From Armatimonadetes bacterium 55-13 (GTDB lineage Bacteria; Armatimonadota; Fimbriimonadia; Fimbriimonadales; Fimbriimonadaceae), in NCBI GenBank assembly GCA_001898035.1, contig MKRX01000006.1:3439-67438 (forward strand): 64,000 bases of DNA. The letters are read 5' to 3'. Below the pieces are notes generated by a model. The model did not search any database. It was not told where the DNA came from and worked only from the letters and a program-made list of their open reading frames with translations. A program made the position numbers and the translations under genes. Positions 1 to 64,000 of the stretch are shown here, piece after piece (the stretch's first letter is position 1; each line of letters begins with the position of its first letter).

Positions 1-531
1 ACGCTCCTGACCATTCCCGGTGCGGTGGATGTTTTCTTCCTTCCGGAGCGCGCCAAGCTCAGCTACGACCATGTTTCCAAATACGCCGTCGAGGGTCTGA
101 AGGCCGTCCTTTCCCTCGCCGCAGAATGCCAAGTCCGTCTCGGGATCGAAAACGTCTGGAACAAGTTCCTCCTGAGCCCCATGGAAATGGCCGCCTTCAT
201 TGACCAATTCGAAAGCCCCTGGATCGGCGCTTACGTCGATGTCGCCAATCTCATGCCCTTCGGCCATCCTGAACAGTGGCTCCGCATCCTCGGTAAGCGA
301 GTCGTCGGTATCCACTTCAAAGACTTCCGCCGCGCCGTCGGCACTATCGAAGGCTTCGTCGATCTTCTCGAAGGCGATGTGCCCTGGCCGGACGTCATGG
401 CCGCGATCGGCGAGATCGGCTATGACGGCCCCGTTGCCGCCGAAATGATCCCTGGTTATGCGCACTACCCCATGGTCCGCATCGCCAACACGTCCAATGC
501 CATGGATGCGATCTTAGGAAGGACCCAATGA
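1..531 (+). CDS. Sugar phosphate isomerase/epimerase (xylose isomerase-like TIM barrel), 5' partial
   Basis: The frame is already open at base 1, so the N-terminus lies outside the window and about 176 residues are visible. The fragment looks like the C-terminal half of an AP-endonuclease-2/xylose-isomerase-like TIM barrel: GIENVWN, AYVDVANL, GIHFKDF and AAEM sit where this family places its metal-binding Glu, Asp, His and Glu. Such proteins isomerise or epimerise sugars or inositols in the cytoplasm; the substrate cannot be read here. The stop overlaps the next gene's start by 4 bases (ATGA), so the two are translationally coupled, and MocA-type oxidoreductases are frequent partners of this family. 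Confidence 0.85.
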   Translation, partial: TLLTIPGAVDVFFLPERAKLSYDHVSKYAVEGLKAVLSLAAECQVRLGIENVWNKFLLSPMEMAAFIDQFESPWIGAYVDVANLMPFGHPEQWLRILGKRVVGIHFKDFRRAVGTIEGFVDLLEGDVPWPDVMAAIGEIGYDGPVAAEMIPGYAHYPMVRIANTSNAMDAILGRTQ

Positions 532-1667
532 GATTCGGAGTGATTGGCTGGGGCCTGCGCGCCCCCATCGCCAAGATCGCCCACCAGCCGGATAACGGCT
601 TGGAACTCGTCGGCCTCGCCGACCCGAGCGAAGAGGCTCAGGGCAAGTTCATCGAGTTCGTCGGAGACCGCGCTTTCACGACCAGCGACTACCGAGACCT
701 CCTCGACAAGGACCTCGACGCCATCTTCGTCCTTTCCCCAGACTGGCTGCACGAAGAGCAAGCCTGCACTATCCTCGAAGCGAAAATTCCTGTCTTCTTG
801 GAAAAGCCAATGGCCATCACCGTCGAAGGCTGCGACCGGGTCCTCGAAACCGCCGCTCGCACCGGGACCAAGCTCTATGTCGGCCACAACATGCGCCACT
901 TCGCCGCCGTGCGAAAGATGAAGCAGTGGATCGATCAAGGGCTGATCGGCGAAGTCAAAACCGCCTGGTGCCGCCACTTCGTCAGCTACGGTGGAGTCGC
1001 CTACTTCCGCGACTGGCATGCGGACCGCGAGAAGTCCACGGGCCTGCTGCTCCAAAAGGGTTCTCACGATATTGACATCCTCCACTGGCTCTGCGGCGGC
1101 TTCTCCAAAACCGTCAGCGCCATGGGCAAGCTGGCCGTGTATGGCGACATCGATGATCGCCAGGGTCCGGGCGAATCACACAAGATCGTCTTTGACAACA
1201 CCTGGCCCCCCACCAGCCTCAAGAACCTCTATCCCGTCGTCAATGTTGAAGACGTGAGCATGATGCTGATGGAGACAGAAAACGGAGTCCTCGCCAGCTA
1301 TCAGCAATGCCACTTCGCCCCGGATGCCTGGCGAAACTACACCATCATCGGCACCGAGGGTCGAATCGAGAATTTCGGCGACCAACCCGGCAACTGCACC
1401 ATCCGCCTCTGGGATCACGGACGCTATAAGTACGAAGCCCACGGCGATCTGGAATACCGAGTCCCTGAACTCAAGGGAACCCACGGCGGATCGGACGAGG
1501 CGATGTTCGAGGAGTTCCTCGCCTACTTGACCAAGGGAATCGAAACCGACACCACCCCCATCGCCGCCAGAATGAGCGTCGCCGCTGGGATCGCCGGTAC
1601 AGAATCTCTCCGATCCGGAGGGACTCCTGTTCCCGTCAAGCCTCTACCTGAACTGGCAAGCGCATAA
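528..1667 (+). CDS. Gfo/Idh/MocA family NAD(P)-dependent oxidoreductase
   Basis: 379 residues, the usual length for the family. The N-terminus MRFGVIGWGLR is a Rossmann nucleotide-binding loop (a G-W-G-x-R variant of GxGxxG), and FLEKPMAIT near residue 90 carries the family EKP motif that contacts cofactor and substrate. YVGHNMRH and GSHDIDILHW match the substrate-domain region with the catalytic His. The family oxidises or reduces sugars, inositols and related polyols with NAD(P). No signal peptide is present, so it is cytoplasmic. It overlaps the upstream sugar isomerase by 4 bases. The exact substrate is unknown. Confidence 0.9.
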   Translation: MRFGVIGWGLRAPIAKIAHQPDNGLELVGLADPSEEAQGKFIEFVGDRAFTTSDYRDLLDKDLDAIFVLSPDWLHEEQACTILEAKIPVFLEKPMAITVEGCDRVLETAARTGTKLYVGHNMRHFAAVRKMKQWIDQGLIGEVKTAWCRHFVSYGGVAYFRDWHADREKSTGLLLQKGSHDIDILHWLCGGFSKTVSAMGKLAVYGDIDDRQGPGESHKIVFDNTWPPTSLKNLYPVVNVEDVSMMLMETENGVLASYQQCHFAPDAWRNYTIIGTEGRIENFGDQPGNCTIRLWDHGRYKYEAHGDLEYRVPELKGTHGGSDEAMFEEFLAYLTKGIETDTTPIAARMSVAAGIAGTESLRSGGTPVPVKPLPELASA

Positions 1668-1673
1668 ATAGGA

Positions 1674-1697
1674 TGACTCCGGACTGAACCGGAGTCA
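1674..1697 (+). terminator. Hairpin downstream of the MocA-type gene
   Basis: A perfect 9-bp inverted repeat (TGACTCCGG / CCGGAGTCA, loop ACTGAA) begins a few bases after the stop codon. No T-run follows, so it may end transcription inefficiently or protect the 3' end. Confidence 0.5.
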
Positions 1698-1718
1698 CTC
1701 CCGCAGCCCCAAAAAAGC

Positions 1719-1724
1719 TAAGCT
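1719..1724 (+). promoter_or_regulatory. -10 element TAAGCT, leaderless-type promoter of the M24 peptidase gene
   Basis: TAAGCT fits TANNNT and ends 6 bases before the ATG at 1731. No Shine-Dalgarno is visible. Transcription starting the usual 6-7 bases after the -10 would begin at the start codon. Confidence 0.5.
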
Positions 1725-1730
1725 CTCTCC

Positions 1731-2999
1731 ATGCCTCAGCCAGACATCTCCGCCCGGCGAGCCAAGGCCGCCGAAGCTTGGGCGCTCTCGAATGAAGTGA
1801 TCCTCATTGGCGCTGGAACTCCCGTGCCAATCCCTGGAGGCGCCGACCAGTGCTTCCCCTACCAGCCTCATCCCGAGTACCGCTGGCTGACCGAAGGATT
1901 CCGCCCCGGCAGTGTCCTGGCCTTTGATCCGCAGGAAGGTTGGACGCATTTCACTCCTGCCGTTACCGAGGCCGAACGAGTCTGGGATGGTGTCTCCGTT
2001 GAACCCGATGGGCCGTATCTGGAAGACCTCGATCCCTGGCTCGCGAACCGTGCTGACCGCCCCATCGCCTGGCTGGGAGTTCCCAACACCGGCGCTCAGT
2101 CAAAAGAAGCCTTGCTCACAAGATCACATGAGCAGCTCACCCATGCTCGCCGTCCCAAGGATGAATTCGAGATCGGCCTCATGCGCCGGGCTGCGGCGGC
2201 TACCTTAGCCGGTCACCAACGCGCCGTGGAGGTGATTCGTCCGGGCGTTACCGAACGAGAAGTCCAGATCGAAATCGAGACCGCTTTCTTTAAGGCCGGA
2301 GCAACCAAGACAGGTTATTCCAGTATCGTGGGTGCCGGAACCAATTCCGCCGTTTTCCATTTCACGCCGGGTCAACGCCCCATCGCCCCTGGCGATTCCG
2401 TTCTGGTCGATGCGGGCGCCGAATACAACGGGTACGTCATCGATGTCACCCGAACCTATCCTGCCGACGGCAAGTTCGGCCCCGAACAGCAAGCCATTTA
2501 CGACGTCGTCTTGAACGCCGAGAAGAATGGCGTAGATCGGTGCCGAAACGGCGTGGAGTGGCTGGACCTTCATCGCGACTGTGCCGCCGACCTCGCCGCC
2601 GGGTTGATCGATCTCGGAATCCTGCGCGGTTCCGTCGAATCCGCCATCGAGACCGAAGCCATCGCCCTCTTCCTCCCTCACGGTATCGGCCACATGGTCG
2701 GGCTGGGGGTTCGAGACGCGAGCGGCACGGACCCTGGACGACTTGGGAACCGAAAGTCCGCCGGAGTGGGAGTTCGATGCGACATGATTTTGAAACCCGG
2801 CTACGTGATGACCGTAGAACCCGGCCTCTACTTCATCCCCGCCATCCTCAACGATCCCAAACGTCATGAGAAATATGGCGACGCCGTCAATTGGGAACTC
2901 GCCCAAAGATGGATTCCCTACGGAGGCATGAGAATCGAGGACAACGTGCTCGTCACCGAGGACGCGCCCATCAATCTAACCGCCGAGATTCCCAAATAG
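1731..2999 (+). CDS. M24 family metallopeptidase (aminopeptidase P / Xaa-Pro dipeptidase-like)
   Basis: 422 residues. An N-terminal creatinase-like domain is followed by a pita-bread catalytic domain from about residue 150. All five metal ligands are visible in order: Asp in VLVDAGAEYNG, Asp in VIDVTRTYP, His in LPHGIGHMVGLG, Glu in MTVEPGLYF and Glu in GGMRIEDNVLVT. The enzyme should be a dinuclear-metal cytoplasmic peptidase cleaving next to proline. There is no signal peptide. It is transcribed alone, convergent with the DUF1501 gene with one base between the stops. Family assignment is secure; the choice between aminopeptidase P and prolidase is not. Confidence 0.92.
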   Translation: MPQPDISARRAKAAEAWALSNEVILIGAGTPVPIPGGADQCFPYQPHPEYRWLTEGFRPGSVLAFDPQEGWTHFTPAVTEAERVWDGVSVEPDGPYLEDLDPWLANRADRPIAWLGVPNTGAQSKEALLTRSHEQLTHARRPKDEFEIGLMRRAAAATLAGHQRAVEVIRPGVTEREVQIEIETAFFKAGATKTGYSSIVGAGTNSAVFHFTPGQRPIAPGDSVLVDAGAEYNGYVIDVTRTYPADGKFGPEQQAIYDVVLNAEKNGVDRCRNGVEWLDLHRDCAADLAAGLIDLGILRGSVESAIETEAIALFLPHGIGHMVGLGVRDASGTDPGRLGNRKSAGVGVRCDMILKPGYVMTVEPGLYFIPAILNDPKRHEKYGDAVNWELAQRWIPYGGMRIEDNVLVTEDAPINLTAEIPK

Positions 3000-3000
3000 C

Positions 3001-4452
3001 CTAGGCGATCAGCTTATCCACCACGTTGCCAAAGACATCCGTCAAGCGGAAGTTTCGGCCCTGGAAGCTATACGTTAGGCGGGTGTGGTCCATTCCGAGC
3101 AGATGAAGGAGCGTGGCGTGCAAGTCGTGGACGTCAACCGAGTCGCTCGTTGATTTGTATCCCAGATCGTCGGTCTCGCCGACGATCCCCGGCTTGATTC
3201 CGCCGCCCGCCATCCACATGGTGAAGGCGTGCGGGTGGTGGTCGCGGCCCATGTAAGTCGATCCGGCTCGTCCTTCGTTCATCGGCGTTCGGCCAAACTC
3301 GCCGCCCCAAACCACGATCGTCTCATCCAGCAACCCGCGTTGTTTCAAGTCCTTAATCAGCGCGGCGGCCGCCTTATCGACTTCTTGGCAAAGGCGGGGG
3401 AGCTTGTGCTTAATGTCATCGCCCTCACCCGTGCCATGATTGTCCCACCCTCGGTGGTAAAGCTGAACGAAGCGGGTGCCTCTCTCTACCAATCGGCGAG
3501 CCAGCAAGCAGTTATTGGCAAAGCTCTTCTTTCCGGGCTCTGCCCCGTACATCTCCAGCGTCTCTGGCTTCTCGCCCTTGACGTCCATCAATTCCGGCAC
3601 GCTCGTCTGCATGCGATACGCCAGTTCGTACTGTGCAATTCGAGTCTCAATTTCCGGATCCAAGGTTTGCTTGAACTTCATCTGGTTCAAGTCTCGGAGC
3701 GCATCTAGGGTGTCGCGTCGAACTTCCTTCGGCACGCCGTCTGGGTCGGAAACAAAGAGCACCGCGTCGCCTTCCGAGCGAAACTCCACGCCCTGGTACA
3801 CGGTGGGCAAGAACCCGCTGGACCAACACGCCTTCCCTCCGTCCGGGTTGTTCTCTCCCGACAGCAAGACGACGAACCCGGGCAGATCGCGATTCTCCGT
3901 GCCCAACCCATACGTCAACCAGGACCCCATGCTCGGTCGCCCCGGAAGTTGAAAGCCCGTGTTCATGAAGATTTGAGCGGGCGCATGGTTGAATTGGCTG
4001 GTCTGCATGGTGCGCACCACCGCTACATCGTCTGCGATCTCCTTAAAGTGCGGAAGCAATTCGGAGACCCACTGCCCCGATTGCCCAACCTGTTCGAACT
4101 TGTACGGTGAACCCAAAAGCTTGGGCGTCCCCTTGATAAACGCAAACCGCTCGCCCTTCAAATACTCCTCCGGGCACGCTTCACCGTTGTATTTCATGAG
4201 TGTGGGCTTGTAGTCGAAGAGGTCCACCTGAGACGGTGCGCCCGCCATGAACAAGAAGATCACGTTCTTGGCCTTCGCCGGAAAGTGAGGTTTCTTCGCC
4301 GCCATCGGGTCCTGAGACATGGTCTGGGCCAGCGGCGAATCTGCCAGCAAGCTACTCAGCGCCAACCCACCGATTCCGTAGCCGATCTGCTTAAAGAAGG
4401 TTCGGCGCGTCATGTCCCGAAGGACCGTCTGTTCGAATTCAAAGTCGTGCAT
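3001..4452 (-). CDS. DUF1501 domain-containing, Tat-exported protein
   Basis: 483 residues from the ATG at 4452, chosen because it lies 11 bases after the upstream stop and gives MHDFEFEQ followed by a twin-arginine signal ([10 protein letters not shown] plus a hydrophobic stretch). The body contains [35 protein letters not shown] and the [17 protein letters not shown] region, typical of DUF1501 proteins, which have a sulfatase/alkaline-phosphatase-like fold. In planctomycetes this family is encoded with PSD1 cytochrome-like proteins, exactly as here. The biochemical role is unknown. It is probably periplasmic and cotranscribed with the upstream PSD1 gene. Confidence 0.9.
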
Positions 4453-4463
4453 CGAGGGTTGTC

Positions 4464-7400
4464 TTATTCCTTGGTTATCGTCTCGTCGAGGTTCAGCAAT
4501 ACGTTGGCGACCATCGTCCATGCCGCCTGCTCCGGCGTTCCGCCAAGCTTCTTGGCAGACTCTGGATCGGCTTGATAGCGGGATTTCAATTTCGCGAGAA
4601 GCGCCTGAAGTCGTACCAGTTCTTCCGCACTCGGGGCTCGGCAAGTCGTCAACCGGAACGCATAAATGATCCGACTCTTCGCATCCGACTTCGCCTTCAA
4701 CGTCCGCTCCGCCAGTCCCCTGGCTGCCTCCAAGAACGATTGGTCATTCAGCAGGTTCAACGCCTGGAGGGGCGTGTTCGTCCGAATGCGTCGAACCGTG
4801 CAAACCTCTCGGCTGGAGGCGTCGAAGTTCGTATACATGGGATACGGCGCGGTGCGTTTGAGAAAGGTGTACAGCCCCCGCCGATATCGCTCCGCCCCCT
4901 GGCTATCGCGCCAATACTCACCATTGTAGGGCGAGTTCCAAATGCCCTGTGGCTGGTACGGGTAAACGCTCGGCCCGCCAATCTGGTCATTCAACATCCC
5001 CGCCGCCGCCAAAGCGTTATCGCGAATCGTCTCCGCATCCAGCCGGAACCTTGGCCCCCTTGCGTAGAGCGTGTTGGACGGGTCTTTCTCCAGCAGAACC
5101 GAAGTGGCTTCGGACGCCTGTCGATAGGTGGAGCTCATGACGATCATCTTGTGGATCGCCTTCATGTCCCACTTCTGCCGCATAAACTCGGTTGCCAACC
5201 AATCCAACAACTCGGGATGGCTGGGCAGCGAGCCCTGCGTTCCGAAGTTATCGCTGGTCTCCACGATGCCGTGGCCGAAATACTGCTCCCACATCCGGTT
5301 AACCTGCACCCGAGCGGTCAATGGATTCTTGGGGTCCACTAGCCACTTGGCCAGGCTCAAGCGCGTCATTCCCGCCGGCTTCGCTTCCTTTACGAAGAGC
5401 GAAGGAATGCCCGCCACCACCATCTCGCCTTTCTGGAGGAACTCGCCGCGAGGATGAACCGGCGCCATAATCGGCCCCTTGGAGGGCTTTTCGCGCATCA
5501 CCAAAGCCATCGGAATCTGGCGTTGAAGCATGTCAAGCTCTGCCTGAGACTTCGACCGCTTGGTCCGATCCTCCGCCAAGAGCGGCGTGTTCGCCCTGAA
5601 GTAGCTATCCAACTTCGCCTCTTCTTCAGGAGTCCGATAGTCCGTCTTCGCCAGCGCGAGGATTTCGGGAGAAGCCGCAAGCAATCCGCGATCCACTTCC
5701 GCACTCACGGACACCCGCAAGTGCCCAATCGAATAGCGAACCCACTCGGTCGAGTCATGGCAAAGGGTCAGCCGGAAGGTCTGCCCCGCCTTCATCTTCA
5801 CCGGCTCCTTCAGATACAGCATCAAGGAGTGAGGTTGAGCGATCTGCGGATGGACTGCCCATCCCGTATCTCCCTTATCATCAAAGAGGTCATTGAGGTT
5901 GAACCCTTGCTGAACGAAGTCCGCCGAGGCTCCGGCAAACGCGACGGGCTTGCCATCAAGACTCGCTTCGACCTTCGAAAGCACGAAGTTTCCATCTTGG
6001 GATCGGCCCGATCCCTTGTTCGCCAAACTCGCTACGGGGAACGTATCCACGCGAATCGCGCTAATCGTGGTCTCACCCGGCTGAAGGTCAAAGGCGTAGT
6101 GAACTTGGTTCGGATTCGCTCCCGTGGCGGTAAACGTGCCATCAGCCTGAGCCGTTAGCGTCACCGTTCCCGCGTCCGCTCTGTTCACCGAGGCGGCGTT
6201 CCAAGGCGTTCGTGTTCGGAGCGCGTTCACGAACTCCGCCTTTGCCTTATCCAATTCGGGGGTGGACTTCTTCAGATCCTCGTCCAGCCCACCGATCACT
6301 TTTCGCAATGCTTCGCGCTGCAACGCCTGTTCAGGAGTTGGCGCTTCAATGCTCGGTTCGATGTACTTCTGCTCGCTCACACTCGCATCGCCTATCGGCG
6401 TGAAGTCGGTGTTGGAGAAGATGGCGTACATCTTAAAATAGTCTTTCTGCGACCACGGATCGTACTTGTGGTCATGGCACCGGGCGCACTGCAAGGTCTG
6501 TCCCAGCCACACCGTTGAGGTCGTCGCCACGCGGTCGTTAATCACCTCATACCGAGCCTCTTCCTGGTCCACGCCCCCTTCGAGATTCAGCATCGTGTTT
6601 CGATGAAATCCGGTGGCCACGAGATCAGCGAGCGTCGGGTTGGGGAGCAAGTCTCCTGCCAACTGCTCGACCGTAAACCGGTCATAAGGCATGTTGTGGT
6701 TGAACGCGTCGATCACCCAATCGCGATACTTCCAAGCCACGCGGGTTTGATCCTTCTCGTAGCCGTTAGTATCTGCATAGCGGGCCAAGTCCAACCAAGA
6801 CTGCGCCTGCCGCTCCCCAAAGTGCGGTGACGCCAAGAGCCGATCCACGACCTTTTCATAGGCGTTCGGGCTGGTGTCTTTCGCAAAGGCATCGATCTCC
6901 GCCAACGTGGGGGGCAATCCCGTCAGATCCAACGTCAACCGGCGAATCAAGGTCTCCCGAGTGGCGCGTTGGGAAGGCTTTAGCCCCTCCTTTTCTAATC
7001 GCGCCAGCACGAAGTTATCGATCGGCGTTCGAACCCATGCCGTGTTCTTGACAACGGGAACTGGGGGCCGAACAGGCGCTTTGTAAGCCCAATGAATCGC
7101 GTCGCCCGCGTCGGCATAGGAGGCGCCCGCCGCAATCCAACTCTTGATCGCATCGACTGTCTTCGCCGGAAGTGGAGCAAATCCCATCGGCATCTTCGGC
7201 TTGCCGCCCTGCCCCAAGATTCTCTGAATCAGGATCGATTTGGCGGGATTCCCAGCAACCACCATCGGGCCACTGACCCCTCCCTTCTGAACCCCCTTCT
7301 CGGAGCTAAGATCCAAGCCGCCCGCGCCCTGCGGTCCGTTGTGACAAGAGATGCAGTGCGCCTTAAAGACCGGCATCACGTCCTTGGCAAAACTCCCCGA

Positions 7401-7799
7401 AGCTACGGGAGCGGCGAATTTGCCTCCCTGATTCACCCATGCTCTCAGGGTCGCCAGATCCTTGGTCGATAGCGGCGCAAAGCCCATCGGCATTTTCGGC
7501 TTGCCGCCTTGTCCCAGAACCCGCTGAATAAGCACCGAAGCATCCGCCTTGCCGGAGACCCAAAGCGCGCCACTGACGCCCCCTTTCTTGATCCCCGCTT
7601 CACTGCTCAGATCCAATCCACCCGCCGCCTTCGCTCCCGTGTGGCAAGACAGGCAGTGGGCCTTGAAAATGGGGGCGACGTCCCGAATGAAGCTGACCTG
7701 TGCGGCAGGTTTGACCGTCTGCCCCAAAAGGGCAAACGCATACGGGCTGGCCGCCAGGGTAACCCAGGCGACACTCTTAAGAGAAAACGGTCGAGACAT
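4464..7799 (-). CDS. PSD1 and planctomycete cytochrome c domain-containing protein (DUF1549/DUF1553)
   Basis: 1111 residues with an N-terminal hydrophobic export signal. Two planctomycete-type cytochrome c domains follow, with haem-binding CLSCH (Cys49, Cys52, His53) and CISCH (Cys149, Cys152, His153), exactly 100 residues apart and highly similar. After residue 235 come the DUF1549 block ([50 protein letters not shown]) and the C-terminal DUF1553 block ([14 protein letters not shown]). CARCHDH could bind a further haem. Such proteins are exported and function is unknown, though electron transfer linked to glycan degradation has been suggested. It forms an operon with the DUF1501 gene. Confidence 0.92.
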
Positions 7800-7884
7800 G
7801 TCTACAACAGACAGTATCCGCCCTCCAACGCCATTTGAGAAGCCAGTTTAGATGTCAAAACTGGCATCGCGATGTACTTTTAGG

Positions 7885-10794
7885 TTAGTTCTCATCCACT
7901 GTGCGGATCTCAAGCTCAGCGCCTTTCAGTCCCTGGGACGTGACACGTACTAATACCCTGCCTGCCCGCAGGCTGGATTTGACCAGCGCCGTCGCGATTC
8001 CGGCTTCCGCAAGGGGAGACTTCGGTCCGACCAACCGCCCTTCGCCCGAGACCACATAGGTCACCGGCGCCGAGGAGTCCGGAATGATGGTTCCGTTCGC
8101 ATCGACCACATCGGCATAGACAAAGACCAGATCGCTCCCACCGGCTTTGAGATCCTTCCCGCTCGTGTCCACTCTGAGCCGAAGGGCAGAAGGCTTGCCA
8201 GGTGTCAAAACCTCGTGCCGTGCCGCTTCCTTCCCCCCGATGAATCCCACCGCTTCCAACTTTCCTGCTTCAAAGGTGACCCCGTTGAAGGTAAACGGCG
8301 GGTGCGCCAGGTGCTTTCCGTTTCCGCCATCGAACGGGTTTCCTCCGTTTTGATAATCGCCGTAGGGAGTGTCCGCTCCGGCATCCGGCTTCTGCCGCGA
8401 AATGACCTTGCCGTTCACTCGCAACTCCACCTCATCACAATTGGAGAACACCACCACCTTTGTCGGCGAAGGTCGCGACGTCCACCAGTTCGCCGCATAA
8501 ACCATCGGTTTGCTCCACGGGGCGTTCGCATCCAGTTGGGATTGAAAGAAGTAAAAATTGAATCGGGGAATCCGGTTAATGTCGGAGATTCCGCTTGACT
8601 CGGGTCGAGGATCGTAGCCTCGGTTGTAGTCGAACATCAACCAGTTGCCATCGCCGAACGTCCACGGATACTTCGCTCGGTTCTTGTTGTGCGACCAAAC
8701 ATAGTTCCAAGCCGCCTGCAAGAGAGCCGCCTCTCCTTGCCCGCGAAACATCCGCGTCGTGCTCCGCCCTCCGCCAAATTCATAGTCTCCATACTCCCGG
8801 ATGTAGCCCGGCTTGTTCGGATCGGCGTCCTGGGGTCGATCCTTGGTTTGGTCATTCCACCCGTTGTAAGGCAAATCCCACTTCGCCCCCTTGTGACCAT
8901 CCCCCGCCGTAAAGAAGTTCTCCCCGATGAACTCCTCGTGCGCGGTGTTGTGCCATTCGTTGGCAATCTCGGTTGACGGATACGTCTCGTTCAGGCTCGT
9001 CTCCCAGAGCAAGACCGAAGGGTGATTCCGGTCACGGCGGATCATGTCCCGAATGTCTTGCCGAACCGCGCTCCGGAACCGCTCATCACTATTCATGAAC
9101 TGCCATCCCGGAATGCAGTCGATCACAAAGATCCCCAGTTCGTCGCAAGCCTCCAGTACCGCCGGATCTTGAGGGTAGTGAGAGAGCCTCACCATATTGA
9201 ATCCAGCCTGTTTGATCTTATAAAAATCGCGGTAGTTTGCCTCCCGCGAAAGCGCGTTCCCGACCCACGGGTACTCCTGGTGCCGATTGGTGCCAACTAG
9301 CCGCAAGGGCTTTCCGTTCACCAACAGCCCATCTTGGCGAGTCAACTTGAAGGAACGAATACCAACCTTGGTGGTGACCTCGTCGATTACCTCTGCCCCC
9401 TGCCGGAGCCTGGTGGTCAAGGTGTACAGATAGGGCGAATCGGGGCTCCAGAGATGCGGATGCGTCACCGTCAGGGTCTGCACTTCCTGCGCGTCATGCC
9501 CACCATTCAACTTCCCCGACTTCTCCGCCGTCGCCACAACTTTCCCATCGCGATCCTTCAGTTCCTGCCGCACCGTTACCCCCGCCGCCATCGTCCCGGA
9601 ATTGCGCCAGTGAGTTCGAACCTCGACGGTGGACTCGTCTTCGGCAACTTTCGGGAACGTCACAAAGATGCCTCCGCTCGCCGGTTTGTTCTCTACCAAG
9701 GCGTCTGTGATGTGTACGGCGTTAGTGAGGGTCAAATAGGCATCTCGATAGAGTCCGCCTTGGTAGGTGAAGTCCAACTGCCGATACGGCTTCCCCGGCG
9801 GAACCAAAGGGTTGTCCTCATTGTCCAGTCGAACCAAAATCGACATCTTTTGCCGCTTCGAATTGAAAGGCGTCAAATCGATCGAAATCGGTAAATACCC
9901 ACCCCGCCGACCGCCTACCCACTTATCGTTGATCCAAACATCGGAAACCTGCATGCCCACTCCGAACGTCAGCGTCGCAAGCTGCTGCGAATCTCCAAAC
10001 GGAGCCAAGGTCTGCCGGTAGTAGCAAACGCCCCGCCACGGGTCGTTCGCCCCCAGAAGTTCGTCGTTACTGGAATGCGGCAGAGTCACCGGGGTCCAAG
10101 CCTTCTGCCGCAAGACCGCTAACTCCTTCTTCTTCACGCTCTCAAGTTGCGCACCTTTGAGATCAAACCGGGCATCCCCAACTTCCACCCACGCCACGTT
10201 GTACTGCGCCTGCCAATCCGCCCCGGTGACCGTTGGCTTGGGCGCAATCAGTCCAATCTCTCCCAGCGCCAAAAACGGGTCGGCGACTTGGCCTGATTTG
10301 AACACCAACCGCAAATAGCGGCCGGAGACCGTCTTCCCGAACTTGAATTCTTGCGGACTCCAGGTTCGCTTAGCCGTAAAGGAAGCGGTCGCGCTCCCCC
10401 AAGCATCGGCCTTATCGGCGAGATAAACGTCGAACGCTCCCGGGCACGCGTTTCGAGGTCCGTCTTGCCGAGGCAACAGCCTCACCCCCGCCGCCTGCGT
10501 TTTCCCGCCCAAGTCAATCAGGATCTCATGAGGAAACGGGGCTTGGGTCTTGCTCCACTCGGTATGCCAATGCGTGTTCACATCGCCGTCGATGGCATTC
10601 GCCGCCTTTCCGTTCTCGCCGGTGGCCTCCTCGCTGCTCACCCTGAGCACCTTCCAGGCGGCCGTCGGTACCGCATCCAGATACTGCCAAACCGAGGGTG
10701 CCGGAGGCATCCGGCAGAACTCCCACCCCGTGTTGAGAGGGATCGTATAGCGTGGCGGCGTTGCCAGAACGCCCAGAAGAGCGAGGGAGACCAT
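7885..10794 (-). CDS. Secreted glycoside hydrolase family 2 protein with a discoidin-like domain
   Basis: 969 residues from the ATG at 10794; a TTG at 10812 is an alternative but lies almost on a -10-like TAGAAT. A short signal peptide (MVSLALLGVLATP) leads into a region with VDGDVNTHWHTEWS-type sequence and KFGKTVSGRYLRLVFKSG, i.e. an F5/8 type C (discoidin) carbohydrate-binding fold. Then come the GH2 sugar-binding, Ig-like and TIM-barrel domains, with acid/base Glu in SLNETYPS and probable nucleophile Glu in IREYGDYEFGG. The family holds beta-galactosidases, beta-mannosidases and beta-glucuronidases; specificity cannot be read. Divergent from another GH2 gene 48 bases away. Confidence 0.9.
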   Translation of the reverse strand: MVSLALLGVLATPPRYTIPLNTGWEFCRMPPAPSVWQYLDAVPTAAWKVLRVSSEEATGENGKAANAIDGDVNTHWHTEWSKTQAPFPHEILIDLGGKTQAAGVRLLPRQDGPRNACPGAFDVYLADKADAWGSATASFTAKRTWSPQEFKFGKTVSGRYLRLVFKSGQVADPFLALGEIGLIAPKPTVTGADWQAQYNVAWVEVGDARFDLKGAQLESVKKKELAVLRQKAWTPVTLPHSSNDELLGANDPWRGVCYYRQTLAPFGDSQQLATLTFGVGMQVSDVWINDKWVGGRRGGYLPISIDLTPFNSKRQKMSILVRLDNEDNPLVPPGKPYRQLDFTYQGGLYRDAYLTLTNAVHITDALVENKPASGGIFVTFPKVAEDESTVEVRTHWRNSGTMAAGVTVRQELKDRDGKVVATAEKSGKLNGGHDAQEVQTLTVTHPHLWSPDSPYLYTLTTRLRQGAEVIDEVTTKVGIRSFKLTRQDGLLVNGKPLRLVGTNRHQEYPWVGNALSREANYRDFYKIKQAGFNMVRLSHYPQDPAVLEACDELGIFVIDCIPGWQFMNSDERFRSAVRQDIRDMIRRDRNHPSVLLWETSLNETYPSTEIANEWHNTAHEEFIGENFFTAGDGHKGAKWDLPYNGWNDQTKDRPQDADPNKPGYIREYGDYEFGGGRSTTRMFRGQGEAALLQAAWNYVWSHNKNRAKYPWTFGDGNWLMFDYNRGYDPRPESSGISDINRIPRFNFYFFQSQLDANAPWSKPMVYAANWWTSRPSPTKVVVFSNCDEVELRVNGKVISRQKPDAGADTPYGDYQNGGNPFDGGNGKHLAHPPFTFNGVTFEAGKLEAVGFIGGKEAARHEVLTPGKPSALRLRVDTSGKDLKAGGSDLVFVYADVVDANGTIIPDSSAPVTYVVSGEGRLVGPKSPLAEAGIATALVKSSLRAGRVLVRVTSQGLKGAELEIRTVDEN

Positions 10795-10830
10795 ATTTCG
10801 CGAACCTACCAAGGCATTCTAAAGCCAAAG

Positions 10831-10836
10831 TAGAAT
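10831..10836 (+). promoter_or_regulatory. -10 element TAGAAT, leaderless-type promoter of the plus-strand GH2
   Basis: TAGAAT ends 6 bases before the GTG start at 10843, with no Shine-Dalgarno between. The short space between the divergent GH2 genes must also hold the minus-strand promoter; a reverse-strand TAGAAT is visible at about 10816-10821. Confidence 0.5.
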
Positions 10837-10842
10837 TCCTCT

Positions 10843-12627
10843 GTGCTTCTTGATCTGCTCTTAGCAATCGCCATCAATGGCAGCGCCGCCCCCGCCCCCC
10901 GCGAACGCATCTTGTTCGATGAAGGTTGGCGATTCCACTTGGGGAACGCCTCTGACCCTGCCAAGGACTTTGGCTACGGCACCGGCGCACTCTGGGCCAA
11001 AACCGGCTGGGGCCCCGGCGCCATCAACCCTGCGTTCGATGACTCCCGCTGGCGCGAGATGGATCTGCCCCACGACTGGGTGGTGGAAGAAGACTTCCTA
11101 GAAGGTGGCGATGGCGACCACATGAGCCACGGCTACAAACCAGTGAGTCGTATCTATCCAGAAACCAGCATCGGCTGGTACCGCAAGCGATTCACCCTTC
11201 CCAAAGAAGACGAAGGCAAGCGCATCAAGCTCGATTTCGACGGCGTCTTCCGAGACTCCCGCGTCTGGGTCAACGGCCACCCGGTCGCCCGATGCGAGAG
11301 CGGATACCAAGGATTCGGAGCGGATATCTCAGATCAGGTCAACTACGGCGGGGAGAACACCGTCGTTGTCCGGGCTGATGCCAGCCAATACGAGGGCTGG
11401 TTCTACGAAGGCGGCGGCATTTACCGGCACGTCTGGCTCTCCAAACTCTCCCCCGTCCACGTCCCCAAGTGGGGCACGTTCGTCACTAGCCAGGTCGGCA
11501 AAGATAGTGCGACCGTAACCGGTCAGACCGAAGTCGCCAATGAATCAGGCGCCAAGGCCAAGGTCGAGATCAAATGGACCGTCCTCGATCCCACTGGCAA
11601 GACGGTCGCCGAGTCTGGCCAATCCGCCACCCTCGATCCCTGGAAAACCAACACCTACTCACCCAAGTTCAAGGTCGCTCAACCCAAACTCTGGGATATC
11701 GAAACGCCCAACCTGTACACCCTCGTCACCCGTGTCGCCCAGGGCGGTCAGAACGTTGACGAATACAAGACCAAGTTCGGCATTCGCACCATCAAGTTCG
11801 ATAAGGACAAGGGCTTCTTCCTGAACGGCAAGCGCGTCCAAATCCAAGGCATGTGCTGCCACCAGGACCACGCCGGAGTCGGCGCGGCTCTGCCCGATCG
11901 TCTCCAATACTTCCGCATCGAACAGCTTAAGAAGATGGGCGTCAACGCCTATCGAACGTCTCACAACCCCCCAACCCCCGAACTCCTCAACGCCTGTGAC
12001 GAACTCGGGATGCTGGTCATGGACGAAACGCGAAACCTCGGTTCCGGTGAAGAAGTCCTCAGTCAACTCACCACCCTCATCCGTCGCGACCGCAACCATC
12101 CCAGCGTCTTCATCTGGTCCATCGGCAACGAAGAGCCGGAGCAAACCTCGCCACGTGGCAAGCGCGTCGCCGAGACGATGGTCCGCACCGCCCACGAACT
12201 CGATCCCACCCGTCTCGCCACCTGCGCCCAAAACTCGGGATCAGACGCCGGCCTCAGCACCATCGTCGATGTTCGCGGTTTCAACTACTTCAACATCTGC
12301 AACATCGACAACTATCGAAAGAACCATCCCGACCAATTCCTGATTGGGACGGAAGAGGCCTCCACCGTCTCGACTCGGGGCGAATACGTGGTGGATGCCG
12401 CCAAGGGCTATCTCTCCGCCTACGACAAACACAAACCCGGCTGGGGCGCCTTGGCCGAGGAATGGATGCAGTTCTACATGGCTCGCCCCTGGCTCTCCGG
12501 CGCGTTTGTCTGGACCGGCTTCGACTACCGTGGCGAACCCACCCCCTACCAGTGGCCCTGCATCAACTCCCATTTCGGCATCCTCGATACCTGCGGCTTC
12601 CCCAAAGATCTCTTCTACTACTACTAA
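10843..12627 (+). CDS. Glycoside hydrolase family 2 (beta-galactosidase-like), upstream part before an in-frame stop
   Basis: 594 residues from a GTG start with a signal peptide (MLLDLLLAIAINGSAA). GH2 jelly-roll (DLPHDWVVEEDF, GWYRKRFTLP), Ig-like domain (residues about 215-320) and a TIM barrel with acid/base Glu in WSIGNEEPE and nucleophile Glu in FLIGTEEAST, so both catalytic residues lie in this part. It ends DLFYYY-TAA. The frame then continues without shift as AWWTEKPVLHLLPHWNW, which is normal GH2 sequence; relatives read YYYQ-type sequence here, so the stop looks like a CAA-to-TAA change. The truncated product keeps the catalytic barrel nearly to its end but loses about 340 residues. 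Confidence 0.85.
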   Translation: MLLDLLLAIAINGSAAPAPRERILFDEGWRFHLGNASDPAKDFGYGTGALWAKTGWGPGAINPAFDDSRWREMDLPHDWVVEEDFLEGGDGDHMSHGYKPVSRIYPETSIGWYRKRFTLPKEDEGKRIKLDFDGVFRDSRVWVNGHPVARCESGYQGFGADISDQVNYGGENTVVVRADASQYEGWFYEGGGIYRHVWLSKLSPVHVPKWGTFVTSQVGKDSATVTGQTEVANESGAKAKVEIKWTVLDPTGKTVAESGQSATLDPWKTNTYSPKFKVAQPKLWDIETPNLYTLVTRVAQGGQNVDEYKTKFGIRTIKFDKDKGFFLNGKRVQIQGMCCHQDHAGVGAALPDRLQYFRIEQLKKMGVNAYRTSHNPPTPELLNACDELGMLVMDETRNLGSGEEVLSQLTTLIRRDRNHPSVFIWSIGNEEPEQTSPRGKRVAETMVRTAHELDPTRLATCAQNSGSDAGLSTIVDVRGFNYFNICNIDNYRKNHPDQFLIGTEEASTVSTRGEYVVDAAKGYLSAYDKHKPGWGALAEEWMQFYMARPWLSGAFVWTGFDYRGEPTPYQWPCINSHFGILDTCGFPKDLFYYY

Positions 12628-12648
12628 GCGTGGTGGACGGAGAAGCCG

Positions 12649-13659
12649 GTGCTCCACCTCCTCCCTCACTGGAACTGGAAGGGCAAGGAAGGTCAGAACA
12701 TCGACGTGTGGGCGTTCACGAACATGGATTCCGTCCAACTCTCGCTCAATGGAAAAGACCTCGGCACCAAGAAAGTGGCCAAGTACAGTCATGTCGAGTG
12801 GAGCGTTCCCTACACGGCCGGAACCCTTGAAGCGGTCGGTTTCAAAGACGGCAAGGAAGTCATGCGCTCCAAGGTCGAAACCACCGGCGAGCCCTCTCAA
12901 ATCGTTCTGGAACCCGACCGGTCCGCCATCACAGCCGATGGTCGAGACGTCTCCGTTTACACCGTCTCCGCCATCGATGCCCTGGGTCGCCGCGTCCCCA
13001 TCGCAAGTGACGACATCACGTTCGAAGTCTCTGGCCCCGGGCAGATCATCGGCGTCGGCAACGGTGACCCCAGCAGCCACGAGCGAGATAAGTTCGTCCC
13101 CTCGGTCGTCTCCGCCCCCATCGAGGGATGGAAGATGCTCCCCGTCGACACTATTCCTTCCTCACCCCAATCCATCAACGACCTCAACAAGCTCGGCGGT
13201 AAGGAAGTTGACATCACCGGTGACGGTGACGCCATGCGACGCCCCAACACCTCCGCCGTCTATTGGGCGGAATTCACCCTCACTGGGGAGCAACTGGCCG
13301 CTGGCATCAAGAACCTGAGCATCGGGCAAACCGATGATCATGGCTATATCTATCTAAACGGCCAAAAAGTCGGCCAGATCGACCAATGGGACCGCAGCCT
13401 GACCGTAGACGTGAAGAGCCAACTCAAAGTCGGAATGAATCAGGTGGTGGTCTACGTTCGAAACGATGCCAACGTGGGTGGACTCGGCCGCGGCGCATCG
13501 GTCTCTGGCGGCCTCGTCTGGCCCACCGTCCACCGCCGCCTCTTCAACGGCCTCGCCCAAGTCATCGTTCAATCCGGCAAGACCCCGGGAACCATCACCC
13601 TTAAAGCCACTGCTCCCGGCCTCAAAATGGCGACTTCGAAGATCCAAGCAAAGAACTAG
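12649..13659 (+). pseudogene. Glycoside hydrolase family 2, C-terminal part downstream of the in-frame stop
   Basis: Same frame as the upstream part; sequence homologous to GH2 resumes directly after the TAA at 12625, and 12649 is only the first GTG codon after it. The 336 residues hold the C-terminal beta-sandwich domains: DUF4982-like (DVWAFTNMDSVQLSLNGKDLG), an Ig-like part (VEPDRS-type, PIASDDITFEVSGPG) and an internal jelly-roll fragment (GYIYLNGQKVGQIDQWDRSL). It has no export signal, so alone it would be a cytoplasmic, non-catalytic fragment. Together the two parts make one open frame of 938 codons apart from the single stop. The final TAG shares the CTAG tetramer with the converging FGE-like gene. 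Confidence 0.8.
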
Positions 13660-14792
13660 CCGCCAATAACGCACCGGAAGCCGATATGGCTCGATCCGGT
13701 ATCCGGTGCGCCTTTCCCACGCCCCCCGGGCATGTAGCGCGAGCAAAACTGGTCGGTGCAAAGGAATGAGCCACCCCGCTGCACGCGCTTCATCACTCCG
13801 GGCTCCTCGGGATCAAAGCTGTCCTTCGGACCTTGGGGGTTCTTCGCGGGGCTGTTCTTGTAGTAGTCGTTCCGATACCAGTCCGAGCACCAGTTCCAAA
13901 CGTTCCCCGCCATATCGTATAGCCCGAAGCCGTTCGGAGGAAACGCATCGACTGGCGACGTGCGCTCGTAACCGTCATCCTTCGTGTTCTTGTCTGGAAA
14001 GTGCCCCTGAAAGGTGTTCGCCATCAGCTTCCCATCCTCACAAAACGTATCGCCCCACACAAATGGCTTTTGAGTCGCTCCGCCCCTCGCGGCGAATTCA
14101 AATTCCGCTTCCGTCGGCAGCCGCTTGCCCGCCCACTTGGCATAAGCCACCGCATCGTCCCACGCCACTTGGACCACGGGGTGGTTTTCCCGCCCCTTCA
14201 GATCGCTGCCCGGTCCCTCCGGGTTTTTCCAGTTTGCCCCCGGCACATAACGCCACCAGTTTCCGGCATCATTTAAGGGGACTTCTTGAGTCGGTGGAGT
14301 AAACACGATCGCCCCCGGCACCAACATCGACTTGTCCACGCCCGGAAAGTCCCTGGGATTCAACGGACGCTCGGCAACCGTGACGTAGTGCGTCGCCTTC
14401 ACAAACTTCGCAAATTCGGCATTCGTCACCGCGTGTGCGTCCATGTAGTAGCCGGATAATTCCACCGTGTGAATGGGTCGAGCATCCCCAAAGGGGCCGT
14501 AGTCGGTCCCCATGCTAAACTTGCCCCCCGGAATCCAGACCATGCCTTCGGGAGCTTTACGGGGTGGGGGAATTTTCGCGACGACCGTCTCAATCACCTT
14601 TCCCGAGTCCTCAACGTGAGATGTCGCGGGATCAGGAAATCGCCCATCTCCCTGCTCAGGGGCTGTACAGCAGGAAGGCAGTAAAACGGTCGTCACGGTG
14701 GGTGCGGGCGTCTCCACCGGTTCGGAGGCCGGGCGGCAACCTCCAAGAGCGACCAGCATCGCCAAAACGCAAAACGAGCGAGCGGAAACCAT
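13656..14792 (-). CDS. Formylglycine-generating enzyme (SUMF1/FGE)-like lipoprotein
   Basis: 378 residues from the ATG at 14792, which gives a clean lipoprotein signal (SFCVLAMLVALGGC) and lies 7 bases after the upstream kinase stop. The catalytic domain runs from about residue 75: MVWIPGGKFSMGTD, AYAKWAGKRLPTEAEFEFAA, GNVWNWCSDWY and VQRGGSFLCTDQFCSRY near the C-terminus. The last motif keeps the Cys-x4-Cys pair used by genuine FGE to oxidise a sulfatase cysteine to formylglycine; most bacterial SUMF1-fold proteins lack it. No sulfatase is encoded in this window. It probably acts outside the cytoplasmic membrane. Likely cotranscribed with the kinase. Confidence 0.85.
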   Translation of the reverse strand: MVSARSFCVLAMLVALGGCRPASEPVETPAPTVTTVLLPSCCTAPEQGDGRFPDPATSHVEDSGKVIETVVAKIPPPRKAPEGMVWIPGGKFSMGTDYGPFGDARPIHTVELSGYYMDAHAVTNAEFAKFVKATHYVTVAERPLNPRDFPGVDKSMLVPGAIVFTPPTQEVPLNDAGNWWRYVPGANWKNPEGPGSDLKGRENHPVVQVAWDDAVAYAKWAGKRLPTEAEFEFAARGGATQKPFVWGDTFCEDGKLMANTFQGHFPDKNTKDDGYERTSPVDAFPPNGFGLYDMAGNVWNWCSDWYRNDYYKNSPAKNPQGPKDSFDPEEPGVMKRVQRGGSFLCTDQFCSRYMPGGRGKGAPDTGSSHIGFRCVIGG

Positions 14793-14799
14793 GAGTCGG

Positions 14800-17700
14800 C
14801 TACGGTTGAGTAGTGAGTTCTTCGCACACATAGCGATGAACGATCTCGCAAATCTCTTCAACCGTATTTGCCTTGTACATTACCTGCTTGATCCCTATCG
14901 CTTCGGCATCCTGAACCAGCTTGTCGGTGACGTATCCGGACGTGAGGATCACGGCGGCGTCCGCGTTAACCTCCAAAGCTTTCCGTGCAAAATCAAGTCC
15001 AGACATTCTCGGCATGCTGTAGTCCGTCACCACCAAGTCGATTCTGCTCGCCTGCTGCCGGTAGAATTCCAGAGCCTCTTCCGGGCGCGTGAAACCACTC
15101 ATGACGTATCCCATTCGCGTGAGCATCTTGTTCACCACCAAGACCAGAGCCTCTTCATCGTCGACGTAAAGAATGTGCTGACCGCCCCCCAATGGCACGT
15201 TGGCAACCTCGTCAGGCGCGGAGTCCAAGGGCAACTCCGTTGCGGCAAAATAAAGCTTGAATCGGGTGCCCAGTCCCGGTTCGCTCTCGACGAGAACGGC
15301 TCCTCCGTGACTCTTGATGATGCTATGAACCACTGAGAGTCCCAACCCCGTACCTTCACCGGGCGACTTGGTTGTGAAGAAGGGATCAAAGATTCGCGCC
15401 AGGGTTTGCGAGTTCATGCTTTTTCCAGTGTCCGAAACCGTGATCATAGCGTAGATCCCCGGCTCGATTTTTCCCAGACGCGCCGTGATCGGAAGCCTCA
15501 CTTCGGTGCGTTCCAAGTCGATTCTCACTTCGCCTGCTGCGCCTTCCAGCGCCTGCCAAGCATTGGTCGCCAGGTTGAGGAGTACTTGCTGGACTTGACT
15601 CGAATCTGCCAAGACGTTTGGAGCATCGGGATCAATCAAGGAATTCAATTCAGTACCTGCCGGCACGGCCGCCCGCATCAACCTTACGGTCTCGCCAACG
15701 ATGGGCCCAAGCTGGATAACCTTCCGGTCCTGTTGGGCTCGTTGGCGGCTAAAGGTTAAGATTTGTTGAACGAGGTCCCGCCCTCGATGGCTTGCTTTCC
15801 GAATCTCCTGCAAACTTTCTTGAGCCGGATGCCCCGGTCCAATGTCTTCACCGGCAAGCTCAATATTGCCGAGAATGGCCCCCAAAATGTTGTTGAAATC
15901 GTGAGCAATCCCGCCCGCCAGCGTACCCATCGCCTCCATCTTTTGGGACTGAAGAAGCTGTGCCTGGAGTTGAGTACGCTCGGTGATATCCTCACCAATG
16001 CTGGTCACTCCTGTGACTTCTCCTTCCGCATCTCGAATCGCCACGTTGTTCCAAGCGATCAGCCGTCGCTCTCCCGTTCGGGTGACGATCTCGTTCTCGT
16101 AGTGCGCCATGAAGTTCGTCGAGTGAATTGCCGCTTCAAATATCTTTCGCACGCTCGGCCGAACGTCCTCTGGCAAGAACACCTCGAACCAATCGCTACC
16201 CAGGACTTCCTCCCGCTTCCAGCCTGTCAGATCAAGCAAGAATTGATTGGCAAGCGTGATGCGCGCCTCACGATCGAGCATGACCCCCACCAGGGTCATG
16301 GTCTCCACCGCCATTCGGAATCGTCGTTCGGACTGTTCGAGCGCGATCTCAGCCTCTTTCCGCTCCGTAATGTCGACGATGCTTCCCCGCACGTAAACGC
16401 CAGACGGCCCCGGCATCCGCTGAAGACGAATCTCGCAAGGAAACTCTCGGCCGTCCCCATCTATGTGAACCCACTCAAAGGTGGGCATCTCTCCCTCCGC
16501 CGCCGACTTGATGTACTCGAAGGCCTTCTCGCGAGACTCTCGTCCGCATGGCTGGCGAGGAGGGCTTAGATCCACTGGACTACAGTGCTTGAGTTCTTCG
16601 GAAGAGAGCTTGAACAATCGCTCCGCCTGTGGGTTGTGATCCACCACCTGTCCGGTGTCGAAATCGATCACAAAGATCGCCTCCGGCGCCGAGTCGATCA
16701 GGTTTCGGTATCGGAGTTCACTCAAACGCAAAACCTCGTCCGCCTTCTTCCGCGCGGTCACATCACGCAAAAATGCGTTAAAGAGAACATCGTCGCCATC
16801 CCGGGTGGGAGTGATCGCAATTTCCACGGGAAACTCCGTTCCGTCGGATCGCATTGCCGTCAGTTCGATTCGCTGTCCCAAGATCGTCGATCTTCCCGTC
16901 ACGAGGTATCGGGCAAGGCCCCTTCGGTGAGATTCACGTAAGCTGGGAGGAACGATTACTTCCGCCAAATTTTCACCCAGAACCTCTTCTCTTGAATAGC
17001 CGAAGATGGCTTCTGCAACCGCGTTCCATTCGATGATGCGCCCCTCTGAATTGATCGCAATGACTGCGTCCAATGCCGTCTCAATCAAAGATCGGAGGCG
17101 CTCTTCATTCTTCTTGACCACCTCACTGGCGCGTCGTCGTTCGATCTCACCGGAGGCGCGTGTCGCGAAGATTTGCAGAGTTGACTGGATAAGTGTCGGA
17201 TCCTCGATCGGATGCCGGTACATCAGGACAAGTAGCCCCAATGGCCCTCCATCCGCATCGAGCAGCGGTGTCCCAATATAACCCTCGATCCCCAAAACGG
17301 AGAGCATCGGCGCATGGGGAAACGTGGACGAAACTTCCGCTGGAAAGATACATGGCTCTTTCCCCACGACTCCTGAGCAAGGCGTGCCTTCTAAGTGATA
17401 GCCCGTGCCAATCGCCTCGCCTCGATCCGAATGTGAAGCTACGATCTGCACATAGTCGGGCTCGATTGGATCCAATTCCCCAACGAAAGCAAAATCCGCA
17501 TGGAGTGTGGTGACCAAGTGTTCGGTCAAGGATCGGAAGAAGTCTTCGCCTGTCGACGCCGAAACTCCCTGAGCAATTTGAAGCACTGCCTCTTCCGTCC
17601 GCTTCCGCTCGGTGAGGTCGGTATTCGTGCCCGACATGCGAATCGCTTGCCCTGAAGAGTCCCTCAAGATGTAACCGCGAGACAGGATTGGCACATAGTG

Positions 17701-19266
17701 GCCATCAGCATGGAGCAACCGAAACTCAACTTCAAACCCGTCCCGTCCCTTGTCGATTGCTCCCGAGTACGTTTCAACGACGCGCTCCACATCGTCGGGA
17801 TGGGCTCGTCTCTGCCACAGCAAGGGATCTTCGCTGGCGTCGGCGGGATCGTATCCTAACATCGAATACCAACGAGGGGCGTAGTAAAGCCGAGACTCGA
17901 TCAGATCCCAATCCCAAGCGGCGTCTCGTGAACCCCTCAGGACCAACGCGAGGCGTTCTTCCGATAGGCGGAGTTCTTCTTCCACCTGTTTTCGCTTCGT
18001 GATGTCCCTCGCCACGCCGATAACCGTTCTGACCCGCCCGCCTTCGTTCGTCTCTGGCAGTAGTTTGCTTTCAATCACCCGAAAAGGACTCTGCCCCCGA
18101 AATTCGAACTCGATGACCTGCTTGGTTTCCGCGGCTTCCCGAATATTGTCGAGCCAAATCTTGCAGATCGAGGGGGGAATCCCCATCTCTTCATGGGTGT
18201 GACCTAAAACCTGTTCTGCTGGAAGCCCGGTTGCCGAGATCAGGGCGGGATTTGCGTACAGGTGGCGTCCATCCAAGTCGTATCTGGCGATGTAGTCAGG
18301 ACTCGATTCGGTCAAAGCTCGAAACTGCTCTTCGCTTTTGCGGAGAGCCTCCGCCCCCATCTTCAACCCCTGACGCGCTTCTTCCAGTCGTTCGGACGCG
18401 ATGCCTCTAGCTCTTTGGATGGAGGTGATCAACCACCCCAGCCCCGCAACGAGGACAATGTAGACCCAAGTTTGAATCAGGGCCTCTTGTTCGCTGTTGG
18501 CCCGGAAGGGACCAGAACTCATCGAAGTGCCTAGGGCCGCAAAGATGGAGACGACCAGCACCCCCAGCGTCGTCCCCGCCCATCCGAGTCTAAGTGATGA
18601 CCAAACCACCAAGAAAAGGGGAACAAACGACATCGGAAGCGCTTCTGCTCCGAGACCGGCTTGGCTCAGGAAGACGCTCGCTGAAACCGCGGTGATCAAC
18701 ATCAGCCAAAGCCCGAACTCACGGCCATTGTCGAGCGCTTCCTTCAATGCGGAACGAGTCATCGTCAAGCACGCGGGCGCCGCCACAACCAAACCGATCA
18801 TATCGCCCGCCCACCAACTTAAAAGCCCTGTTTGATATGTTTCTGGCTGGAGCGCTCCACTCAATGTCAACGCAAGGGTTCCATTCAGTGCGGATACCGC
18901 TGAACCAACCCCTCCCGCCATAGTGAGGAGCGCAATATCGTGCCCTTTCCTGAATTCCCGATTAAACGAAAAGCGCTCAAGAAGCCAAGAACCAATCAAA
19001 GCTCCCACCGCGTTTCCCGTCGCGATGCCTAGGGACACCCAGAGTGTGGGACCATGTGGATAGTTGACCAGAAACCCGCCGATGAAGACTCCGGGCCAAA
19101 CCCGGCGTCCCCAAACAACCAGTGCCGCAATAGCAATTCCGGCGGGGAACCAGATCAGCGCAATGCTGGCCCCGTAATAGGGCATCTCAAGCGCCCAACG
19201 ACCGGCGGCCCAATAGACCAAGGCGAGCACAGCCATCCGCACCCAAACGACGATGGAAGATCTCAT
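14800..19266 (-). CDS. MASE1 hybrid sensor histidine kinase with five PAS domains, GAF and receiver
   Basis: 1488 residues from the ATG at 19266; a GTG at 19296 overlaps a -10-like TATAGT and is less likely. Order: membrane-embedded MASE1 sensor (about 10-290), PAS at about 315 and 435, GAF at about 570 (FFRSLTEHLVTTLHADFAFVG), PAS at about 725, 850 and 970, then HisKA with phosphoacceptor His in GGIAHDFNNILG, HATPase (QVLLNLATNAWQAL, GTGLGLSVVHSI) and a C-terminal receiver (ILYVDDEEA, phosphoacceptor Asp in VVTDYSMPRMSG). It should integrate several cytoplasmic cues and autophosphorylate. There is no DNA-binding regulator beside it; a partner must lie elsewhere. Confidence 0.93.
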   Translation of the reverse strand: MRSSIVVWVRMAVLALVYWAAGRWALEMPYYGASIALIWFPAGIAIAALVVWGRRVWPGVFIGGFLVNYPHGPTLWVSLGIATGNAVGALIGSWLLERFSFNREFRKGHDIALLTMAGGVGSAVSALNGTLALTLSGALQPETYQTGLLSWWAGDMIGLVVAAPACLTMTRSALKEALDNGREFGLWLMLITAVSASVFLSQAGLGAEALPMSFVPLFLVVWSSLRLGWAGTTLGVLVVSIFAALGTSMSSGPFRANSEQEALIQTWVYIVLVAGLGWLITSIQRARGIASERLEEARQGLKMGAEALRKSEEQFRALTESSPDYIARYDLDGRHLYANPALISATGLPAEQVLGHTHEEMGIPPSICKIWLDNIREAAETKQVIEFEFRGQSPFRVIESKLLPETNEGGRVRTVIGVARDITKRKQVEEELRLSEERLALVLRGSRDAAWDWDLIESRLYYAPRWYSMLGYDPADASEDPLLWQRRAHPDDVERVVETYSGAIDKGRDGFEVEFRLLHADGHYVPILSRGYILRDSSGQAIRMSGTNTDLTERKRTEEAVLQIAQGVSASTGEDFFRSLTEHLVTTLHADFAFVGELDPIEPDYVQIVASHSDRGEAIGTGYHLEGTPCSGVVGKEPCIFPAEVSSTFPHAPMLSVLGIEGYIGTPLLDADGGPLGLLVLMYRHPIEDPTLIQSTLQIFATRASGEIERRRASEVVKKNEERLRSLIETALDAVIAINSEGRIIEWNAVAEAIFGYSREEVLGENLAEVIVPPSLRESHRRGLARYLVTGRSTILGQRIELTAMRSDGTEFPVEIAITPTRDGDDVLFNAFLRDVTARKKADEVLRLSELRYRNLIDSAPEAIFVIDFDTGQVVDHNPQAERLFKLSSEELKHCSPVDLSPPRQPCGRESREKAFEYIKSAAEGEMPTFEWVHIDGDGREFPCEIRLQRMPGPSGVYVRGSIVDITERKEAEIALEQSERRFRMAVETMTLVGVMLDREARITLANQFLLDLTGWKREEVLGSDWFEVFLPEDVRPSVRKIFEAAIHSTNFMAHYENEIVTRTGERRLIAWNNVAIRDAEGEVTGVTSIGEDITERTQLQAQLLQSQKMEAMGTLAGGIAHDFNNILGAILGNIELAGEDIGPGHPAQESLQEIRKASHRGRDLVQQILTFSRQRAQQDRKVIQLGPIVGETVRLMRAAVPAGTELNSLIDPDAPNVLADSSQVQQVLLNLATNAWQALEGAAGEVRIDLERTEVRLPITARLGKIEPGIYAMITVSDTGKSMNSQTLARIFDPFFTTKSPGEGTGLGLSVVHSIIKSHGGAVLVESEPGLGTRFKLYFAATELPLDSAPDEVANVPLGGGQHILYVDDEEALVLVVNKMLTRMGYVMSGFTRPEEALEFYRQQASRIDLVVTDYSMPRMSGLDFARKALEVNADAAVILTSGYVTDKLVQDAEAIGIKQVMYKANTVEEICEIVHRYVCEELTTQP

Positions 19267-19407
19267 CGCAACATAAAGACCGCCAACTGAACCCACTATA
19301 CGTCAGATCGAGGGGACTGATCGATGAGGATATTGCGCTCTCTGGGACATGTTGACGCCATGTCGCCACGAGTGCCAATCCGGTTTGACTAAAACGCTTA
19401 AACGATT

Positions 19408-20859
19408 CTAAAGAATGCGCTCAAATGTCCAAAACAGCGCAACCGCGGCAATGGCGATCGAAGCGGGCACCGTCACAAACGAGCGGTACTTCTGATTGGA
19501 GCGGAACCACCCCACCAACAGGAGCGCACCCGCCACCACGGTCAGTTGCCCCAACTCCACGCCCACGTTGAACCCAACCAGCGCCTTGAGGAAGCTATCT
19601 CTGGCCAAGCCCGCCTCCATCAGCACCCCCGCGAATCCCATCCCATGGACCAGGCCAAAGATGAAAACCACAAGGGGTCGCCAGGGCGTCATCTTCTTTG
19701 AAAAGATGTTCTCGACGGCCACGAACACAATCGAAAGGGCAATGATCGGCTCCACGATGGCCGGTGGCAATCGTACAATCCCGTAGAGAGACAGGGCCAA
19801 CGTAATCGAGTGTGCAATCGTAAATGCAGTGATCTGCTTGAGCAAGTCCTTGGTCCGATTGCTCAGTAAGAACAGACCCAGTACAAACAAAATGTGGTCC
19901 AGCCCTAACGGCAAGATGTGGACGAAACCCATCTTGATGTAACTCCAAAACGTGGCGTACCAACTGGACGCAGGAGCTTGGCTTTCGACTTCTACCGGAG
20001 GCAATTCAACGTTGGAAGGAACCGCTGGCTCTTCCACCTTGGTTGTCGCGGGTGCCTGAACAACCGGTTCCTCGACCGCCTCGGGCGTCGCTTCAAACCC
20101 AAGGCTATGACCAATCCTGGATCCAAACCGACCGCTATTGATTTCTGGCTTATTCTCTTCCGCTGCCACGACCGGCTTAACCACCGCCTTTTCCTGGCTA
20201 GGCGTCGACGGCTTCACCTGATAACTCGCTTCCGTTCGCTGGCGAATGCTCTTGGCGATCGCCGCGACCTGCTCAGCGGTTGGAATCTTCAATACGGAGC
20301 TATATGCCCCGACCTCCACCGGCTCCGAGTACGGCTCCTGGTAAGGGAATTCGGTCGTAAGGATCACGGTCCCCAGAACATCGGGAAAACGCATGGAAAT
20401 CGACTTGGCGCCGGACGTCAAATGTCCGCGAATCACCACCGAGCCCATAACTGGAATTCGGTTCGGTCCAATCGCATCCGAAATCCGATGAATCTCTGCC
20501 GGGGTCGGAAAAACCACCGACTCCACCACTCCCGGACCATTGTCGCCCTGGAGATGAAGGAGCCGCTTAAACCGAGCTTGGCCATCGTTGATACGCGCCT
20601 GCAACTCGTTGTCGGTCAATTCGAGCAAGTCGAGCATCGCCGAATCGTTTCCTTCATTCGGAGAGTGATCGACCAAATAGGCCAGGATATCGAACCGCAT
20701 ATTCAGGTCGATTGTCCCGTCTAATTGCACCTTCGCCCGGCCCACAGGAACATTGCTCGGATGCAAAGCGGCCTCGGCGTGGCGGAACCCGAGTCCCGCC
20801 ATCGCCAAGGCCATCAGCGCTACCAAAAGAGGCAGCTTTACTTTTTGCTGGATTCCCAC
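19408..20859 (-). CDS. HupE/UreJ-like membrane protein with a large extracytoplasmic N-terminal domain
   Basis: 483 residues from a GTG that overlaps the end of the GH38 gene by 22 bases, so translation is probably coupled. A signal peptide (KVKLPLLVALMALAMAG, cleavage after HAEA) is followed by about 270 residues of soluble domain with a Pro/Glu-rich linker, then six or seven membrane segments. The membrane part holds the family His motifs GLDHILFVLGLF, AFTIAHSITLALS and GLVHGMGFAG. HupE/UreJ proteins are linked to nickel or other metal uptake; the HupE/UreJ_2 group with a long ectodomain is uncharacterised. Family assignment is good, transported substrate unknown. Confidence 0.85.
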   Translation of the reverse strand: MGIQQKVKLPLLVALMALAMAGLGFRHAEAALHPSNVPVGRAKVQLDGTIDLNMRFDILAYLVDHSPNEGNDSAMLDLLELTDNELQARINDGQARFKRLLHLQGDNGPGVVESVVFPTPAEIHRISDAIGPNRIPVMGSVVIRGHLTSGAKSISMRFPDVLGTVILTTEFPYQEPYSEPVEVGAYSSVLKIPTAEQVAAIAKSIRQRTEASYQVKPSTPSQEKAVVKPVVAAEENKPEINSGRFGSRIGHSLGFEATPEAVEEPVVQAPATTKVEEPAVPSNVELPPVEVESQAPASSWYATFWSYIKMGFVHILPLGLDHILFVLGLFLLSNRTKDLLKQITAFTIAHSITLALSLYGIVRLPPAIVEPIIALSIVFVAVENIFSKKMTPWRPLVVFIFGLVHGMGFAGVLMEAGLARDSFLKALVGFNVGVELGQLTVVAGALLLVGWFRSNQKYRSFVTVPASIAIAAVALFWTFERIL

Positions 20860-23800
20860 AGCCTCTTAACTGCCGCCGGTGAAAGATCCTGATCCCAAAC
20901 GGTCAAGGAATCGACTTCGCCGTCGAAGCGTCGCTGTCGCTCCCAGGCGTCTAACGGCATCACGCGAACCGTCGACTGATCGTCCTCCAACTCCACCACT
21001 TCCTGGGCAATCAGGTTGCCATTCTTGAAGAGGCGAATCGTCGTTCCGTCATAGGTCGCCGTCAGCATCTGCCACTTGCCCAGATCCAATTGGACCGAGG
21101 TCGCGACGTCCTTGTTGGCGATCCAGAAGTTGAGACCACGGGAGAACTTGGTGAAGTACCGTCCCGTTCCCGTGCGTCCATCGGTCGCTCGACCGAACCC
21201 AGCGATCATCGTTCGATCATCGGGCTGAGCGTCGATCTTGCAGAAGAAGTTCAGCGTCCAAGCATCCTTGGCCTTCACCGGAAGCTTCTCCACGTTGAAG
21301 GACTTAGAAGTCTTAGCCTCCAGTTCGGGGCTGGTGAAGACCGCTCCCTTCTCGGCAACTTCAAGAGTCTGCCCCTTAACCGCGTTGCCACTAGGCGAGA
21401 GGTCTTTAACTCCCGTCACGGTGATCTGCTCGGTTTGCCCCGGCGTCAGCGGACCACCCAGGGTCAGCTCAACCGTTTGGCCGTCTGGCGAAAGATGAGC
21501 CGTCGCAACCGAAGCGCCCGAAGACAGCTTATAGTTGCCCACCGTCTCAGCGGAAGCCTTGGCTACCTTCTCTGAGAACTGAACGCGAACCAAGCCGAGA
21601 GCCTTCGGAGAGGAAGCCGTAGTCGCCTTCGGTGCGGTGGTGTCGTTCACATTGAACTTCGCCGTCGCTACATTGCCAACGATTCCGCCGCCATCAACTT
21701 CCGCAACGCGAAGGGTCGTCGGCTTACTGATCGTGATCGAACCCTTATAGAGCGGAGACGAAGCCGTCGGCTTGGAACCGTCCAACGTGTAGCGAAGGCC
21801 GCTCGCTCGCCAATAGATGGGAGGATCGACCTTCACCGTCGTCGTGTCGCTAAAGGAGCCGCCGGCCGGAACGATGGTCGGCGCACCGCTGGCTTTATGA
21901 GCCTTCAGGTCGTCGAACAATGGCTCAACCGCCTTGGCTGAATCATGGGTGTTCTTCGCCGCCGAGATCGCAAACACTCGAATTCGAGCGTCGTTCGGAA
22001 GCGTGATCGAAGTCGCGCCCTTCGGAACGTCGAATCCGTACTTGAACAGATAGCTGTACTCGTAGAACGTGTTGCCGGTCGAATTGTGGTGGTGCGAGGC
22101 GTACCAAGCCACTTCGCCATCCTTTACATAACCCGGGGTCAGGCCCGCCATATCACCGTAGTTGGTGTAGTTCGGACCAAGGTCGGCGCTCCAAATTCGG
22201 TTGTCCCACAGGCCGATGTAACCCAGCCAATTCTCAACCGTGGTCGGGTAGCTCTTGCTGCCCACTGCGAACTTCACCGCCGCGTCACCCTTGGCCGAAG
22301 CGGCCAGGACATAGACCTTGGTGCTGCCCGCCGGAATCGCGATCTTCTGGCCCTTCGCCACCACGGCATTCTTCGCGCCGTCCTTGGTGGAGCCAAGCTT
22401 GAAGGTCACGCCGCCCAGGTTCAACGAGCTCGGAAGTTGCTCCGCCGCAATCGTCTTACCGCTCGCATCGAACGCGCCGTCCTTAGGATTCTTATCGGTG
22501 GAAGCAACGTCCGTGTTGAACGGAAGGCTCAGCGCCACCGAAGTCGCCGGCGTCGCCTTGACCGTGCTTGCCTTAGGCTTGATCGCGTACGTCTTAAGCG
22601 AGAACCCGCCGACCGAAGCGATCAACGCACCGTTCTTGACCGTCGCTGCGCCAACCGGCTGCTCCTGTCCGTTCACTTCTCTGGCCGAAGCGATGCCATT
22701 GGCGAACTTAACTTGAACGCCCGTGGCGGACTTGCCGGTCAGCTCTCGGAGTCGAACGATGATCTCGTTCCCGTTCTCTGCCTTCTTCACCGCTTGGATC
22801 TCGACCTGCTTGGAGTTGGTAGAAACCAGCGAGAAGGACCGGCCCAGCTTGCCTGGGTGAGATGGAACGGAGAATGCCAGCAGAGGCTGGTTCAGTCGCT
22901 TCGCCTTCCACGGCACATCGCCCTTTCGCCAGTCACCCGCGTGGGGAGCCAAGGCGTAGAGAATGTTATGGCGGCCGAAGTCTTGCGTCGCCTGGTCTTG
23001 GTAACCACCCCGAACGCCCGGCGTGTACAGCAGGGTCAGTCGAACGGTATCGTCGTTCGGCTTGTCCGATCCGAACTTGGAGTCGTTAAGAATGGCCGCA
23101 CCAAACGCGCCGCCCGTCTTCGTCAAGTCCAGCCACTGGTGCTGCGGGACTTCGTACTTCTTGGGATCGTTGTTGCCGCGCTCGATCGCGCCCAATTGAA
23201 GGTCGTAGGTCGCCTTCGGGTTGCCGCTGGTTAGCGGGAATGCCGCCTTGAGCGCAACTTCCTTGGTCTGCCAATCGATGGTGTTTGCCACCTCGACGCG
23301 GTCGCCGCCATTCGTCAATCGAATCTGCTGAACGAACTTGGAACCGTCCGTCTCTCGCTCGACTTCAATTGCCACGCGAACAGGACCGTTCTCCACGATT
23401 CGAATCTTCGCCGGACCGTGAACATAGCCACTCGGCGGAAGCTTCGCATCGTCCCAGTCCATGTTCCAAGCCGGATATTGAGCCGGATTGTGATACTGGA
23501 ACTCCAATCGAGCCGGAGCCTTCAGAATCTCTCGCTTGTTGACCTTGTCGTAAACGGACGAGATATCGCCGTCCTTATTGATGGTCACCTTGAAGTTCTG
23601 GTTCTCTAAGACGTTTCCGCTTGCCTTCAGCGAAGTCGCCGAAGGCGCCGCCTTTGCGGGTCGAGCATCGAAGGTGGCGAAGCCAGCCGAAGGAGCCTTC
23701 GCGAGGAAGAGAACCTTGACCGTAGCCCCCATTCGCTCCACGATCTGCGTCGGAACCGGCTTACCTGCCGGATCGTAAACCTGCACCCCAACGTTTGCGC

Positions 23801-25178
23801 CGAACGAAGGAATCGTTGCCTCGACCACGTCCTCTCGAGCGACCGAAAGCGGGTTGTAAACCACCAGGGCGCGGCCCTTTGCTTGGGTATCCATCGCCGA
23901 GGTCACCGATCCAACAGCGTCCTCCGCAATTGCGGCAAACTTGTTCTGCGCCAAGAGGTAGTCGTTCCAGCAGAACTCGTACGCCTTGGGAATACTCGTT
24001 CCCGGCAGCATGTCGTGCATCTGCGAACCCAGCACCAAGTCCCAAGCCTGATACAGGCGCTCCGCCGGATACGGCGTGCCGCCCAACCACATGGCTGCGA
24101 CCGAGGCGCGCTCGGCGGCATCCGCCAGCAGCTCGCTCTTTCGGTTCCATCGCTTCATGTAAGCCTGCGATGTGATGGAACCTGCTGAGTGCTCCGTAAG
24201 AAGCAATTCGCCCTGATACTTGGGCAGCTTGGAAATCTGCTCCTTCGTTAGCGAGGTGAACATCTCATCGGCGCGCGTGGAAATGACCTTGATCGGCCCC
24301 TTTCCGTTGACGCTCTTCTCAACCCACTGAACCGAGCTCTCGTTGGGCGCGCCACCCCGGTCGCCGGTGCCGTAATAGTGATAGTCCACATAGGCGCCCG
24401 ACATCTTGCCGGTGTTCTCGATACGAGCCAACCAGCTCGTGTTCTCGCTCAGGTCCTCGGTAACGTTGGAAGTGTAGGCGCCGGGATCGAGGGCGGCTAC
24501 GATGCTCTTGCCGTCCGGTCCGATCCAGTTACCGACTTTAAACGGAATGCCAATTGGAGATCCCCAGGTCAGCTTCTGCGTGGAGAATCCGTCCAGACCG
24601 CAGTGCACCAAGATGGAAGGCAGGGCATAGGGGAAGCCGAAGCAGTCGGGAAGCATGAACTCCTGGCTCGCCACTCCGAACTCCTTGCGGAAGTATTCGT
24701 TTCCGTAGAGCACGTGGCGAACCAGCGATTCACCGGAAGGAACGTTAGCGTCGCCTTCGTCCACCGAGGAGCCGCACGGGAACCAGCGACCATCGTCGAT
24801 GTACTTCTTCAGCTTGACATAGGCGTCCGGATAGTACTCCTTCATCATCTCGTAGCGACGAGAGCCGCTGAAGTTGAACACGTAGTTCGGATACTTCTCG
24901 ATGAGGTCGAAGTTTTGGAAAAGGGTGTTGGCGATGTACTCGCGAATCACCTGCGGATATGCCCAACGCCACTGGGTGTCCAAGTGAGCGTAGGGAACCA
25001 CGTAAAGGGTGTTGCCCTTGGCCAAATCGCGCTTATTATTGTTGGCCTTGGTCGGATTCGGCTTGGGATGCTTTGCCGTCTGCGCATGACTGGGAACAAC
25101 CAGTCCTGCCGAAGCAAAGATCACCGTCGCAAGTGCAGCGCTGCGAAAACTGCACAGAGTCTTTCGGTTATCAATCAT
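20838..25178 (-). CDS. Secreted glycoside hydrolase family 38 alpha-mannosidase-like protein, multidomain
   Basis: 1446 residues from the ATG at 25178, chosen because it starts a normal signal peptide (MIDNRKTLCSFRSA then VIFASAGLVVPSHA). The GH38 catalytic domain starts at about residue 45: VVPYAHLDTQWRW (zinc-binding His and Asp) and FMLPDCFGFPYALP with the predicted nucleophile Asp. The beta-sandwich half follows to about 900. The C-terminus adds an NPCBM-like region, a chitobiase-type domain (LRYTLDGSKPTASSPLY), an Ig-like domain (VRVQFSEKVAKAS) and a LamG-like domain (WQMLTATYDGTTIRLFKNG). These extras should bind polysaccharide or the cell surface. Expected activity is release of alpha-mannose. 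Confidence 0.92.
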   Translation of the reverse strand: MIDNRKTLCSFRSAALATVIFASAGLVVPSHAQTAKHPKPNPTKANNNKRDLAKGNTLYVVPYAHLDTQWRWAYPQVIREYIANTLFQNFDLIEKYPNYVFNFSGSRRYEMMKEYYPDAYVKLKKYIDDGRWFPCGSSVDEGDANVPSGESLVRHVLYGNEYFRKEFGVASQEFMLPDCFGFPYALPSILVHCGLDGFSTQKLTWGSPIGIPFKVGNWIGPDGKSIVAALDPGAYTSNVTEDLSENTSWLARIENTGKMSGAYVDYHYYGTGDRGGAPNESSVQWVEKSVNGKGPIKVISTRADEMFTSLTKEQISKLPKYQGELLLTEHSAGSITSQAYMKRWNRKSELLADAAERASVAAMWLGGTPYPAERLYQAWDLVLGSQMHDMLPGTSIPKAYEFCWNDYLLAQNKFAAIAEDAVGSVTSAMDTQAKGRALVVYNPLSVAREDVVEATIPSFGANVGVQVYDPAGKPVPTQIVERMGATVKVLFLAKAPSAGFATFDARPAKAAPSATSLKASGNVLENQNFKVTINKDGDISSVYDKVNKREILKAPARLEFQYHNPAQYPAWNMDWDDAKLPPSGYVHGPAKIRIVENGPVRVAIEVERETDGSKFVQQIRLTNGGDRVEVANTIDWQTKEVALKAAFPLTSGNPKATYDLQLGAIERGNNDPKKYEVPQHQWLDLTKTGGAFGAAILNDSKFGSDKPNDDTVRLTLLYTPGVRGGYQDQATQDFGRHNILYALAPHAGDWRKGDVPWKAKRLNQPLLAFSVPSHPGKLGRSFSLVSTNSKQVEIQAVKKAENGNEIIVRLRELTGKSATGVQVKFANGIASAREVNGQEQPVGAATVKNGALIASVGGFSLKTYAIKPKASTVKATPATSVALSLPFNTDVASTDKNPKDGAFDASGKTIAAEQLPSSLNLGGVTFKLGSTKDGAKNAVVAKGQKIAIPAGSTKVYVLAASAKGDAAVKFAVGSKSYPTTVENWLGYIGLWDNRIWSADLGPNYTNYGDMAGLTPGYVKDGEVAWYASHHHNSTGNTFYEYSYLFKYGFDVPKGATSITLPNDARIRVFAISAAKNTHDSAKAVEPLFDDLKAHKASGAPTIVPAGGSFSDTTTVKVDPPIYWRASGLRYTLDGSKPTASSPLYKGSITISKPTTLRVAEVDGGGIVGNVATAKFNVNDTTAPKATTASSPKALGLVRVQFSEKVAKASAETVGNYKLSSGASVATAHLSPDGQTVELTLGGPLTPGQTEQITVTGVKDLSPSGNAVKGQTLEVAEKGAVFTSPELEAKTSKSFNVEKLPVKAKDAWTLNFFCKIDAQPDDRTMIAGFGRATDGRTGTGRYFTKFSRGLNFWIANKDVATSVQLDLGKWQMLTATYDGTTIRLFKNGNLIAQEVVELEDDQSTVRVMPLDAWERQRRFDGEVDSLTVWDQDLSPAAVKRLWESSKK

Positions 25179-25288
25179 CAGGTTTCGGAGAGTCTCGCTT
25201 GATCTAAGGAAAGCCCCATTGCCCCCTTGTCCTACCCGGACCCTACCTAATCCATGACGCCATCTAAAACATGCACATTTGTATCCCT

Positions 25289-25328
25289 CTTTTGGGTTGC
25301 CGATTCCGTGGAGTCGGCAACACAAAAG
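25289..25328 (-). terminator. Long hairpin downstream of the M1 peptidase gene
   Basis: An imperfect inverted repeat of about 19 bp (CTTTTG-x-GTTGCCGATTCC against GGAGTCGGCAAC-x-CAAAAG, one G/A mismatch, 2-base apex) starts 8 bases after the stop of the M1 gene on the minus strand. No long T-run follows, so efficiency is uncertain. The GH38 promoter should lie beyond it. Confidence 0.5.
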
Positions 25329-25336
25329 AATCGGGC

Positions 25337-27490
25337 CTATTCTTTGCCGAGCGCTTGATTCGCCGCGCGGGCAATACGCCCTCGCCGATCCTTGATCTGC
25401 GCCGCCTTTTCGAAGAGCGCCGCGTTCCCCTTGGCGTCCCATGCTGCGAGGGCGTTGATCGAAGCGACGACCACCTGAATAGGAGCCTTGTCATTTACCA
25501 GCGCCTTCAGTTTTGCGGTTGTCGCGGCGTCTTGCGGAAGTTTGGCAAGAGCGCTCACCGCCTGAGCCTGCCGCATGGAGTTCTTATGATTCAGTTGATC
25601 CAACCAAAATGCTCTGAACTCCGGTTTGCCTAGGTTGGCGAACTGGAAAACCGACCGGAACGCGGGCGACACCCCGTCGTCCTTCGCCAATATCATGGCC
25701 ACCATCTTGAGCGTGGCATCGCTCGGTTCCCCTTCCAGAAGTTGCCGCATCGCTTCTGAACGGTCCGGCGCGTTCAGCCCGAACTGGAAGATCAACGGCA
25801 GTTCTTCCTTCGCCCAGTGCAGATCGGGAATCTGCCGCAGGAACTCATGGCGAGGATCGAATACCACCGCCCCCGGCTTGCTGGAAGACGGCAGTTCAAA
25901 CGTCTCCTCCTTCTGGGTCAGGTGAACATCCAAGACCGTGTGCTGACCGCTCGCCGAAATGAAATCGACCTTAGCCGGAATGTCGTAGATCGGAGTCCCG
26001 TCGGAAGTGTCCTGAAGCTGCTTCACCGTCAGCTTCACCTTGCCGTTGGCATACTCCCAAGCGTAGTCCAAAACCGGATGCCCTGGCTTGTCTAACCACT
26101 GAGCCCAGAACGGCTCCGCGTTGATGCCGGTGTACTCCGTAAACGCTCGTCGAAGCTGCGCGCTCTCCACCGGCGTATGCCGCCACTTCGTCAGGTAGGC
26201 GTTGAGAGAACCGAAGAACTCTTCGTCCCCAAGCATCTTTCGAAGCGAATGCAACACCACGCCGCCCTTGGGATACGTATGCGAGTCGAACATCGCATCC
26301 CCATTGGGATACAACTTCGTGGAGATCGGTCGTTTGTATCGCCGGGCCTCGGCGAAGTAAGACCGCATGGCGTCGTCGATCTCCCAATCGTAAGCATCCT
26401 GCCCTCGGCTGTGCTCGAAATACAGAATCTGCATAAACGTCGCAAAGCTCTCATTCAGCCACGCGTCGCCCCAGTTGTAACAGGTGACCAAATCGCCAAA
26501 CCATTGGTGCGCCAACTCGTGCGAATTGAGGCTGTCCATGGTGTAGTAGCCGTCCCGCGACTCGGTAAGGCTGCCCTCACCCAGCGTCGTAGCAGAAACA
26601 TTCTCCATTCCGCCGCCAAAGTCGAACATCGCGTTCTGCGCATACTTCGGCCAAGCGTATTTCACACCCAATACCTTGGAGAAATAGGTGAGCATATCCT
26701 TGGTATGTCCGAAGGAATCGTCGATCAAATAGCCCTCGCCCTTAGGGACGACATACCAAAGATCGACACCCTCCCATTTGTCCTTCTTGATATCGAAAGG
26801 ACCGCCGCACAGCGTCAAGAGGTAAGTGGCGTGCGGTTGGCTCATCTTCCAGTCGAAGGTCTTGCGCTTCTTATCCGCGCTCAGCTTAGTTCCTGTTAAA
26901 ACGCCGTTACCGATCACGTCCCAATCGGATTGGACTGTACAGTGCGTCTCGCTGGTCACCAGATCGTTCGGATAGTCCCAAGTCGGCGCCCATTCAGAGT
27001 TGTATTCCGACTCCCCCTGCGTCCAGAACCCTTCACGGTTCGCCACGCCCGGGCGTGGCTCGATCCAGTGGAAACCGCCCCCGCCCCCAAACGACCGCCC
27101 TTGGCTGTCTTTCGCCGCGTATGTAATGGCTACTTTAAACTGCTTTCCCTTCACCAAACCGGGGATCGAGATGATCAGGTCACGCTCTTTACGATCATAT
27201 TTGGCGGGCTTGCCGTCCACTTCCAACTTGGAAATCGTCAACGCCTTTCCGGCATGAAGGACGATCTCCTTCAATCCGTTTCGAAGCGGAGCCAACGTGT
27301 TCGTCGTCGTCCCGGAATACGTTCGGTTCGGATAGTCGATATCGATATCCACGTCCACGTGGATCAGATCGCAAGTGCGGTCGGGTGAGTAGTGCAGCGT
27401 CGCCCTGGGCGGCGCGAATGGGTTGTTTTGCGCAAGAGCCGAGCTCCCCAGCGCGACGGCCAGAAAAACAAGTGAGAAGGGCTTGGTCAT
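25337..27490 (-). CDS. M1 family metallopeptidase (aminopeptidase N-like), secreted
   Basis: 717 residues from the ATG at 27490 (MTKPFSLVFLAVALGSSALAQ signal peptide); an in-frame GTG at 27505 with AAGG upstream is an alternative. The M1 catalytic domain shows the exopeptidase motif GGGMENVSATT and the zinc site HELAHQWFGD with the third ligand Glu in WLNESFATF, 18 residues on as expected. The C-terminal ARM/HEAT-like part ends in NQALGKE. It should remove N-terminal residues from peptides in the periplasm or outside the cell, metal Zn. Expressed from its own promoter in the 62-base gap shared with the serine hydrolase gene. Confidence 0.92.
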   Translation of the reverse strand: MTKPFSLVFLAVALGSSALAQNNPFAPPRATLHYSPDRTCDLIHVDVDIDIDYPNRTYSGTTTNTLAPLRNGLKEIVLHAGKALTISKLEVDGKPAKYDRKERDLIISIPGLVKGKQFKVAITYAAKDSQGRSFGGGGGFHWIEPRPGVANREGFWTQGESEYNSEWAPTWDYPNDLVTSETHCTVQSDWDVIGNGVLTGTKLSADKKRKTFDWKMSQPHATYLLTLCGGPFDIKKDKWEGVDLWYVVPKGEGYLIDDSFGHTKDMLTYFSKVLGVKYAWPKYAQNAMFDFGGGMENVSATTLGEGSLTESRDGYYTMDSLNSHELAHQWFGDLVTCYNWGDAWLNESFATFMQILYFEHSRGQDAYDWEIDDAMRSYFAEARRYKRPISTKLYPNGDAMFDSHTYPKGGVVLHSLRKMLGDEEFFGSLNAYLTKWRHTPVESAQLRRAFTEYTGINAEPFWAQWLDKPGHPVLDYAWEYANGKVKLTVKQLQDTSDGTPIYDIPAKVDFISASGQHTVLDVHLTQKEETFELPSSSKPGAVVFDPRHEFLRQIPDLHWAKEELPLIFQFGLNAPDRSEAMRQLLEGEPSDATLKMVAMILAKDDGVSPAFRSVFQFANLGKPEFRAFWLDQLNHKNSMRQAQAVSALAKLPQDAATTAKLKALVNDKAPIQVVVASINALAAWDAKGNAALFEKAAQIKDRRGRIARAANQALGKE

Positions 27491-27552
27491 GGCTATAAAA
27501 TCCACGCTACCTTATCACGTTAAGAAATCATTGCGAAGATTGTCCACCGAAC

Positions 27553-27558
27553 TAGACT
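27553..27558 (+). promoter_or_regulatory. -10 element TAGACT, leaderless-type promoter of the serine hydrolase gene
   Basis: TAGACT ends 9 bases before the ATG at 27568, and no Shine-Dalgarno lies between. Confidence 0.45.
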
Positions 27559-27567
27559 TACACCAAG

Positions 27568-28752
27568 ATGCTTCCGTTGCTCGCCGCCCTTACCATCCAG
27601 AGCTCCATCCCCGACCCGCAATGGTTGCGTGAAAAGCTGGAAGAAGTCCGGGCAAAGTACAAACTCCCCGCCCTCGCCGCCGCTCTCGTCTGGGAGGGGC
27701 AGGTCAAGGCCGCTTCGGCAGTCGGGGTGCGAAAGTGGGGCGACCCAACTCCCGCTCAAAGAACCGATGCTTTCCACCTAGGTTCCGTGATGAAGACGAT
27801 GACCGCCACCCTCGTCGCAAAAATGGTGGATAACAAAATCCTGTCCTGGAATACCACTCTGGAGATCATGTTTCCAGAACTGGCGACGACGATGCGACCC
27901 GAGTATCGAAAAGTGACCGTCGCCCAACTCTTGGCTCATACCTCGGGAATGCCCTATCAACCCCGTACCCCTGAGTACGAGACCGACAGGGAGTCGCGCG
28001 AGGCTCCTGGCCGCAGGTACGCCTACGTAAAGGCTGCCCTTGCCGATCCTCCCGAGGCAGAGCCCGGAACGAAGATGATCTACGGGGGAGGTCACATTTT
28101 GGTCTCCAGCTACCTGGAACGCACCCTGGGTCGCCCCTACGAATCCCTCATGCGAAAGGAAGTCTTTGAGCCGCTGGGAATGACTTCCGCCGGCTACGGA
28201 GATATGGCAACGCCCGGCAAAGTCGATGCTCCTTGGCATCACATCTGGAAAGACGGCGCTCCCGTCCCCGTCGATCCCGATCTCAGCCAACGTATCCAAG
28301 CCCGATCACCGGTCGGCCGCAACGGATTCTGTTCGATTATTGACCTGGCCAAGTTCGCCGCCATGCAGTTGCAAGGCGCTCGAGGACAATCGAAATTCCT
28401 CTCCGCCGCCTCCTTCGCCCAATTCCAAAAGCTTGAGCCTCATTCATCCCATTCCGTTGGCTGGGTGGTCAACCCCACCAGTTGGGCAGGCGGATTAACC
28501 CTCTGGCACAACGGCTCCATAGGCAAAAACCTCGCGGTGGTCACGATGGAAATGAAGCAAGGCTTTGCCTCCTGCGTACTCACCAACGTCGGCGACGGTG
28601 ACACCGGCAAGGCCTGCGATGAAGTGCAGTTCTGGCTCCTTGACCAAGCTAAATCACGCTACTCGACTATTTCGACTTCCTATACCGCTCGATCAACGCG
28701 TTGGTCGAGCTATCGTGCTTCAACTCGGACTCGCCTTCCAATTCGGGAATGA
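27568..28752 (+). CDS. Beta-lactamase family (class C-like) serine hydrolase
   Basis: 394 residues. A short hydrophobic N-terminus ([13 protein letters not shown]) may be a signal peptide. The active-site SxxK tetrad is SVMK in [15 protein letters not shown], and [15 protein letters not shown] is the usual family region; a YxN-type Tyr may be that of [10 protein letters not shown]. The family covers esterases, DD-peptidases and beta-lactamases, so no drug resistance is implied. The last 28 or so residues (from about YSTIS) are Ser/Thr/Arg-rich and are read antisense through the end of the glucose-6-phosphate isomerase gene, overlapping it by 86 bases; the original stop may have been lost. Confidence 0.85.
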
Positions 28753-30286
28753 TCCGCTGAGCCAACACCTTGCCCAGTTCCACGCCCCACTGATCGAACG
28801 AGTCCACATCCCAAATCACGCCCTGGACGAAGACGCTGTGCTCGTAAAGCGCCACCAGCTTGCCCAGTACGCGCGGCGTCAACTGGTCGATCAAGATCGT
28901 GTTCGAGGGTCGGTTCCCTTCAAAGACTCGATGCGGCACCAGTTCCGTCGCCGTTCCCCCCGCCTGCACTTGCTCCGCCGTCTTCCCAAATGCCAGCGCT
29001 TCCGCCTGCGCAAAGACGTTTGCCATCAGGTAGTCATGGTGCTTGCCAAGAGGATTCAGCGACTTCGCGAATGCGATGAAGTCGCAAGGAATCAGCTTGG
29101 TGCCCTGGTGAATCAACTGGTAGAACGAGTGCTGTCCGTTCGTCCCCGGTTCGCCCCAATAGATGGGCCCCGTCTGGTAGTCCACGCGGTGCCCTTCCAT
29201 CGTCACCGATTTGCCATTGCTCTCCATCGTCAATTGCTGAAGATAGGCCGGGAAGCGCTTCAGGTACTGATCGTAAGGCAGAACCGCGATGGTGTCCACA
29301 TCAAAGAAATTGGAATACCAAACGTTGAGTAACCCCATGATCACCGGCAAGTTCTCGGCAAACGGGGCGTGGCGGAAGTGCTCGTCCATCTCGTGGAAGC
29401 CCGCCAAAAGCTCCTTAAACCCATCAGGGCCCACCGCCAGCATCGTGGAAAGTCCAATCGCCGAATCCATGGAGTAGCGACCGCCCACCCAATCCCAGAA
29501 CTCGAACATATTCGCCGTGTCAATGCCGAACTTCGAGACCGCATCCGCGTTGGTCGAGATCGCCACAAAATGCTTGGCGATCGCCGCCTGATCTCTCAAT
29601 TGGGTCAGACACCACTCACTCGCCGTAAACGCATTGGTCATCGTTTCTAGTGTCGTGAAGGTCTTCGAGGAGATGATAAACAGCGTTTCATCGGCGTTGA
29701 GACCATGCGTCGCCTCCGCAAAGTCCGTCCCATCCACATTCGAAACGAATCGAAAAGTAAGATTCCGGTCGCTATAGTGGCGGAGTGCCTCGTACGCCAT
29801 CACTGGGCCAAGATCCGAGCCTCCGATGCCGATGTTTACAATGTTCTTGATGCGCTTGCCGGTAAAGCCCTTCCACTCGCCACTCCGAACCCGGTTAGCG
29901 AACCCCGTCATCTTGTCCAAAACCGCGTGAACGCCCGGAACCACGTTCTCGCCATCCACCTCGATCACTGCACCCTTTGGCGCGCGCAAGGCCGTATGCA
30001 GAACTGCTCGCTTCTCCGTGACGTTAATCTTCGCCCCGGTGAACATCGCCTCCATGTGCCCCTTTAAGTTGGCGTCCTCTGCCAACAGCACCAAGAGCCC
30101 CAGCGTCTCATCGGTAATGCGATTCTTGGAGTAATCCAAATACAACCCCGCCGCCTCCACCGCGAAATCGGTCCCGCGATAGGGGTTCCGTTCAAAGAGG
30201 TCCCGCAGGTGTAGGGGGCGAACGGCCTCTGCGTGGCCAACCAGGGCTTGCCAAGCGGTGCGTTGTGTAAGGGGGGCTTTGCTCAT
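28667..30286 (-). CDS. pgi: Glucose-6-phosphate isomerase
   Basis: 539 residues, close to the usual 540-550. Interconverts glucose 6-phosphate and fructose 6-phosphate in the cytoplasm. Diagnostic regions: [18 protein letters not shown] (phosphate binding), [15 protein letters not shown], the PGI signature around [35 protein letters not shown] with the catalytic Glu/His, and the C-terminal [23 protein letters not shown] split here as [10 protein letters not shown]. Its final codons overlap the converging serine hydrolase gene by 86 bases. The first gene of a possible sugar-phosphate group with the HAD and rpiB genes upstream, although a 47-base gap and an own -10 suggest separate transcription. 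Confidence 0.97.
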
Positions 30287-30295
30287 CCTGCCCCG

Positions 30296-30301
30296 AGTTT
30301 A
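30296..30301 (-). promoter_or_regulatory. -10 element TAAACT upstream of pgi
   Basis: On the minus strand TAAACT lies 9 bases before the ATG at 30286. The intervening GGGGCAGG could also act as a Shine-Dalgarno, so the leaderless reading is weaker here than elsewhere. Confidence 0.35.
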
Positions 30302-30333
30302 TCCCCGTATTTGTTCTAGCCGCCGAAAACCGT

Positions 30334-30939
30334 CTAGAGGCTTAACCCAAGTTCGGCCAATTTGGCCCGCGTAGACGCCACGTCCACGTGATGGACGCCA
30401 TGGATGCCGAGCGTCGTCGCCACTTCCACCGAGAGCTTCAGATTATCGATGAATACCGTCTCCGCCGGATTGGACTGCGTCACGTCCAACGCGATCTGAA
30501 AAATCGTCTCTCCCGGCTTTCGCCAAAAGAGAAATGACGAGATCAAGAAGGAATCGATGTACTCCTCCATCTTGAACTTCTTGATGCGGAACTGCTGGAG
30601 TTCCCGCCCCTCATTGCTCACCGCCGCGACGACCAGACCATGCTTGGCCTTGAGTTCTTTGATGAACGCAATCATATCCGGCAGTTCAGCCGACTGGGCA
30701 AACATGAACTCCTTAAATTCCGGGCAAGTGAACGTCCGAGGCTTATAAAACACCGCCCGGTCTAAGTACTGATCCAGGGTTATCCGCCCGACTTCGTGCT
30801 CTTCAAACGCCATCTCGTGGCGCATCGCGAACTCTTCCGGCTCCAGCCCGAAGTGCTCGATCGCCTTCGCCCGCTCGTGCCGGTCCCAGCCGTTCGTCAG
30901 GAGCACCCCGCCGATATCGATCAGCAGGGTCTTAATCAC
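30334..30939 (-). CDS. HAD-IA family hydrolase
   Basis: 201 residues, complete. Motif I is [10 protein letters not shown], where the first Asp is the nucleophile and the second Asp of DxD is Gly, a pattern common in the YihX/epoxide-hydrolase-like branch of HAD-IA. Motif II/III region: AVSNEGRE and [15 protein letters not shown] (Lys); motif [15 protein letters not shown] (Asp). Likely a cytoplasmic phosphatase acting on a small phosphorylated metabolite, plausibly a sugar phosphate given rpiB (4-base ATGA-type overlap) and pgi next to it. Substrate unknown. Confidence 0.85.
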
Positions 30940-31397
30940 TCTTTGCCTTCGAGGTCTCGCTTCTCAATCGCCGCGACCTTCGCCAGCCGCTTCACATGCC
31001 GCTCGTCGCCGCTGAACTCAGCGCCCAAGAACGCCTTCACCAGTTCCTTCGCCACCGAAGAACCGATGACTCGCGAACCCAGGACGAGAACATTCATCTG
31101 ATCATGTTCTACGCCTTGGTGCGCCGAGTAGGTGTCGGTCACGTTCCCCGCGCGAATCCCCGGAATCTTATTCGCCGCGACCGAAGCGCCGACGCCGCTG
31201 CCGCAGATCAAGATTCCTCGCTCCGTCTCGCCATCCTTCACGGACAGCCCCACCTTCTCGGCAAAATCCGGATAGTCGGAGGGCTGTTCATCGTACGCCC
31301 CTAGGTCCACCGGCTCATGGCCTGCATTCTTTAACTCGTCCAGAAGAATCTTCTTTAACTCAAACCCGGCGTGGTCGGAACCGATGGCGACTTTCAT
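30936..31397 (-). CDS. rpiB: Ribose-5-phosphate isomerase B
   Basis: 153 residues, typical of RpiB/LacAB. Motifs: [12 protein letters not shown] (Asp and His of the active site), [17 protein letters not shown] with the catalytic-base Cys and the anion-hole loop, and [15 protein letters not shown]. It interconverts ribose 5-phosphate and ribulose 5-phosphate; some members act on allose 6-phosphate. AGGGCGAG before the ATG at 31397 is a good ribosome-binding site. The stop overlaps the HAD gene start, so these two form an operon. Confidence 0.93.
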
Positions 31398-31409
31398 CTC
31401 GCCCTAAGT

Positions 31410-31441
31410 TTGACCGAATCCGCCTTAAATTGGCCTATAAT
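31410..31441 (+). promoter_or_regulatory. Candidate promoter for the ankyrin gene
   Basis: A consensus -10 TATAAT at 31436-31441 with TTGACC at 31410-31415. The 20-bp spacing is longer than optimal, so the -35 assignment is doubtful. A leader of about 125 bases would follow, containing short GC-rich inverted repeats (GGAC/GTCC near 31457; CGGT/ACCG near 31533). Confidence 0.4.
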
Positions 31442-31572
31442 TCGTCCAGGCGTTTAGGGACGCCCCCGGGTCCGCGGGAAGGGCAGAGTCCACCCTCACA
31501 AGACTAGATTGGCGACACCAGACCAAAGTGCGCCGGTTTGCGGACCGCCGGATGATGCACGGAGGTTTATCA

Positions 31573-32670
31573 ATGTCAACAAATGTTCGCGGCTCCTTAC
31601 CGGACCGCCCCAATCTTGATCAGCTAAAAAAGAGAGCCAAAGAGCTCAAGAATTCTAAGGAATTCGATTCCCTTGCCGACGCTCAACTCGCCCTCGCTCG
31701 CGCCTATGGGTTCCCAAGTTGGCCGAAGATCAAGGCTTACATCGAGCAGACCACCCTTCGCCGACTCATCATTGCCGGTGAGACCGACGAAATGATCGCC
31801 CTGCTGGAGAGCAGCCCCCGAATCGCAAACCTTCCCTTCCCTGAAGGCGACTGGCCCCTCCACCTTGCGGCCCAATACAACGATCCGACCATGATTGAGA
31901 TCCTCGTCAAATCGGGCGCATCCTTCCGCCCGAAATACGAAGACTCCTCCCATACTGCCCTTTCCTGGGCCGTCACTTACGGCTCCTTTCAAGCCGCCGT
32001 CAAACTCGTCGAACTCGGCAACCAGCCCGACCTTTTCTGCGCCGCCGGTCTCGGGTTTATGGACCGCGTCCGGTCCTTTTGGAAAGACGGCAAACTCCAG
32101 CCCCACTCGAGCCAAACCGGAAGCAGCCGCTACAGCAAGTCGGGTGAGACCCTGCCCTGCCCTCCGGAAAGCGACGAGGATAAGATCTCAGATGCCCTCT
32201 ACATCGCCTCCCGCAACGGCCGACTCGCCGCCGCCCAATGGCTTCTCGAACAGGGAGCCGATCCGAACTGGAAGGGCTACTGTGGAGCGAACAGTTTGGC
32301 CTGGGCCGAGTTCTCTCGCAACGCTGACCTCTGCGCCCTTCTCCGCCAGCACGGAGCTTCGGACGAGGCGGTAGACGACATCTTCATGGCCACCCCCAAG
32401 GTCTTCCCCTACATGATCGTTATCGCCTGGGGCTTCCCCGCGGAAATGCTCAAGGCTCGCCTGGAGGCCAACCCCGAGATGCTCAATGCCAAGGGTGGCT
32501 ACGGCACCCTGCTGAACACCGCCGTCTTCAACAACCAGATCGCCGCCGCCAAAGTCCTTCTGGAAATGGGCGCCGATCGCACCATCGCCAACTTAAACGG
32601 CCTCACCCCTGCCGTGTTGGCAAACAAGAAGGGCTTCCATGAAATGGAAGCCCTTCTCACCTCGGTGTAA
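31573..32670 (+). CDS. Ankyrin repeat protein
   Basis: 365 residues from the ATG at 31573, chosen because GGAGG stands 7 bases upstream; a GTG at 31528 would lengthen it without a ribosome-binding site. After a charged helical N-terminus (PNLDQLKKRAKELKNS) come at least four ankyrin-like units: WPLHLAAQYNDPTMIEILVK, HTALSWAVTYGSFQAAVKLV, DALYIASRNGRLAAAQWLLE and LLNTAVFNNQIAAAKVLLEM. No signal peptide, so a cytoplasmic protein-interaction scaffold is likely. Partner unknown. Monocistronic, convergent with the DEAD-box helicase gene. Confidence 0.88.
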   Translation: MSTNVRGSLPDRPNLDQLKKRAKELKNSKEFDSLADAQLALARAYGFPSWPKIKAYIEQTTLRRLIIAGETDEMIALLESSPRIANLPFPEGDWPLHLAAQYNDPTMIEILVKSGASFRPKYEDSSHTALSWAVTYGSFQAAVKLVELGNQPDLFCAAGLGFMDRVRSFWKDGKLQPHSSQTGSSRYSKSGETLPCPPESDEDKISDALYIASRNGRLAAAQWLLEQGADPNWKGYCGANSLAWAEFSRNADLCALLRQHGASDEAVDDIFMATPKVFPYMIVIAWGFPAEMLKARLEANPEMLNAKGGYGTLLNTAVFNNQIAAAKVLLEMGADRTIANLNGLTPAVLANKKGFHEMEALLTSV

Positions 32671-32697
32671 CGGTCGCTAAACCTTCCTATCGACGAT

Positions 32698-34512
32698 TTA
32701 CTTGCGACGGTAGGAAGGGCGTCTCACCTCTTCCGCCGGTTCGGTGCCCGGTCGGGCAAGCTGGACCTTGACCTTTCGGCCCTTCAGTTTGGTGTGCCTC
32801 AAGGCATCGATCACGCCGTCCGCCGATCCCTCGGGTACCTCTACAAATGCCGTGCGATCGAGGATATCGATGACCCCGATTTGCTTGGCGGGCAATCCTG
32901 TTTCGCCGACAATTGCGCCCACCACGTCGCCCGGCCGTAACCCGTCCCGCCGGCCCAGACCGATAAAGACGCGGGTCATGCCCGCTTCCGGCTGCTCAAA
33001 GTCCTCTCCAATCCCATCCGGATCGGCGCCCGCGGAATGCTGATTCTCCCAGAGCAGATGAAGGGCTGCTGCCGCAACTTCTGCCGGAGCAAAATCTTCC
33101 AACAAGTCCTCAACCGTCGCAATCTGCGCCTCGTAAGTCCCTGCCTCCAGGGTCTCTCGAAGAGAGTCCTTGAACAGATCCCGTCGTCGCGCTGCGATAT
33201 CGGCTGCCGTTGGAATCCGGGCGGGCTTGATCGTGGTCCCGATCAACCGCTCGATCACATGAAGCTGTCGCCGCTCCTTGCCTTCCACCAGCGTAATCGC
33301 ATCGCCAGATCGTCCCGCACGGCCCGTTCGGCCGATACGGTGGATGTACTGCTCCACGTCCCAAGGAATGTCGTAGTTGACCACGTGGGTCACGGTGTCG
33401 ATATCCAAACCGCGCGCCGCCACGTCCGTCGCCACCAACAGGTCCGCGTGCCCGTCTCGGAACCGCTTCATGACCCGGTCACGCTCACCCTGGTTCATGT
33501 CGCCGTGCAGAGACTCCGCGTTATAGCCTCGCAATCGGAGCGCTTCGCTGAGGTCGTGCGTCTCTTGCCGAGTACGGCAGAAAACCACCGTCGCGCCCGG
33601 GGTCTCCATGTCCAGCACTCGTCCCAACGCCTCGAGCTTCTTGCCCTTCGGCACCTCGTAATACGTCTGCTCGATCGTATCCACCGTGCGCTGCTTCGCC
33701 TCGATGGAAATGTGCTCGGGGTTACGAAGGAACTTCTTCGTCAGCGAGATGATCTTGGGTGGCATCGTGGCCGAGAAGAACGCCAACTGTCGAGATTCCG
33801 GAAGCTCGCTCAAAATCGCTTCCAGATCCTCGGCGAATCCCAAGGCCATCATCTCGTCGGCTTCGTCCAACACGCCCACCGCGCAGTCCGCCAAGGACAT
33901 CGAACCCCTTCGAAGGTGGTCCAAGACGCGCCCCGGCGTTCCCACCACGATTTGCGGTCCGGATTTCAGAGCGCGGAACTGTCGGTCGATCGGCTGACCG
34001 CCGTAAACGGGCGTGACTTTCAACCCGGTGTGCTTGGAAAGATCGTAAATTCCGCCAGCCACCTGGATCGCCAATTCGCGGGTAGGTGCCAGCACCAACG
34101 CTTGTATCTTCGCCACCTTGGGGTCTAGCTTCTGAATGAGCGGCAACGCAAACGCCGCCGTCTTACCCGTTCCCGTCTGCGCCTGCCCAATAATGTCGCG
34201 CCCCGTCAAAAGCGCCGGAATCGCCCGCGCTTGAATGGGGGTGGGCGCTTCAAAGCCCATCTCCGAGATCGCCTTGTAAATCGGGTCGGAAAGACCAAGC
34301 TCAGAGAACTGCGGAAGCGGAGCCGCTACCACCGGCTCTGCCGGCGCTGATTCAACAACTTCAGCCGGCGCATCCTTGGGCTTTCTCGGTTTCTTCTCGA
34401 AAGGAGCGTCTTGCTTCTTCGGCTTGAAGTCGGTCTTGGCGGACGTCTTGTTTCGCTTCGGCGGCTTAAATCCGCCCGGGTTCTCAGAACCCTTCTTCTT
34501 AGGTTTAGGCAT
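32698..34512 (-). CDS. DEAD-box ATP-dependent RNA helicase with DbpA-type RNA-binding domain
   Basis: 604 residues. A Lys/Pro-rich basic N-terminus of about 65 residues precedes the helicase core: Q motif (FEAPTPIQARAIP), motif I AQTGTGKTAA, Ia PTRELAIQ, Ib TPGRVLDHL, II VLDEADEMM, III SAT, IV VVFCRTRQE, V ATDVAARGLDI and VI HRIGRTGRAGRSG. The C-terminus (VFIGLGRRDGLRPGDVVGAI onwards) is a DbpA-like RNA-recognition fold as in DeaD/CsdA, followed by a basic tail. It should unwind RNA in ribosome assembly or mRNA turnover, often cold-induced. Best called deaD/csdA-like. Confidence 0.95.
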   Translation of the reverse strand: MPKPKKKGSENPGGFKPPKRNKTSAKTDFKPKKQDAPFEKKPRKPKDAPAEVVESAPAEPVVAAPLPQFSELGLSDPIYKAISEMGFEAPTPIQARAIPALLTGRDIIGQAQTGTGKTAAFALPLIQKLDPKVAKIQALVLAPTRELAIQVAGGIYDLSKHTGLKVTPVYGGQPIDRQFRALKSGPQIVVGTPGRVLDHLRRGSMSLADCAVGVLDEADEMMALGFAEDLEAILSELPESRQLAFFSATMPPKIISLTKKFLRNPEHISIEAKQRTVDTIEQTYYEVPKGKKLEALGRVLDMETPGATVVFCRTRQETHDLSEALRLRGYNAESLHGDMNQGERDRVMKRFRDGHADLLVATDVAARGLDIDTVTHVVNYDIPWDVEQYIHRIGRTGRAGRSGDAITLVEGKERRQLHVIERLIGTTIKPARIPTAADIAARRRDLFKDSLRETLEAGTYEAQIATVEDLLEDFAPAEVAAAALHLLWENQHSAGADPDGIGEDFEQPEAGMTRVFIGLGRRDGLRPGDVVGAIVGETGLPAKQIGVIDILDRTAFVEVPEGSADGVIDALRHTKLKGRKVKVQLARPGTEPAEEVRRPSYRRK

Positions 34513-34626
34513 GAATGACTCTTGGGAAACGGAAAGGGGGACGAGTCAGGATACCAACGTTGCCGATCCACGCTCCATGACCGTCCCGGTTAGAACTTGT
34601 TGTAAGGTGACACCACGGGCGATCTC

Positions 34627-35583
34627 ATGATAAACCTAATTCCTGCAACGGTGATCTTGTCTCTATCTGTCCTCCCTCCCGTCAAGAAGGTCGTGGTTGC
34701 CTACGTCCCGAATTGGATCGACCTCGACGCCTTCGTCCAAACGATCGACTACGACAAAATCACTCACATAAATATCGCGTTTGAAAATCCCATCGACGAC
34801 GCGGGCGATTTGTCTTCGAATCCCAAAAACCAACTCATCGTCGATCGCGCCCACCGGGAAAAGATTAAGGTTCTGATCTCCATCGGCGGGGGCTCCGCCT
34901 CGGCAGACAAGGAAATGATGACTCGCTATTTCCGTCTCATCTCCTCCCCAAACCGAACCGCTTTTGCCGCCAAACTAGCCGACTACGTGGAGAAACACAA
35001 CTACGACGGCCTAGACGTGGACCTCGAAGGTCCATCCATCAATGACGATTACGGCGATTTCATCGCAGAACTTTCCAAGGCTCTTAAGCGCAAGAAGAAA
35101 CTCCTGACATGTGCCCTCTCCCAAGGTTACGGCGGCGACAAGGTCCCCGAATCCGCCCTCAAGACCTTCGATCTGGTCAACATCATGGCCTATGACGGCA
35201 CCGGAAACTGGTCGCCTGACCGTCCCGGGCAACACTCGTCCCTCGAATTCGCTCAACAAAACGCCCAGTACTGGCTCAAGCGAGGCGTTGCAAAATCGAA
35301 AGCCGTCCTCGGTGTGCCTTTCTACGGATACGGGTTTGGCAAAGCGTTTCGAGACTACGGTTACCCCTACTCGGAGATCGTCGCGACTTATTCCGGCGCA
35401 GAGAAACTCGACCAAGTGGGTGAAACCATCTGGCATAACGGCATCCCCACCATCCAAGCCAAGGCCAAATACGTCCTTGAGCAAGACTTGGCCGGAGTCA
35501 TGATCTGGTCCTTGGACCAAGATGTACAGGGAGAAAAGTCGCTCCTCACCGCCTTGACGGAAGCTCTCAAAGTGCCCAAATGA
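34627..35583 (+). CDS. Glycoside hydrolase family 18 (chitinase-like)
   Basis: 318 residues. The catalytic DxxDxDxE motif is intact in YDGLDVDLEGPS, with the last Glu as acid. Other family marks are KVVVAYVPNW (strand 1), ISIGGGSAS (strand 3), NIMAYDGTGNW (strand 6, stabilising Tyr/Asp) and GVMIWSLDQD (strand 8). A hydrophobic N-terminus (MINLIPATVILSLSVLP) suggests export or membrane anchoring. It should cleave beta-1,4-GlcNAc chains such as chitin or peptidoglycan fragments. First gene of an operon; its TGA overlaps the next ATG (ATGA). Confidence 0.9.
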   Translation: MINLIPATVILSLSVLPPVKKVVVAYVPNWIDLDAFVQTIDYDKITHINIAFENPIDDAGDLSSNPKNQLIVDRAHREKIKVLISIGGGSASADKEMMTRYFRLISSPNRTAFAAKLADYVEKHNYDGLDVDLEGPSINDDYGDFIAELSKALKRKKKLLTCALSQGYGGDKVPESALKTFDLVNIMAYDGTGNWSPDRPGQHSSLEFAQQNAQYWLKRGVAKSKAVLGVPFYGYGFGKAFRDYGYPYSEIVATYSGAEKLDQVGETIWHNGIPTIQAKAKYVLEQDLAGVMIWSLDQDVQGEKSLLTALTEALKVPK

Positions 35584-36212
35584 CCCGTCCCGGCAAAATC
35601 GTGATCCTCAATGGCGCTCCTCGTTCGGGCAAATCTAGCATCGTCAAAGTCATTCAGCGAGATTTCCCCGGCGTCTGGATCAATCTCGGTGTTGATGTCT
35701 CCGTCCGCCACATGACCCCAGAGGCCCTCCGCCCCGGCATCGGTCTGCGACCAGGGGGCGAACGGCCCGACCTAGAATCGAACATCCCAACTCTCTACAC
35801 CGCGTTATACGACTCTATCGCTGCCCATTCACGCCTGGGCCTCAACGTGGTCGCAGACTTTGGACATCACGATGACTACTCCCAATCTCTCGGCATCTTG
35901 CCCATCTGCGCCCGCCGCCTCAAAGATCTTCCCGCCTATCTTGTTGGCGTCCGTTGCCCCCTCGAAGCCATCCTCGAACGTAGACGTGAATCTCCCGCCG
36001 AGTATCTCGCTCCAGAAGGAAATGCCCCGATTCAGGAACCCATCCTGAGGTGGCAAGAAGCTGTCCATCGGCCGGGCATCTACGATTTGGAAGTCGACAC
36101 GTCAAACCTCTCCCCAGAAGCATGCGCCGAATCCATTCGACGCCTGATTGAAGGTCCGGACCCACCCACCGCCTTACCCCAACTCTCCCACGAGGAAAAG
36201 CATGCTGTGTAA
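35580..36212 (+). CDS. Chloramphenicol phosphotransferase-like P-loop kinase
   Basis: 210 residues. Walker A is ILNGAPRSGKSSIVKVI at the N-terminus; INLGVDVSVRHMTPEALRPG and NVVADFGHH follow, matching the CPT-like family (PF07931), and LVGVRCPLEAILERRRES is the usual lid/sugar-kinase-like segment. Such proteins phosphorylate a small hydroxylated substrate; only the Streptomyces venezuelae member is known to act on chloramphenicol, so resistance should not be assumed. Cytoplasmic. Coupled to GH18 upstream and overlapping the esterase start by 11 bases, which hints at salvage of a released sugar. Confidence 0.85.
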   Translation: MTRPGKIVILNGAPRSGKSSIVKVIQRDFPGVWINLGVDVSVRHMTPEALRPGIGLRPGGERPDLESNIPTLYTALYDSIAAHSRLGLNVVADFGHHDDYSQSLGILPICARRLKDLPAYLVGVRCPLEAILERRRESPAEYLAPEGNAPIQEPILRWQEAVHRPGIYDLEVDTSNLSPEACAESIRRLIEGPDPPTALPQLSHEEKHAV

Positions 36213-37365
36213 GAATCCCGCGTCCCGCGCGAATCACAAAATGATGTTCAAATTAGTGCTCGCTACCTGTCTGATCGTGACCGCGACCAGCTATGGGCAA
36301 TCGGAGAAACCGCGAGTTTTCAAAGCGGTTCGGTCTCCGGAGATTGCCGCCGACCACCGCGCCACCCTTCGCATTTTTGCCCCCAACGCGAAGAAGGTCG
36401 AATTAGTGATGTTTAGCGAGCGAAAGGAGATGACCAAGGACGACAAGGGTGTCTGGAGCTTCACCACCGCCGTCCTGGAACCGGACATCTACGACTACTC
36501 GTTCCTGGTGGACGGCCTCCAACTCGGCGATCCCGGCAATCCCATGATGAAGCCCACCGTCACCGGTGGCGCCGAGAGCCTCCTGTATATCCCCGGCCCC
36601 AAGACCCTAAGTTGGGAGGAAAACCCGGTCCCTCACGGCATCCTTCACCGCGTCCGATTCGATTCAAAAATCATCGGAGAGCCCCGAGACTTCATCGTCT
36701 ATACGCCTCCCGGATTCTCAACCCAAGCCAAAACGACCTACCCCACGCTCTACCTTCTCCATGGCGTCATGGAGACCGAAACTTCGTGGACCAACCCCGG
36801 TCGAGCCAACGTGATCCTGGACAACCTGCTCGCCCAAAAGAAGGCGAAGCCGATGCTGATCGTGATGCCCCTCGGCTACGCATGCGTGAACCCCGCCGAT
36901 GGCGTGGGCGATATTCTCTCCGGCCGCACCAACAACAAGAAGGACTTCGAAACCCTCTTCCAATCCATCACCCAAGAAATCCAGCCCGTCGTCGAGAAGA
37001 ACTTCCGGGCGAGTTCAAAGCGACCGGACCGCGCCATCGCTGGCCTTTCCATGGGCGGAGCCCAAGCCCTCCACATCGGTCTGGCTCACCCGGACCACTA
37101 CGGAGATGTCGCCAGCTTTAGCGGTGGATTCATCATGTACGGCAGCGCCGACGCCTGGTTCAAAGACGTCGATCTCAAAAAACCCCTCCCCCGCCTCACC
37201 ATCACCTGTGGCACGGAAGACTTCCTCATCGGTTCCAACCGCTTCGTCAAGACCTGGCTGAAAGGCAAGCAGATCCCCTTCACCGAAAAAGAAACCCCCG
37301 GCGCCCACACCTGGCCCGTCTGGCGAAGAAACCTCACCGACTACCTCCCAACCCTCTTTCGTTAA
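36202..37365 (+). CDS. Secreted CE1-like esterase with N-terminal CBM48-like (E-set) domain
   Basis: 387 residues from the ATG at 36202, preceded by GAGG at a 6-base spacing; ATG codons at 36241/36244 also head the signal peptide (MFKLVLATCLIVTATSYGQ) but lack a site. Residues about 40-125 (RVFKAVRSPEIAADHRATLR, APNAKKVELVMF) form the E-set domain found before esterases such as XynZ. The hydrolase domain has YLLHGVMETETSW, nucleophile Ser in GLSMGGAQAL and probable acid/His in HTWPVWRRNL. Likely a feruloyl or acetyl esterase acting on plant polysaccharide in the periplasm or outside. Confidence 0.88.
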   Translation: MLCKNPASRANHKMMFKLVLATCLIVTATSYGQSEKPRVFKAVRSPEIAADHRATLRIFAPNAKKVELVMFSERKEMTKDDKGVWSFTTAVLEPDIYDYSFLVDGLQLGDPGNPMMKPTVTGGAESLLYIPGPKTLSWEENPVPHGILHRVRFDSKIIGEPRDFIVYTPPGFSTQAKTTYPTLYLLHGVMETETSWTNPGRANVILDNLLAQKKAKPMLIVMPLGYACVNPADGVGDILSGRTNNKKDFETLFQSITQEIQPVVEKNFRASSKRPDRAIAGLSMGGAQALHIGLAHPDHYGDVASFSGGFIMYGSADAWFKDVDLKKPLPRLTITCGTEDFLIGSNRFVKTWLKGKQIPFTEKETPGAHTWPVWRRNLTDYLPTLFR

Positions 37366-37385
37366 CCACTCACCCGAAAGAGGGT

Positions 37386-37420
37386 CCCTGCCCCCTGAAC
37401 CCTGCCCCCTGAGCCCTGAA
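37386..37420. repeat. Heptanucleotide repeat CCCTGNN, five units
   Basis: Five contiguous 7-base units (CCCTGCC, CCCTGAA, CCCTGCC, CCCTGAG, CCCTGAA) fill the space between two converging genes and end on the base before the PepC stop. A member of the dispersed heptamer family also seen near 47425, 49567 and 61015. Confidence 0.75.
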
Positions 37421-38782
37421 TTAAGCCAGCGAGCCCATCGGGTCCCAAGGCTCCAAGCCCACCGGTTCCCGATCCAGCATCTTCACGTACTCGGCGGGCA
37501 GATACTTCTTGTGGACCACCACCTCGTAGTTGAACTCGTCAAACCACGCGTCGGTCATGCCGTAAAAGCCCTTATCGCCGCCCTTGTCGCCCCAAGAGTT
37601 CTCCACGCGCCACTTCCTCGGATTGCCCGAGTCATCCAGGTCTACGCCGGTGAAAACCATCGCGTGGGTCATGAGAGACTCGCCGTAGTCCAACCGCTCG
37701 GCTTTCGTGAGGGTCGGAGCTGAGCCGTAGACCAACTCGTAGTTGAAAAGCTCGTTGTCCATCCAGCCCATCTCGCGGTCCAGGTACTTACCCACGTCGC
37801 AGCCAAACCAAACCGGCTCCCCGTTTTGCATCTGCTTGATGGAAGCCTGCTTCATCACGTCCAAGTCCACGTTCAGGTACTTGATCGTCTCGCCCCCCAC
37901 CACGTTGCCTAGGAACTTGACCGTGTAGACCTCGTTAAACGTCTTTGCCTTCTGCGGGCAGTGGATCAAGCAAACCATGTCGGAAAGGTCCACGTCGATG
38001 TGCTTTCGATAGAATTCTTGCGGCGAGAGGGTCCCGTCCCGGTGGAACGCCTTGTCCTTATCCCGCCACTGCCACTCAAACTGCGTGGGCGGCTCGCCCA
38101 GGTGAATGCAGAGCATCTTATAGATCGTCTCCAGCATCCCGGGTTTCATCTTCCGAAGCTGATCCATCGACTTCCCGTCCGCATGAGCTTCTCGCAATCG
38201 GCACCCAAACTCGCGCAGCCGAAGCGTAATCTGCCAGTTCATCTGCGCGGTGTTGCTGCTGCTATCCGTCTCCGGCATGATCGCCTTCGGCACTAGACCA
38301 TGCTTCTTCACCAAGTTGATGAACATGTGCCACTGCCCGCCATCCTGGATCGGCGCGTTGAACAAGTGAGCGATCAGTCGACCGTCCGTCGGCTCATCCA
38401 AGGTCTTCAAGACCGACTCCAGGAAGTAGTTCGACTTTTCAAACTTGTCCCAGAACATCGTGTGGTTCTGCGAAAGCTCGAAGTCCTCCCCCAAGTTCAT
38501 GTTCTTCATCGCTACCACTCGGAGCGTATTCAGGGCGGCAAACATCCAGCAACGGCCACTTGAGTTCTGGCTGGTGATCTTGTTCTCCGGCAGGTGAACG
38601 CTGAAGGTCATGTTGGTCTGCGTCACCTTGCGACGATTCAACGCCACTTTCGTGACCGGCGTCGTACACACCGCGTTCATCGATTGCCGATTACGAGGAT
38701 CGGCGTCGAAGGCCTTCTGAAAATCCGCAAGCTGTTCAGGCGAAACCTCGCCCACCGCCGCGTTCTCACCGGGAGTAACCAT
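37421..38782 (-). CDS. pepC: C1 family cysteine peptidase, bleomycin hydrolase/aminopeptidase C type
   Basis: 453 residues, the usual length for the family. The papain-type triad is visible: Cys in NSSGRCWMFAALNTLR (about residue 80), His in LMTHAMVFTGVDLD and Asn in WRVENSWGDKGGDKG. The C-terminus ends soon after, as in PepC/BLMH where the tail folds into the active site and makes the hexameric enzyme an aminopeptidase. No signal peptide; cytoplasmic peptide turnover. Monocistronic, divergent from the deacetylase-like gene. Confidence 0.93.
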   Translation of the reverse strand: MVTPGENAAVGEVSPEQLADFQKAFDADPRNRQSMNAVCTTPVTKVALNRRKVTQTNMTFSVHLPENKITSQNSSGRCWMFAALNTLRVVAMKNMNLGEDFELSQNHTMFWDKFEKSNYFLESVLKTLDEPTDGRLIAHLFNAPIQDGGQWHMFINLVKKHGLVPKAIMPETDSSSNTAQMNWQITLRLREFGCRLREAHADGKSMDQLRKMKPGMLETIYKMLCIHLGEPPTQFEWQWRDKDKAFHRDGTLSPQEFYRKHIDVDLSDMVCLIHCPQKAKTFNEVYTVKFLGNVVGGETIKYLNVDLDVMKQASIKQMQNGEPVWFGCDVGKYLDREMGWMDNELFNYELVYGSAPTLTKAERLDYGESLMTHAMVFTGVDLDDSGNPRKWRVENSWGDKGGDKGFYGMTDAWFDEFNYEVVVHKKYLPAEYVKMLDREPVGLEPWDPMGSLA

Positions 38783-38787
38783 GCCTC

Positions 38788-38793
38788 ATTCTA
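38788..38793 (-). promoter_or_regulatory. -10 element TAGAAT, leaderless-type promoter of pepC
   Basis: On the minus strand TAGAAT ends 5 bases before the ATG at 38782. Confidence 0.5.
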
Positions 38794-38882
38794 ACCCGTT
38801 CCGGGCATTTCTCTCCTCCAACAATCCATCGACAATAAACGTCGTGCCGCGAATCGCGACCCCAAAAAACCGAAAGGGCGGC

Positions 38883-38888
38883 TAGACT
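38883..38888 (+). promoter_or_regulatory. -10 element TAGACT, leaderless-type promoter of the deacetylase-like gene
   Basis: TAGACT ends 7 bases before the GTG at 38896. The close fit supports GTG as the true start. Confidence 0.5.
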
Positions 38889-38895
38889 CCATTTC

Positions 38896-39870
38896 GTGAA
38901 ACGAGTCTCCGTCTTCATGGACGTCGAAGACCCCATGAACCCGCTGGCCGATGATGCCGCGCTCGAATTCGCGCAGCTCTTCACCAACCTCGGCCTGCGG
39001 GGCTCCTTCTGCATCACCGGCGAGAAGTGCCGCACATTGCTCCAACGAGGTCGCAATGACGTGCTGGATGCCTACTGTCCCCACTGCCTGGGTCTCCACA
39101 CCGACACCCATTCCTACCACCCCACCACCATGGAGCTTCTCGCGGATTGCGAGTATGAAGAAGGCTGCCAAAATGCTCTCCAAACCGAAACCAAGGGTGC
39201 TCAATCTTTCGAGACCGCCTTCGGCCGCAAACCCGCCTTCTGGGGTGGCGCGGGCAACACCTGGTGCCCCGAAATCACTTTCGCCCTCACCCATCTCGGC
39301 ATCCCCGCCTACTCGTACGCTCTCACCGGTCTTCCCGGCGGCCCCGTCCATCGATTCAACGGCGTCATCGCCCTCCCCCAGCATTTGAGCATTCATGAAT
39401 CGGAATGGGCAGATGACGAGGTAGCCGCAGCCAAGACGGCACAAACAATTCAGGCCATCCAAGTCCACCCCCAACCGTGGGTCGGCGTCTTTGTCGGCCA
39501 CCCCACCCGCTTTCGGCACGTCGACTACTGGGATCTCGCCTACGGAAATGGCCAAACCTCACCCACCCCAGTCCCCACTCCGGCCACGGACGAAGCCACC
39601 TACCAACGAAGCAAAGCCAACCTCCGGTCCTTCCTTACGAGACTTCAGGATCAATGCCAAGTTGCCGGGTTAGATGAAGTCCTGGCCCTCCCCTGGCGGT
39701 TCCGCCCTCCAACCGATACCGAATACGAATCAGCCGCAACGAAGACCGCTCAAAATATCGCCTCTGCCGCGAAGTGGCCGATTCATAACGCCGATCTAAC
39801 CCCTGATCGAATCATTGCCAAAACGCTCGCGCTCGCGCATACTCTCGAAGTCGGCGAACTGGCCGATTGA
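38896..39870 (+). CDS. Polysaccharide deacetylase-like (NodB-fold) protein
   Basis: 324 residues from a GTG start. The N-terminus VSVFMDVEDPMNP supplies the Asp pair expected at the first motif of carbohydrate esterase 4-type proteins, and GLHTDTHSYHPTTMEL carries the HxxxH-like metal motif. Later motifs are less canonical (AFWGGAGNTWCPEITFAL). No signal peptide, so unlike most peptidoglycan or chitin deacetylases it looks cytoplasmic. It sits 10 bases upstream of the GH172 gene, so both probably act on the same sugar. Fold assignment is fair; activity unproven. Confidence 0.7.
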   Translation: MKRVSVFMDVEDPMNPLADDAALEFAQLFTNLGLRGSFCITGEKCRTLLQRGRNDVLDAYCPHCLGLHTDTHSYHPTTMELLADCEYEEGCQNALQTETKGAQSFETAFGRKPAFWGGAGNTWCPEITFALTHLGIPAYSYALTGLPGGPVHRFNGVIALPQHLSIHESEWADDEVAAAKTAQTIQAIQVHPQPWVGVFVGHPTRFRHVDYWDLAYGNGQTSPTPVPTPATDEATYQRSKANLRSFLTRLQDQCQVAGLDEVLALPWRFRPPTDTEYESAATKTAQNIASAAKWPIHNADLTPDRIIAKTLALAHTLEVGELAD

Positions 39871-39880
39871 GCGAACGACG

Positions 39881-41044
39881 ATGAACCTCTATCAAAAACC
39901 CAAAGGCGTCCAATCCCGCTGGATTAGCTTCGAAGGCACGACCACCAACCGCGCTCAGGCTGGTCTGGAAAATGACGGCTCAAAGGGCCACCCGATGGAA
40001 CCCGTGTATGCCGGTGAGACCAAAACCCTGCTCGACATCAACGGAAGCGGTTCCATCCGCCGAATCTGGATCACCATCAGCGACCGCTCGGCCCAAATGC
40101 TCCGAGGGCTCAAACTCGAAATGTTCTGGGACGGCGAGGATCAACCCGCTGTTTCTGCCCCTCTCGGCGATTTCTTCGGCATCGGCCTCGGACGCACCCT
40201 CGCGTTCGAAAGCGCCCTCTTTTCCAACCCCGAAGGAAGAAGCTTCAATTGCTTCATTCCCATGCCCTTCCGAAAGTCGGCCCGGATCACGCTCACTAAC
40301 GAGACGGACACCGACCTCAAGTACCTCTTCTATGATGTGGACATCCTGATCAACGAAGTCCACGGTGACGATGTCCTCTACTTCCATGCCGGTTGGCGAA
40401 GGGAAAACCCGAACGCGCTCGGCGAAGAGTTCGTCATCCTCCCCAAAGTTTGCGGCCAGGGTCGATTCCTCGGTTGCAACCTCGGCGTCATCACCAATCC
40501 CGTCTACGGAACCAGTTGGTGGGGAGAGGGCGAAGTCAAAATCCGACTCGGGGACGATACCCATCCCACCCTCTGCGGCACCGGAACCGAAGACTACATC
40601 GGCACCGCTTGGGGGCAGGGCCAATACGTCAACCGAACCCAAGGCTGCCCAATCGCCGACCGAGAAAACCGGCACTGGTCCTTCTACCGCTATCACCTAG
40701 ATGATCCGGTTTACTTCGATGACGCCTGCCAAGTCGCGATCCAAACCATCGGCGGAACTAACGTCAAGGAGATCAAACAGTTCCAGGCCAATGGCGCGCA
40801 AACCATTCCCATCAGCCTGGACCGGGGCCAGACCGGCGAGTTCATCCACCTTCGTGTCCCGAGCCCCGAGCGTAGTTTCGACGATCCCGAATTCCAAGAC
40901 GCCTGGTCCAATTTCTGGCGTCAAGACGACTGGTCCGCCACCGCCTACTTCTATCTGGGTCACCCCGGAGGCTGCCTCCCACCCATTCAACCAGTGCAAG
41001 AACGAACTCTCGGGCTAGAAATAAAAGAACCAGCGAACGACTAG
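39881..41044 (+). CDS. DUF2961 family protein (glycoside hydrolase family 172-like)
   Basis: 387 residues from the ATG at 39881, 10 bases after the previous stop. Family marks: ISFEGTTTNRAQAG, LLDINGSGSIRRIWITIS, FFGIGLGRTLAFESALF, FNCFIPMPFRKSARITLTNE and GTGTEDYIGTAWGQGQYVN. The last motif holds a catalytic Glu candidate (GTED). DUF2961 proteins characterised as GH172 act on alpha-D-fructofuranosides or D-arabinofuranosides. No signal peptide. Adjacent deacetylase-like and downstream arabinofuranosidase-type genes make a furanoside substrate likely. Codon 1 of a longer reading at 39815 overlaps the upstream gene and is rejected. Confidence 0.88.
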   Translation: MNLYQKPKGVQSRWISFEGTTTNRAQAGLENDGSKGHPMEPVYAGETKTLLDINGSGSIRRIWITISDRSAQMLRGLKLEMFWDGEDQPAVSAPLGDFFGIGLGRTLAFESALFSNPEGRSFNCFIPMPFRKSARITLTNETDTDLKYLFYDVDILINEVHGDDVLYFHAGWRRENPNALGEEFVILPKVCGQGRFLGCNLGVITNPVYGTSWWGEGEVKIRLGDDTHPTLCGTGTEDYIGTAWGQGQYVNRTQGCPIADRENRHWSFYRYHLDDPVYFDDACQVAIQTIGGTNVKEIKQFQANGAQTIPISLDRGQTGEFIHLRVPSPERSFDDPEFQDAWSNFWRQDDWSATAYFYLGHPGGCLPPIQPVQERTLGLEIKEPAND

Positions 41045-41075
41045 AAAAACCCGGGCGTAATCCTGAAACAACGAT

Positions 41076-41104
41076 TTGTACGCGCACATTTATTGGCGTA
41101 TATT
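41076..41104 (+). promoter_or_regulatory. Promoter of the GH127 pair
   Basis: TTGTAC at 41076-41081 and TATATT at 41099-41104 are separated by 17 bp, the optimal distance, in a strikingly AT-rich stretch. Predicted start of transcription is near 41111, giving a leader of about 70 bases. Confidence 0.6.
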
Positions 41105-41124
41105 AATTTAGAAATATTAAATAA

Positions 41125-41160
41125 TTTGAGGTTTAACGGTATTCTCCCGTCAAACTCAAA
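41125..41160 (+). promoter_or_regulatory. Leader hairpin upstream of the GH127 gene
   Basis: A 14-bp stem (TTTGAG-g-TTTAACGG against CCGTCAAACTCAAA, one bulged G, one A/C mismatch) closes a 7-base loop TATTCTC. It lies wholly in the predicted 5' leader and ends 4 bases before GGAG (41165-41168). It could be an operator, an RNA-binding site or a stability element. Confidence 0.5.
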
Positions 41161-41183
41161 TCCTGGAGATCCCAAGAAACGCT

Positions 41184-43595
41184 ATGGTCCAAATGCTCGC
41201 CGCTGTGCTTGTCCTAACGTCTCCGACATCGCCGTCGGGTGGTAACGGAAGACTCGAAAAACCACTCCACGATTACCCCGTCCAGCCGGTCCCGTTCACC
41301 GCCGTCCATATCCACGATAAGTTCTGGGCGCCGAGAATCGAGACCAACCGAAGTATTACCATTCCCTACGCCTTCGAAAAGTGCGAAGAGACCGGGCGAA
41401 TGGATAACTTCGATCAGGCCGCTCGGCGACTCAAGGGCGAGCAGTTCACCGCCAAGCTCCCCGGCTTCCCCTTCGATGACACCGACGTCTACAAGGTCCT
41501 CGAAGGTGCCGCCTACGCGCTCAGCGTCAAGTTCGATCCGAAGCTCGACGCCTATCTCGACAAGGTCATCGCCAAGATCAAGGCCGCTCAAGAACCGGAC
41601 GGCTACCTCTACACCGCGCGAACCATGGACCCGACGCATCCTCACGACTGGTCGGGCAAAGAGCGATGGGTCAACGAGCAAGACCAAAGCCACGAACTCT
41701 ATAACCTCGGCCACCTCTACGAAGCCGCCGTCGCTCACTACCAAGCCACCGGCAAACGAAGCCTTCTCGACATCGCCACCAAGACCGCCGACCTCCTCGT
41801 CAAAACCTTCGGTCCTGGCAAGCGAAAGATCTGGCCCGGTCACCAAATCATTGAGATGGGTCTCGCCAAGCTCTACCGAGTCACCGGCAAGCAGGAATAT
41901 CTCGACCTCGCCAAGTTCTTCCTCGATTCCCGAGGCGGCAGCGGCGAATATTGGCAAGCCCACAAGCCCCCCGTCGATCAAGACGAGGCCGTCGGTCACG
42001 CCGTCCGCGCCGTCTACATGTACTCCGGCATGGCTGACGTCGCCGCCCTCAAGAACGACGACAAGTATTTGAAGGCCATCGACCGCCTCTGGGCAAACGT
42101 CGTCGATAAGAAGCTCTACATCACCGGCGGCATCGGCGCGACCGGCGCCGGCGAAGCGTTCGGTCGAAACTACGAGCTTCCCAACCTCACCGCCTACTGC
42201 GAGACCTGCGCCGCCATCGGCAACGACTACTGGAATCAGCGCCTCTTCGAACTCCATGGCGATGGCCGCTACGTCGATGTCCTGGAGCGAACGCTCTACA
42301 ACGGACTCCTGTCCGGCATCTCGCTGGACGGCACCAACTTCTTCTATCCCAACCCGCTCGCCAGCACCGGCCAACACAGCCGAAGCCCCTGGTTTGGATG
42401 CGCGTGCTGCCCCGGAAATATCACCCGGTTCCTCGCCAGCATCCCCGGCTACATGTACGCGGTCCAGAAGAAGACCATCTACGCCAACCTTTTTGCCTCT
42501 AGCGATGCGGACGTCAAGCTGGAATCCGGCCAAACCGTCAAGATCAATCAAGAGACCGAATACCCCTGGAACGGCACGGTGAAGTTCACCGTCGATCCCG
42601 GTAAGGCAGGCAAGTTCACCCTGAACGTCCGCATCCCCGGCTGGGCCAGAAACGAGGTTGTCCCGAGCGACCTTTATCGTTACACCAACGATCTCACCAA
42701 GCAACCCACCCTGACCGTCAACGGAAAGGGCGTCGCGCTGAAGGTTGAAAAGGGATACGTCGCCCTCGACCGCAACTGGAAGAAGGGCGACGTGGTGACC
42801 CTGAACTTGCCGATGGAGACTCGCCGAGTCCTCGCGAACACCGCCGTTAAGGCCGATCAAGGTCGAGTCTCATTAGAGCGCGGCCCCATCGTCTACTGCC
42901 TAGAGTGGGTCGATAACAAGGAAGGCGACATCCGAAACATCTTCCTCCCCGACGCCTCCGATCTGAAGGCCGAATACAAGGCGGACATGCTCGGTGGCAT
43001 CGTCACCCTCACCGGCGCGGCCAAGTCTGCCAAATATGACGACAATGACAAGATCGTCACCGGTGACCGAAAGATCGTCGCCATCCCCTATTACTCCTGG
43101 GCGAATCGGGGTCGAGGCAACATGTTGGTCTGGATTCCCAACTCGGAAGCCAGTTCCACCCCCACCCCTCGCCCCACCCTCGCCTCCGCATCCAAGGTAA
43201 AGACCTCCGGCGGTGTGAATCCGCAGTCGATCAACGACAACATCACCCCCAAGTCCTCCGCCGATCCGGACAACACCTTCTTCCACTGGTGGCCCAAGAA
43301 AGGCACCACCGAGTGGGTCGAATACACGCTGGCCCAAACCACCAGCATCTCGGAAGCGTCCCTTTACTGGTTCGATGACACCGGCCATGGCGAATGCCGC
43401 GCACCCGCCTCTTGGCGCATCCTTTACAAAGACGGAGATGCCTGGAAGCCAGTGGAAACCACCGATCCGTACGGCGTTGCCCTCAACAAGTTCAACGTCA
43501 TCAAGTTCAAACCCGTGACCACCAGCGCCCTTCGCCTAGAGGTTACGCTCCAGAACAACTGGTCCGCCGGGATCCAAGAGTGGAGGATCAAGTAA
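41184..43595 (+). CDS. Secreted GH127-type beta-L-arabinofuranosidase (DUF1680)
   Basis: 803 residues with a short signal peptide (MVQMLAAVLVLTSPTSP). The (alpha/alpha)6 barrel shows the GH127 zinc site: Glu and Cys in AYCETCAAIGNDYW and the Cys pair in FGCACCPGNITRF, where one Cys is the nucleophile. SHELYNLGHLYEAAVAHYQ and YITGGIGATGAGEAFG are also typical. From about residue 670 a discoidin-like C-terminal domain (SISEASLYWFDDTGHGECR) is added, probably for substrate binding. Expected to release beta-L-arabinofuranose from plant glycans. The stop is 4 bases before the next gene, a paralogue. Confidence 0.92.
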   Translation: MVQMLAAVLVLTSPTSPSGGNGRLEKPLHDYPVQPVPFTAVHIHDKFWAPRIETNRSITIPYAFEKCEETGRMDNFDQAARRLKGEQFTAKLPGFPFDDTDVYKVLEGAAYALSVKFDPKLDAYLDKVIAKIKAAQEPDGYLYTARTMDPTHPHDWSGKERWVNEQDQSHELYNLGHLYEAAVAHYQATGKRSLLDIATKTADLLVKTFGPGKRKIWPGHQIIEMGLAKLYRVTGKQEYLDLAKFFLDSRGGSGEYWQAHKPPVDQDEAVGHAVRAVYMYSGMADVAALKNDDKYLKAIDRLWANVVDKKLYITGGIGATGAGEAFGRNYELPNLTAYCETCAAIGNDYWNQRLFELHGDGRYVDVLERTLYNGLLSGISLDGTNFFYPNPLASTGQHSRSPWFGCACCPGNITRFLASIPGYMYAVQKKTIYANLFASSDADVKLESGQTVKINQETEYPWNGTVKFTVDPGKAGKFTLNVRIPGWARNEVVPSDLYRYTNDLTKQPTLTVNGKGVALKVEKGYVALDRNWKKGDVVTLNLPMETRRVLANTAVKADQGRVSLERGPIVYCLEWVDNKEGDIRNIFLPDASDLKAEYKADMLGGIVTLTGAAKSAKYDDNDKIVTGDRKIVAIPYYSWANRGRGNMLVWIPNSEASSTPTPRPTLASASKVKTSGGVNPQSINDNITPKSSADPDNTFFHWWPKKGTTEWVEYTLAQTTSISEASLYWFDDTGHGECRAPASWRILYKDGDAWKPVETTDPYGVALNKFNVIKFKPVTTSALRLEVTLQNNWSAGIQEWRIK

Positions 43596-43599
43596 GGTC

Positions 43600-45909
43600 A
43601 TGATCCTTCCCGCCCTCATCGCCGCCTTCGCCGTTGCCCTGCCTCATTCGAACCTGGAGAAACCGACCCTGAAAGCCCAGCCGTTTTCACTGACCGATGT
43701 CCGCCTGGAAGGCGGACCGTATCTCGAATCCAACAAGGCGTGCGTCGCCTACCTCCTTACCGTCAGCCCCGACCGCTTGCTTCACAACTTCCGTGAACAT
43801 GCCGGTCTCAAGCCCAAGGGCGAGAAGTACGGCGGTTGGGAAGACTCCGGCCTCGCCGGTCACTCCCTCGGCCACTACCTCACCGCCTGCTCCCAAGAAT
43901 TCGCATCCGGAGGCGACAAGCGGTTCAAGGAAAAGGTCGATTACATCGTCACCGAACTCGCTGAGTGCCAGAAGGCTCGCCCCGATGGCTGCATCTCCGC
44001 CATCCCTGGCGGCGACAAGGTCTGGGAAGAACTTCGCAAGGGCGATATCCGCAGTCGAGGTTTCGACCTCAACGGCCTCTGGTCACCCTGGTACACCCAC
44101 CACAAGGTCCTCGCCGGTCTTCTGGACGCCTACCACCTCACTGGAAACAAGAAAGCCATCACCGTCGCCGAGAAGTTCGCCGATTGGGCGATCGACCTGA
44201 CGAAAGATCTCACCGACGAGCAGTGGCAGAAGATGCTCGGCACCGAGTACGGCGGCATGAACGATTCCCTCGCCGAACTCTATGCCGTCACCGGTAAGCA
44301 GAAGTATCTCGACCTCTCCCGCAAGTTCTACGACCGAGTCGTACTCGATCCCCTTGCCGAAGGCAAAGACTCCCTTCCCGGCAAGCACTCCAACACCCAA
44401 ATCCCCAAGATCATCGGCCTCTCCCGGCTCTACGAACTCACCGGAGACCCCCGAGACCGCAAGATCGCCGAGTTCTTCTGGGACCGCGTTGTCCACCACC
44501 ACACCTACGTCATCGGTGGAAACAGCAACCACGAATACCTGGGTGCGCCCGATCAGCTCAATGATCGCCTCTCGTCCAACACCTGCGAGACCTGCAACAC
44601 CTACAACATGCTCAAGCTGACGCGACACCTCTTCGAGTGGTCGCCCAACGCCGAGTACGCCGACTTCTACGAACGCGCTCACATCAACCACATCCTGGGC
44701 TCCCAAGACCCCAGCACCGGCATGATGTGCTACTTCGTCCCCCTCGCCAGCGGCTCTCACCGCAACCACAGCAACCCTGAATTCGATTGGACCTGCTGCC
44801 ACGGCTCCGGCATGGAGAACCACACCAAGCACGCGGACAGCATCTACTTCCATTCCGGCGGCGACAAGCTCTATCTCAACCTCTACATCCCCTCCGAACT
44901 GAATTGGAAGGACGCCGGAATCAAGCTCAAGCAAACCACCGAGTTCCCCAAGAACGGAGCCGTCAAACTGACCATTGAGCAAGCCTCCAAATCCGGAGAC
45001 CGCGAACTCTTGATCCGCCACCCCTACTGGGCGCTCAGCGCCGTCGAGGTCAAGGTCAACGGCAAGACCGTCGCCACGTCGGACAAGCCCACCTCCTACA
45101 TCTCCGTGAAGCGAGCCTGGAAGAAGGGCGACGTCGTGGAATTCAATCTCCCGATGAGCTTGCGCACCGAGTCCATGCCGGATAACCCCAAGCGCGTGGC
45201 CATCATGTACGGCCCCCTCGTCATGACCGCCGACCTCGGCGCTCCACAAGGCGAGATGCCTCGCACCCCCGTCCTCGTCACCAACGATAAGCCCGTCGCC
45301 GATTGGGTCAAGCCGGACGGAACGGCGCTAGAGTTCAAAACGAAGGAAGCAGGCCGTCCCGGCGACCTCACTCTTCGCCCGTTCTACACCTTCCACAAGG
45401 ACCGCTACGCTGTCTACTTCGACAAATTCACCGACGCCGAGTGGCAAACCGCCGAAGCTGAGTACCGCGCCGAAGAGGCCCGCCAAGAAGACCTCAAGGC
45501 CCGCACCTTCGACTACATGCGGATCGGTGAAATGCAGCCCGAGCGAGACCACAACCTCAAGGCCGAAAAGACCGACGTCCGCGAAGCCAACGGTCGAGGC
45601 TTCCGAACGCCAATGAACGAAGGTTGGATAGAGTTCGAAATGAAGGTCGAAGCCGATGCTCCCACCGACCTCATCCTGACCTACTGGGGCAACGAACGAA
45701 CCCGCCCCGAGTTCGACATCCTGATCGACGGCAAAAAGATCGCCACCGAGAACCTATCCGGCCAACCCGCCAACAAGTTCTACGACGTGACCTACCCCGT
45801 CCCCACCGAACTCACCCAAGGCAAACAAAAGATCACCGTCAGAATCCAATCCACCCCCAACCACTGGTCCGGCTCCATCTCCGGCGCCCGCACCGTCAAG
45901 CAAAAATAG
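43600..45909 (+). CDS. Secreted GH127/GH146-type arabinofuranosidase (DUF1680)
   Basis: 769 residues with an N-terminal signal (MILPALIAAFAVALP). The barrel holds GLWSPWYTHHKVLAGLLDAY, SNTCETCNTYNMLKLTRHL (Glu and Cys of the zinc site) and FDWTCCHGSGMENHTKHADS (Cys pair with nucleophile). These variants fit the GH146 branch better than the upstream GH127 gene. A DUF4986/DUF6805-like C-terminal beta domain (from about 600, IGEMQPERDHNLKAEKTDV) follows. Likely hydrolyses beta-L-arabinofuranosides with a different linkage preference from its neighbour. Overall identity with that neighbour is low outside motifs, so they are old paralogues rather than a fresh duplication. Confidence 0.9.
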   Translation: MILPALIAAFAVALPHSNLEKPTLKAQPFSLTDVRLEGGPYLESNKACVAYLLTVSPDRLLHNFREHAGLKPKGEKYGGWEDSGLAGHSLGHYLTACSQEFASGGDKRFKEKVDYIVTELAECQKARPDGCISAIPGGDKVWEELRKGDIRSRGFDLNGLWSPWYTHHKVLAGLLDAYHLTGNKKAITVAEKFADWAIDLTKDLTDEQWQKMLGTEYGGMNDSLAELYAVTGKQKYLDLSRKFYDRVVLDPLAEGKDSLPGKHSNTQIPKIIGLSRLYELTGDPRDRKIAEFFWDRVVHHHTYVIGGNSNHEYLGAPDQLNDRLSSNTCETCNTYNMLKLTRHLFEWSPNAEYADFYERAHINHILGSQDPSTGMMCYFVPLASGSHRNHSNPEFDWTCCHGSGMENHTKHADSIYFHSGGDKLYLNLYIPSELNWKDAGIKLKQTTEFPKNGAVKLTIEQASKSGDRELLIRHPYWALSAVEVKVNGKTVATSDKPTSYISVKRAWKKGDVVEFNLPMSLRTESMPDNPKRVAIMYGPLVMTADLGAPQGEMPRTPVLVTNDKPVADWVKPDGTALEFKTKEAGRPGDLTLRPFYTFHKDRYAVYFDKFTDAEWQTAEAEYRAEEARQEDLKARTFDYMRIGEMQPERDHNLKAEKTDVREANGRGFRTPMNEGWIEFEMKVEADAPTDLILTYWGNERTRPEFDILIDGKKIATENLSGQPANKFYDVTYPVPTELTQGKQKITVRIQSTPNHWSGSISGARTVKQK

Positions 45910-45928
45910 GGCTACAAGGGCACGTGTA

Positions 45929-45956
45929 ATGCCTCCGCCTCTTGAGGTGGAGGCAT
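45929..45956 (+). terminator. Hairpin after the GH127/146 operon
   Basis: A 12-bp stem (ATGCCTCCGCCT against AGGTGGAGGCAT, one G-U pair in RNA) with loop CTTG, 20 bases after the stop. No T-run follows. Confidence 0.5.
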
Positions 45957-45967
45957 CCTCTCCACTC

Positions 45968-45990
45968 CCTGCTGAACTCAATTCAGCAGG
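45968..45990 (+). terminator. Second hairpin after the GH127/146 operon
   Basis: Perfect 9-bp inverted repeat CCTGCTGAA / TTCAGCAGG with loop CTCAA, 11 bases beyond the first hairpin. The rest of 45991-46053 holds no recognisable gene. Confidence 0.45.
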
Positions 45991-46053
45991 CTCAATCAAC
46001 TAAAAGCAATCACATAACTGCACGTTAACACGGCTTGTTGCAATACTTAACTT

Positions 46054-46497
46054 ATGCTACTGGCGCTAAGCATCGCATTGGGTACCGCAACCATTAGCAC
46101 TTGGACATTGGAGGGCGAGTATTCCGGATTCTTCAACTCGAGGGTGACCCTGTATTATTACGAGGGACCTGCAACTTTTCAAGTACCCAACGCACCCACA
46201 ATCCCACTCTATTACCTTGAATATCAGGATAAGGGCGACGAGAGTTGGGACGTGCCCTGGTCAGAAGATCTCGAGGAATTGGATTTTGGCTCGACAAACT
46301 GGGTAATCGGTGGACTCACGGGTGGCACCGGAACGATAGAATCCGGCGATTGGGAAAGACTCTCCATCGTGATCCGAACAGATGTCCATGAGCAAGTCTG
46401 GCGTAGCTTCTCAAATCTTTCAGCGCTGAGGAAGGGATACTGGGATAACTTCTCAAGCTTAGAGTACACCAGCGGATCATTGGAAGAAGACAAGTGA
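46054..46497 (+). CDS. Hypothetical secreted protein
   Basis: 147 residues, not recognised. The N-terminus MLLALSIALGTATIS is a short signal peptide; the rest is acidic, Tyr/Trp-rich and probably all beta (YSGFFNSRVTLYYYEGPATF, LEELDFGSTNWVIGG). Codon use and base composition are visibly less GC-rich than the flanking genes. No Shine-Dalgarno. Its TGA overlaps the start of the next unknown gene, so the two form a pair, and the C-terminus SLEEDK is charged. No function can be offered. Confidence 0.65.
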   Translation: MLLALSIALGTATISTWTLEGEYSGFFNSRVTLYYYEGPATFQVPNAPTIPLYYLEYQDKGDESWDVPWSEDLEELDFGSTNWVIGGLTGGTGTIESGDWERLSIVIRTDVHEQVWRSFSNLSALRKGYWDNFSSLEYTSGSLEEDK

Positions 46498-47375
46498 TGC
46501 CTTTACTCGGACTTCTCCCGACCCTCGAGCACCAAGCGACGGCCTTCCAGATCAGAGCCTTAGTCGTCTCTTCCACTCCAACTCTTGAACAAAAGCAACT
46601 CCTAGTCGACGAAAAGCTTGACGCCGGAAAGGCTGCGCGATGGGGACTGGTACCCCGGTCTGTAGAGAAAGTGGACTACCTCATTGAGCGTAGTCTCTGG
46701 ACTTCGCCCGAACTCTCGAACACGCTCGCCTTTTACGGCTTTCTCGAGTCGGTAGATATGGGGCAGCCCTTGTTCATAAGGGAATTCCCTTCGATCTTCA
46801 GGGATCAGATGTTTGCAACGGTGAACCCTACATTGGCCCGATTTAAGCGAGAGCCAATCTCTGCCCAAAGTTCGGCAAATCTTCGACTGGAATGGTCGGT
46901 AACTGTTAAGGACGGCGACAATATGCAAACCCTATACGTCCAACAAACTCCGATACCCAGCCGAGGAAGTTCGCGGGGTCCTATTCCGGAATTGGAAAAG
47001 TCTAGTCGAAAAGAGGCTTGGGCCCTTATCCTTTCCACCCCGCAAGCTGAACAGACATACTGGAAGCTCTACCGAGGGGTTTACGCAACCCTGAACGAAA
47101 GACGAAAGGTGCTGGAAGATCAAGTAAGCGCTGCCAAGTTAAAATTTCAGGAAAGGGCTTTCGGCGCTGAGTCTATGGGCAAGGACTTGATCCTAGACAA
47201 GCTGCCCAAAGATGTCCAAGATCAAATAGAACAGCAAGTCAACGCGCTAGTCGCACAGGGCCGATTGCGTAAAGATCCCCAAGTAGTCAACATTTCGCGG
47301 AGCGTCCAAATCAGTTTCCAGTCCGGTAACTTTACGTTCGCGACATCCCCCGAATTCATATTTCGAAGCAAGTGA
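46497..47375 (+). CDS. Hypothetical protein
   Basis: 292 residues from the ATG at 46497 (a GTG one codon earlier at 46494 is possible); it overlaps the previous stop by one base. Not recognised. A short N-terminal hydrophobic segment (MPLLGLLPTLEHQATAFQIR) may be an export signal. The middle shows NLRLEWSVTVKDGDNMQTLY and a predicted helical, charged segment LNERRKVLEDQVSAAKLKFQ likely to form a coiled coil. Base composition is lower in GC than its surroundings, as in its partner gene, suggesting joint acquisition. Function unknown. Confidence 0.65.
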   Translation: MPLLGLLPTLEHQATAFQIRALVVSSTPTLEQKQLLVDEKLDAGKAARWGLVPRSVEKVDYLIERSLWTSPELSNTLAFYGFLESVDMGQPLFIREFPSIFRDQMFATVNPTLARFKREPISAQSSANLRLEWSVTVKDGDNMQTLYVQQTPIPSRGSSRGPIPELEKSSRKEAWALILSTPQAEQTYWKLYRGVYATLNERRKVLEDQVSAAKLKFQERAFGAESMGKDLILDKLPKDVQDQIEQQVNALVAQGRLRKDPQVVNISRSVQISFQSGNFTFATSPEFIFRSK

Positions 47376-47424
47376 AGAACTGATTCCCACCCAAATCAAT
47401 AACCTCTAAACGCCGACACCCCGC

Positions 47425-47453
47425 CCCTTGTCCCCTGCACCCTGATCCCTGTT
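47425..47453. repeat. Heptanucleotide repeat CCCTNNN, four imperfect units
   Basis: CCCTTGT, CCCCTGCA (8 bases), CCCTGAT and CCCTGTT lie between converging genes and run into the stop of the VOC gene, the same placement as the 37386 copy. Confidence 0.6.
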
Positions 47454-48363
47454 AAAGAGGCTTCAGCCCCGCCTCAATCTCCTGTCGCCGAGGCTCCAAG
47501 AACGGAGGAAGCGCCAACCGCTCTCCCATCGTCTCCAACGGCTCATCCGCCGCAAACCCCGGTCCTTCCGTCGCCATCTCAAACAAGATGCCGCCCGGCT
47601 CCCGGAAATATAAGCTCTGGAAGTAGTAGCGATTCACCAGCCCCGAGGTCGAGAGCCCAGCCCGTTCCAACTTGTCCTGCATCTGCAAAATCTCGTCCTC
47701 GTCTTTCACCCGGAACGCCACGTGGTGAATCCCGCCCGAGCCAATTCGCCCAAAGCGACCGGAAATCGCCGGTACCAGCCGGACCCGGGCAAAGGACGTT
47801 TCGTCGCCCGTCTCAAAGATATCGCCATGCTCCGTATAGCCCAGCAACTCCGTCAAAACCCGACGGGTCGCCTGAGGATTCGCGCTCTCCAGGTCCACTC
47901 CCAAAATGCCTTGAATCGCGTTTTCCTCAGGAACGACCTTCCCGTAAGGCGTCGCCGGAGTCGCCAGCCCAGAACTGTCCACTAACTCCAGCCGCTGCCC
48001 TTCGGGGTCGCTAAACAAGATCCGATCCCGGTCCTGGTCGTCCACTTCGCGAAACGGCGCCGAGCCGGCCTCTTCCAGCCGAGAAACCCACCAATCCAGC
48101 GAACTCCCCGGAACCAAGAACGAAGTCAAAGCCACCGTCCCCGCCCCCGGCACGTTCGTATCGATGTCCGGCCAGTCGAAGAACGTCATGTCCGTCCCCG
48201 GCGTCCCCACCGCGTCGGCATAAAACAGGTGATAGGCGCTCAGGTCATCCTGATTCACGCTCTTCTTCACCAACCGCAATCCCAATACCTCGGTATAAAA
48301 CTGCCGGTTATCTTTGATCCGCGCCGAAACGGCGGTCACGTGGTGAATAGTGTGCGTGCTCAT
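47452..48363 (-). CDS. VOC family ring-cleaving dioxygenase (MhqO/MhqA-like)
   Basis: 303 residues forming two glyoxalase-fold halves. N-terminal half: THTIHHVTAVSARIKDNRQF with metal-ligand His, TEVLGLRLVKKSVNQDD and FYADAVGTPGTDMTFF. C-terminal half: GSGGIHHVAFRVKDEDEIL (His) and LYFREPGGILFEMATEGPGF (Glu). This layout matches the ring-cleaving dioxygenases of quinone/hydroquinone resistance in Bacillus, which open aromatic rings with an iron centre. Cytoplasmic, single gene. Substrate may be a quinone or lignin-type aromatic; not determined. Confidence 0.88.
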   Translation of the reverse strand: MSTHTIHHVTAVSARIKDNRQFYTEVLGLRLVKKSVNQDDLSAYHLFYADAVGTPGTDMTFFDWPDIDTNVPGAGTVALTSFLVPGSSLDWWVSRLEEAGSAPFREVDDQDRDRILFSDPEGQRLELVDSSGLATPATPYGKVVPEENAIQGILGVDLESANPQATRRVLTELLGYTEHGDIFETGDETSFARVRLVPAISGRFGRIGSGGIHHVAFRVKDEDEILQMQDKLERAGLSTSGLVNRYYFQSLYFREPGGILFEMATEGPGFAADEPLETMGERLALPPFLEPRRQEIEAGLKPL

Positions 48364-48369
48364 GGGTTC

Positions 48370-48375
48370 AGGATA
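48370..48375 (-). promoter_or_regulatory. -10 element TATCCT, leaderless-type promoter of the VOC gene
   Basis: On the minus strand TATCCT ends 6 bases before the ATG at 48363, with GAACCC between. Confidence 0.5.
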
Positions 48376-48442
48376 TCGCCATATCTAGCCTCGACTGACC
48401 CCGGAACGAATATCTTCCCCAAAGACTACAATTTCGGAACGG

Positions 48443-49483
48443 TTATCGTCCTTGCCACTGAATCAGGAGGAACTCTTCCTCATTCCAGTCCAGAAGCTGC
48501 CGACTCACGGGATGGTAGCGCCTGGGTTTAAGGGCTTTGTCGCTTCCAATCCTCTCCCCGGATTCCAGGTCCCAGACAAGGGTGCCCCGCACCGGAGAAA
48601 TATCGAACAGCCACTTGTCCCACACGAACCAAGGGGGGCGTTCATGATTCGCTTCGACATGCTCGATCGGCGAATCCGCTTGGGAGATCTGCATCTGCAA
48701 GTTGCCTGTAGTGACATCGAAAACCCTCAACCCCGCATACGTGGTTTTGAAATTTCCGCCAATCCCCCAAATCGCCAGATGAGCCTTCCCCACCCAGCAG
48801 AACGGCACATCACAATCTTGGTTAAAGGTTCCGATCTCTCGTGCCGAATCTCCTGATTCGGACTCATAGGGGTTTGATTTCAGCCAATCGACCACATTCC
48901 AAACCCGCACAATCCCGCTCGGATGCCAGATCCAACCGTTATCGGCAATCCACTTTCCATCGGGAGAAACCGAGAGCGTCCCGTGGAAATAGTCCAAGTA
49001 GCGTTCACGATCATCATGCTGAGCATCCACCCGCGCCGTCAAAAGCTTGCCGGTTTCTGCGTCCGAAACATCCAGCCGATTCCAACTGGTGCCATGCACA
49101 ACCCGAGTCCGGCCCGCGTGAGTCAGAAACGCAACCGGAAAAACGCTCAATCGTGGAAAGTAGTCTCCCCGATCGAGTTGGAAGGTAATTCGCCCGGTCG
49201 AGAGTTCATAAACCGCCCCAAACTGCCCGTGCCTTTCCACCACCGCACAGAATTCTCCGTTGGGCTCAAGATAGAGATCGACTCGGGGGTCGTCTTGCTT
49301 CCACTTCAAATCCAAGTCGGCAATGCGTTCCTTAGATCCGGTAGCAAAATCGATCCGAATAAGATCGCCATTCCGAAGCAAAGCCACCCAATGCTTGCGC
49401 CCCGGTGCGAGGCTGGGCCGAAGGTCAAGCACATCTCCGGGATCGACGCCGCAACTCGCCGATTCCACAATAAACCCACTCAC
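48443..49483 (-). CDS. Hypothetical WD40/beta-propeller-like protein
   Basis: 346 residues from the GTG at 49483, chosen because TAGGAT stands 5 bases before it; a TTG two codons earlier is the alternative. Repeating blade-like segments are visible: WVALLRNGDLIRIDFATGSK, GAVYELSTGRITFQLDRGD, RLDVSDAETGKLLTARVDAQ, LSVSPDGKWIADNGWIW, LRVFDVTTGNLQMQISQ and RGTLVWDLESGERIGSD. This periodic pattern of SPDGKW and D-x-x-T/S-G turns fits a propeller of six or seven blades. No clear signal peptide. Role unknown; such folds usually bind partners. Confidence 0.75.
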   Translation of the reverse strand: MSGFIVESASCGVDPGDVLDLRPSLAPGRKHWVALLRNGDLIRIDFATGSKERIADLDLKWKQDDPRVDLYLEPNGEFCAVVERHGQFGAVYELSTGRITFQLDRGDYFPRLSVFPVAFLTHAGRTRVVHGTSWNRLDVSDAETGKLLTARVDAQHDDRERYLDYFHGTLSVSPDGKWIADNGWIWHPSGIVRVWNVVDWLKSNPYESESGDSAREIGTFNQDCDVPFCWVGKAHLAIWGIGGNFKTTYAGLRVFDVTTGNLQMQISQADSPIEHVEANHERPPWFVWDKWLFDISPVRGTLVWDLESGERIGSDKALKPRRYHPVSRQLLDWNEEEFLLIQWQGR

Positions 49484-49488
49484 AATCA

Positions 49489-49494
49489 ATCCTA
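49489..49494 (-). promoter_or_regulatory. -10 element TAGGAT, leaderless-type promoter of the propeller-like gene
   Basis: On the minus strand TAGGAT ends 5 bases before the GTG at 49483 and decides that start over the upstream TTG. Confidence 0.45.
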
Positions 49495-49566
49495 GCTCAC
49501 CCTTCCAATAACTCCAGCCCTCAAGATCCGATCACCCCCACTTATTCCTCGGCACCCCAAGCCCTC

Positions 49567-49664
49567 GTCCCTAGTCCCCCGTCCCCCGTCCCTCGTCCCT
49601 TGTCCCTTGTCCCTTGTCCCTTGTCCCTTGTCCCTTGTCCCTTGTCCCTTGTCCCTTGTCCCTT
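49567..49664. repeat. Heptanucleotide tandem repeat GTCCCTT, 14 units
   Basis: One GTCCCTA, two GTCCCCC, one GTCCCTC and then ten perfect GTCCCTT units follow without interruption (98 bases), in the space between two divergent genes. The plus strand is almost pure pyrimidine plus G. Unit changes cluster at the left end, as expected if the array grows by slippage at the right. Confidence 0.95.
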
Positions 49665-49729
49665 GAGAGGGACCCTAACACCTAACGCCTAAAACCTCAG
49701 CCTAGCGCCCTCCCTTAACCTTCACCGGC

Positions 49730-49735
49730 TATGCT
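49730..49735 (+). promoter_or_regulatory. -10 element TATGCT, leaderless-type promoter of the PI-PLC/GDPD-like gene
   Basis: TATGCT ends 7 bases before the ATG at 49743. It covers the alternative ATG at 49731, which would lie upstream of the predicted transcript start. Confidence 0.5.
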
Positions 49736-49742
49736 TCCGACC

Positions 49743-50495
49743 ATGGTCGCCGTCTTAGCCGCCCTAACCCTGATTTCCCCGGTCTCCGTGCTGCCCCGCG
49801 CGCACTCTCACAACGACTACGCTCAGCAGCGTCCGCTCCAAGAAGCTCTCGATAACGGCTTCTCCAGCGTGGAAGCCGATATCTTCCTCGTTGAAGGCAA
49901 GCTCCTCGTCGGCCACAACCGAGAGGACCTGAAACCCGAGCGCAACCTGGAAGCGATGTATCTCAAGCCCCTGGCCGACCGCATCAAGCAAAACCACGGC
50001 TGGGTCTACGGCGAAGCGAACAAGACGCTCTATGTCCTCGTGGACATCAAGTCGGACGGCGTCAACGTCTATGAAGCCTTCAAAAAGACCCTGACTCACT
50101 TCCCCGAACTCCAATACAAGAAGGACCACATGGCCGTCCGCTTCATCATCAGCGGCGACCGCCCCATCGAGTCCATCGTCCGAGACAAGGGCCTCGTCGC
50201 CGGACTAGACGGTCGCTGGGAAGACCTTTCCAAGGGCTTTTCTGCCCAGGTCATGCCGTGGGTAAGCGAAGATTGGCTGGACCACTTCAAGTGGATCGGC
50301 GCGGGTGAGTTCCCTGCCGAGATGCAGACCAAACTCCAAGGCATGGTCAAGACCTGCCACGACCAGGGGCGCAAGATTCGATTCTGGGGCGCGCCTGATT
50401 CCAAGTCTGTCTGGAGCGTTCACTGGAAGAATGGCGTGGACTGGCTGAACACCGACCACCTCGCCAACCTCCGCGCCTGGATGCTCGAACAATAA
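49743..50495 (+). CDS. Phosphatidylinositol-specific phospholipase C/glycerophosphodiester phosphodiesterase family protein
   Basis: 250 residues from the ATG at 49743 (see the -10 overlapping the earlier ATG). A signal peptide (MVAVLAALTLISPVSVLP) precedes RAHSHNDYAQQRPLQEAL, the conserved His/Asn/Asp active-site segment of this TIM-barrel family; FSSVEADIFLVEGKLLVGHN supplies the metal-binding Glu/Asp and second His, and LYVLVDIKSDG the next strand. Exported, Ca/Mg-dependent phosphodiesterase is the likely activity; the lipid or glycan headgroup is unknown. Convergent with the GH92 gene. Confidence 0.85.
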   Translation: MVAVLAALTLISPVSVLPRAHSHNDYAQQRPLQEALDNGFSSVEADIFLVEGKLLVGHNREDLKPERNLEAMYLKPLADRIKQNHGWVYGEANKTLYVLVDIKSDGVNVYEAFKKTLTHFPELQYKKDHMAVRFIISGDRPIESIVRDKGLVAGLDGRWEDLSKGFSAQVMPWVSEDWLDHFKWIGAGEFPAEMQTKLQGMVKTCHDQGRKIRFWGAPDSKSVWSVHWKNGVDWLNTDHLANLRAWMLEQ

Positions 50496-50528
50496 AAAAG
50501 CCGGGGCGAGTGAAACCTCGCCCCGGCT
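50494..50528 (-). terminator. Intrinsic terminator of the GH92 gene
   Basis: A perfect 12-bp stem AGCCGGGGCGAG / CTCGCCCCGGCT (50499-50528, loop of six) is followed on the minus strand by six T residues (plus-strand A at 50494-50499). It starts 14 bases after the GH92 stop and may slow plus-strand transcripts too. Confidence 0.85.
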
Positions 50529-50541
50529 CGTGTTCGAGAGA

Positions 50542-53319
50542 CTAATCCAGAATCTCGATCGCGCTGATCTTCGCGTTCTGGTCCGGGCTGCCGGGAGCCG
50601 CCTGGACTCGAACCGTAATCGTCCCATCCGCATTCGGCGTCACGTTCTTGAACTCGCGAACCACCGCGATGTTCATGCCACCCGCCACCGCGAACGGATC
50701 GAAGTTTCTCAGCACCAACTTGCCGTTCAGCGAGATGTTCTCCACTCGCATTCCTGCCTCGCCGTCAAAGATCTCGGCGAAGTGCAGTCGAACCGTGTAG
50801 GTCTTGTCCTTCGGCACTGCAAACCGGTGAGTGAAGTCCTGACCGTAGCGCTCGCTCATGTAGATCCGTGCCGGAGCCGCGTTCGGAGCGCTGGTGTCGA
50901 TGCGAATCCCGCGCTGTCGGTTCGTCGAACCTTCCACCATGTTCGGATCGGGCACAAAGCCTTCAACCGGATCATCCTCGCCGCAGACGACGCGAATCGG
51001 CAGACCAAGCACCACCGGCTTATCGGAGGCGGGTTCCGGCAGCGGAGCGTACTTGAAGCCTGTCGGCATCGTGGCCTGAGGACGTGCTGCCATCGACTGG
51101 CCGTACGTCTTGTTCGGCGTCGGTCCCATCTTGAAGACCAACTTGCCGCCCGCCATGATCTGCTTGTGGCTGATCCAGCTCTTGCCGTAGGGTTGGCCGT
51201 TCAAAGTCGCCGACTGGATGTAAAGGTTCTTCGGACCGTTGTTGACCGCTTCCACCGTAAAGGTCTTGCTGCCCGCCTTGATCGTCGCCTTGCTCACCAG
51301 CGGAGAGCCGAACACGTACACGCCGTTGGCCGGGTTGACCGGATAGAAGCCGAGAGCGCTGAACACGTACCAAGCCGACATCTGTCCGCAGTCGTTGTTT
51401 CCAATCTGACCACCCGGCGTGTCGTTATAGAACGAGTCCATGATCTGTCGAATGCGCTGCTGAGACTTCCAGGGCGCACCGGCGAAGGCGTAAAGGTACG
51501 CCTGGTGGTGGCACTGCTCGTTCCCTTGCGCATACTGCCCGATCAAACCAGTGATGTCAGGGATGCTCGTGTTGATCCGCGAGTCCATCGTGAACATCTC
51601 GTCCATCCGAGCGATGAATCCCGCGTCGCCTCCGTACAGGGAGATCAAACCAGGAATATCGTGCTGAACCGCAAAGGCGTACTGCCAAGCATTGGCTTCT
51701 GTGTACTCGTCGCCCACTAGGCCGCGCGTGTCAAACGGAGTTCGCCAAGCGCCATTCGCCTTTCGGCCGCGCATAAACATGGTCGTTCGGTCGAAGTGGT
51801 TTCGGTAGTTGGCGGATCGGTTGTAGAACAGCTCAGCGTCTTCCTTGTGTCCCAACGCCGCCGCCATTTGGGCGATGCACCAATCGTCCACCGAATACTC
51901 GATGGTCTTGGAAGTCGCCTGCGCGCCGCCCTGAGAAGCAACGTAGCCCAGCTTGCGATAGCTGTCCAGGCCGTTGTAGTTCTGCATCGCCGTGTCGCGC
52001 ATCGCCTGGTAGAACGTCTCTGCGTTCTTACCCAGCAGCCCCTTGAAGTAGGCATCGACGATAACCGGTACCGAGTGGTAACCGATCATGCACCAGGTCT
52101 CGTTGCCCCAAAGCGGCCAAATCGGAAGCGTGCGCAAACCGGACTGCTGATACTCAGCCAGCAAAGACTGCGTCATGTCCGGCACCTTCTTCGGTGCCGT
52201 GATCGTCAACAGCGGATGCAAGGCCCGGTACGTGTCCCAGAGCGAGAACGTGCTGTAGTTCTGGAAGCTCGCCTTCGGATGGATCTTCTTGTCCATCCCA
52301 AAATAGGAACCGTCCGCGTCGTTGTACAGGCTCGGCGCAATGTAAGAGAGGTAAGCGTTGGTGTAGAACGTGGAAAGGAACTTCTTGTCCTTGGATTCCA
52401 CCGTTACCGCGCCCAGAACGCCACTCCACTTCGCTTCCGTCGCCTTGCGCACGGATTCAAAACTCCAGCCAGGAATCTCCTTCGCCAGGTTGCCTCGGGC
52501 GCCCTCGATGCCCGTCGGCGAGATGCCAACCTTGACCTCGATCTTCTCACCGGCCGTCGTCGAGTAATCGACGTAAGCCTTGATCTTGCCCTTGCCTTCC
52601 TTGCCCGCAATCCGCGTTCCGTTCTCCTCGATACCCGCCTTCAGGAACGGCTTGGAGAACTTCGCCACGAAGTAAACGTAGCGGTTACCGCCCCAGCCGC
52701 CGGACATTCGGTACCCAGAGATCGTCGTGGAGTTCTCAACCTTGACGTACATCTCCTTCGGATCGTTGGAGATGCCGTGCATCAGGTCAAGCACCACATG
52801 GGAGTTGCTGGACTTGGGGAACGTGTACCGGTGATAGCCCACTCGCTCGGTCGAGGTCAGTTCGACCGTAACCTTCGGGTCTTGCAGAAAAACCTTGTAG
52901 TAGCCGGGCTTCGCGACCTCATCGCTGTGCGAGAAGCGAGACACATATCCCGAACCAGGCTTGCCCGCGTTCAGTCGGAGCTCGCCCACCGTCGGCATGA
53001 GCATGATATCGCCCATGCAGCCCACGCCCGTACCCGAAAGGTGAGTGTGGCTAAAGCCGATGATGGTCTTGTCGCTGTAGTGGTAGCCGGAGGAACCGTC
53101 CCACGTGTCGGTGCGAGTATCCGGGCTGAGCTGGACCATTCCAAACGGAGTGGTAGACCCTGGAAAGGTGTGGCCGTGGCCGTCCGTGCCAATGAACGGG
53201 TTGACATAGTCCACCGGTCGCGCGGGAGCCGCTTGGCTCATCGCACAAACCGCAAATGCGCCCATCAGCCAGGTACGCCGAAAGAGTGCTGAATAAGAAT
53301 GGCAGGGAAAACCTTGCAT
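50542..53319 (-). CDS. Secreted glycoside hydrolase family 92 alpha-mannosidase with malectin-like domain
   Basis: 925 residues. Signal peptide (RTWLMGAFAVCAMSQAAPA), then the GH92 N-terminal sandwich (VDYVNPFIGTDGHGHTFPGS, FGMVQLSPDTR, HLSGTGVGCMGDIMLMP). The catalytic (alpha/alpha)6 domain includes WPLWGNETWCMIGYHSVPVI and GNNDCGQMSAWYVFSALGFY, holding the Glu/Asp and calcium-site residues. After residue about 750 a malectin-like carbohydrate-binding domain follows (YMSERYGQDFTHRF, KTYTVRLHFAEIFDGEAG). GH92 enzymes are Ca-dependent exo-alpha-mannosidases, mostly 1,2-specific. With GH38 this gives the locus two mannose-releasing activities. Confidence 0.94.
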   Translation of the reverse strand: MQGFPCHSYSALFRRTWLMGAFAVCAMSQAAPARPVDYVNPFIGTDGHGHTFPGSTTPFGMVQLSPDTRTDTWDGSSGYHYSDKTIIGFSHTHLSGTGVGCMGDIMLMPTVGELRLNAGKPGSGYVSRFSHSDEVAKPGYYKVFLQDPKVTVELTSTERVGYHRYTFPKSSNSHVVLDLMHGISNDPKEMYVKVENSTTISGYRMSGGWGGNRYVYFVAKFSKPFLKAGIEENGTRIAGKEGKGKIKAYVDYSTTAGEKIEVKVGISPTGIEGARGNLAKEIPGWSFESVRKATEAKWSGVLGAVTVESKDKKFLSTFYTNAYLSYIAPSLYNDADGSYFGMDKKIHPKASFQNYSTFSLWDTYRALHPLLTITAPKKVPDMTQSLLAEYQQSGLRTLPIWPLWGNETWCMIGYHSVPVIVDAYFKGLLGKNAETFYQAMRDTAMQNYNGLDSYRKLGYVASQGGAQATSKTIEYSVDDWCIAQMAAALGHKEDAELFYNRSANYRNHFDRTTMFMRGRKANGAWRTPFDTRGLVGDEYTEANAWQYAFAVQHDIPGLISLYGGDAGFIARMDEMFTMDSRINTSIPDITGLIGQYAQGNEQCHHQAYLYAFAGAPWKSQQRIRQIMDSFYNDTPGGQIGNNDCGQMSAWYVFSALGFYPVNPANGVYVFGSPLVSKATIKAGSKTFTVEAVNNGPKNLYIQSATLNGQPYGKSWISHKQIMAGGKLVFKMGPTPNKTYGQSMAARPQATMPTGFKYAPLPEPASDKPVVLGLPIRVVCGEDDPVEGFVPDPNMVEGSTNRQRGIRIDTSAPNAAPARIYMSERYGQDFTHRFAVPKDKTYTVRLHFAEIFDGEAGMRVENISLNGKLVLRNFDPFAVAGGMNIAVVREFKNVTPNADGTITVRVQAAPGSPDQNAKISAIEILD

Positions 53320-53327
53320 TAATGGGT

Positions 53328-53333
53328 AGTGTA
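53328..53333 (-). promoter_or_regulatory. -10 element TACACT, leaderless-type promoter of the GH92 gene
   Basis: On the minus strand TACACT ends 8 bases before the ATG at 53319. Confidence 0.45.
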
Positions 53334-53459
53334 CCGAGGCTTTTTTCGGGCAAACCTGCCGTCCGAAACCCTCATTGCCGATTCCTCGATGAACCCTTAC
53401 ACTTTCTCTGCCAATTGCCCAACGAGCCGCCGTACCATAGGGGAAGCGAGGAAACTGTT

Positions 53460-53909
53460 ATGCCAAACGAAGACCTTATCGCCATCCCCTATGTTCTTCA
53501 AGCCGGCGAAGGCGTGAGCCCAAGCGATACCGCTACAAAGTGCTCCGGTGAGACCTCCGGCGGCATGCTCACCGTCATCGAATCCAAAACCACCGGAGGC
53601 GCGCCATGGCACATTCACACTCGTGAAGACGAGTTCATGTACGTGGCGAGCGGCGTGATTCAGGTCAGAATAGCCGCCAAAACCACTGAAGTCGGCCCCG
53701 GAGGATTCATATCGCTTCCCCGAAACATCCCTCACATGTGGGATGTAGTATCAGACGAAGCCACCGTCTTGATGATGACCATCCCCGCGATGTTGGATAA
53801 GTTTCTCGCCGAATTCCACGCCGCACCAGATTGGCCATCCAAAAACGACGTCGCTGCAAAATGGGGAATCAAGTTTCTCCCGCCCAGCTACGATCCCGCC
53901 GGAGGTTAG
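53460..53909 (+). CDS. Cupin domain-containing protein
   Basis: 149 residues from the ATG at 53460, which has GAGG nine bases upstream; longer readings run into the GH92 promoter. Cupin motif 1 is WHIHTREDEFMYVASG (His, His, Glu metal ligands) and motif 2 is GPGGFISLPRNIPHMW with the second His. The C-terminus is helical (FLAEFHAAPDWPSKNDVAAK). Small single-domain cupins include dioxygenases, isomerases and sugar-binding proteins; no substrate can be read. Cytoplasmic. Converges on the small membrane-protein gene with a 4-base overlap. Confidence 0.88.
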   Translation: MPNEDLIAIPYVLQAGEGVSPSDTATKCSGETSGGMLTVIESKTTGGAPWHIHTREDEFMYVASGVIQVRIAAKTTEVGPGGFISLPRNIPHMWDVVSDEATVLMMTIPAMLDKFLAEFHAAPDWPSKNDVAAKWGIKFLPPSYDPAGG

Positions 53910-54130
53910 TCTCCAGGTTTCTTCTTAGCCGCCCAAATCGCGATTCCGATCAATCCCGCTCCGATCGCCAGAAATATCAAAGCCCGAACATCCGCCCCCG
54001 GCGCTCCTGTAATTCTGCCACCGGGTCCATGGGGACCTTCCGCTAAGAGTTGGACCGCCGCCAGCGGGCACATCCCACAACCGGCTAAAGAGCAAAAAAC
54101 TACGAGCAATATGCGGTCTGATCGCCTCAT
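53906..54130 (-). CDS. Small hypothetical membrane/lipoprotein
   Basis: 74 residues from the ATG at 54130, which is preceded by a strong AGGAGG at a 4-base spacing. The N-terminus RRSDRILLVVFCSLAGCGMC is a lipoprotein-like signal with LAGC; a Pro/Gly-rich stretch (EGPHGPGGRITGAPG) links to a C-terminal membrane helix (ALIFLAIGAGLIGIAIW) ending KKKPGD. A protein anchored at both ends, or with two membrane helices. Not recognised. The strong ribosome-binding site is the best sign that it is real. Confidence 0.55.
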   Translation of the reverse strand: MRRSDRILLVVFCSLAGCGMCPLAAVQLLAEGPHGPGGRITGAPGADVRALIFLAIGAGLIGIAIWAAKKKPGD

Positions 54131-54216
54131 CCAACCTCCTAGGGCCCCATTCAATACGCCCTCTCGAAAGAAAGTGCATTTTTTCGCCAAAAAAGTGAAG
54201 AAACCCGATGTGCAAT

Positions 54217-54744
54217 CTACGACGAAGAAAGAATGCGGTCGGCGACCTGATCCAAAGTGAGGTCCGAGTTATCGACTCTCAAGTAAGTGTCCGCGTCCGC
54301 GTGGCCCTCCAAGATGGCAGGATACATCCACCGGATCGCCTCCGCCAGCAACTCCTTGTCGAAGTTCTTCCCCGTCCGCGTTTCGTTTCTCTCCAGACAT
54401 TTCTCCACCGGCGGAACCAACAGCACCCGCTGGGGAGCCCACTTCTCCAAGGGAGCCAGCATTCGGTCCGCCTTATGGGGAGGAATGTTGTCGTCAATTG
54501 CCACCGCGAATCCCGCCTCCAAATAAACGTTCGCCATCGCCGCCGCACTCGCCCGCGCAAGATTGAATTGCAAGTCCGCCGCGTCCGTCCAATCCGGAAT
54601 CGGATGCGCCATCCCCGAGACCACCTGATCGCGCAAGTCGTCGACGGAAATGCGGAGACCAAGAGGAAATCGTTGCAGGAGTGCATGGCAAGTCGTAGTC
54701 TTCCCAGAGCCAGGACAGCCGGTGATCAAAAACAACCGAGACAT
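54217..54744 (-). CDS. AAA/P-loop small kinase-like protein
   Basis: 175 residues. Walker A is FLITGCPGSGKTTTCHAL at the very N-terminus; RISVDDLRDQV and AVAIDDNIPP are typical of zeta-toxin/gluconokinase-like P-loop kinases, and VLLVPPVEKCLERNETRTGK provides the arginine-rich lid. Likely phosphorylates a small molecule or RNA end in the cytoplasm. Unlike zeta toxins it has no adjacent antitoxin, so a toxin role is not supported. Monocistronic. Confidence 0.8.
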   Translation of the reverse strand: MSRLFLITGCPGSGKTTTCHALLQRFPLGLRISVDDLRDQVVSGMAHPIPDWTDAADLQFNLARASAAAMANVYLEAGFAVAIDDNIPPHKADRMLAPLEKWAPQRVLLVPPVEKCLERNETRTGKNFDKELLAEAIRWMYPAILEGHADADTYLRVDNSDLTLDQVADRILSSS

Positions 54745-54751
54745 TGACCCG

Positions 54752-54757
54752 ATTATG
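54752..54757 (-). promoter_or_regulatory. -10 element CATAAT, leaderless-type promoter of the P-loop kinase gene
   Basis: On the minus strand CATAAT (one change from TATAAT) ends 7 bases before the ATG at 54744. Confidence 0.4.
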
Positions 54758-54822
54758 CGACGTCACGTTTTGGCTCGACGATTCCCGTGCCGAGTAAATC
54801 CCAGCAGGGAACGGTGCGCGGC

Positions 54823-55799
54823 TCAGACTCCCACGAGTTCTTCCGTTTCCTCTGCTTCTTTTGCTTCTCGCTCTCGAACTTGCCTTTTCAAGAGATCCGA
54901 ATACAAACCCACCACGATCACCGCCATAAAACCGACAGGGAGATTCTTCTCGTGCAGCAATTGCTCAACCAAATTTACGATGGCCACCGCCGCTAAGAAC
55001 CAGTTCATCGAAAGAAGAAACGCTCGCCAGTGATCGCGAGGTCGCACCACCTTCATCGCGCTTCTACCGAGAAGCATCGAGTCGGACCTCAGGGGCAGGT
55101 CGTCGTTCCTATCCACCGGCTTGGGCAAAGTGGCCATTCCCTCTAGTCGGGAAATGTATTGTCTGATCGTTGCCTCAGGATCCTTTCCTGACTCTCGAAT
55201 TTCGATATTGACGCAGCCTTCAACTTCACTGTCTTTCCACCTGACGCGAAGAAGCGGAACGCGGTAACCCCAACCCACCCCTTCCACTACACCGACCGAA
55301 TCAATGCTTGTACAAGGTAGTTCAAACGATGAAGCCAAGCCCTTGAACTTCAGAAATCCGCCACCAATCGAAAGGCAGCCTCGGTCCCACATGCAATCGC
55401 CCCGCAATTCCGCCAGACCTGGACCATACGAGACACCCACGTAAATCCCATTCGGAACTGACGGCACAAGCGACTTACGATCTTCCCGATAGTTAGCTTC
55501 TATCGTCCACCTTCGAACCAAACCTCGTCCTTGCGAGAAGATTCCGAAAACGATCAAGGCCACCATCGCCAGCAGGGCGTAGGCCGCCATTCCTTGACGT
55601 GCCCAGCCAAGCCAGTCAATGATCGCGTATACCCAATGATCAGCGAGAAGATAAGAACCACAAATGCGACATAGAGAACTTGGCGACCCCAACCATAGCG
55701 GTGGGGAATGTTGCCATAGCGCGCAAGCCCACTCTCGGACTTGGATGCCGTGACCGCCCATATCTCCTCGAACTTACTTTCCATCGCTGCCGAATCCAT
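54823..55799 (-). pseudogene. Paralogue A of a tandem membrane-protein family, frameshifted
   Basis: The reading starts at the ATG at 55799 (MDSAAMESKFEEIWAV), 4 bases after the upstream paralogue's stop, and reaches the first membrane segment QVLYVAFVVLIFSLI. It then must shift by one base near 55633-55665 to continue as DHWVYAIIDWLGWARQG and the rest of the family sequence, ending at 54823. The second frame alone starts no earlier than a Met at 55590 with any plausibility. The shared soluble domain is present (YVGVSYGPGLAELRGD, MWDRGCLSIGGGFLKFKG), as are two C-terminal membrane helices. Either a decayed gene or an assembly error. Confidence 0.65.
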
Positions 55800-55803
55800 T
55801 GTA

Positions 55804-56811
55804 TTAAAGGGGACTATTGGACATCCCTTTCTCCTTGCTTCTCTGTCGTCGAACCGCAAGGGTATAGGGCAAGCGCAGTCCCACATGGAGAACAAGAGGC
55901 AAGATGGCAACGGCCGCCCCGATCAGCGGCGTCTCGGCGAATCCGAGCAAGAGTGCGCCGGAAACCCCTGCCACGAATGCAATCGCCAGCAGGTAGTCCA
56001 TCTTTCGCACCATGCCGGCAGGACTCTTTGCAAAGTTGAACTTCGATGAGGGAATCGGCGTTTTTGACTTGTCCAACTTCACTGTCGGATATTCCTGGCC
56101 CGCCTGAATCATGCCGTCTGCAAGAGCCTGTGTGCCTTTCCACCAGTTGCTCAGCGAATCCGTCTCTCTGAGTTCGAATTTAAGATGATTGGATTGGCCC
56201 GAGTCGTCAATCCACTCCGCCGCGATGATCGGGGTCCGGCTTCCCAACACCGTCACCGCCTCTGCTACCCGCAGGTGTCGGAGTTGGCAGGCAGGAATCT
56301 CAAACTGCGTGTCCATCCCCTTGAAGATGAGCCGCCCCTCTCTCAGCTGCAATGTTCCCATATCCCACATCGCATCCCCCAGATAGCGCCATAGTCCTGC
56401 AGAATAGGCAACACCAACAACTTGTCCGCCTTCTGAGTTCACCTCGAGTCTTCGCCGGACTCCTTGAAAGTCTTTCACCCGGTAGCCCGGTGCCACCCGC
56501 CCAATCTCCCAAAACAAGAAAGTCACATAAGCCAGCACGACCAACCAGGAGATCTCGACACTAATCAGTCTGATCAAGGCGATGGGACCTACCACTGTGA
56601 GCAGAATCCAAAGCAAGATTTTGCCGTGTGACTCGGATAGATCTCGGGCTGACTGTCCGCGAAAGGAAGATTTCATCTCCTTCAGGTCCGCAGGAAGGGA
56701 GCCCACATAGATGGTTTCGGCGGCCGAGAAAGGGAGTTTCGTCGACGAATTTGCTGCGACGACCTCTTGCCCCGTACGCTTGTCTTCTTCAGGCAGCAAA
56801 TCGTGGTTCAT
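55804..56811 (-). CDS. Paralogue B of a tandem membrane-protein family, unknown function
   Basis: 335 residues from the ATG at 56811, with AGGTGA just upstream formed by the end of the previous gene. Layout: about 65 polar residues, two membrane helices (ILLWILLTVVGPIALIRLIS; ISWLVVLAYVTFLFWEIG), a soluble domain of about 170 residues and two more helices (LLAIAFVAGVSGALLLGFAE). The soluble domain contains VGVAYSAGLWRYLGDAMWD, TLQLREGRLIFKGMDTQFEI and SNHLKFELRETDSLSNWW, a strand pattern like bacterial PH/GRAM domains. That fold is my inference. Paralogues lie on both sides in one operon. Confidence 0.75.
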   Translation of the reverse strand: MNHDLLPEEDKRTGQEVVAANSSTKLPFSAAETIYVGSLPADLKEMKSSFRGQSARDLSESHGKILLWILLTVVGPIALIRLISVEISWLVVLAYVTFLFWEIGRVAPGYRVKDFQGVRRRLEVNSEGGQVVGVAYSAGLWRYLGDAMWDMGTLQLREGRLIFKGMDTQFEIPACQLRHLRVAEAVTVLGSRTPIIAAEWIDDSGQSNHLKFELRETDSLSNWWKGTQALADGMIQAGQEYPTVKLDKSKTPIPSSKFNFAKSPAGMVRKMDYLLAIAFVAGVSGALLLGFAETPLIGAAVAILPLVLHVGLRLPYTLAVRRQRSKEKGMSNSPL

Positions 56812-56812
56812 A

Positions 56813-57811
56813 TCACCTAGCGCCCGTCCTTTGCCGCCTGAAAGCAGCCAACCGCCAGAGAATCTTACGGTAGATCCATCCTGCAATCCCGCTTACAAAT
56901 GGAATGACTAGCCAAATCAGAGGAAATTCCCTTCCCATCCAGCTGACCAAAACAATCCCAAGTCCAACCGCCAGTATCACAACCCCACATGCCATCCAAA
57001 GATCGAACCGACTCATTCTCGAAGCCTCTCCATGGCTGAACTCGAGGGAAGACGAACGAAAGGGTGCCTTCCATTCGTTCGTGATCCAGACCCGTTTCGC
57101 ATGCCCTTTCTTAGCCTCCAGCCCTCGGGCGAACGAGCGTGAATGCGCCCACCATTTAGAGAGAGAACTCCACTCGCGTAACTCCAGCAAAATTGACTGC
57201 GACTGACCATCTTCATCGAGCCAAGTCAGGGAAATGAGAGGAATCTCGCAATTCAACAAGGTGCGTGCCCGGATAACCTTGGCCGAAACCAATCGACCCA
57301 TCGGGAGAATAAACTTTCGTTCGTAACCGCGGAAAATCAATTCATCTTCTTCGACAGTGAGAAAGCCACGATCCCACATCGGATCGCCCCGGAAAGACCA
57401 GACACCTTCCGAATAAGCAATCCCAACGTAATACTCATCGGGCTGCCCTTCACCTAGGGCCTCCACGTCCCGAATCCTCGTCTCATCGAAGGTCCATCGA
57501 TGAAGCAACGCCGAGAATTTTCCGGTGACGTAAGTTGCCGTCCAACCGAGACCAACTAGAGGGACCAAGCCCACCAATCTAGCCCCGATCATGCAAAGCA
57601 ACCCTACGACAAACAAGCAAATTCCCACAAAACCTGTCGCCAGCATCGACCATATGGGGGCCGGAGGATGGGGGACCCCGCGAAAGGCTTGCAGGTCGTA
57701 ATTGGCAGGGAGCGGGGAAATCGCTAGCGTAGATTCAATTTGAATAGGAGTCTCAATCTCGGCAGAATTCAGGTTCGGAAGTTGCCTTTTTGTCGTCGCC
57801 ATGACACCCAT
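56813..57811 (-). CDS. Paralogue C of a tandem membrane-protein family, unknown function
   Basis: 332 residues from the ATG at 57811 (ATG at 57802 also possible). Same plan as paralogue B: polar N-terminus, two membrane helices (LATGFVGICLFVVGLLCMIG; LVPLVGLGWTATYVTG), soluble PH/GRAM-like domain (YVGIAYSEGVWSFRGDPMWD, FLTVEEDELIFRGYERKFIL, SQSILLELREWSSLSKWW), then two helices and a basic tail (FRRQRTGAR). Shared signature: Y-V-G-x-x-Y-x-x-G, G-D-x-M-W-D-x-G, L-x-F-x-G, L-E-L-R-E. First gene of the three-paralogue operon, divergent from an ArsR-type regulator that may control it. Confidence 0.75.
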   Translation of the reverse strand: MGVMATTKRQLPNLNSAEIETPIQIESTLAISPLPANYDLQAFRGVPHPPAPIWSMLATGFVGICLFVVGLLCMIGARLVGLVPLVGLGWTATYVTGKFSALLHRWTFDETRIRDVEALGEGQPDEYYVGIAYSEGVWSFRGDPMWDRGFLTVEEDELIFRGYERKFILPMGRLVSAKVIRARTLLNCEIPLISLTWLDEDGQSQSILLELREWSSLSKWWAHSRSFARGLEAKKGHAKRVWITNEWKAPFRSSSLEFSHGEASRMSRFDLWMACGVVILAVGLGIVLVSWMGREFPLIWLVIPFVSGIAGWIYRKILWRLAAFRRQRTGAR

Positions 57812-57820
57812 CCCCAATGA

Positions 57821-57826
57821 ATTCTA
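57821..57826 (-). promoter_or_regulatory. -10 element TAGAAT upstream of the three-paralogue operon
   Basis: On the minus strand TAGAAT ends 9 bases before the ATG at 57811 and supports that start. Confidence 0.45.
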
Positions 57827-57904
57827 TCAAAACGCCTAGAGAAGCTATCGGGTTGCCTTTCTTTAACGGGCAGTTAGAAGACTGTTAAAAATACGTGCTT
57901 TCGC

Positions 57905-57919
57905 GGCAGATCCGCTGCC
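57905..57919. promoter_or_regulatory. Inverted repeat, possible operator between the paralogue operon and the ArsR gene
   Basis: GGCAG-N5-CTGCC lies in the 215-base divergent gap, which otherwise shows no gene. Short and possibly chance. Confidence 0.25.
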
Positions 57920-58026
57920 TTCTGTACTAAAACTATTAGAAGATCGATAGATCGGAAATCGAAATCTCATGGAATTGAATTACCAGATCTCACTGTGTCG
58001 CATTGACCTCGGAAGAAGGAGAAGGG

Positions 58027-58332
58027 ATGGCCGAACCAAAGAGCCTCGAAAGCGAGAATCAGATCACTCGAACCCTCATTGCGCTCGCCGATGAACAAAG
58101 GAGAAGAATTCTAGCCCTCGTAAGGGATCGTGAGTTAAAGCCGATCGAGATATCGGACCTTATGGGGGAGGATTGCCGATCCCTTTCCTATCACTTGAGA
58201 ATTCTGCGGGATTCGGAACTTGTCTCTGTCCGCCCCGAGGGCCGCGTTCACCACTACCGGCTTAATCATCAAGCCATTTGTCGCTTCGGCTTAAATGGCC
58301 TCATCGATCAAAAAGAAGAGGGACCGCGCTAG
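58027..58332 (+). CDS. ArsR-type winged-helix transcriptional regulator
   Basis: 101 residues from the ATG at 58027, which has a strong AGGAG six bases upstream; a start at 58003 is rejected. The winged helix covers LADEQRRRILALVRDRELKP, ISDLMGEDCRSLSYHLRILR (recognition helix) and LVSVRPEGRVHHYRLN (wing). No CVCxD-type metal site is seen, so it probably senses something other than arsenic-type metals, or acts through protein contacts. Divergent from the three-paralogue operon. The TAG stop lies in the loop of its own terminator hairpin. Confidence 0.88.
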   Translation: MAEPKSLESENQITRTLIALADEQRRRILALVRDRELKPIEISDLMGEDCRSLSYHLRILRDSELVSVRPEGRVHHYRLNHQAICRFGLNGLIDQKEEGPR

Positions 58333-58346
58333 CGGTCCCTCTTTTC
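58311..58346. terminator. Bidirectional intrinsic terminator
   Basis: An 11-bp stem (AAGAGGGACCGC-type, 58317-58327 with 58332-58342, loop GCTA) is followed by TTTT on the plus strand and by TTCTTTTT on the minus strand. It ends both the ArsR gene and the M56 gene, whose stop is 3 bases away. The ArsR stop codon starts in the loop. Confidence 0.88.
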
Positions 58347-58348
58347 AG

Positions 58349-60535
58349 TTAGCTTCCTTTTCCCTTGAATGGGTCGGTCGACCAGTCATCGACCTTCTTC
58401 TTCTCTTCTTTTGGCTTCTCCAACTTCGAATTGCCAATGGTGAGGGATCCAATCGACTTCAGCCTTGGCGTTCCGTAGACCCCGCGGGTAGTCAGCGGCT
58501 TGTAAGTTTGTCCTTTCAAGCTGCCGTAGATGGTTCGGACATCTTTCTGATCGGACTGCAGATTTCCGCTGATGGAGCGAGTGCTGCCCGCGACTGAGCG
58601 ATACTTCCTGACCGCATCAACCAAGTCGGAAGGCGAGGTTGAAACGACCCCAGTCCTGAAAGTCTGCGCTCCAGTTCTTGACCGTACAGGGCGGATGACC
58701 ACTTCGCCGTCGGCCTTGACCGTGTAGACGCCATCCTTGACCGTAACCACCACGTTCTTGCCGCTGATCTCCCAGGCGTCCCCAACCTGCACGCCGTCTC
58801 GAACGATGGTCGCCAAACTTTGGCCCGGCACACCCGCTCTCGCGACTTGACCATTTGCGGGGCGCGTCAGCGTCCGACCAACGGCTACGTTCTGAACGAT
58901 TGGGTCTTCTCGAACGATGTAGCTAGAGGGCTGATCGATCACGTAGGATTTGGCGTCTCCCCGAATCACCACCACATCTTGCGCCTTTGGTTCGGCGCGT
59001 TGGTTCACGACCACGTCCGCCGCGACCGTGCCTAGCGTACTCGCCTTCGTCTCAGTGACCGTGTTCGTCGTTACGATCTCGGTTTTCGGAATCGTCTTTC
59101 CCTTTTCGGCCTTGACCTTGTCGACTTTGATCCGCTGAAGGTCCTTGGACTCCACGATCTTGCCATCGATGACGACGATGTTATCCCTGATCGTCTTCAC
59201 TTTCTTTCCATCATTCGTGCGGATCTCGATGACTCGAGTCTTTTTGCCATCCTTGCCTGGCTTGACTTGCCAGATCACGATATTTCCGGCAGTTTTCTGA
59301 TCCGGCTTGGGATGTGCCAGTTCTACGGTGTTGCCATTCTTGACCTCTCGAATGACGACGTCTCTGCTCACCTTCTGCCCCTTCTTCGGCTTGACAAGCT
59401 TCCACGTCTTACCGTCCTTTGATCGCTCAACGATGATCACGTCCTCGGACTTGGTCACGATCTTCTTATCGTTTTCAACTTTCGGCTTCTCCTTTTGCGG
59501 TAAGTCCTCGAAAGGCAAGGCGGCCGCCACCAAGTTATAAGCGGGCAACATGCTCATGGTCAGAAGTGCTAGCGCGGCAGTAGCCGTGCGGCGCCAGAAT
59601 GTCGGTTTCGAGTTGAAATGTTTCATAGCTTCTAATCTCCGGTGGATCGTTCGATAGGACTCCGCCATCGGCAGAGCGCCCGGGGCAAATCGGGGACGGG
59701 CGATAACCGTGGCCCGCAAAAGCATGTCGGCATAGGTCTGAATCGGTACCCCCGCCAGTCGGGAAGCGTCTTGATCGGTTGCCGATTCATGGTCGAGTCG
59801 CGAGCATCGCGCCGCGATCCAAACCATCGGGTTAAAGAAAAAGAGTGACTGAACCAAGGACGCCAGCCCAAACCACCAGAGGTCTCGCCGCGCGATGTGC
59901 GCTACCTCATGCGCGATCATGAGACGCTGGTCGCTCAGGCTTCCCTGCGTGAGAGAACTCTCCGGCAACACGATGGAATAGCCTTTGCCGCCCACCAACA
60001 TGGCCGTAGTCGCATCGGAGGAGGCCAGCAGACGCGGACGACGTCGCAAGTTGGCGCGACGGCAAAGCTCGTCCAAAGCCTCTTGCAGATCGGGATCGTT
60101 CACCTCGGTTGAGCACCGGACCAGACGCATATTTCTGACCGTTCCCCACGCGGCATATCCGCAGATCGCAAAAGCACCCATCAACCACATCGCAATCAAC
60201 GGATCGGGAGTAGCGGCAGGCGCGTTGATCGGCGTTTCCGTAATCTCGGCATCTTCAACTGGCGTGGGATTCGACGTCAATCTCGTTGACTCTTCGATGT
60301 AGTAGAAGTCGGACGGCATTGCCTTTGAATTCGCGACAGGAGCCGCTCCCGGCAAGACCGGCAGACTAATCACCGCAAAGGGCAAGAGACTAAGCAAGGG
60401 CTTCAAAAATGCCAAACGCCACATCCAGACCTTTGCATTGGCTGGAATCGACGGCACAAGGCGGAAAATGCCCCAGAGTGCCAAAAAGAGAATGCCGCTC
60501 TGGATCGCGGTCAGCCAGAGAGTTTCCTTAAGCAT
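58349..60535 (-). CDS. M56 family (BlaR1-like) membrane metallopeptidase with a novel repeat-rich C-terminal domain
   Basis: 728 residues. Membrane helices near 10-27, 40-63, 112-131 and 315-340 enclose a cytoplasmic zinc peptidase loop with HEVAH (209-213) and the third ligand Glu250 in DHESATD. This matches BlaR1/MecR1, which cleave the BlaI repressor upon signal. BlaR1 ends in a penicillin-binding sensor; here residues about 345-728 are instead Lys/Val-rich with imperfect repeats (DVIIVERSKDGKTWKLV, DVVIREVKNGNTVELA, NIVIWQVKPGKDGKKTR, NIVVIDGKIV) and later Ser/Thr-rich sequence. The ligand is thus unknown. Overlaps blaI by 8 bases. Confidence 0.9.
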   Translation of the reverse strand: MLKETLWLTAIQSGILFLALWGIFRLVPSIPANAKVWMWRLAFLKPLLSLLPFAVISLPVLPGAAPVANSKAMPSDFYYIEESTRLTSNPTPVEDAEITETPINAPAATPDPLIAMWLMGAFAICGYAAWGTVRNMRLVRCSTEVNDPDLQEALDELCRRANLRRRPRLLASSDATTAMLVGGKGYSIVLPESSLTQGSLSDQRLMIAHEVAHIARRDLWWFGLASLVQSLFFFNPMVWIAARCSRLDHESATDQDASRLAGVPIQTYADMLLRATVIARPRFAPGALPMAESYRTIHRRLEAMKHFNSKPTFWRRTATAALALLTMSMLPAYNLVAAALPFEDLPQKEKPKVENDKKIVTKSEDVIIVERSKDGKTWKLVKPKKGQKVSRDVVIREVKNGNTVELAHPKPDQKTAGNIVIWQVKPGKDGKKTRVIEIRTNDGKKVKTIRDNIVVIDGKIVESKDLQRIKVDKVKAEKGKTIPKTEIVTTNTVTETKASTLGTVAADVVVNQRAEPKAQDVVVIRGDAKSYVIDQPSSYIVREDPIVQNVAVGRTLTRPANGQVARAGVPGQSLATIVRDGVQVGDAWEISGKNVVVTVKDGVYTVKADGEVVIRPVRSRTGAQTFRTGVVSTSPSDLVDAVRKYRSVAGSTRSISGNLQSDQKDVRTIYGSLKGQTYKPLTTRGVYGTPRLKSIGSLTIGNSKLEKPKEEKKKVDDWSTDPFKGKGS

Positions 60536-60914
60536 CTCTCCCCTCCTCCAAGCTCTTCACCAATCGGCGAAGGTCTTCAAGCTGCCGCTCATCCACTTCC
60601 GCCCGGCTTCCCAAATAAGCCACCAGCGGCGCAACCGATCCCCCCAAAACCGACTGCACGAAATCGTCCACAAAATTCTCAAAGAGCGTTCCCTTCGTCT
60701 CAGACGGGAAGTAGCGGAACACCCCGTCCACCTTTTCCCGATCCAAAAAGCCCTTCTTGCGGAGCCGTTCCATCATGTTCAATGCCGTATTCCGGGTCTG
60801 CCCCTTGGTTTCCGTCAGGTAGTCCCCCACCTCCGTCACCGTCGCCTTACCCCGCTCGGCAATAAACCGAAGGACCTCCACTTCCGCTCGACCTACACTT
60901 GGTTTCTTGTTCAT
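60528..60914 (-). CDS. blaI: BlaI/MecI/CopY family transcriptional repressor
   Basis: 128 residues, normal for the family. The winged helix covers VGRAEVEVLRFIAERGKATV, GDYLTETKGQTRNTALNMME (recognition helix) and LRKKGFLDREKVDGVFRYFP, followed by a C-terminal dimerisation helix region. The repressor should bind the two identical operators just upstream and be cut by the M56 peptidase encoded with it. The target genes in addition to its own operon are unknown; no beta-lactamase of class A lies nearby. Symbol denotes the family, not proven beta-lactam control. Confidence 0.92.
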   Translation of the reverse strand: MNKKPSVGRAEVEVLRFIAERGKATVTEVGDYLTETKGQTRNTALNMMERLRKKGFLDREKVDGVFRYFPSETKGTLFENFVDDFVQSVLGGSVAPLVAYLGSRAEVDERQLEDLRRLVKSLEEGRDA

Positions 60915-60920
60915 ACTCTT

Positions 60921-60936
60921 AACGACAATTGTCGTT
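60921..60936. promoter_or_regulatory. BlaI operator, proximal
   Basis: Perfect 16-bp dyad AACGACA-AT-TGTCGTT, 6 bases upstream of the blaI start, within the leader. Confidence 0.85.
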
Positions 60937-60944
60937 CCATCCCT

Positions 60945-60973
60945 AGTATAGGAAACAAAACGACAAATGTCGT
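60945..60973 (-). promoter_or_regulatory. Promoter of the blaI-M56 operon
   Basis: On the minus strand TATACT (60950-60945) is 17 bp downstream of ACGACA (60973-60968). The weak -35 lies inside the distal operator, so repressor binding would block RNA polymerase. Confidence 0.55.
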
Positions 60974-60974
60974 T
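60959..60974. promoter_or_regulatory. BlaI operator, distal
   Basis: Perfect dyad AACGACA-AA-TGTCGTT, same half-sites as the proximal copy, centre-to-centre distance 38 bp. Confidence 0.85.
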
Positions 60975-61014
60975 AGAAAAATTCCCGCCATAGAAAAAAA
61001 GTCCCTAACACCTC

Positions 61015-61049
61015 GTCCCTCGTCCCTTGTCCCTCGTCCCTCGTCCCTG
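61015..61049. repeat. Heptanucleotide repeat GTCCCTN, five units
   Basis: GTCCCTC, GTCCCTT, GTCCCTC, GTCCCTC, GTCCCTG run contiguously, with an isolated GTCCCTA at 61001. Lies between the FAD gene terminator and the blaI operators. Confidence 0.85.
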
Positions 61050-61073
61050 CGGCAAAGCCGCCCGTCCCCGAAT

Positions 61074-61107
61074 GAAAAAAGCGGTTTGGCTAAAGCGCCA
61101 AACCGCT
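61074..61107 (-). terminator. Intrinsic terminator of the FAD oxidoreductase gene
   Basis: A perfect 11-bp stem AGCGGTTTGGC / GCCAAACCGCT (61080-61107, 6-base loop) is followed on the minus strand by a T-run (plus-strand A at 61075-61080). A second small hairpin (CGAGCGG / CCGCTCG, 61129-61148) lies nearer the gene. Confidence 0.85.
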
Positions 61108-61190
61108 AACGTCTCCTTTCGACGCCACCGAGCGGGGCATACCGCTCGTTCATAGGACGAGGACCAAGTTGCCTCGCACCCAAACTGTTG

Positions 61191-62612
61191 TTAGTCGTCC
61201 AAGCCGAGGCCCGCAAAGCACAGGCGATTCTCGGGGTCGATCTCCTTCTTGATCTCAACCAGTCGGGCGTACTCGTCTTCGTGGAAGTTATCCCGAATCT
61301 CTCGAGCCTTCACCATGCCTTCGCCCAGCCAGTTCAGGGGCCCTCGGCACACCACGTCCTCCGCCAGAATCCTAAAGGCATTCTCCGCATGATCCTCCAT
61401 CATCTGAGGAGTGACCGGTCCCATGGGAATTCCCAGGAAGTACAGGATGTAGTTGGCTCGGCGACGATCGCCAATCGCATTCTCATGGCGGCCCTTTCGT
61501 CCAATCGCTCCACCAATGTGGCGCAACTGAATCATCAAGTTCGGCGAAAGCGCCGGTGTTCCAATCGCCACTAACAACTTGTCCACCGTCTCCTGCGTGC
61601 AGTCCGAGAGGAGCACTCCTCGACCCTGCGCCGGAAGCGGATCAACCGGATCGTTAAAAACCGTCGCCGTCTCCGGATAAGTCATCGGTCGGAAAGAGTC
61701 GAATTCTGCGCCCGGCATAGACCGAATCGGCGCCCAAAGCGCCTCTGCTTCCGCTGGCTCCGCCATCGCGGTTCCGGCGATGATCAACATCGAACGACCG
61801 TGCAAGAACTCCGGCACCATCGGTACCGGTGGGAAGGTCATCATCACCAGCGCCGAACTAACCTCGTCGGGCAGGGTCTTCGTCCAAGCGGCGTAAGTTG
61901 AATAAACCGAATCCGCCAACGAGGCGTCGAACATGACCGAGCCACCAAACAGGCTGCCGTGGGGATGCAATCGCATGGTCATCTCCGTGACCACGCCGAA
62001 TCCCCCGCCGCCGCCCAGGATCGCCCAATAGAGGTCGCTGTGCTCGGTCGCAGAAACGTCTCGGATCTGCCCCTCAGGCGTCACAATCCGCATTGCCACG
62101 ACCGAGTCAACGGCTAGACCATGCTTTCGGGACAGCAATCCATAGCCGCCCCCCAGGGTGTAGCCCACAACTCCCACGTGGGGAGCCGAGCCCGAAATCG
62201 GGACAAGCTGGTGCGGGTACGCCTTTTCGATCACCGACTGCCAAACCGCTCCCCCGCCAACCTTGGCGGTCGCCGTGTCAGGATCAACTTCAACCGAATT
62301 CAACTTGCTCATCACGAGCAAAAGTCCAGAAGAAAGGGTGCGAGGCGCGCCGTGTCCGGTCGCCTGAACGGCGACCGGCAGACGGTACTGATTCGCAAAA
62401 CGAAGCGCAATGGCCACATCCGTTTCGGACGCGGCAACCACAACGAGAGAGGGTCGATGATCGATCGTAAGGTTCCAGGAAAATCGAGCGGCTGCGTACC
62501 CCTCGTCCTCGGGCAAGAAGACCTCGCCCTGAATCGCCATGCGAAGATCACCGACCGCGTCGGTCGGAACTAAATCCACCTTAATGCATTCCAAATCCAA
62601 AACAGGTTCCAT
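61191..62612 (-). CDS. FAD-binding oxidoreductase, berberine bridge enzyme-like
   Basis: 473 residues from the ATG at 62612, preceded by GAGGAGAG; an in-frame ATG at 62639 lacks a good site. The PCMH-type FAD domain holds VAVQATGHGAPRTLSSGLLL, where the His is the probable covalent flavin attachment, and GVVGYTLGGGYGLLSRKHGL; the second covalent Cys of bicovalent members is not seen (position reads V-G-V-V-G-Y). GGGGGFGVVTEMTMRL and the C-terminal BBE motif (NFHEDEYARLVEIKKEIDPE with NRLCFAGLGL) complete the family. Oxidises an alcohol, sugar or similar substrate with oxygen; cytoplasmic. Confidence 0.92.
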   Translation of the reverse strand: MEPVLDLECIKVDLVPTDAVGDLRMAIQGEVFLPEDEGYAAARFSWNLTIDHRPSLVVVAASETDVAIALRFANQYRLPVAVQATGHGAPRTLSSGLLLVMSKLNSVEVDPDTATAKVGGGAVWQSVIEKAYPHQLVPISGSAPHVGVVGYTLGGGYGLLSRKHGLAVDSVVAMRIVTPEGQIRDVSATEHSDLYWAILGGGGGFGVVTEMTMRLHPHGSLFGGSVMFDASLADSVYSTYAAWTKTLPDEVSSALVMMTFPPVPMVPEFLHGRSMLIIAGTAMAEPAEAEALWAPIRSMPGAEFDSFRPMTYPETATVFNDPVDPLPAQGRGVLLSDCTQETVDKLLVAIGTPALSPNLMIQLRHIGGAIGRKGRHENAIGDRRRANYILYFLGIPMGPVTPQMMEDHAENAFRILAEDVVCRGPLNWLGEGMVKAREIRDNFHEDEYARLVEIKKEIDPENRLCFAGLGLDD

Positions 62613-62803
62613 GTCTCTCCTCGGTTCGGCCTGCTTCATGAGCGAGCCGCTGACGGAGGGATACTACCGACGGCGAAATGCGGGATTATTCCAGGTCATA
62701 CCCATAGCCCTAGGCCCCAAGAAAAGTTGGTCCCTTTGGCCACAAGTTTTCTTTAAAGGGGTCTGCTTTTGGCAGATCATATGGTCCAAAGGTGCACTAT
62801 GCC
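62613..62803. other. Intergenic region between the LpqC-type and FAD oxidoreductase genes
   Basis: No gene seen. Contains inverted CCTTTGG (62733-62739) and CCAAAGG (62786-62792), and TCTGC-N5-GCAGA near 62762-62776, either of which could be an operator or a weak terminator for the esterase gene. Confidence 0.3.
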
Positions 62804-63550
62804 TCAGCCCCTCTGATGCTCCTTGAAGAACTTCACGATCATCTTCGTGGTCCCATCGGGCCACTCATGGCCACCGGAATGTTGGTGCCAAACCACGTCC
62901 ATCCCCTTGGGAGCCGTGTAAAGATCGTAACCCGGCGCCCAATCCCTGTCGGACTTCTTGGCATGGTTGTTCTCAATCGCCGCATCGCGGCTCTTCACCG
63001 CCGTCTCGAACTTTAAGAGCGGATCTGCGGTCCCATGCGTAATGAGCATCGGCATCGGCTGAGCGCCGCGAAAAGCTGGCATCGCCAATCCCGCCACCGG
63101 GGCCGCCGCCGCCAGCGTCTTCCCTCGGTTCGCTACCAGGAGATAAGAGAAGATCGCCCCGTTGGACATCCCACACGTATAAACCCGGTTCATGTCCGCC
63201 TTGTAGTCGGTGCGCATCTTGCCCAACATCGCATCGTAAAACTTCAGATCACGATCCCCTTGCATCCGGCCCGCAATCTGCCAGCCGGGACCGTCTCGCC
63301 CCAACAGGTGAACTTCGAGTCCTTGGGGATAGACCACCGTCGCCTCCGGCCATGCCTCATGGACCTTGTAACTGGCCGCTGCGTGAACCGCGTTTCCCGT
63401 AAATCCATGGAAGACGAACACCACGGGCGAAGGCTTATTCGTCACGGAAGACGCGTAAACCAGCGCCTTTCTCTCCACCCCGTCAACTTTGAGCACCAAT
63501 TGCGTCGGGGCCGCCTTGGCGATAGTAATAGCAAGCAATGCTGCGATCAT
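62804..63550 (-). CDS. Secreted alpha/beta hydrolase, LpqC/PHB-depolymerase-like esterase
   Basis: 248 residues. Signal peptide MIAALLAITIAKAAP, then VVFVFHGFTGNAVHAAASY (oxyanion region) and VVYPQGLEVH. Nucleophile Ser is in VYTCGMSNGAIFSYLL; acid Asp is in MLITHGTADPLLKF and the catalytic His in HQHSGGHEWPDGT. This matches the LpqC-type feruloyl/PHB depolymerase group (carbohydrate esterase 1-like). It probably removes ester groups from plant polymers outside the cytoplasm. Monocistronic. Confidence 0.88.
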   Translation of the reverse strand: MIAALLAITIAKAAPTQLVLKVDGVERKALVYASSVTNKPSPVVFVFHGFTGNAVHAAASYKVHEAWPEATVVYPQGLEVHLLGRDGPGWQIAGRMQGDRDLKFYDAMLGKMRTDYKADMNRVYTCGMSNGAIFSYLLVANRGKTLAAAAPVAGLAMPAFRGAQPMPMLITHGTADPLLKFETAVKSRDAAIENNHAKKSDRDWAPGYDLYTAPKGMDVVWHQHSGGHEWPDGTTKMIVKFFKEHQRG

Positions 63551-63640
63551 GTTCGGAATGGACGTGGCCGGTTTAGGGCGGTTCGCTTGCTCAGGTCCAT
63601 TTCATGAAAATCCCCACATTTTTCTAGAAGCCTGAAACAT

Positions 63641-63656
63641 TTAAGCAATCGCTTAA
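63641..63656. promoter_or_regulatory. Inverted repeat, probable operator of the ArsR gene
   Basis: TTAAGC-AATC-GCTTAA is a perfect 6-bp dyad just upstream of the -10 and 12 bases before the ATG. Its place in the spacer fits autorepression. Confidence 0.65.
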
Positions 63657-63657
63657 G

Positions 63658-63663
63658 TATCAT
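63658..63663 (+). promoter_or_regulatory. -10 element TATCAT, leaderless-type promoter of the ArsR gene
   Basis: TATCAT ends 5 bases before the ATG at 63669, and the operator ends 1 base before it. Confidence 0.5.
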
Positions 63664-63668
63664 AAGAT

Positions 63669-63989
63669 ATGGCCACTCCCGGACCATACGACGTCTACGC
63701 CGCCATCGCCGCGCCCGCGCGCCGCGAAATCCTTGGCCTGCTCGCCTCCGGCGATCAGCCCGTACAGCAGTTGGCGGAGTCGTTCCAAATGACCCTGCCC
63801 GCCGTCTCCCAGCATCTCGCCATCCTTCGCGACGCCGGTCTGGTCAGCGTCCGCAAGGCGGGACGTCAACGCATCTATTCCATCAATGCCGAACCGCTGA
63901 AATCGGTCGCCGAATGGGCTCAATCCTACGAGCGATTCTGGACCGACAAACTTGCCGCCCTCGGCGAATACCTGGAGGAAAACCCATGA
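63669..63989 (+). CDS. ArsR family transcriptional regulator (SdpR/YdfF type)
   Basis: 106 residues. Winged helix: VYAAIAAPARREILGLLASG, QQLAESFQMTLPAVSQHLAI (recognition helix) and GLVSVRKAGRQRIYSINAEP (wing), followed by the helical tail SVAEWAQSYERFWTDKLAAL. No metal-binding Cys. This subgroup is usually cotranscribed with an SRPBCC (AHSA1-like) protein, and the ATG at 63986 overlaps its stop by 4 bases. It should repress its own operon through the dyad upstream. Confidence 0.92.
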   Translation: MATPGPYDVYAAIAAPARREILGLLASGDQPVQQLAESFQMTLPAVSQHLAILRDAGLVSVRKAGRQRIYSINAEPLKSVAEWAQSYERFWTDKLAALGEYLEENP

Positions 63990-64000
63990 AAGAACACGTC
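63986..64000 (+). CDS. Gene cut by the window edge, start only
   Basis: ATG at 63986 overlaps the ArsR stop (ATGA) and reads MKEHV to the end of the window. From context a SRPBCC/AHSA1-like protein is likely; five codons cannot prove it. Confidence 0.4.

Follow-up and report, generated by a model that had tools for sequence, protein, structure and literature searches.

A tandem array of paralogous membrane proteins with a predicted PH domain, belonging to an uncharacterised protein family of the Armatimonadota

Introduction

Three genes, packed almost without spacing, encode similar membrane proteins in Armatimonadetes bacterium 55-13. To which family do they belong, and what might their products do together? 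The genes lie in the stretch of 64,000 nucleotides analyzed here (MKRX01000006.1:3439-67438, hereafter the window). A first-pass annotation, made from the sequence alone, had described three tandem paralogues with a PH/GRAM-like domain beside a divergent ArsR regulator, perhaps forming a hetero-oligomeric envelope complex. Membrane PH proteins such as YdbS/YdbT and their relatives occur widely in bacteria, and little is understood about them. The present analysis adds to them a separate family with a predicted PH domain. This family has an architecture of its own, occurs in natural arrays of several genes, is fused to peptidases in some genomes and, in one subfamily, forms an operon with an ECF sigma gene.

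Organization of the array

The features of the locus and of related loci are given in Table 1. One base separates the stop of gene A from the ATG of gene B, and four bases separate the stop of B from the ATG of gene C. When the window's own genome was searched with A, the only significant matches were B (32%) and C (29%), with the E-values of Table 1. The motifs (V)VGxxYxxG, GDxMWDxG, LxFxG and E(L/I)RE are common to the three genes. The soluble part of B is flanked at each end by two hydrophobic segments. Gene A has four such segments as well, of which one falls under a simple hydropathy threshold, yet is a helix in the structural model. Given the E-values between the paralogues, together with homologues in 135 genomes (see below), coincidence is excluded as an explanation of the array. 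Promoter-like sites were no more frequent than expected by chance. Tandem paralogy, a spacing of 1-4 bases, the shared motifs and the plan of two helices, soluble domain and two helices had all been described correctly.

The count of three genes has to be qualified. A and B are full frames, whereas gene C is frameshifted in the assembly, through mutation or assembly error, a break which the first reading had missed. The frame opened by the ATG of C ends after 81 codons and contains TM1, LYVAFVVLIFSLIIG, a strong hydrophobic segment at the expected place. The remainder of the protein (TM2, PH domain, TM3-4) is encoded in a second frame, open from 55773 to 54823. As TM1 and the rest of the protein are in different frames, gene C requires a -1 shift, probably positioned near 55634-55557. 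A profile built without C matched the main frame with an E-value of 9e-29, and the N-terminal frame weakly (E 0.08). A programmed frameshift was considered and rejected, since inspection by eye revealed no classical slippery heptamer at the GGG of 55634-55632.

Table 1. Features of the window and of related loci in other Armatimonadota genomes (window positions are counted from its first nucleotide)
Feature	Position	Strand	Description and basis
Gene A	57802 (ATG) to 56813 (stop)	-	329 aa; 2TM - PH-like - 2TM; ORF, motifs, hydropathy, AlphaFold
Gene B, paralogue of A	56811 (ATG)-55804	-	335 aa; ORF, E 4e-30 to A, hydropathy
Gene C, main open frame	54823..55773	-	TM2, PH-like domain, TM3-TM4; E 4e-14 to A
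Gene C, N-terminal frame	ATG 55799, closes 55557	-	TM1; hydrophobic segment and position
ArsR-family regulator, divergent	58003..58332, likely ATG 58027	+	HTH_5 E 2.8e-7
M56 (BlaR1-type) membrane metallopeptidase, beyond ArsR	58349..60535	-	PF05569 E 1.1e-34
BlaI-type repressor (Penicillinase_R), paired with the M56 gene	60528..60914	-	PF03965 E 3.9e-21
Three-gene array	L029 5941-8964
Seven-gene array	L107:5728-12554 (G141:C25)		Directly downstream of a mutL-like gene
Two-gene arrays	L108, L109
Double-copy ORF	L127:8577-10310 (G141:C103)		578 aa, two module copies; beside a 340 aa single-copy gene (3 copies in 2 ORFs)
M48 metallopeptidases with C-terminal 2TM-PH-2TM fusion	L071:9736-12243, L076:7735-10497, L077:1101-3125
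PH - ECF sigma - zf-HC2/DUF4349 operon (example)	L069:8757-11834 and 9 similar loci		A DUF5658 gene precedes in four

Predicted fold and topology

The soluble domain is predicted with confidence to adopt a PH fold, a type of fold that binds lipids or proteins. A family member (L093), modeled from an alignment of 26 sequences led by it, gave a pLDDT of 90.3 and a pTM of 0.82; its chain begins with a pair of helices and a connecting helix, continues through seven main strands and a C-terminal helix, and closes with a second pair of helices. The AlphaFold model of gene A presents the same plan, with an overall confidence of 68.8 and values of 85-95 for most of the soluble part, the predicted PH fold covering about residues 119-235. 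For both models, all matches listed by VIA-align were PH, PTB, GLUE, FERM-F3 or related domains, with best Z scores of 9.0 and 9.3 and, for the top matches, an rmsd of about 2.7-3.1 over 95-104 residues. Foldseek results were also consistent with a PH domain for both models (probability near 1 for the top matches, with E-values above 0.001). The predicted models show seven strands and a helix, as expected of the PH-like superfold, a barrel of seven strands with a C-terminal helix as its cap. The initial guess of a PH-like domain is thus supported by structure prediction.

Arginine and lysine residues amounted to 2.9 per 15 aa in the N-terminal flank, 2.9 after TM2 and 3.6 in the C-terminal flank, against 0.7 and 0.9 in the two short outer loops. 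This excess in the flanks places the PH domain inside. The N-terminus, the PH domain and the C-terminus are accordingly predicted, from hydropathy and positive-inside counts, to face the cytoplasm.

Distribution and architectures of the family

Searches of family members against Pfam, NCBIfam, PADLOC and the PDB sequences returned weak, scattered matches only. DUF6232 was weakly matched by 3 members (E 0.08). TIGR01218 was weakly matched (E 0.016) by one of the 42 members scanned (23 + 19), which is one of the 23, and by none of the 19 array-type members. bPH_2 (PF03703) was not among the matches listed for these 23 and 19 members nor for A, B and C singly, and the window's own genome had no bPH_2 match. 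The family, which the first-pass annotation had also failed to recognise, is real and no known description of it was found.

Restriction of the genes to a single strain would have spoken against an undescribed system. The profile of A-C detected distant relatives in 38 of the 291 Armatimonadota genomes and, once 20 relatives had been added, matches in 135 of the 291; arrays were also found in other genera. A-C are thus tandem paralogues of an uncharacterised, Armatimonadota-wide family of inner-membrane proteins. Its conserved core reads FVGxxPG / D.D.G.L / L.F.GD / LPR..I / RE, and the columns of G126, D143, G145 and G158 are invariant in the alignment of 23 members. A scan of contigs with one narrow motif yielded 26 loci, all of them in Armatimonadota, WS1 or Zipacnadia where the group was named, which only suggests that the family is absent elsewhere. 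Gene A had zero matches in plasmids and phages.

Three architectures were observed. The long form (about 310 aa, 2TM-PH-2TM) is mostly single-copy in other bacterial families of the Armatimonadota, and the short form (about 200 aa, 2TM-PH) is usually present as a single copy per genome in the bacterial family to which the window belongs. In three genomes, the long module is fused to the C-terminus of M48 peptidases. hhalign related the long form to the short form at 99% (E 6e-18) and to the array form at 96% (E 1.4e-9), and by this profile comparison the long, short and array forms are homologous.

In most of the examined genomes of the window's bacterial family, the short form (L051, L042, L079 and others) adjoins a gene of 890-1000 aa and a UvrD-type helicase gene. 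A search of one such 890-1000 aa neighbor against Pfam returned no match; judging from where it lies and from its sequence, this gene is perhaps AddB-like. A gene named carbon-nitrogen-hydrolase-like by its sequence belongs to the same neighborhood, and flagellin is encoded nearby.

Neighboring genes and a possible link to membrane metallopeptidases

The divergent ArsR gene, to which attention had been drawn at first, is present. Its pairing with the family is not conserved: close relatives were not found beside family members elsewhere, and no operator-like inverted repeat was detected in 57780-58040. A role as dedicated regulator of the array was rejected because the pairing is not conserved, and the gene is taken as a local neighbor.

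Metallopeptidase genes occur near several family members. A single gene lies between the window array and a BlaI-M56 pair, and at L113 in another genome (G141) a family member immediately precedes the genes for BlaI and M56. The window's genome has 8 M56 genes, so that a single M56 adjacency could be due to chance. An M48 peptidase gene follows the long-form gene at two loci (L039, L045). Considered together, the M56 adjacencies and the M48 fusions make the link to membrane metallopeptidases a real lead, and a functional link between the window array and its M56 neighbor is possible. The same adjacencies and fusions could mean that the domain is a regulatory or substrate-adaptor module for M48 and M56 enzymes, the window array and the nearby M56 protein acting in regulated membrane proteolysis. 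We regard this explanation as unlikely, as no peptidase gene is next door at most loci and, in the window, the oppositely oriented ArsR gene stands between the array and the M56 gene, which itself ends in a terminator-like hairpin.

Another association was observed in one subfamily: at 10 of 14 loci, genes for an ECF sigma factor and a zf-HC2/DUF4349 protein come after the PH gene, all in the same orientation, as a conserved operon of sigma/anti-sigma-like type.

Tandem arrays in other genomes

Further profiles (A6, A7) were used to find more arrays in other genera of the window's bacterial family. The first-pass annotation had named a lack of conservation of the array outside the strain as grounds for refutation; arrays of the family do exist elsewhere, with two, three and seven tandem genes. 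The seven genes of the longest array all encode 2TM-PH-2TM proteins and are strongly diverged, with a stop/start overlap at three of the junctions between them. The same genome (G141) contains 16 family matches. In a phylogenetic tree, the window array clusters with single genes of three genomes (G137, G130, G141), and the seven-gene array lies with its own relatives across the midpoint root. This tree is rough, with modest deep supports, very long branches and very diverged sequences. As the two arrays are in different branches, tandem expansion probably occurred more than once.

The tandem copies are peculiar to their lineages and have diverged far from each other (about 15-31% identity), with up to 16 matches per genome; in this they recall the TsaI (DUF443) and EsaG strings of Firmicutes, which are tandem immunity paralogues (PMC9484751, PMC7456083). 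The arrays might likewise be immunity or self-protection cassettes, each diverged paralogue neutralizing a different membrane-acting toxin or peptide, and the single weak TIGR01218 match mentioned above points the same way. This seems quite unlikely to us: array-type members gave no such match, no toxin or secretion gene was recognised among the listed array neighbors, and the single-copy long and short forms are kept across many genera, the short form at a stable place, unlike immunity genes.

The broken frame of gene C and the very long branches could also be signs of a decaying duplication without current function, in which copies drift; the array is moreover absent from the two other searched genomes of the genus, which are about 75% complete. 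Nevertheless, A and B retain full frames, all motifs and tight spacing, A retains the predicted fold, and arrays with intact frames persist elsewhere, which makes decay improbable.

Proposed role

We tentatively favor, at somewhat less than even confidence, an inner-membrane (hetero-)oligomeric complex of paralogues with cytoplasmic PH modules, involved in envelope stress. The four membrane helices, arranged in two hairpins, would hold the PH domain at the cytoplasmic face. By analogy with bacterial PH rings, the PH domains would most likely be protein-protein assembly modules, in which case paralogues from one operon would co-assemble as a hetero-oligomeric membrane complex. This complex may act in the response to envelope or membrane stress as a scaffold, adaptor or gate. 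It may also work with membrane metallopeptidases of the M48 and M56 families, and its counterparts in sister lineages may be controlled by an ECF sigma factor. The hetero-oligomeric envelope complex suggested at first is plausible, and both the recurrence of arrays and the literature on bacterial PH domains fit it by analogy. Most long-form members outside the window's bacterial family are single genes, so hetero-oligomers would not be obligatory.

Some observations argue against this proposal: the neighbors of the window-type clade vary, the ECF operon is a feature of a different subfamily, and gene C lacks an intact frame in this assembly.

A more far-reaching version would see in the arrays the subunits of hetero-oligomeric PH rings or pores, tuned by duplication (1 to 7 genes) in a combinatorial, Armatimonadota-specific manner and coupled to ECF sigma factors and M48/M56 peptidases. 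We hold it to be very unlikely; if true, assemblies of this combinatorial type would be new among membrane complexes. The architecture, arrays, peptidase fusions and ECF-sigma operon of the family together open the oligomeric role suggested for bacterial PH domains to testing, in a phylum nearly devoid of functional data.

Comparison with known systems

M48 peptidases of the HtpX/Ste24/LoiP type have the domain fused or adjacent in several genomes, whereas the window proteins have no peptidase domain. TsaI proteins (DUF443, TIGR01218) also occur as strings of diverged membrane paralogues, but TIGR01218 is named as a five-TM family, and its weak match concerns one of 42 members. To our knowledge, no PH fold is known for TIGR01218.

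The bPH_1/PHb family (PF08000, DUF1696) shares with the window family the bacterial PH fold, as predicted here, and a link to envelope stress. Its PH domains form oligomeric rings, as described in a structural paper of 2010, which also proposed that membrane forms of bacterial PH proteins are pores or transporters, the PH domain mediating oligomerisation (PMC2817789). PF08000 differs from the window family in being, according to this paper, the sole PHb family without transmembrane prediction; the window family has no Pfam match.

DdE and DdF, tandem enterococcal membrane PH proteins of YdbS/YdbT type with a similar layout, are required to export the leaderless bacteriocin enterocin DD14 (PMC8657885), and a small-molecule or peptide exporter is by this precedent conceivable for the array, but most improbable given that no peptide or biosynthetic genes were recognised at the window, that the family is separate by profile and that most members are single genes.

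The closest parallel is offered by YdbS/YdbT themselves (bPH_2, PF03703, formerly DUF304), in which a cytoplasmic PH-type domain is also carried by pairs of membrane helices and the genes are in tandem in one operon. Control by ECF sigma factors is a further common point, ydbST being controlled by sigma-W in B. subtilis (PMC3498285). Hydropathy and positive-inside counts predict this type of anchoring, with a cytoplasmic PH domain and two-helix hairpins, for the window family. The two families differ in that the window family has the order 2TM-PH-2TM, is distributed over up to seven separate genes, and has no profile similarity to the YdbS type (hhalign 3.8% for the long form, compared with a set of 11 Armatimonadota proteins, and 1.1% for the short form). 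Genuine YdbS/YdbT pairs (L131-L146) are common in the phylum and coexist with the window family, for example in G141 and G130. In our best reading, the window family would work like YdbS/YdbT but is, as judged from its sequences, a family apart.

Follow-up and report, generated by a model that had tools for sequence, protein, structure and literature searches.

The closest described counterparts of the locus analyzed here are the BlaR1-BlaI and MecR1-MecI systems of Staphylococcus aureus and Bacillus licheniformis and the BlaI proteins of Clostridium thermocellum. In the excerpted text of PMC9834060, BlaR1 is described as having four membrane helices and a re-entrant loop with both ends outside, its self-cleavage takes place at Ser283-Phe284, and S. 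aureus BlaI is cut at Asn101-Phe102. The C. thermocellum repressors BlaI_1845 and BlaI_0696 have regulons of one and three operons, according to the excerpted text of PMC8457756. Among the matches listed from the open-licence literature, BlaR1 is treated as a drug sensor. We analyzed a BlaR1-type gene pair in a 64,000-nucleotide stretch of DNA from Armatimonadetes bacterium 55-13 (the window, in whose numbering the features are given); the outer module of its protease is probably a sensor.

A BlaR1-type gene pair and its zinc site

A preliminary description, made from the letters of the window, had placed a 728-residue reading frame at 58349-60535 and credited its product with the membrane plan and zinc site of BlaR1; coordinates and length hold, and the frame lies on the minus strand. 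The product, P0001, is an M56 (BlaR1-type) membrane metalloprotease, and the start of its gene overlaps by 8 bases the gene of a 128-residue BlaI-type repressor, P0002 (60528-60914, minus strand). The features of the pair are as follows.

58349..60535, minus strand: M56 (BlaR1-type) membrane metalloprotease, P0001; PF05569 over residues 5-303, E 1.1e-34
60528..60914, minus strand: BlaI-type repressor, P0002; PF03965 (Penicillinase_R), E 3.9e-21
60200..60340, minus strand: first extracytoplasmic loop, about residues 66-112, equivalent of BlaR1 EL1; placed by hydropathy, its role by analogy with BlaR1 (PMC9834060, excerpted text)
59897..59911, minus strand: HEVAH zinc/catalytic motif, residues 209-213; H209, E210 and H213 invariant in 19/19
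59774..59788, minus strand: ExxxD motif, residues 250-254, with third zinc ligand E250 and D254; invariant in 19/19, equivalence to BlaR1 E242/D246 via the excerpted text of PMC9834060
59654..59659, minus strand: predicted self-cleavage site Ser293-Tyr294, at the position of BlaR1 Ser283-Phe284
60615..60620, minus strand: predicted BlaI cut Ala99-Tyr100, equated by eye with S. aureus BlaI Asn101-Phe102

Five hydrophobic segments of P0001 (residues 6-24, 47-65, 113-131, 224-242, and 322-340, centered at about 15, 56, 122, 233, and 331) fit the BlaR1 membrane plan as judged by hydropathy, reproducing the pattern of four helices and a re-entrant loop and so bearing out the topology that had been proposed. 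The generic BlaR1 model of NCBIfam matched residues 87-337 (E 4.1e-19), its 68.3 bits falling short of the 400-bit cut-off of the BlaR1 equivalog NF000326, and PDB sequences gave only two matches up to E 1, both of them BlaR1, over residues 186-311 (E 0.012 and 0.021). GC content by codon position (0.56/0.50/0.67 in the core, 0.49/0.31/0.71 in residues 345-500, and 0.59/0.46/0.68 in residues 501-728) is consistent with P0001 being coding DNA over its whole length, the tail included. Beside the pair, an open reading frame at 58003-58332 (plus strand), convergent with the M56 gene, resembles by eye an ArsR-like winged-helix regulator, and three frames in a row at 54823-57817 (minus strand; 312, 360, and 334 aa) look, again by eye, like paralogous membrane proteins with a common soluble core.

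Eight residues, H209, E210, H213, D218, E250, D254, Y268, and R300, are invariant in all of 19 aligned M56 proteins (the row of L044 starts about 40 residues too early). Their positions agree with those of the zinc ligands, base, and supporting residues of BlaR1, given as H201, E202, H205, D210, E242, D246, Y261, and R294 in the excerpted text of PMC9834060. The ligands are thus kept in 19/19, loss in orthologues was not seen, and the zinc site is retained as had been claimed. A BlaI gene is present in the stretch of each of the 18 aligned homologues. Together with the adjoining PF05569 and PF03965 matches, the intact zinc site supports, at the level of sequence, the earlier proposal of a one-step M56-BlaI circuit.

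By analogy with BlaR1, P0001 would cleave both itself and BlaI. The P1' position of the predicted self-cut (residue 294) is Tyr or Phe in 17/19 M56 proteins, and Thr in L049 and L051. The corresponding position in BlaI is Tyr or Phe in 25/31 rows (three rows duplicate another row or P0002), yet in just 3/8 of the BlaI proteins of this genome, which supply five of the six rows with another residue.

The outer tail and the domain it probably replaced

Beyond the last hydrophobic segment, P0001 continues for 384 residues, close to the roughly 380 that had been estimated for its outer part.

58352..59503, minus strand: extracytoplasmic tail, residues 345-728 (384 aa), after hydrophobic segment 322-340; no family or PDB match
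59255..59443, minus strand: repeat block, residues 365-427, with a 26-residue period and weaker copies further on; from self-alignment and motif count

The tail gave no match of its own in Pfam, NCBIfam, or PDB sequences, in agreement with the view that it holds no known ligand-binding domain; a CD1375-like match over residues 326-354 was discounted at 13.4 bits against a cut-off of 27. Three or four imperfect repeats of roughly 30 residues had been described in it. The best gapped self-alignment of the tail scores 122, against a mean of 55 and a maximum of 89 in 60 composition-keeping shuffles, and the best ungapped pair joins residues 367-401 with 393-427 at an offset of 26 (score 68), so there is more repetition than chance would give, but it is less regular than described, with a period of 26 and only two occurrences of the proposed motif, slightly widened, at 392 and 418. 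This 26-residue repeat is significant but irregular: it is clearest in residues 367-427, a loose four-residue form of the motif occurs seven times between residues 365 and 597, and three excised repeat units agree pairwise at 5 to 8 of 27 positions. The end of the tail is rich in Val, Ser, and Thr, as had been noted (V 14.9, S 8.8, and T 7.9 percent in residues 501-728), and also in Gly (10.1 percent); Lys makes up 20.5 percent of residues 345-500. Structure prediction, which the preliminary description had suggested, was carried out with AlphaFold2 without homologues and gave no confident fold for tail or repeat block (pLDDT 32.9 and 44.1); both low-confidence models show strands in the repeat block.

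The same tail was also looked for in other M56 proteins, again as had been suggested. A search of the genome with the tail alone returned only itself and a match at E 0.218 that contains a stop, and comparison with 18 related tails yielded nothing beyond composition except a low-complexity match to that of L015 (score 71; the highest of 100 shuffles was 61), which we do not credit. Even in a congener the tail is not conserved by alignment: the ortholog L011 is 61 percent identical to P0001 over residues 1-348, where the alignment ends, and the two tails score 64 against each other, with 2/100 shuffles as high.

This lack of clear similarity to the congener, the low-confidence models, and the Lys content of residues 345-500 would suit a tail that is no more than a stalk, under little constraint and in part disordered, which remained when an STN domain was lost, its repeats without a sensing role and the switch constitutive or decaying. 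Against such a stalk stand an uninterrupted frame of 384 residues whose GC by codon position is coding-like, the significant 26-residue repeat, the catalytic residues kept in 19/19 proteins, and an operator pair (described below) that is retained in the congener. The last two make the switch as a whole look selected, and we consider a decaying stalk quite unlikely.

A tree of 36 membrane parts suggests which domain the tail may have replaced. P0001 and L011 form a pair in it (support 96/87) inside a clade of six (99/98; nesting nodes 98/95 and 99/98) whose other members, L039, L044, L045, and L046, all carry STN domains, according to our own profile, which they helped to seed, and to Pfam, above cut-off in two of them. 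L039 is the sister gene of P0001 in the same genome, on contig C1; L068 is labelled STN in the tree at a profile E of only 0.008. STN-like domains are found in secretins and TonB receptors. The membrane part of P0001 thus shares its ancestry with an M56-STN sister group, and the one to three STN domains of that group were not detected in P0001, which had no match to a profile built from eight segments of five sister proteins. Because the other four members of the clade carry STN, the tail most simply replaced an STN, and the fewest steps on the tree would be one loss or replacement on the branch to P0001 and L011. The earlier statement that the tail stands in place of a penicillin sensor therefore holds insofar as no such sensor was found, but what was replaced was most simply an STN and not directly a penicillin sensor.

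The same evidence bears on whether P0001 could be a penicillin-sensing BlaR1 whose sensor has diverged past recognition. The generic BlaR1 match to residues 87-337 would fit this, but it stops at the last membrane helix, with 68 bits against a cut-off of 400; no penicillin-binding match was found in the tail (Pfam, PDB), nor any such domain by Pfam in the six of the eight M56 proteins of the genome that were scanned (P0001 and, of the seven others, L039, L067, L004, L005, and L006); and the nearest relatives outside the genus carry STN. We regard a diverged penicillin sensor as highly improbable.

Operators, sister circuits, and relatives

The predicted blaI promoter is framed by two AACGACAWTTGTCGTT palindromes, perfect 16-mers 38 bases apart, that are retained as a pair in L011.

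60959..60974, no strand: predicted operator 1, AACGACATTTGTCGTT read on the minus strand, overlapping the -35; related pairs in relatives
60921..60936, no strand: predicted operator 2, AACGACAATTGTCGTT, between the -10 and the start codon; related pairs in relatives
60945..60973, minus strand: predicted promoter ACGACA-17-TATACT, with its -35 in the left half of operator 1; consensus match, one found against a mean of 0.2 in shuffles

The staphylococcal BlaI half-site is TACA; the operator half-site here differs from that of the BlaR1-BlaI and MecR1-MecI systems in being GACA. The sequence TACANNTGTA is the core of the CopY family in the abstract of PMC7253601. Following the suggestion that genome-wide copies of the operator be used to define the regulon, we found the exact 14-base core ACGACAWWTGTCGT at the two operators and nowhere else in the genome. 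With up to two mismatches it occurs at 43 places, compared with 15 for the reversed pattern, so weaker operators may exist; two of the 43 are the operators themselves, two have one mismatch (both inside ORFs), and 39 have two. Six of these 39 were viewed (L073, L074, L075, L083, and the places of L101 and L104), and each falls within an ORF, near its start in L074 and L083. The pattern CGACANNTGTCG occurs at eight places (three for the reversed control), namely the two operators and six sites inside ORFs of 307-853 codons. The predicted regulon accordingly consists mainly of the circuit's own operon, and with hardly any further strong operator detected, induction would chiefly yield the switch itself.

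In this genome eight M56 proteins pass the curated cut-off and a ninth matches weakly; the eight BlaI proteins pair with the former 8/8 by position and strand, with BlaI first. Only one of the 28 pairs of tails is related (L005 was read in part), leaving seven unrelated-looking tails among the eight circuits. The related pair, L007 and L008, scores 140 against a shuffle maximum of 59 and belongs to neighboring BlaI-M56 pairs on contig C6 near 124-127 kb, which points to a duplicated circuit. In the six of the other seven pairs whose upstream stretch was read (all but L122), no AACGACAWTTGTCGTT palindrome precedes blaI. The stretch upstream at L125 has TTGTCTACAGCATTAGACAA, and that of the sister operon on contig C1 (L126) has the related GACACTTGTC and GACAAGTGTC. 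Within QTRNTALNMMERLRKKGF the sister BlaI differs from P0002 by one residue, making cross-regulation of the two possible. Elsewhere on contig C6, near 567210, the stretch L072 holds a Cas1-like ORF (229-1254, minus strand) beside an ORF (1474-2973, minus strand) whose product, judged by eye, is similar to type V CRISPR effectors and has a RuvC motif.

Of 85 family genomes searched with the membrane part, 20 gave a total of 40 M56 matches (E up to 1e-15). We surveyed 37 tails, 32 from these matches and five from further M56 proteins of this genome; two tailless or short proteins (L052, L013) were left out, as were L054, L055, L058, L113, L118, and L119, for which the pattern gave no usable ORF (the G105 protein of L054 is L129). 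Our STN profile detected 10/37 tails with an iE under 1e-9, the five seed proteins included, while the best of 740 shuffled tails reached 0.045. Pfam STN was above cut-off in L039, L044, and L064 and below it in L045, L046, and L049, and was not reported for L050, L061, and L062 at E 0.01. Secretin_N was found by Pfam in two tails (L065, L110), the Secretin family PF00263 over 23 residues of the L060 tail (E 1.1e-7), a PQQ propeller in L051, and carboxypeptidase-regulatory domains in L005 and L117. By eye, the tails of L047 and L048 are Gly-rich and those of L114, L056, and L111 coiled. We also observed by eye two copies of a motif resembling the secretin signature in L060, and a likeness of the L004, L057, and L116 tails to the head of DUF1559-type pseudopilins, for which there was no Pfam match at E 0.01. 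With so many different tails among its relatives, this switch appears to have been adapted to other signals.

Two copies of GACANNTGTC in tandem, separated by 8 to 35 bases, occur at 17 places in 15/85 family genomes (none for the reversed pattern), and 10/17 lie directly before a BlaI-M56 pair. In three genera (G081, G094, and G105; L128, L129, and L130) the tandem operator is followed first by the gene of a secreted-looking protein (225-300 residues, its start resembling a signal peptide), next by BlaI, and last by a tailless M56 protein, which ends 13-17 residues after a fixed reference point; in ten others it ends 190-412 residues after that point. The combination of a leading secreted gene and a tailless M56 thus occurs in 3/3 against 0/10 operons. 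In G006 and G017 the tandem site precedes a separate gene, located after the pair, for a secreted-looking protein (a PD40 protein in G006); the pair itself has a single site at its start, and the M56 tail is 316 or 345 residues long. These two cases speak against a simple fused-or-separate rule. Since the operons are related, neither the Fisher probability of 0.0035 for 3/3 against 0/10 nor the value of about 0.022, computed by hand with these two counted as separate-gene cases (3/5 against 0/10), is a true probability. The tandem site of G108 is cut off by a contig end, and that of G083 (GACANNTGTC twice; L094, 1501-1533) precedes what by eye is a Y-family polymerase gene in a stretch with no BlaI, perhaps the site of another regulator with a similar target.

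PF07813 (LTXXQ) matched L092 (E 0.0054), L134 (0.0045), and L096 (0.048), all below the curated cut-off, and did not match L097, giving a hint of LTXXQ likeness among the secreted proteins encoded by separate genes and in the tail that is fused to M56 in L134. We rejected the stronger idea that these form one LTXXQ (Spy-like) domain: a three-sequence profile scored P0001 at 0.0089 and L134 at 0.067, against 0.031 for the best shuffle, and so fails to tell signal from noise.

These operons bear on the possibility that the tail is the output of the circuit, a surface- or matrix-exposed structural piece dosed by it, with the membrane part or the first outer loop reading the signal. A regulon predicted to be mainly the operon itself would agree with such a role, and the Gly-rich (L047, L048), coiled (L114, L056, L111), and propeller (L051) tails, like the PD40 protein of G006, look structural and not ligand-binding. 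STN and Secretin_N, however, are known as interaction domains, and related tails carry them (10/37 and 2/37, respectively); moreover, the three operons with the same kind of operators and a tailless M56 indicate that a circuit of this kind can do without a tail. We therefore judge an output role unlikely.

Proposed mechanism and comparison with known systems

The reading to which we incline, with some confidence, is that P0001 and P0002 form an autoregulated BlaR1-type proteolytic switch in which the tail is a lineage-specific sensor module that replaced an STN. It draws on the genes, catalytic residues, operators, and repeat and on the replacement of the tail in the tree, all as read from sequence; from these we infer the cleavages, BlaI binding, the sensing role, a ligand, and autoregulation as a working event. 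At rest, a BlaI dimer would occupy the two palindromes of its own promoter, one overlapping the -35 and the other immediately following the -10. A signal from outside, which may be a ligand or envelope stress, would change the tail, and this change, relayed by the first outer loop and the membrane helices, would free the cytosolic zinc site. P0001 would then cut itself near Ser293-Tyr294 and BlaI near Ala99-Tyr100, derepressing the operon and yielding more protease, with more tail outside.

More tentatively, BlaI-M56 may in this family be a general chassis with exchangeable outer modules, the sensor being fused as a tail (repeats, STN, Secretin_N, propeller, or other) or supplied as a separate secreted protein from the same operon when the M56 is tailless; STN and secretin tails would read the state of secretin or TonB machines, and the P0001 tail would be a sensor acquired recently. 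If this broader proposal, which we regard as less than likely, is true, it would amount to cell-surface signaling without a sigma factor. Open-licence PMC literature returned nothing on M56 with STN or on BlaI with BlaR in Armatimonadetes, and among the matches listed none concerned an exchanged outer part, eight circuits per genome, or a tailless M56 with a secreted partner. Judged against those listed matches, the parts are known, and these three features of their arrangement are new. An M56 family with many unrelated tails, domains of secretins among them, and with tailless variants accompanied by a separate secreted protein would let the activation of M56 proteases be probed directly by means of tail deletions or chimeras. 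It would also draw attention to a form of envelope signaling that family-name annotation now assigns to antibiotic resistance.

With BlaR1-BlaI and MecR1-MecI of S. aureus and B. licheniformis, as described in the excerpted text of PMC9834060, the present pair shares an M56 protease with HExxH and ExxxD motifs, an outer C-terminal part, a BlaI-type gene, and predicted cuts with an aromatic P1' residue. It differs from them in that P0001 has no match to a penicillin-binding (class-D-like) sensor in Pfam, NCBIfam, or PDB sequences, and in that no resistance-gene target was found for its circuit. STN-bearing TonB-dependent transducers that work with anti-sigma factors offer a second comparison, since domains like the STN of the sister M56 proteins relay periplasmic signals there (PMC11637429, excerpted text); here the output would be BlaI cut by a protease on the same chain and not a sigma factor, and P0001 itself has no detectable STN. 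The C. thermocellum repressors BlaI_1845 and BlaI_0696 differ in their motif (GTCTAT / GACTAT), and hypothetical proteins have been proposed as the response there, but they share paired inverted repeats upstream of their own operon and a BlaR1 partner, and in BlaI_1845 the restriction of a regulon with paired dyads to its own operon has a parallel (PMC8457756, excerpted text).
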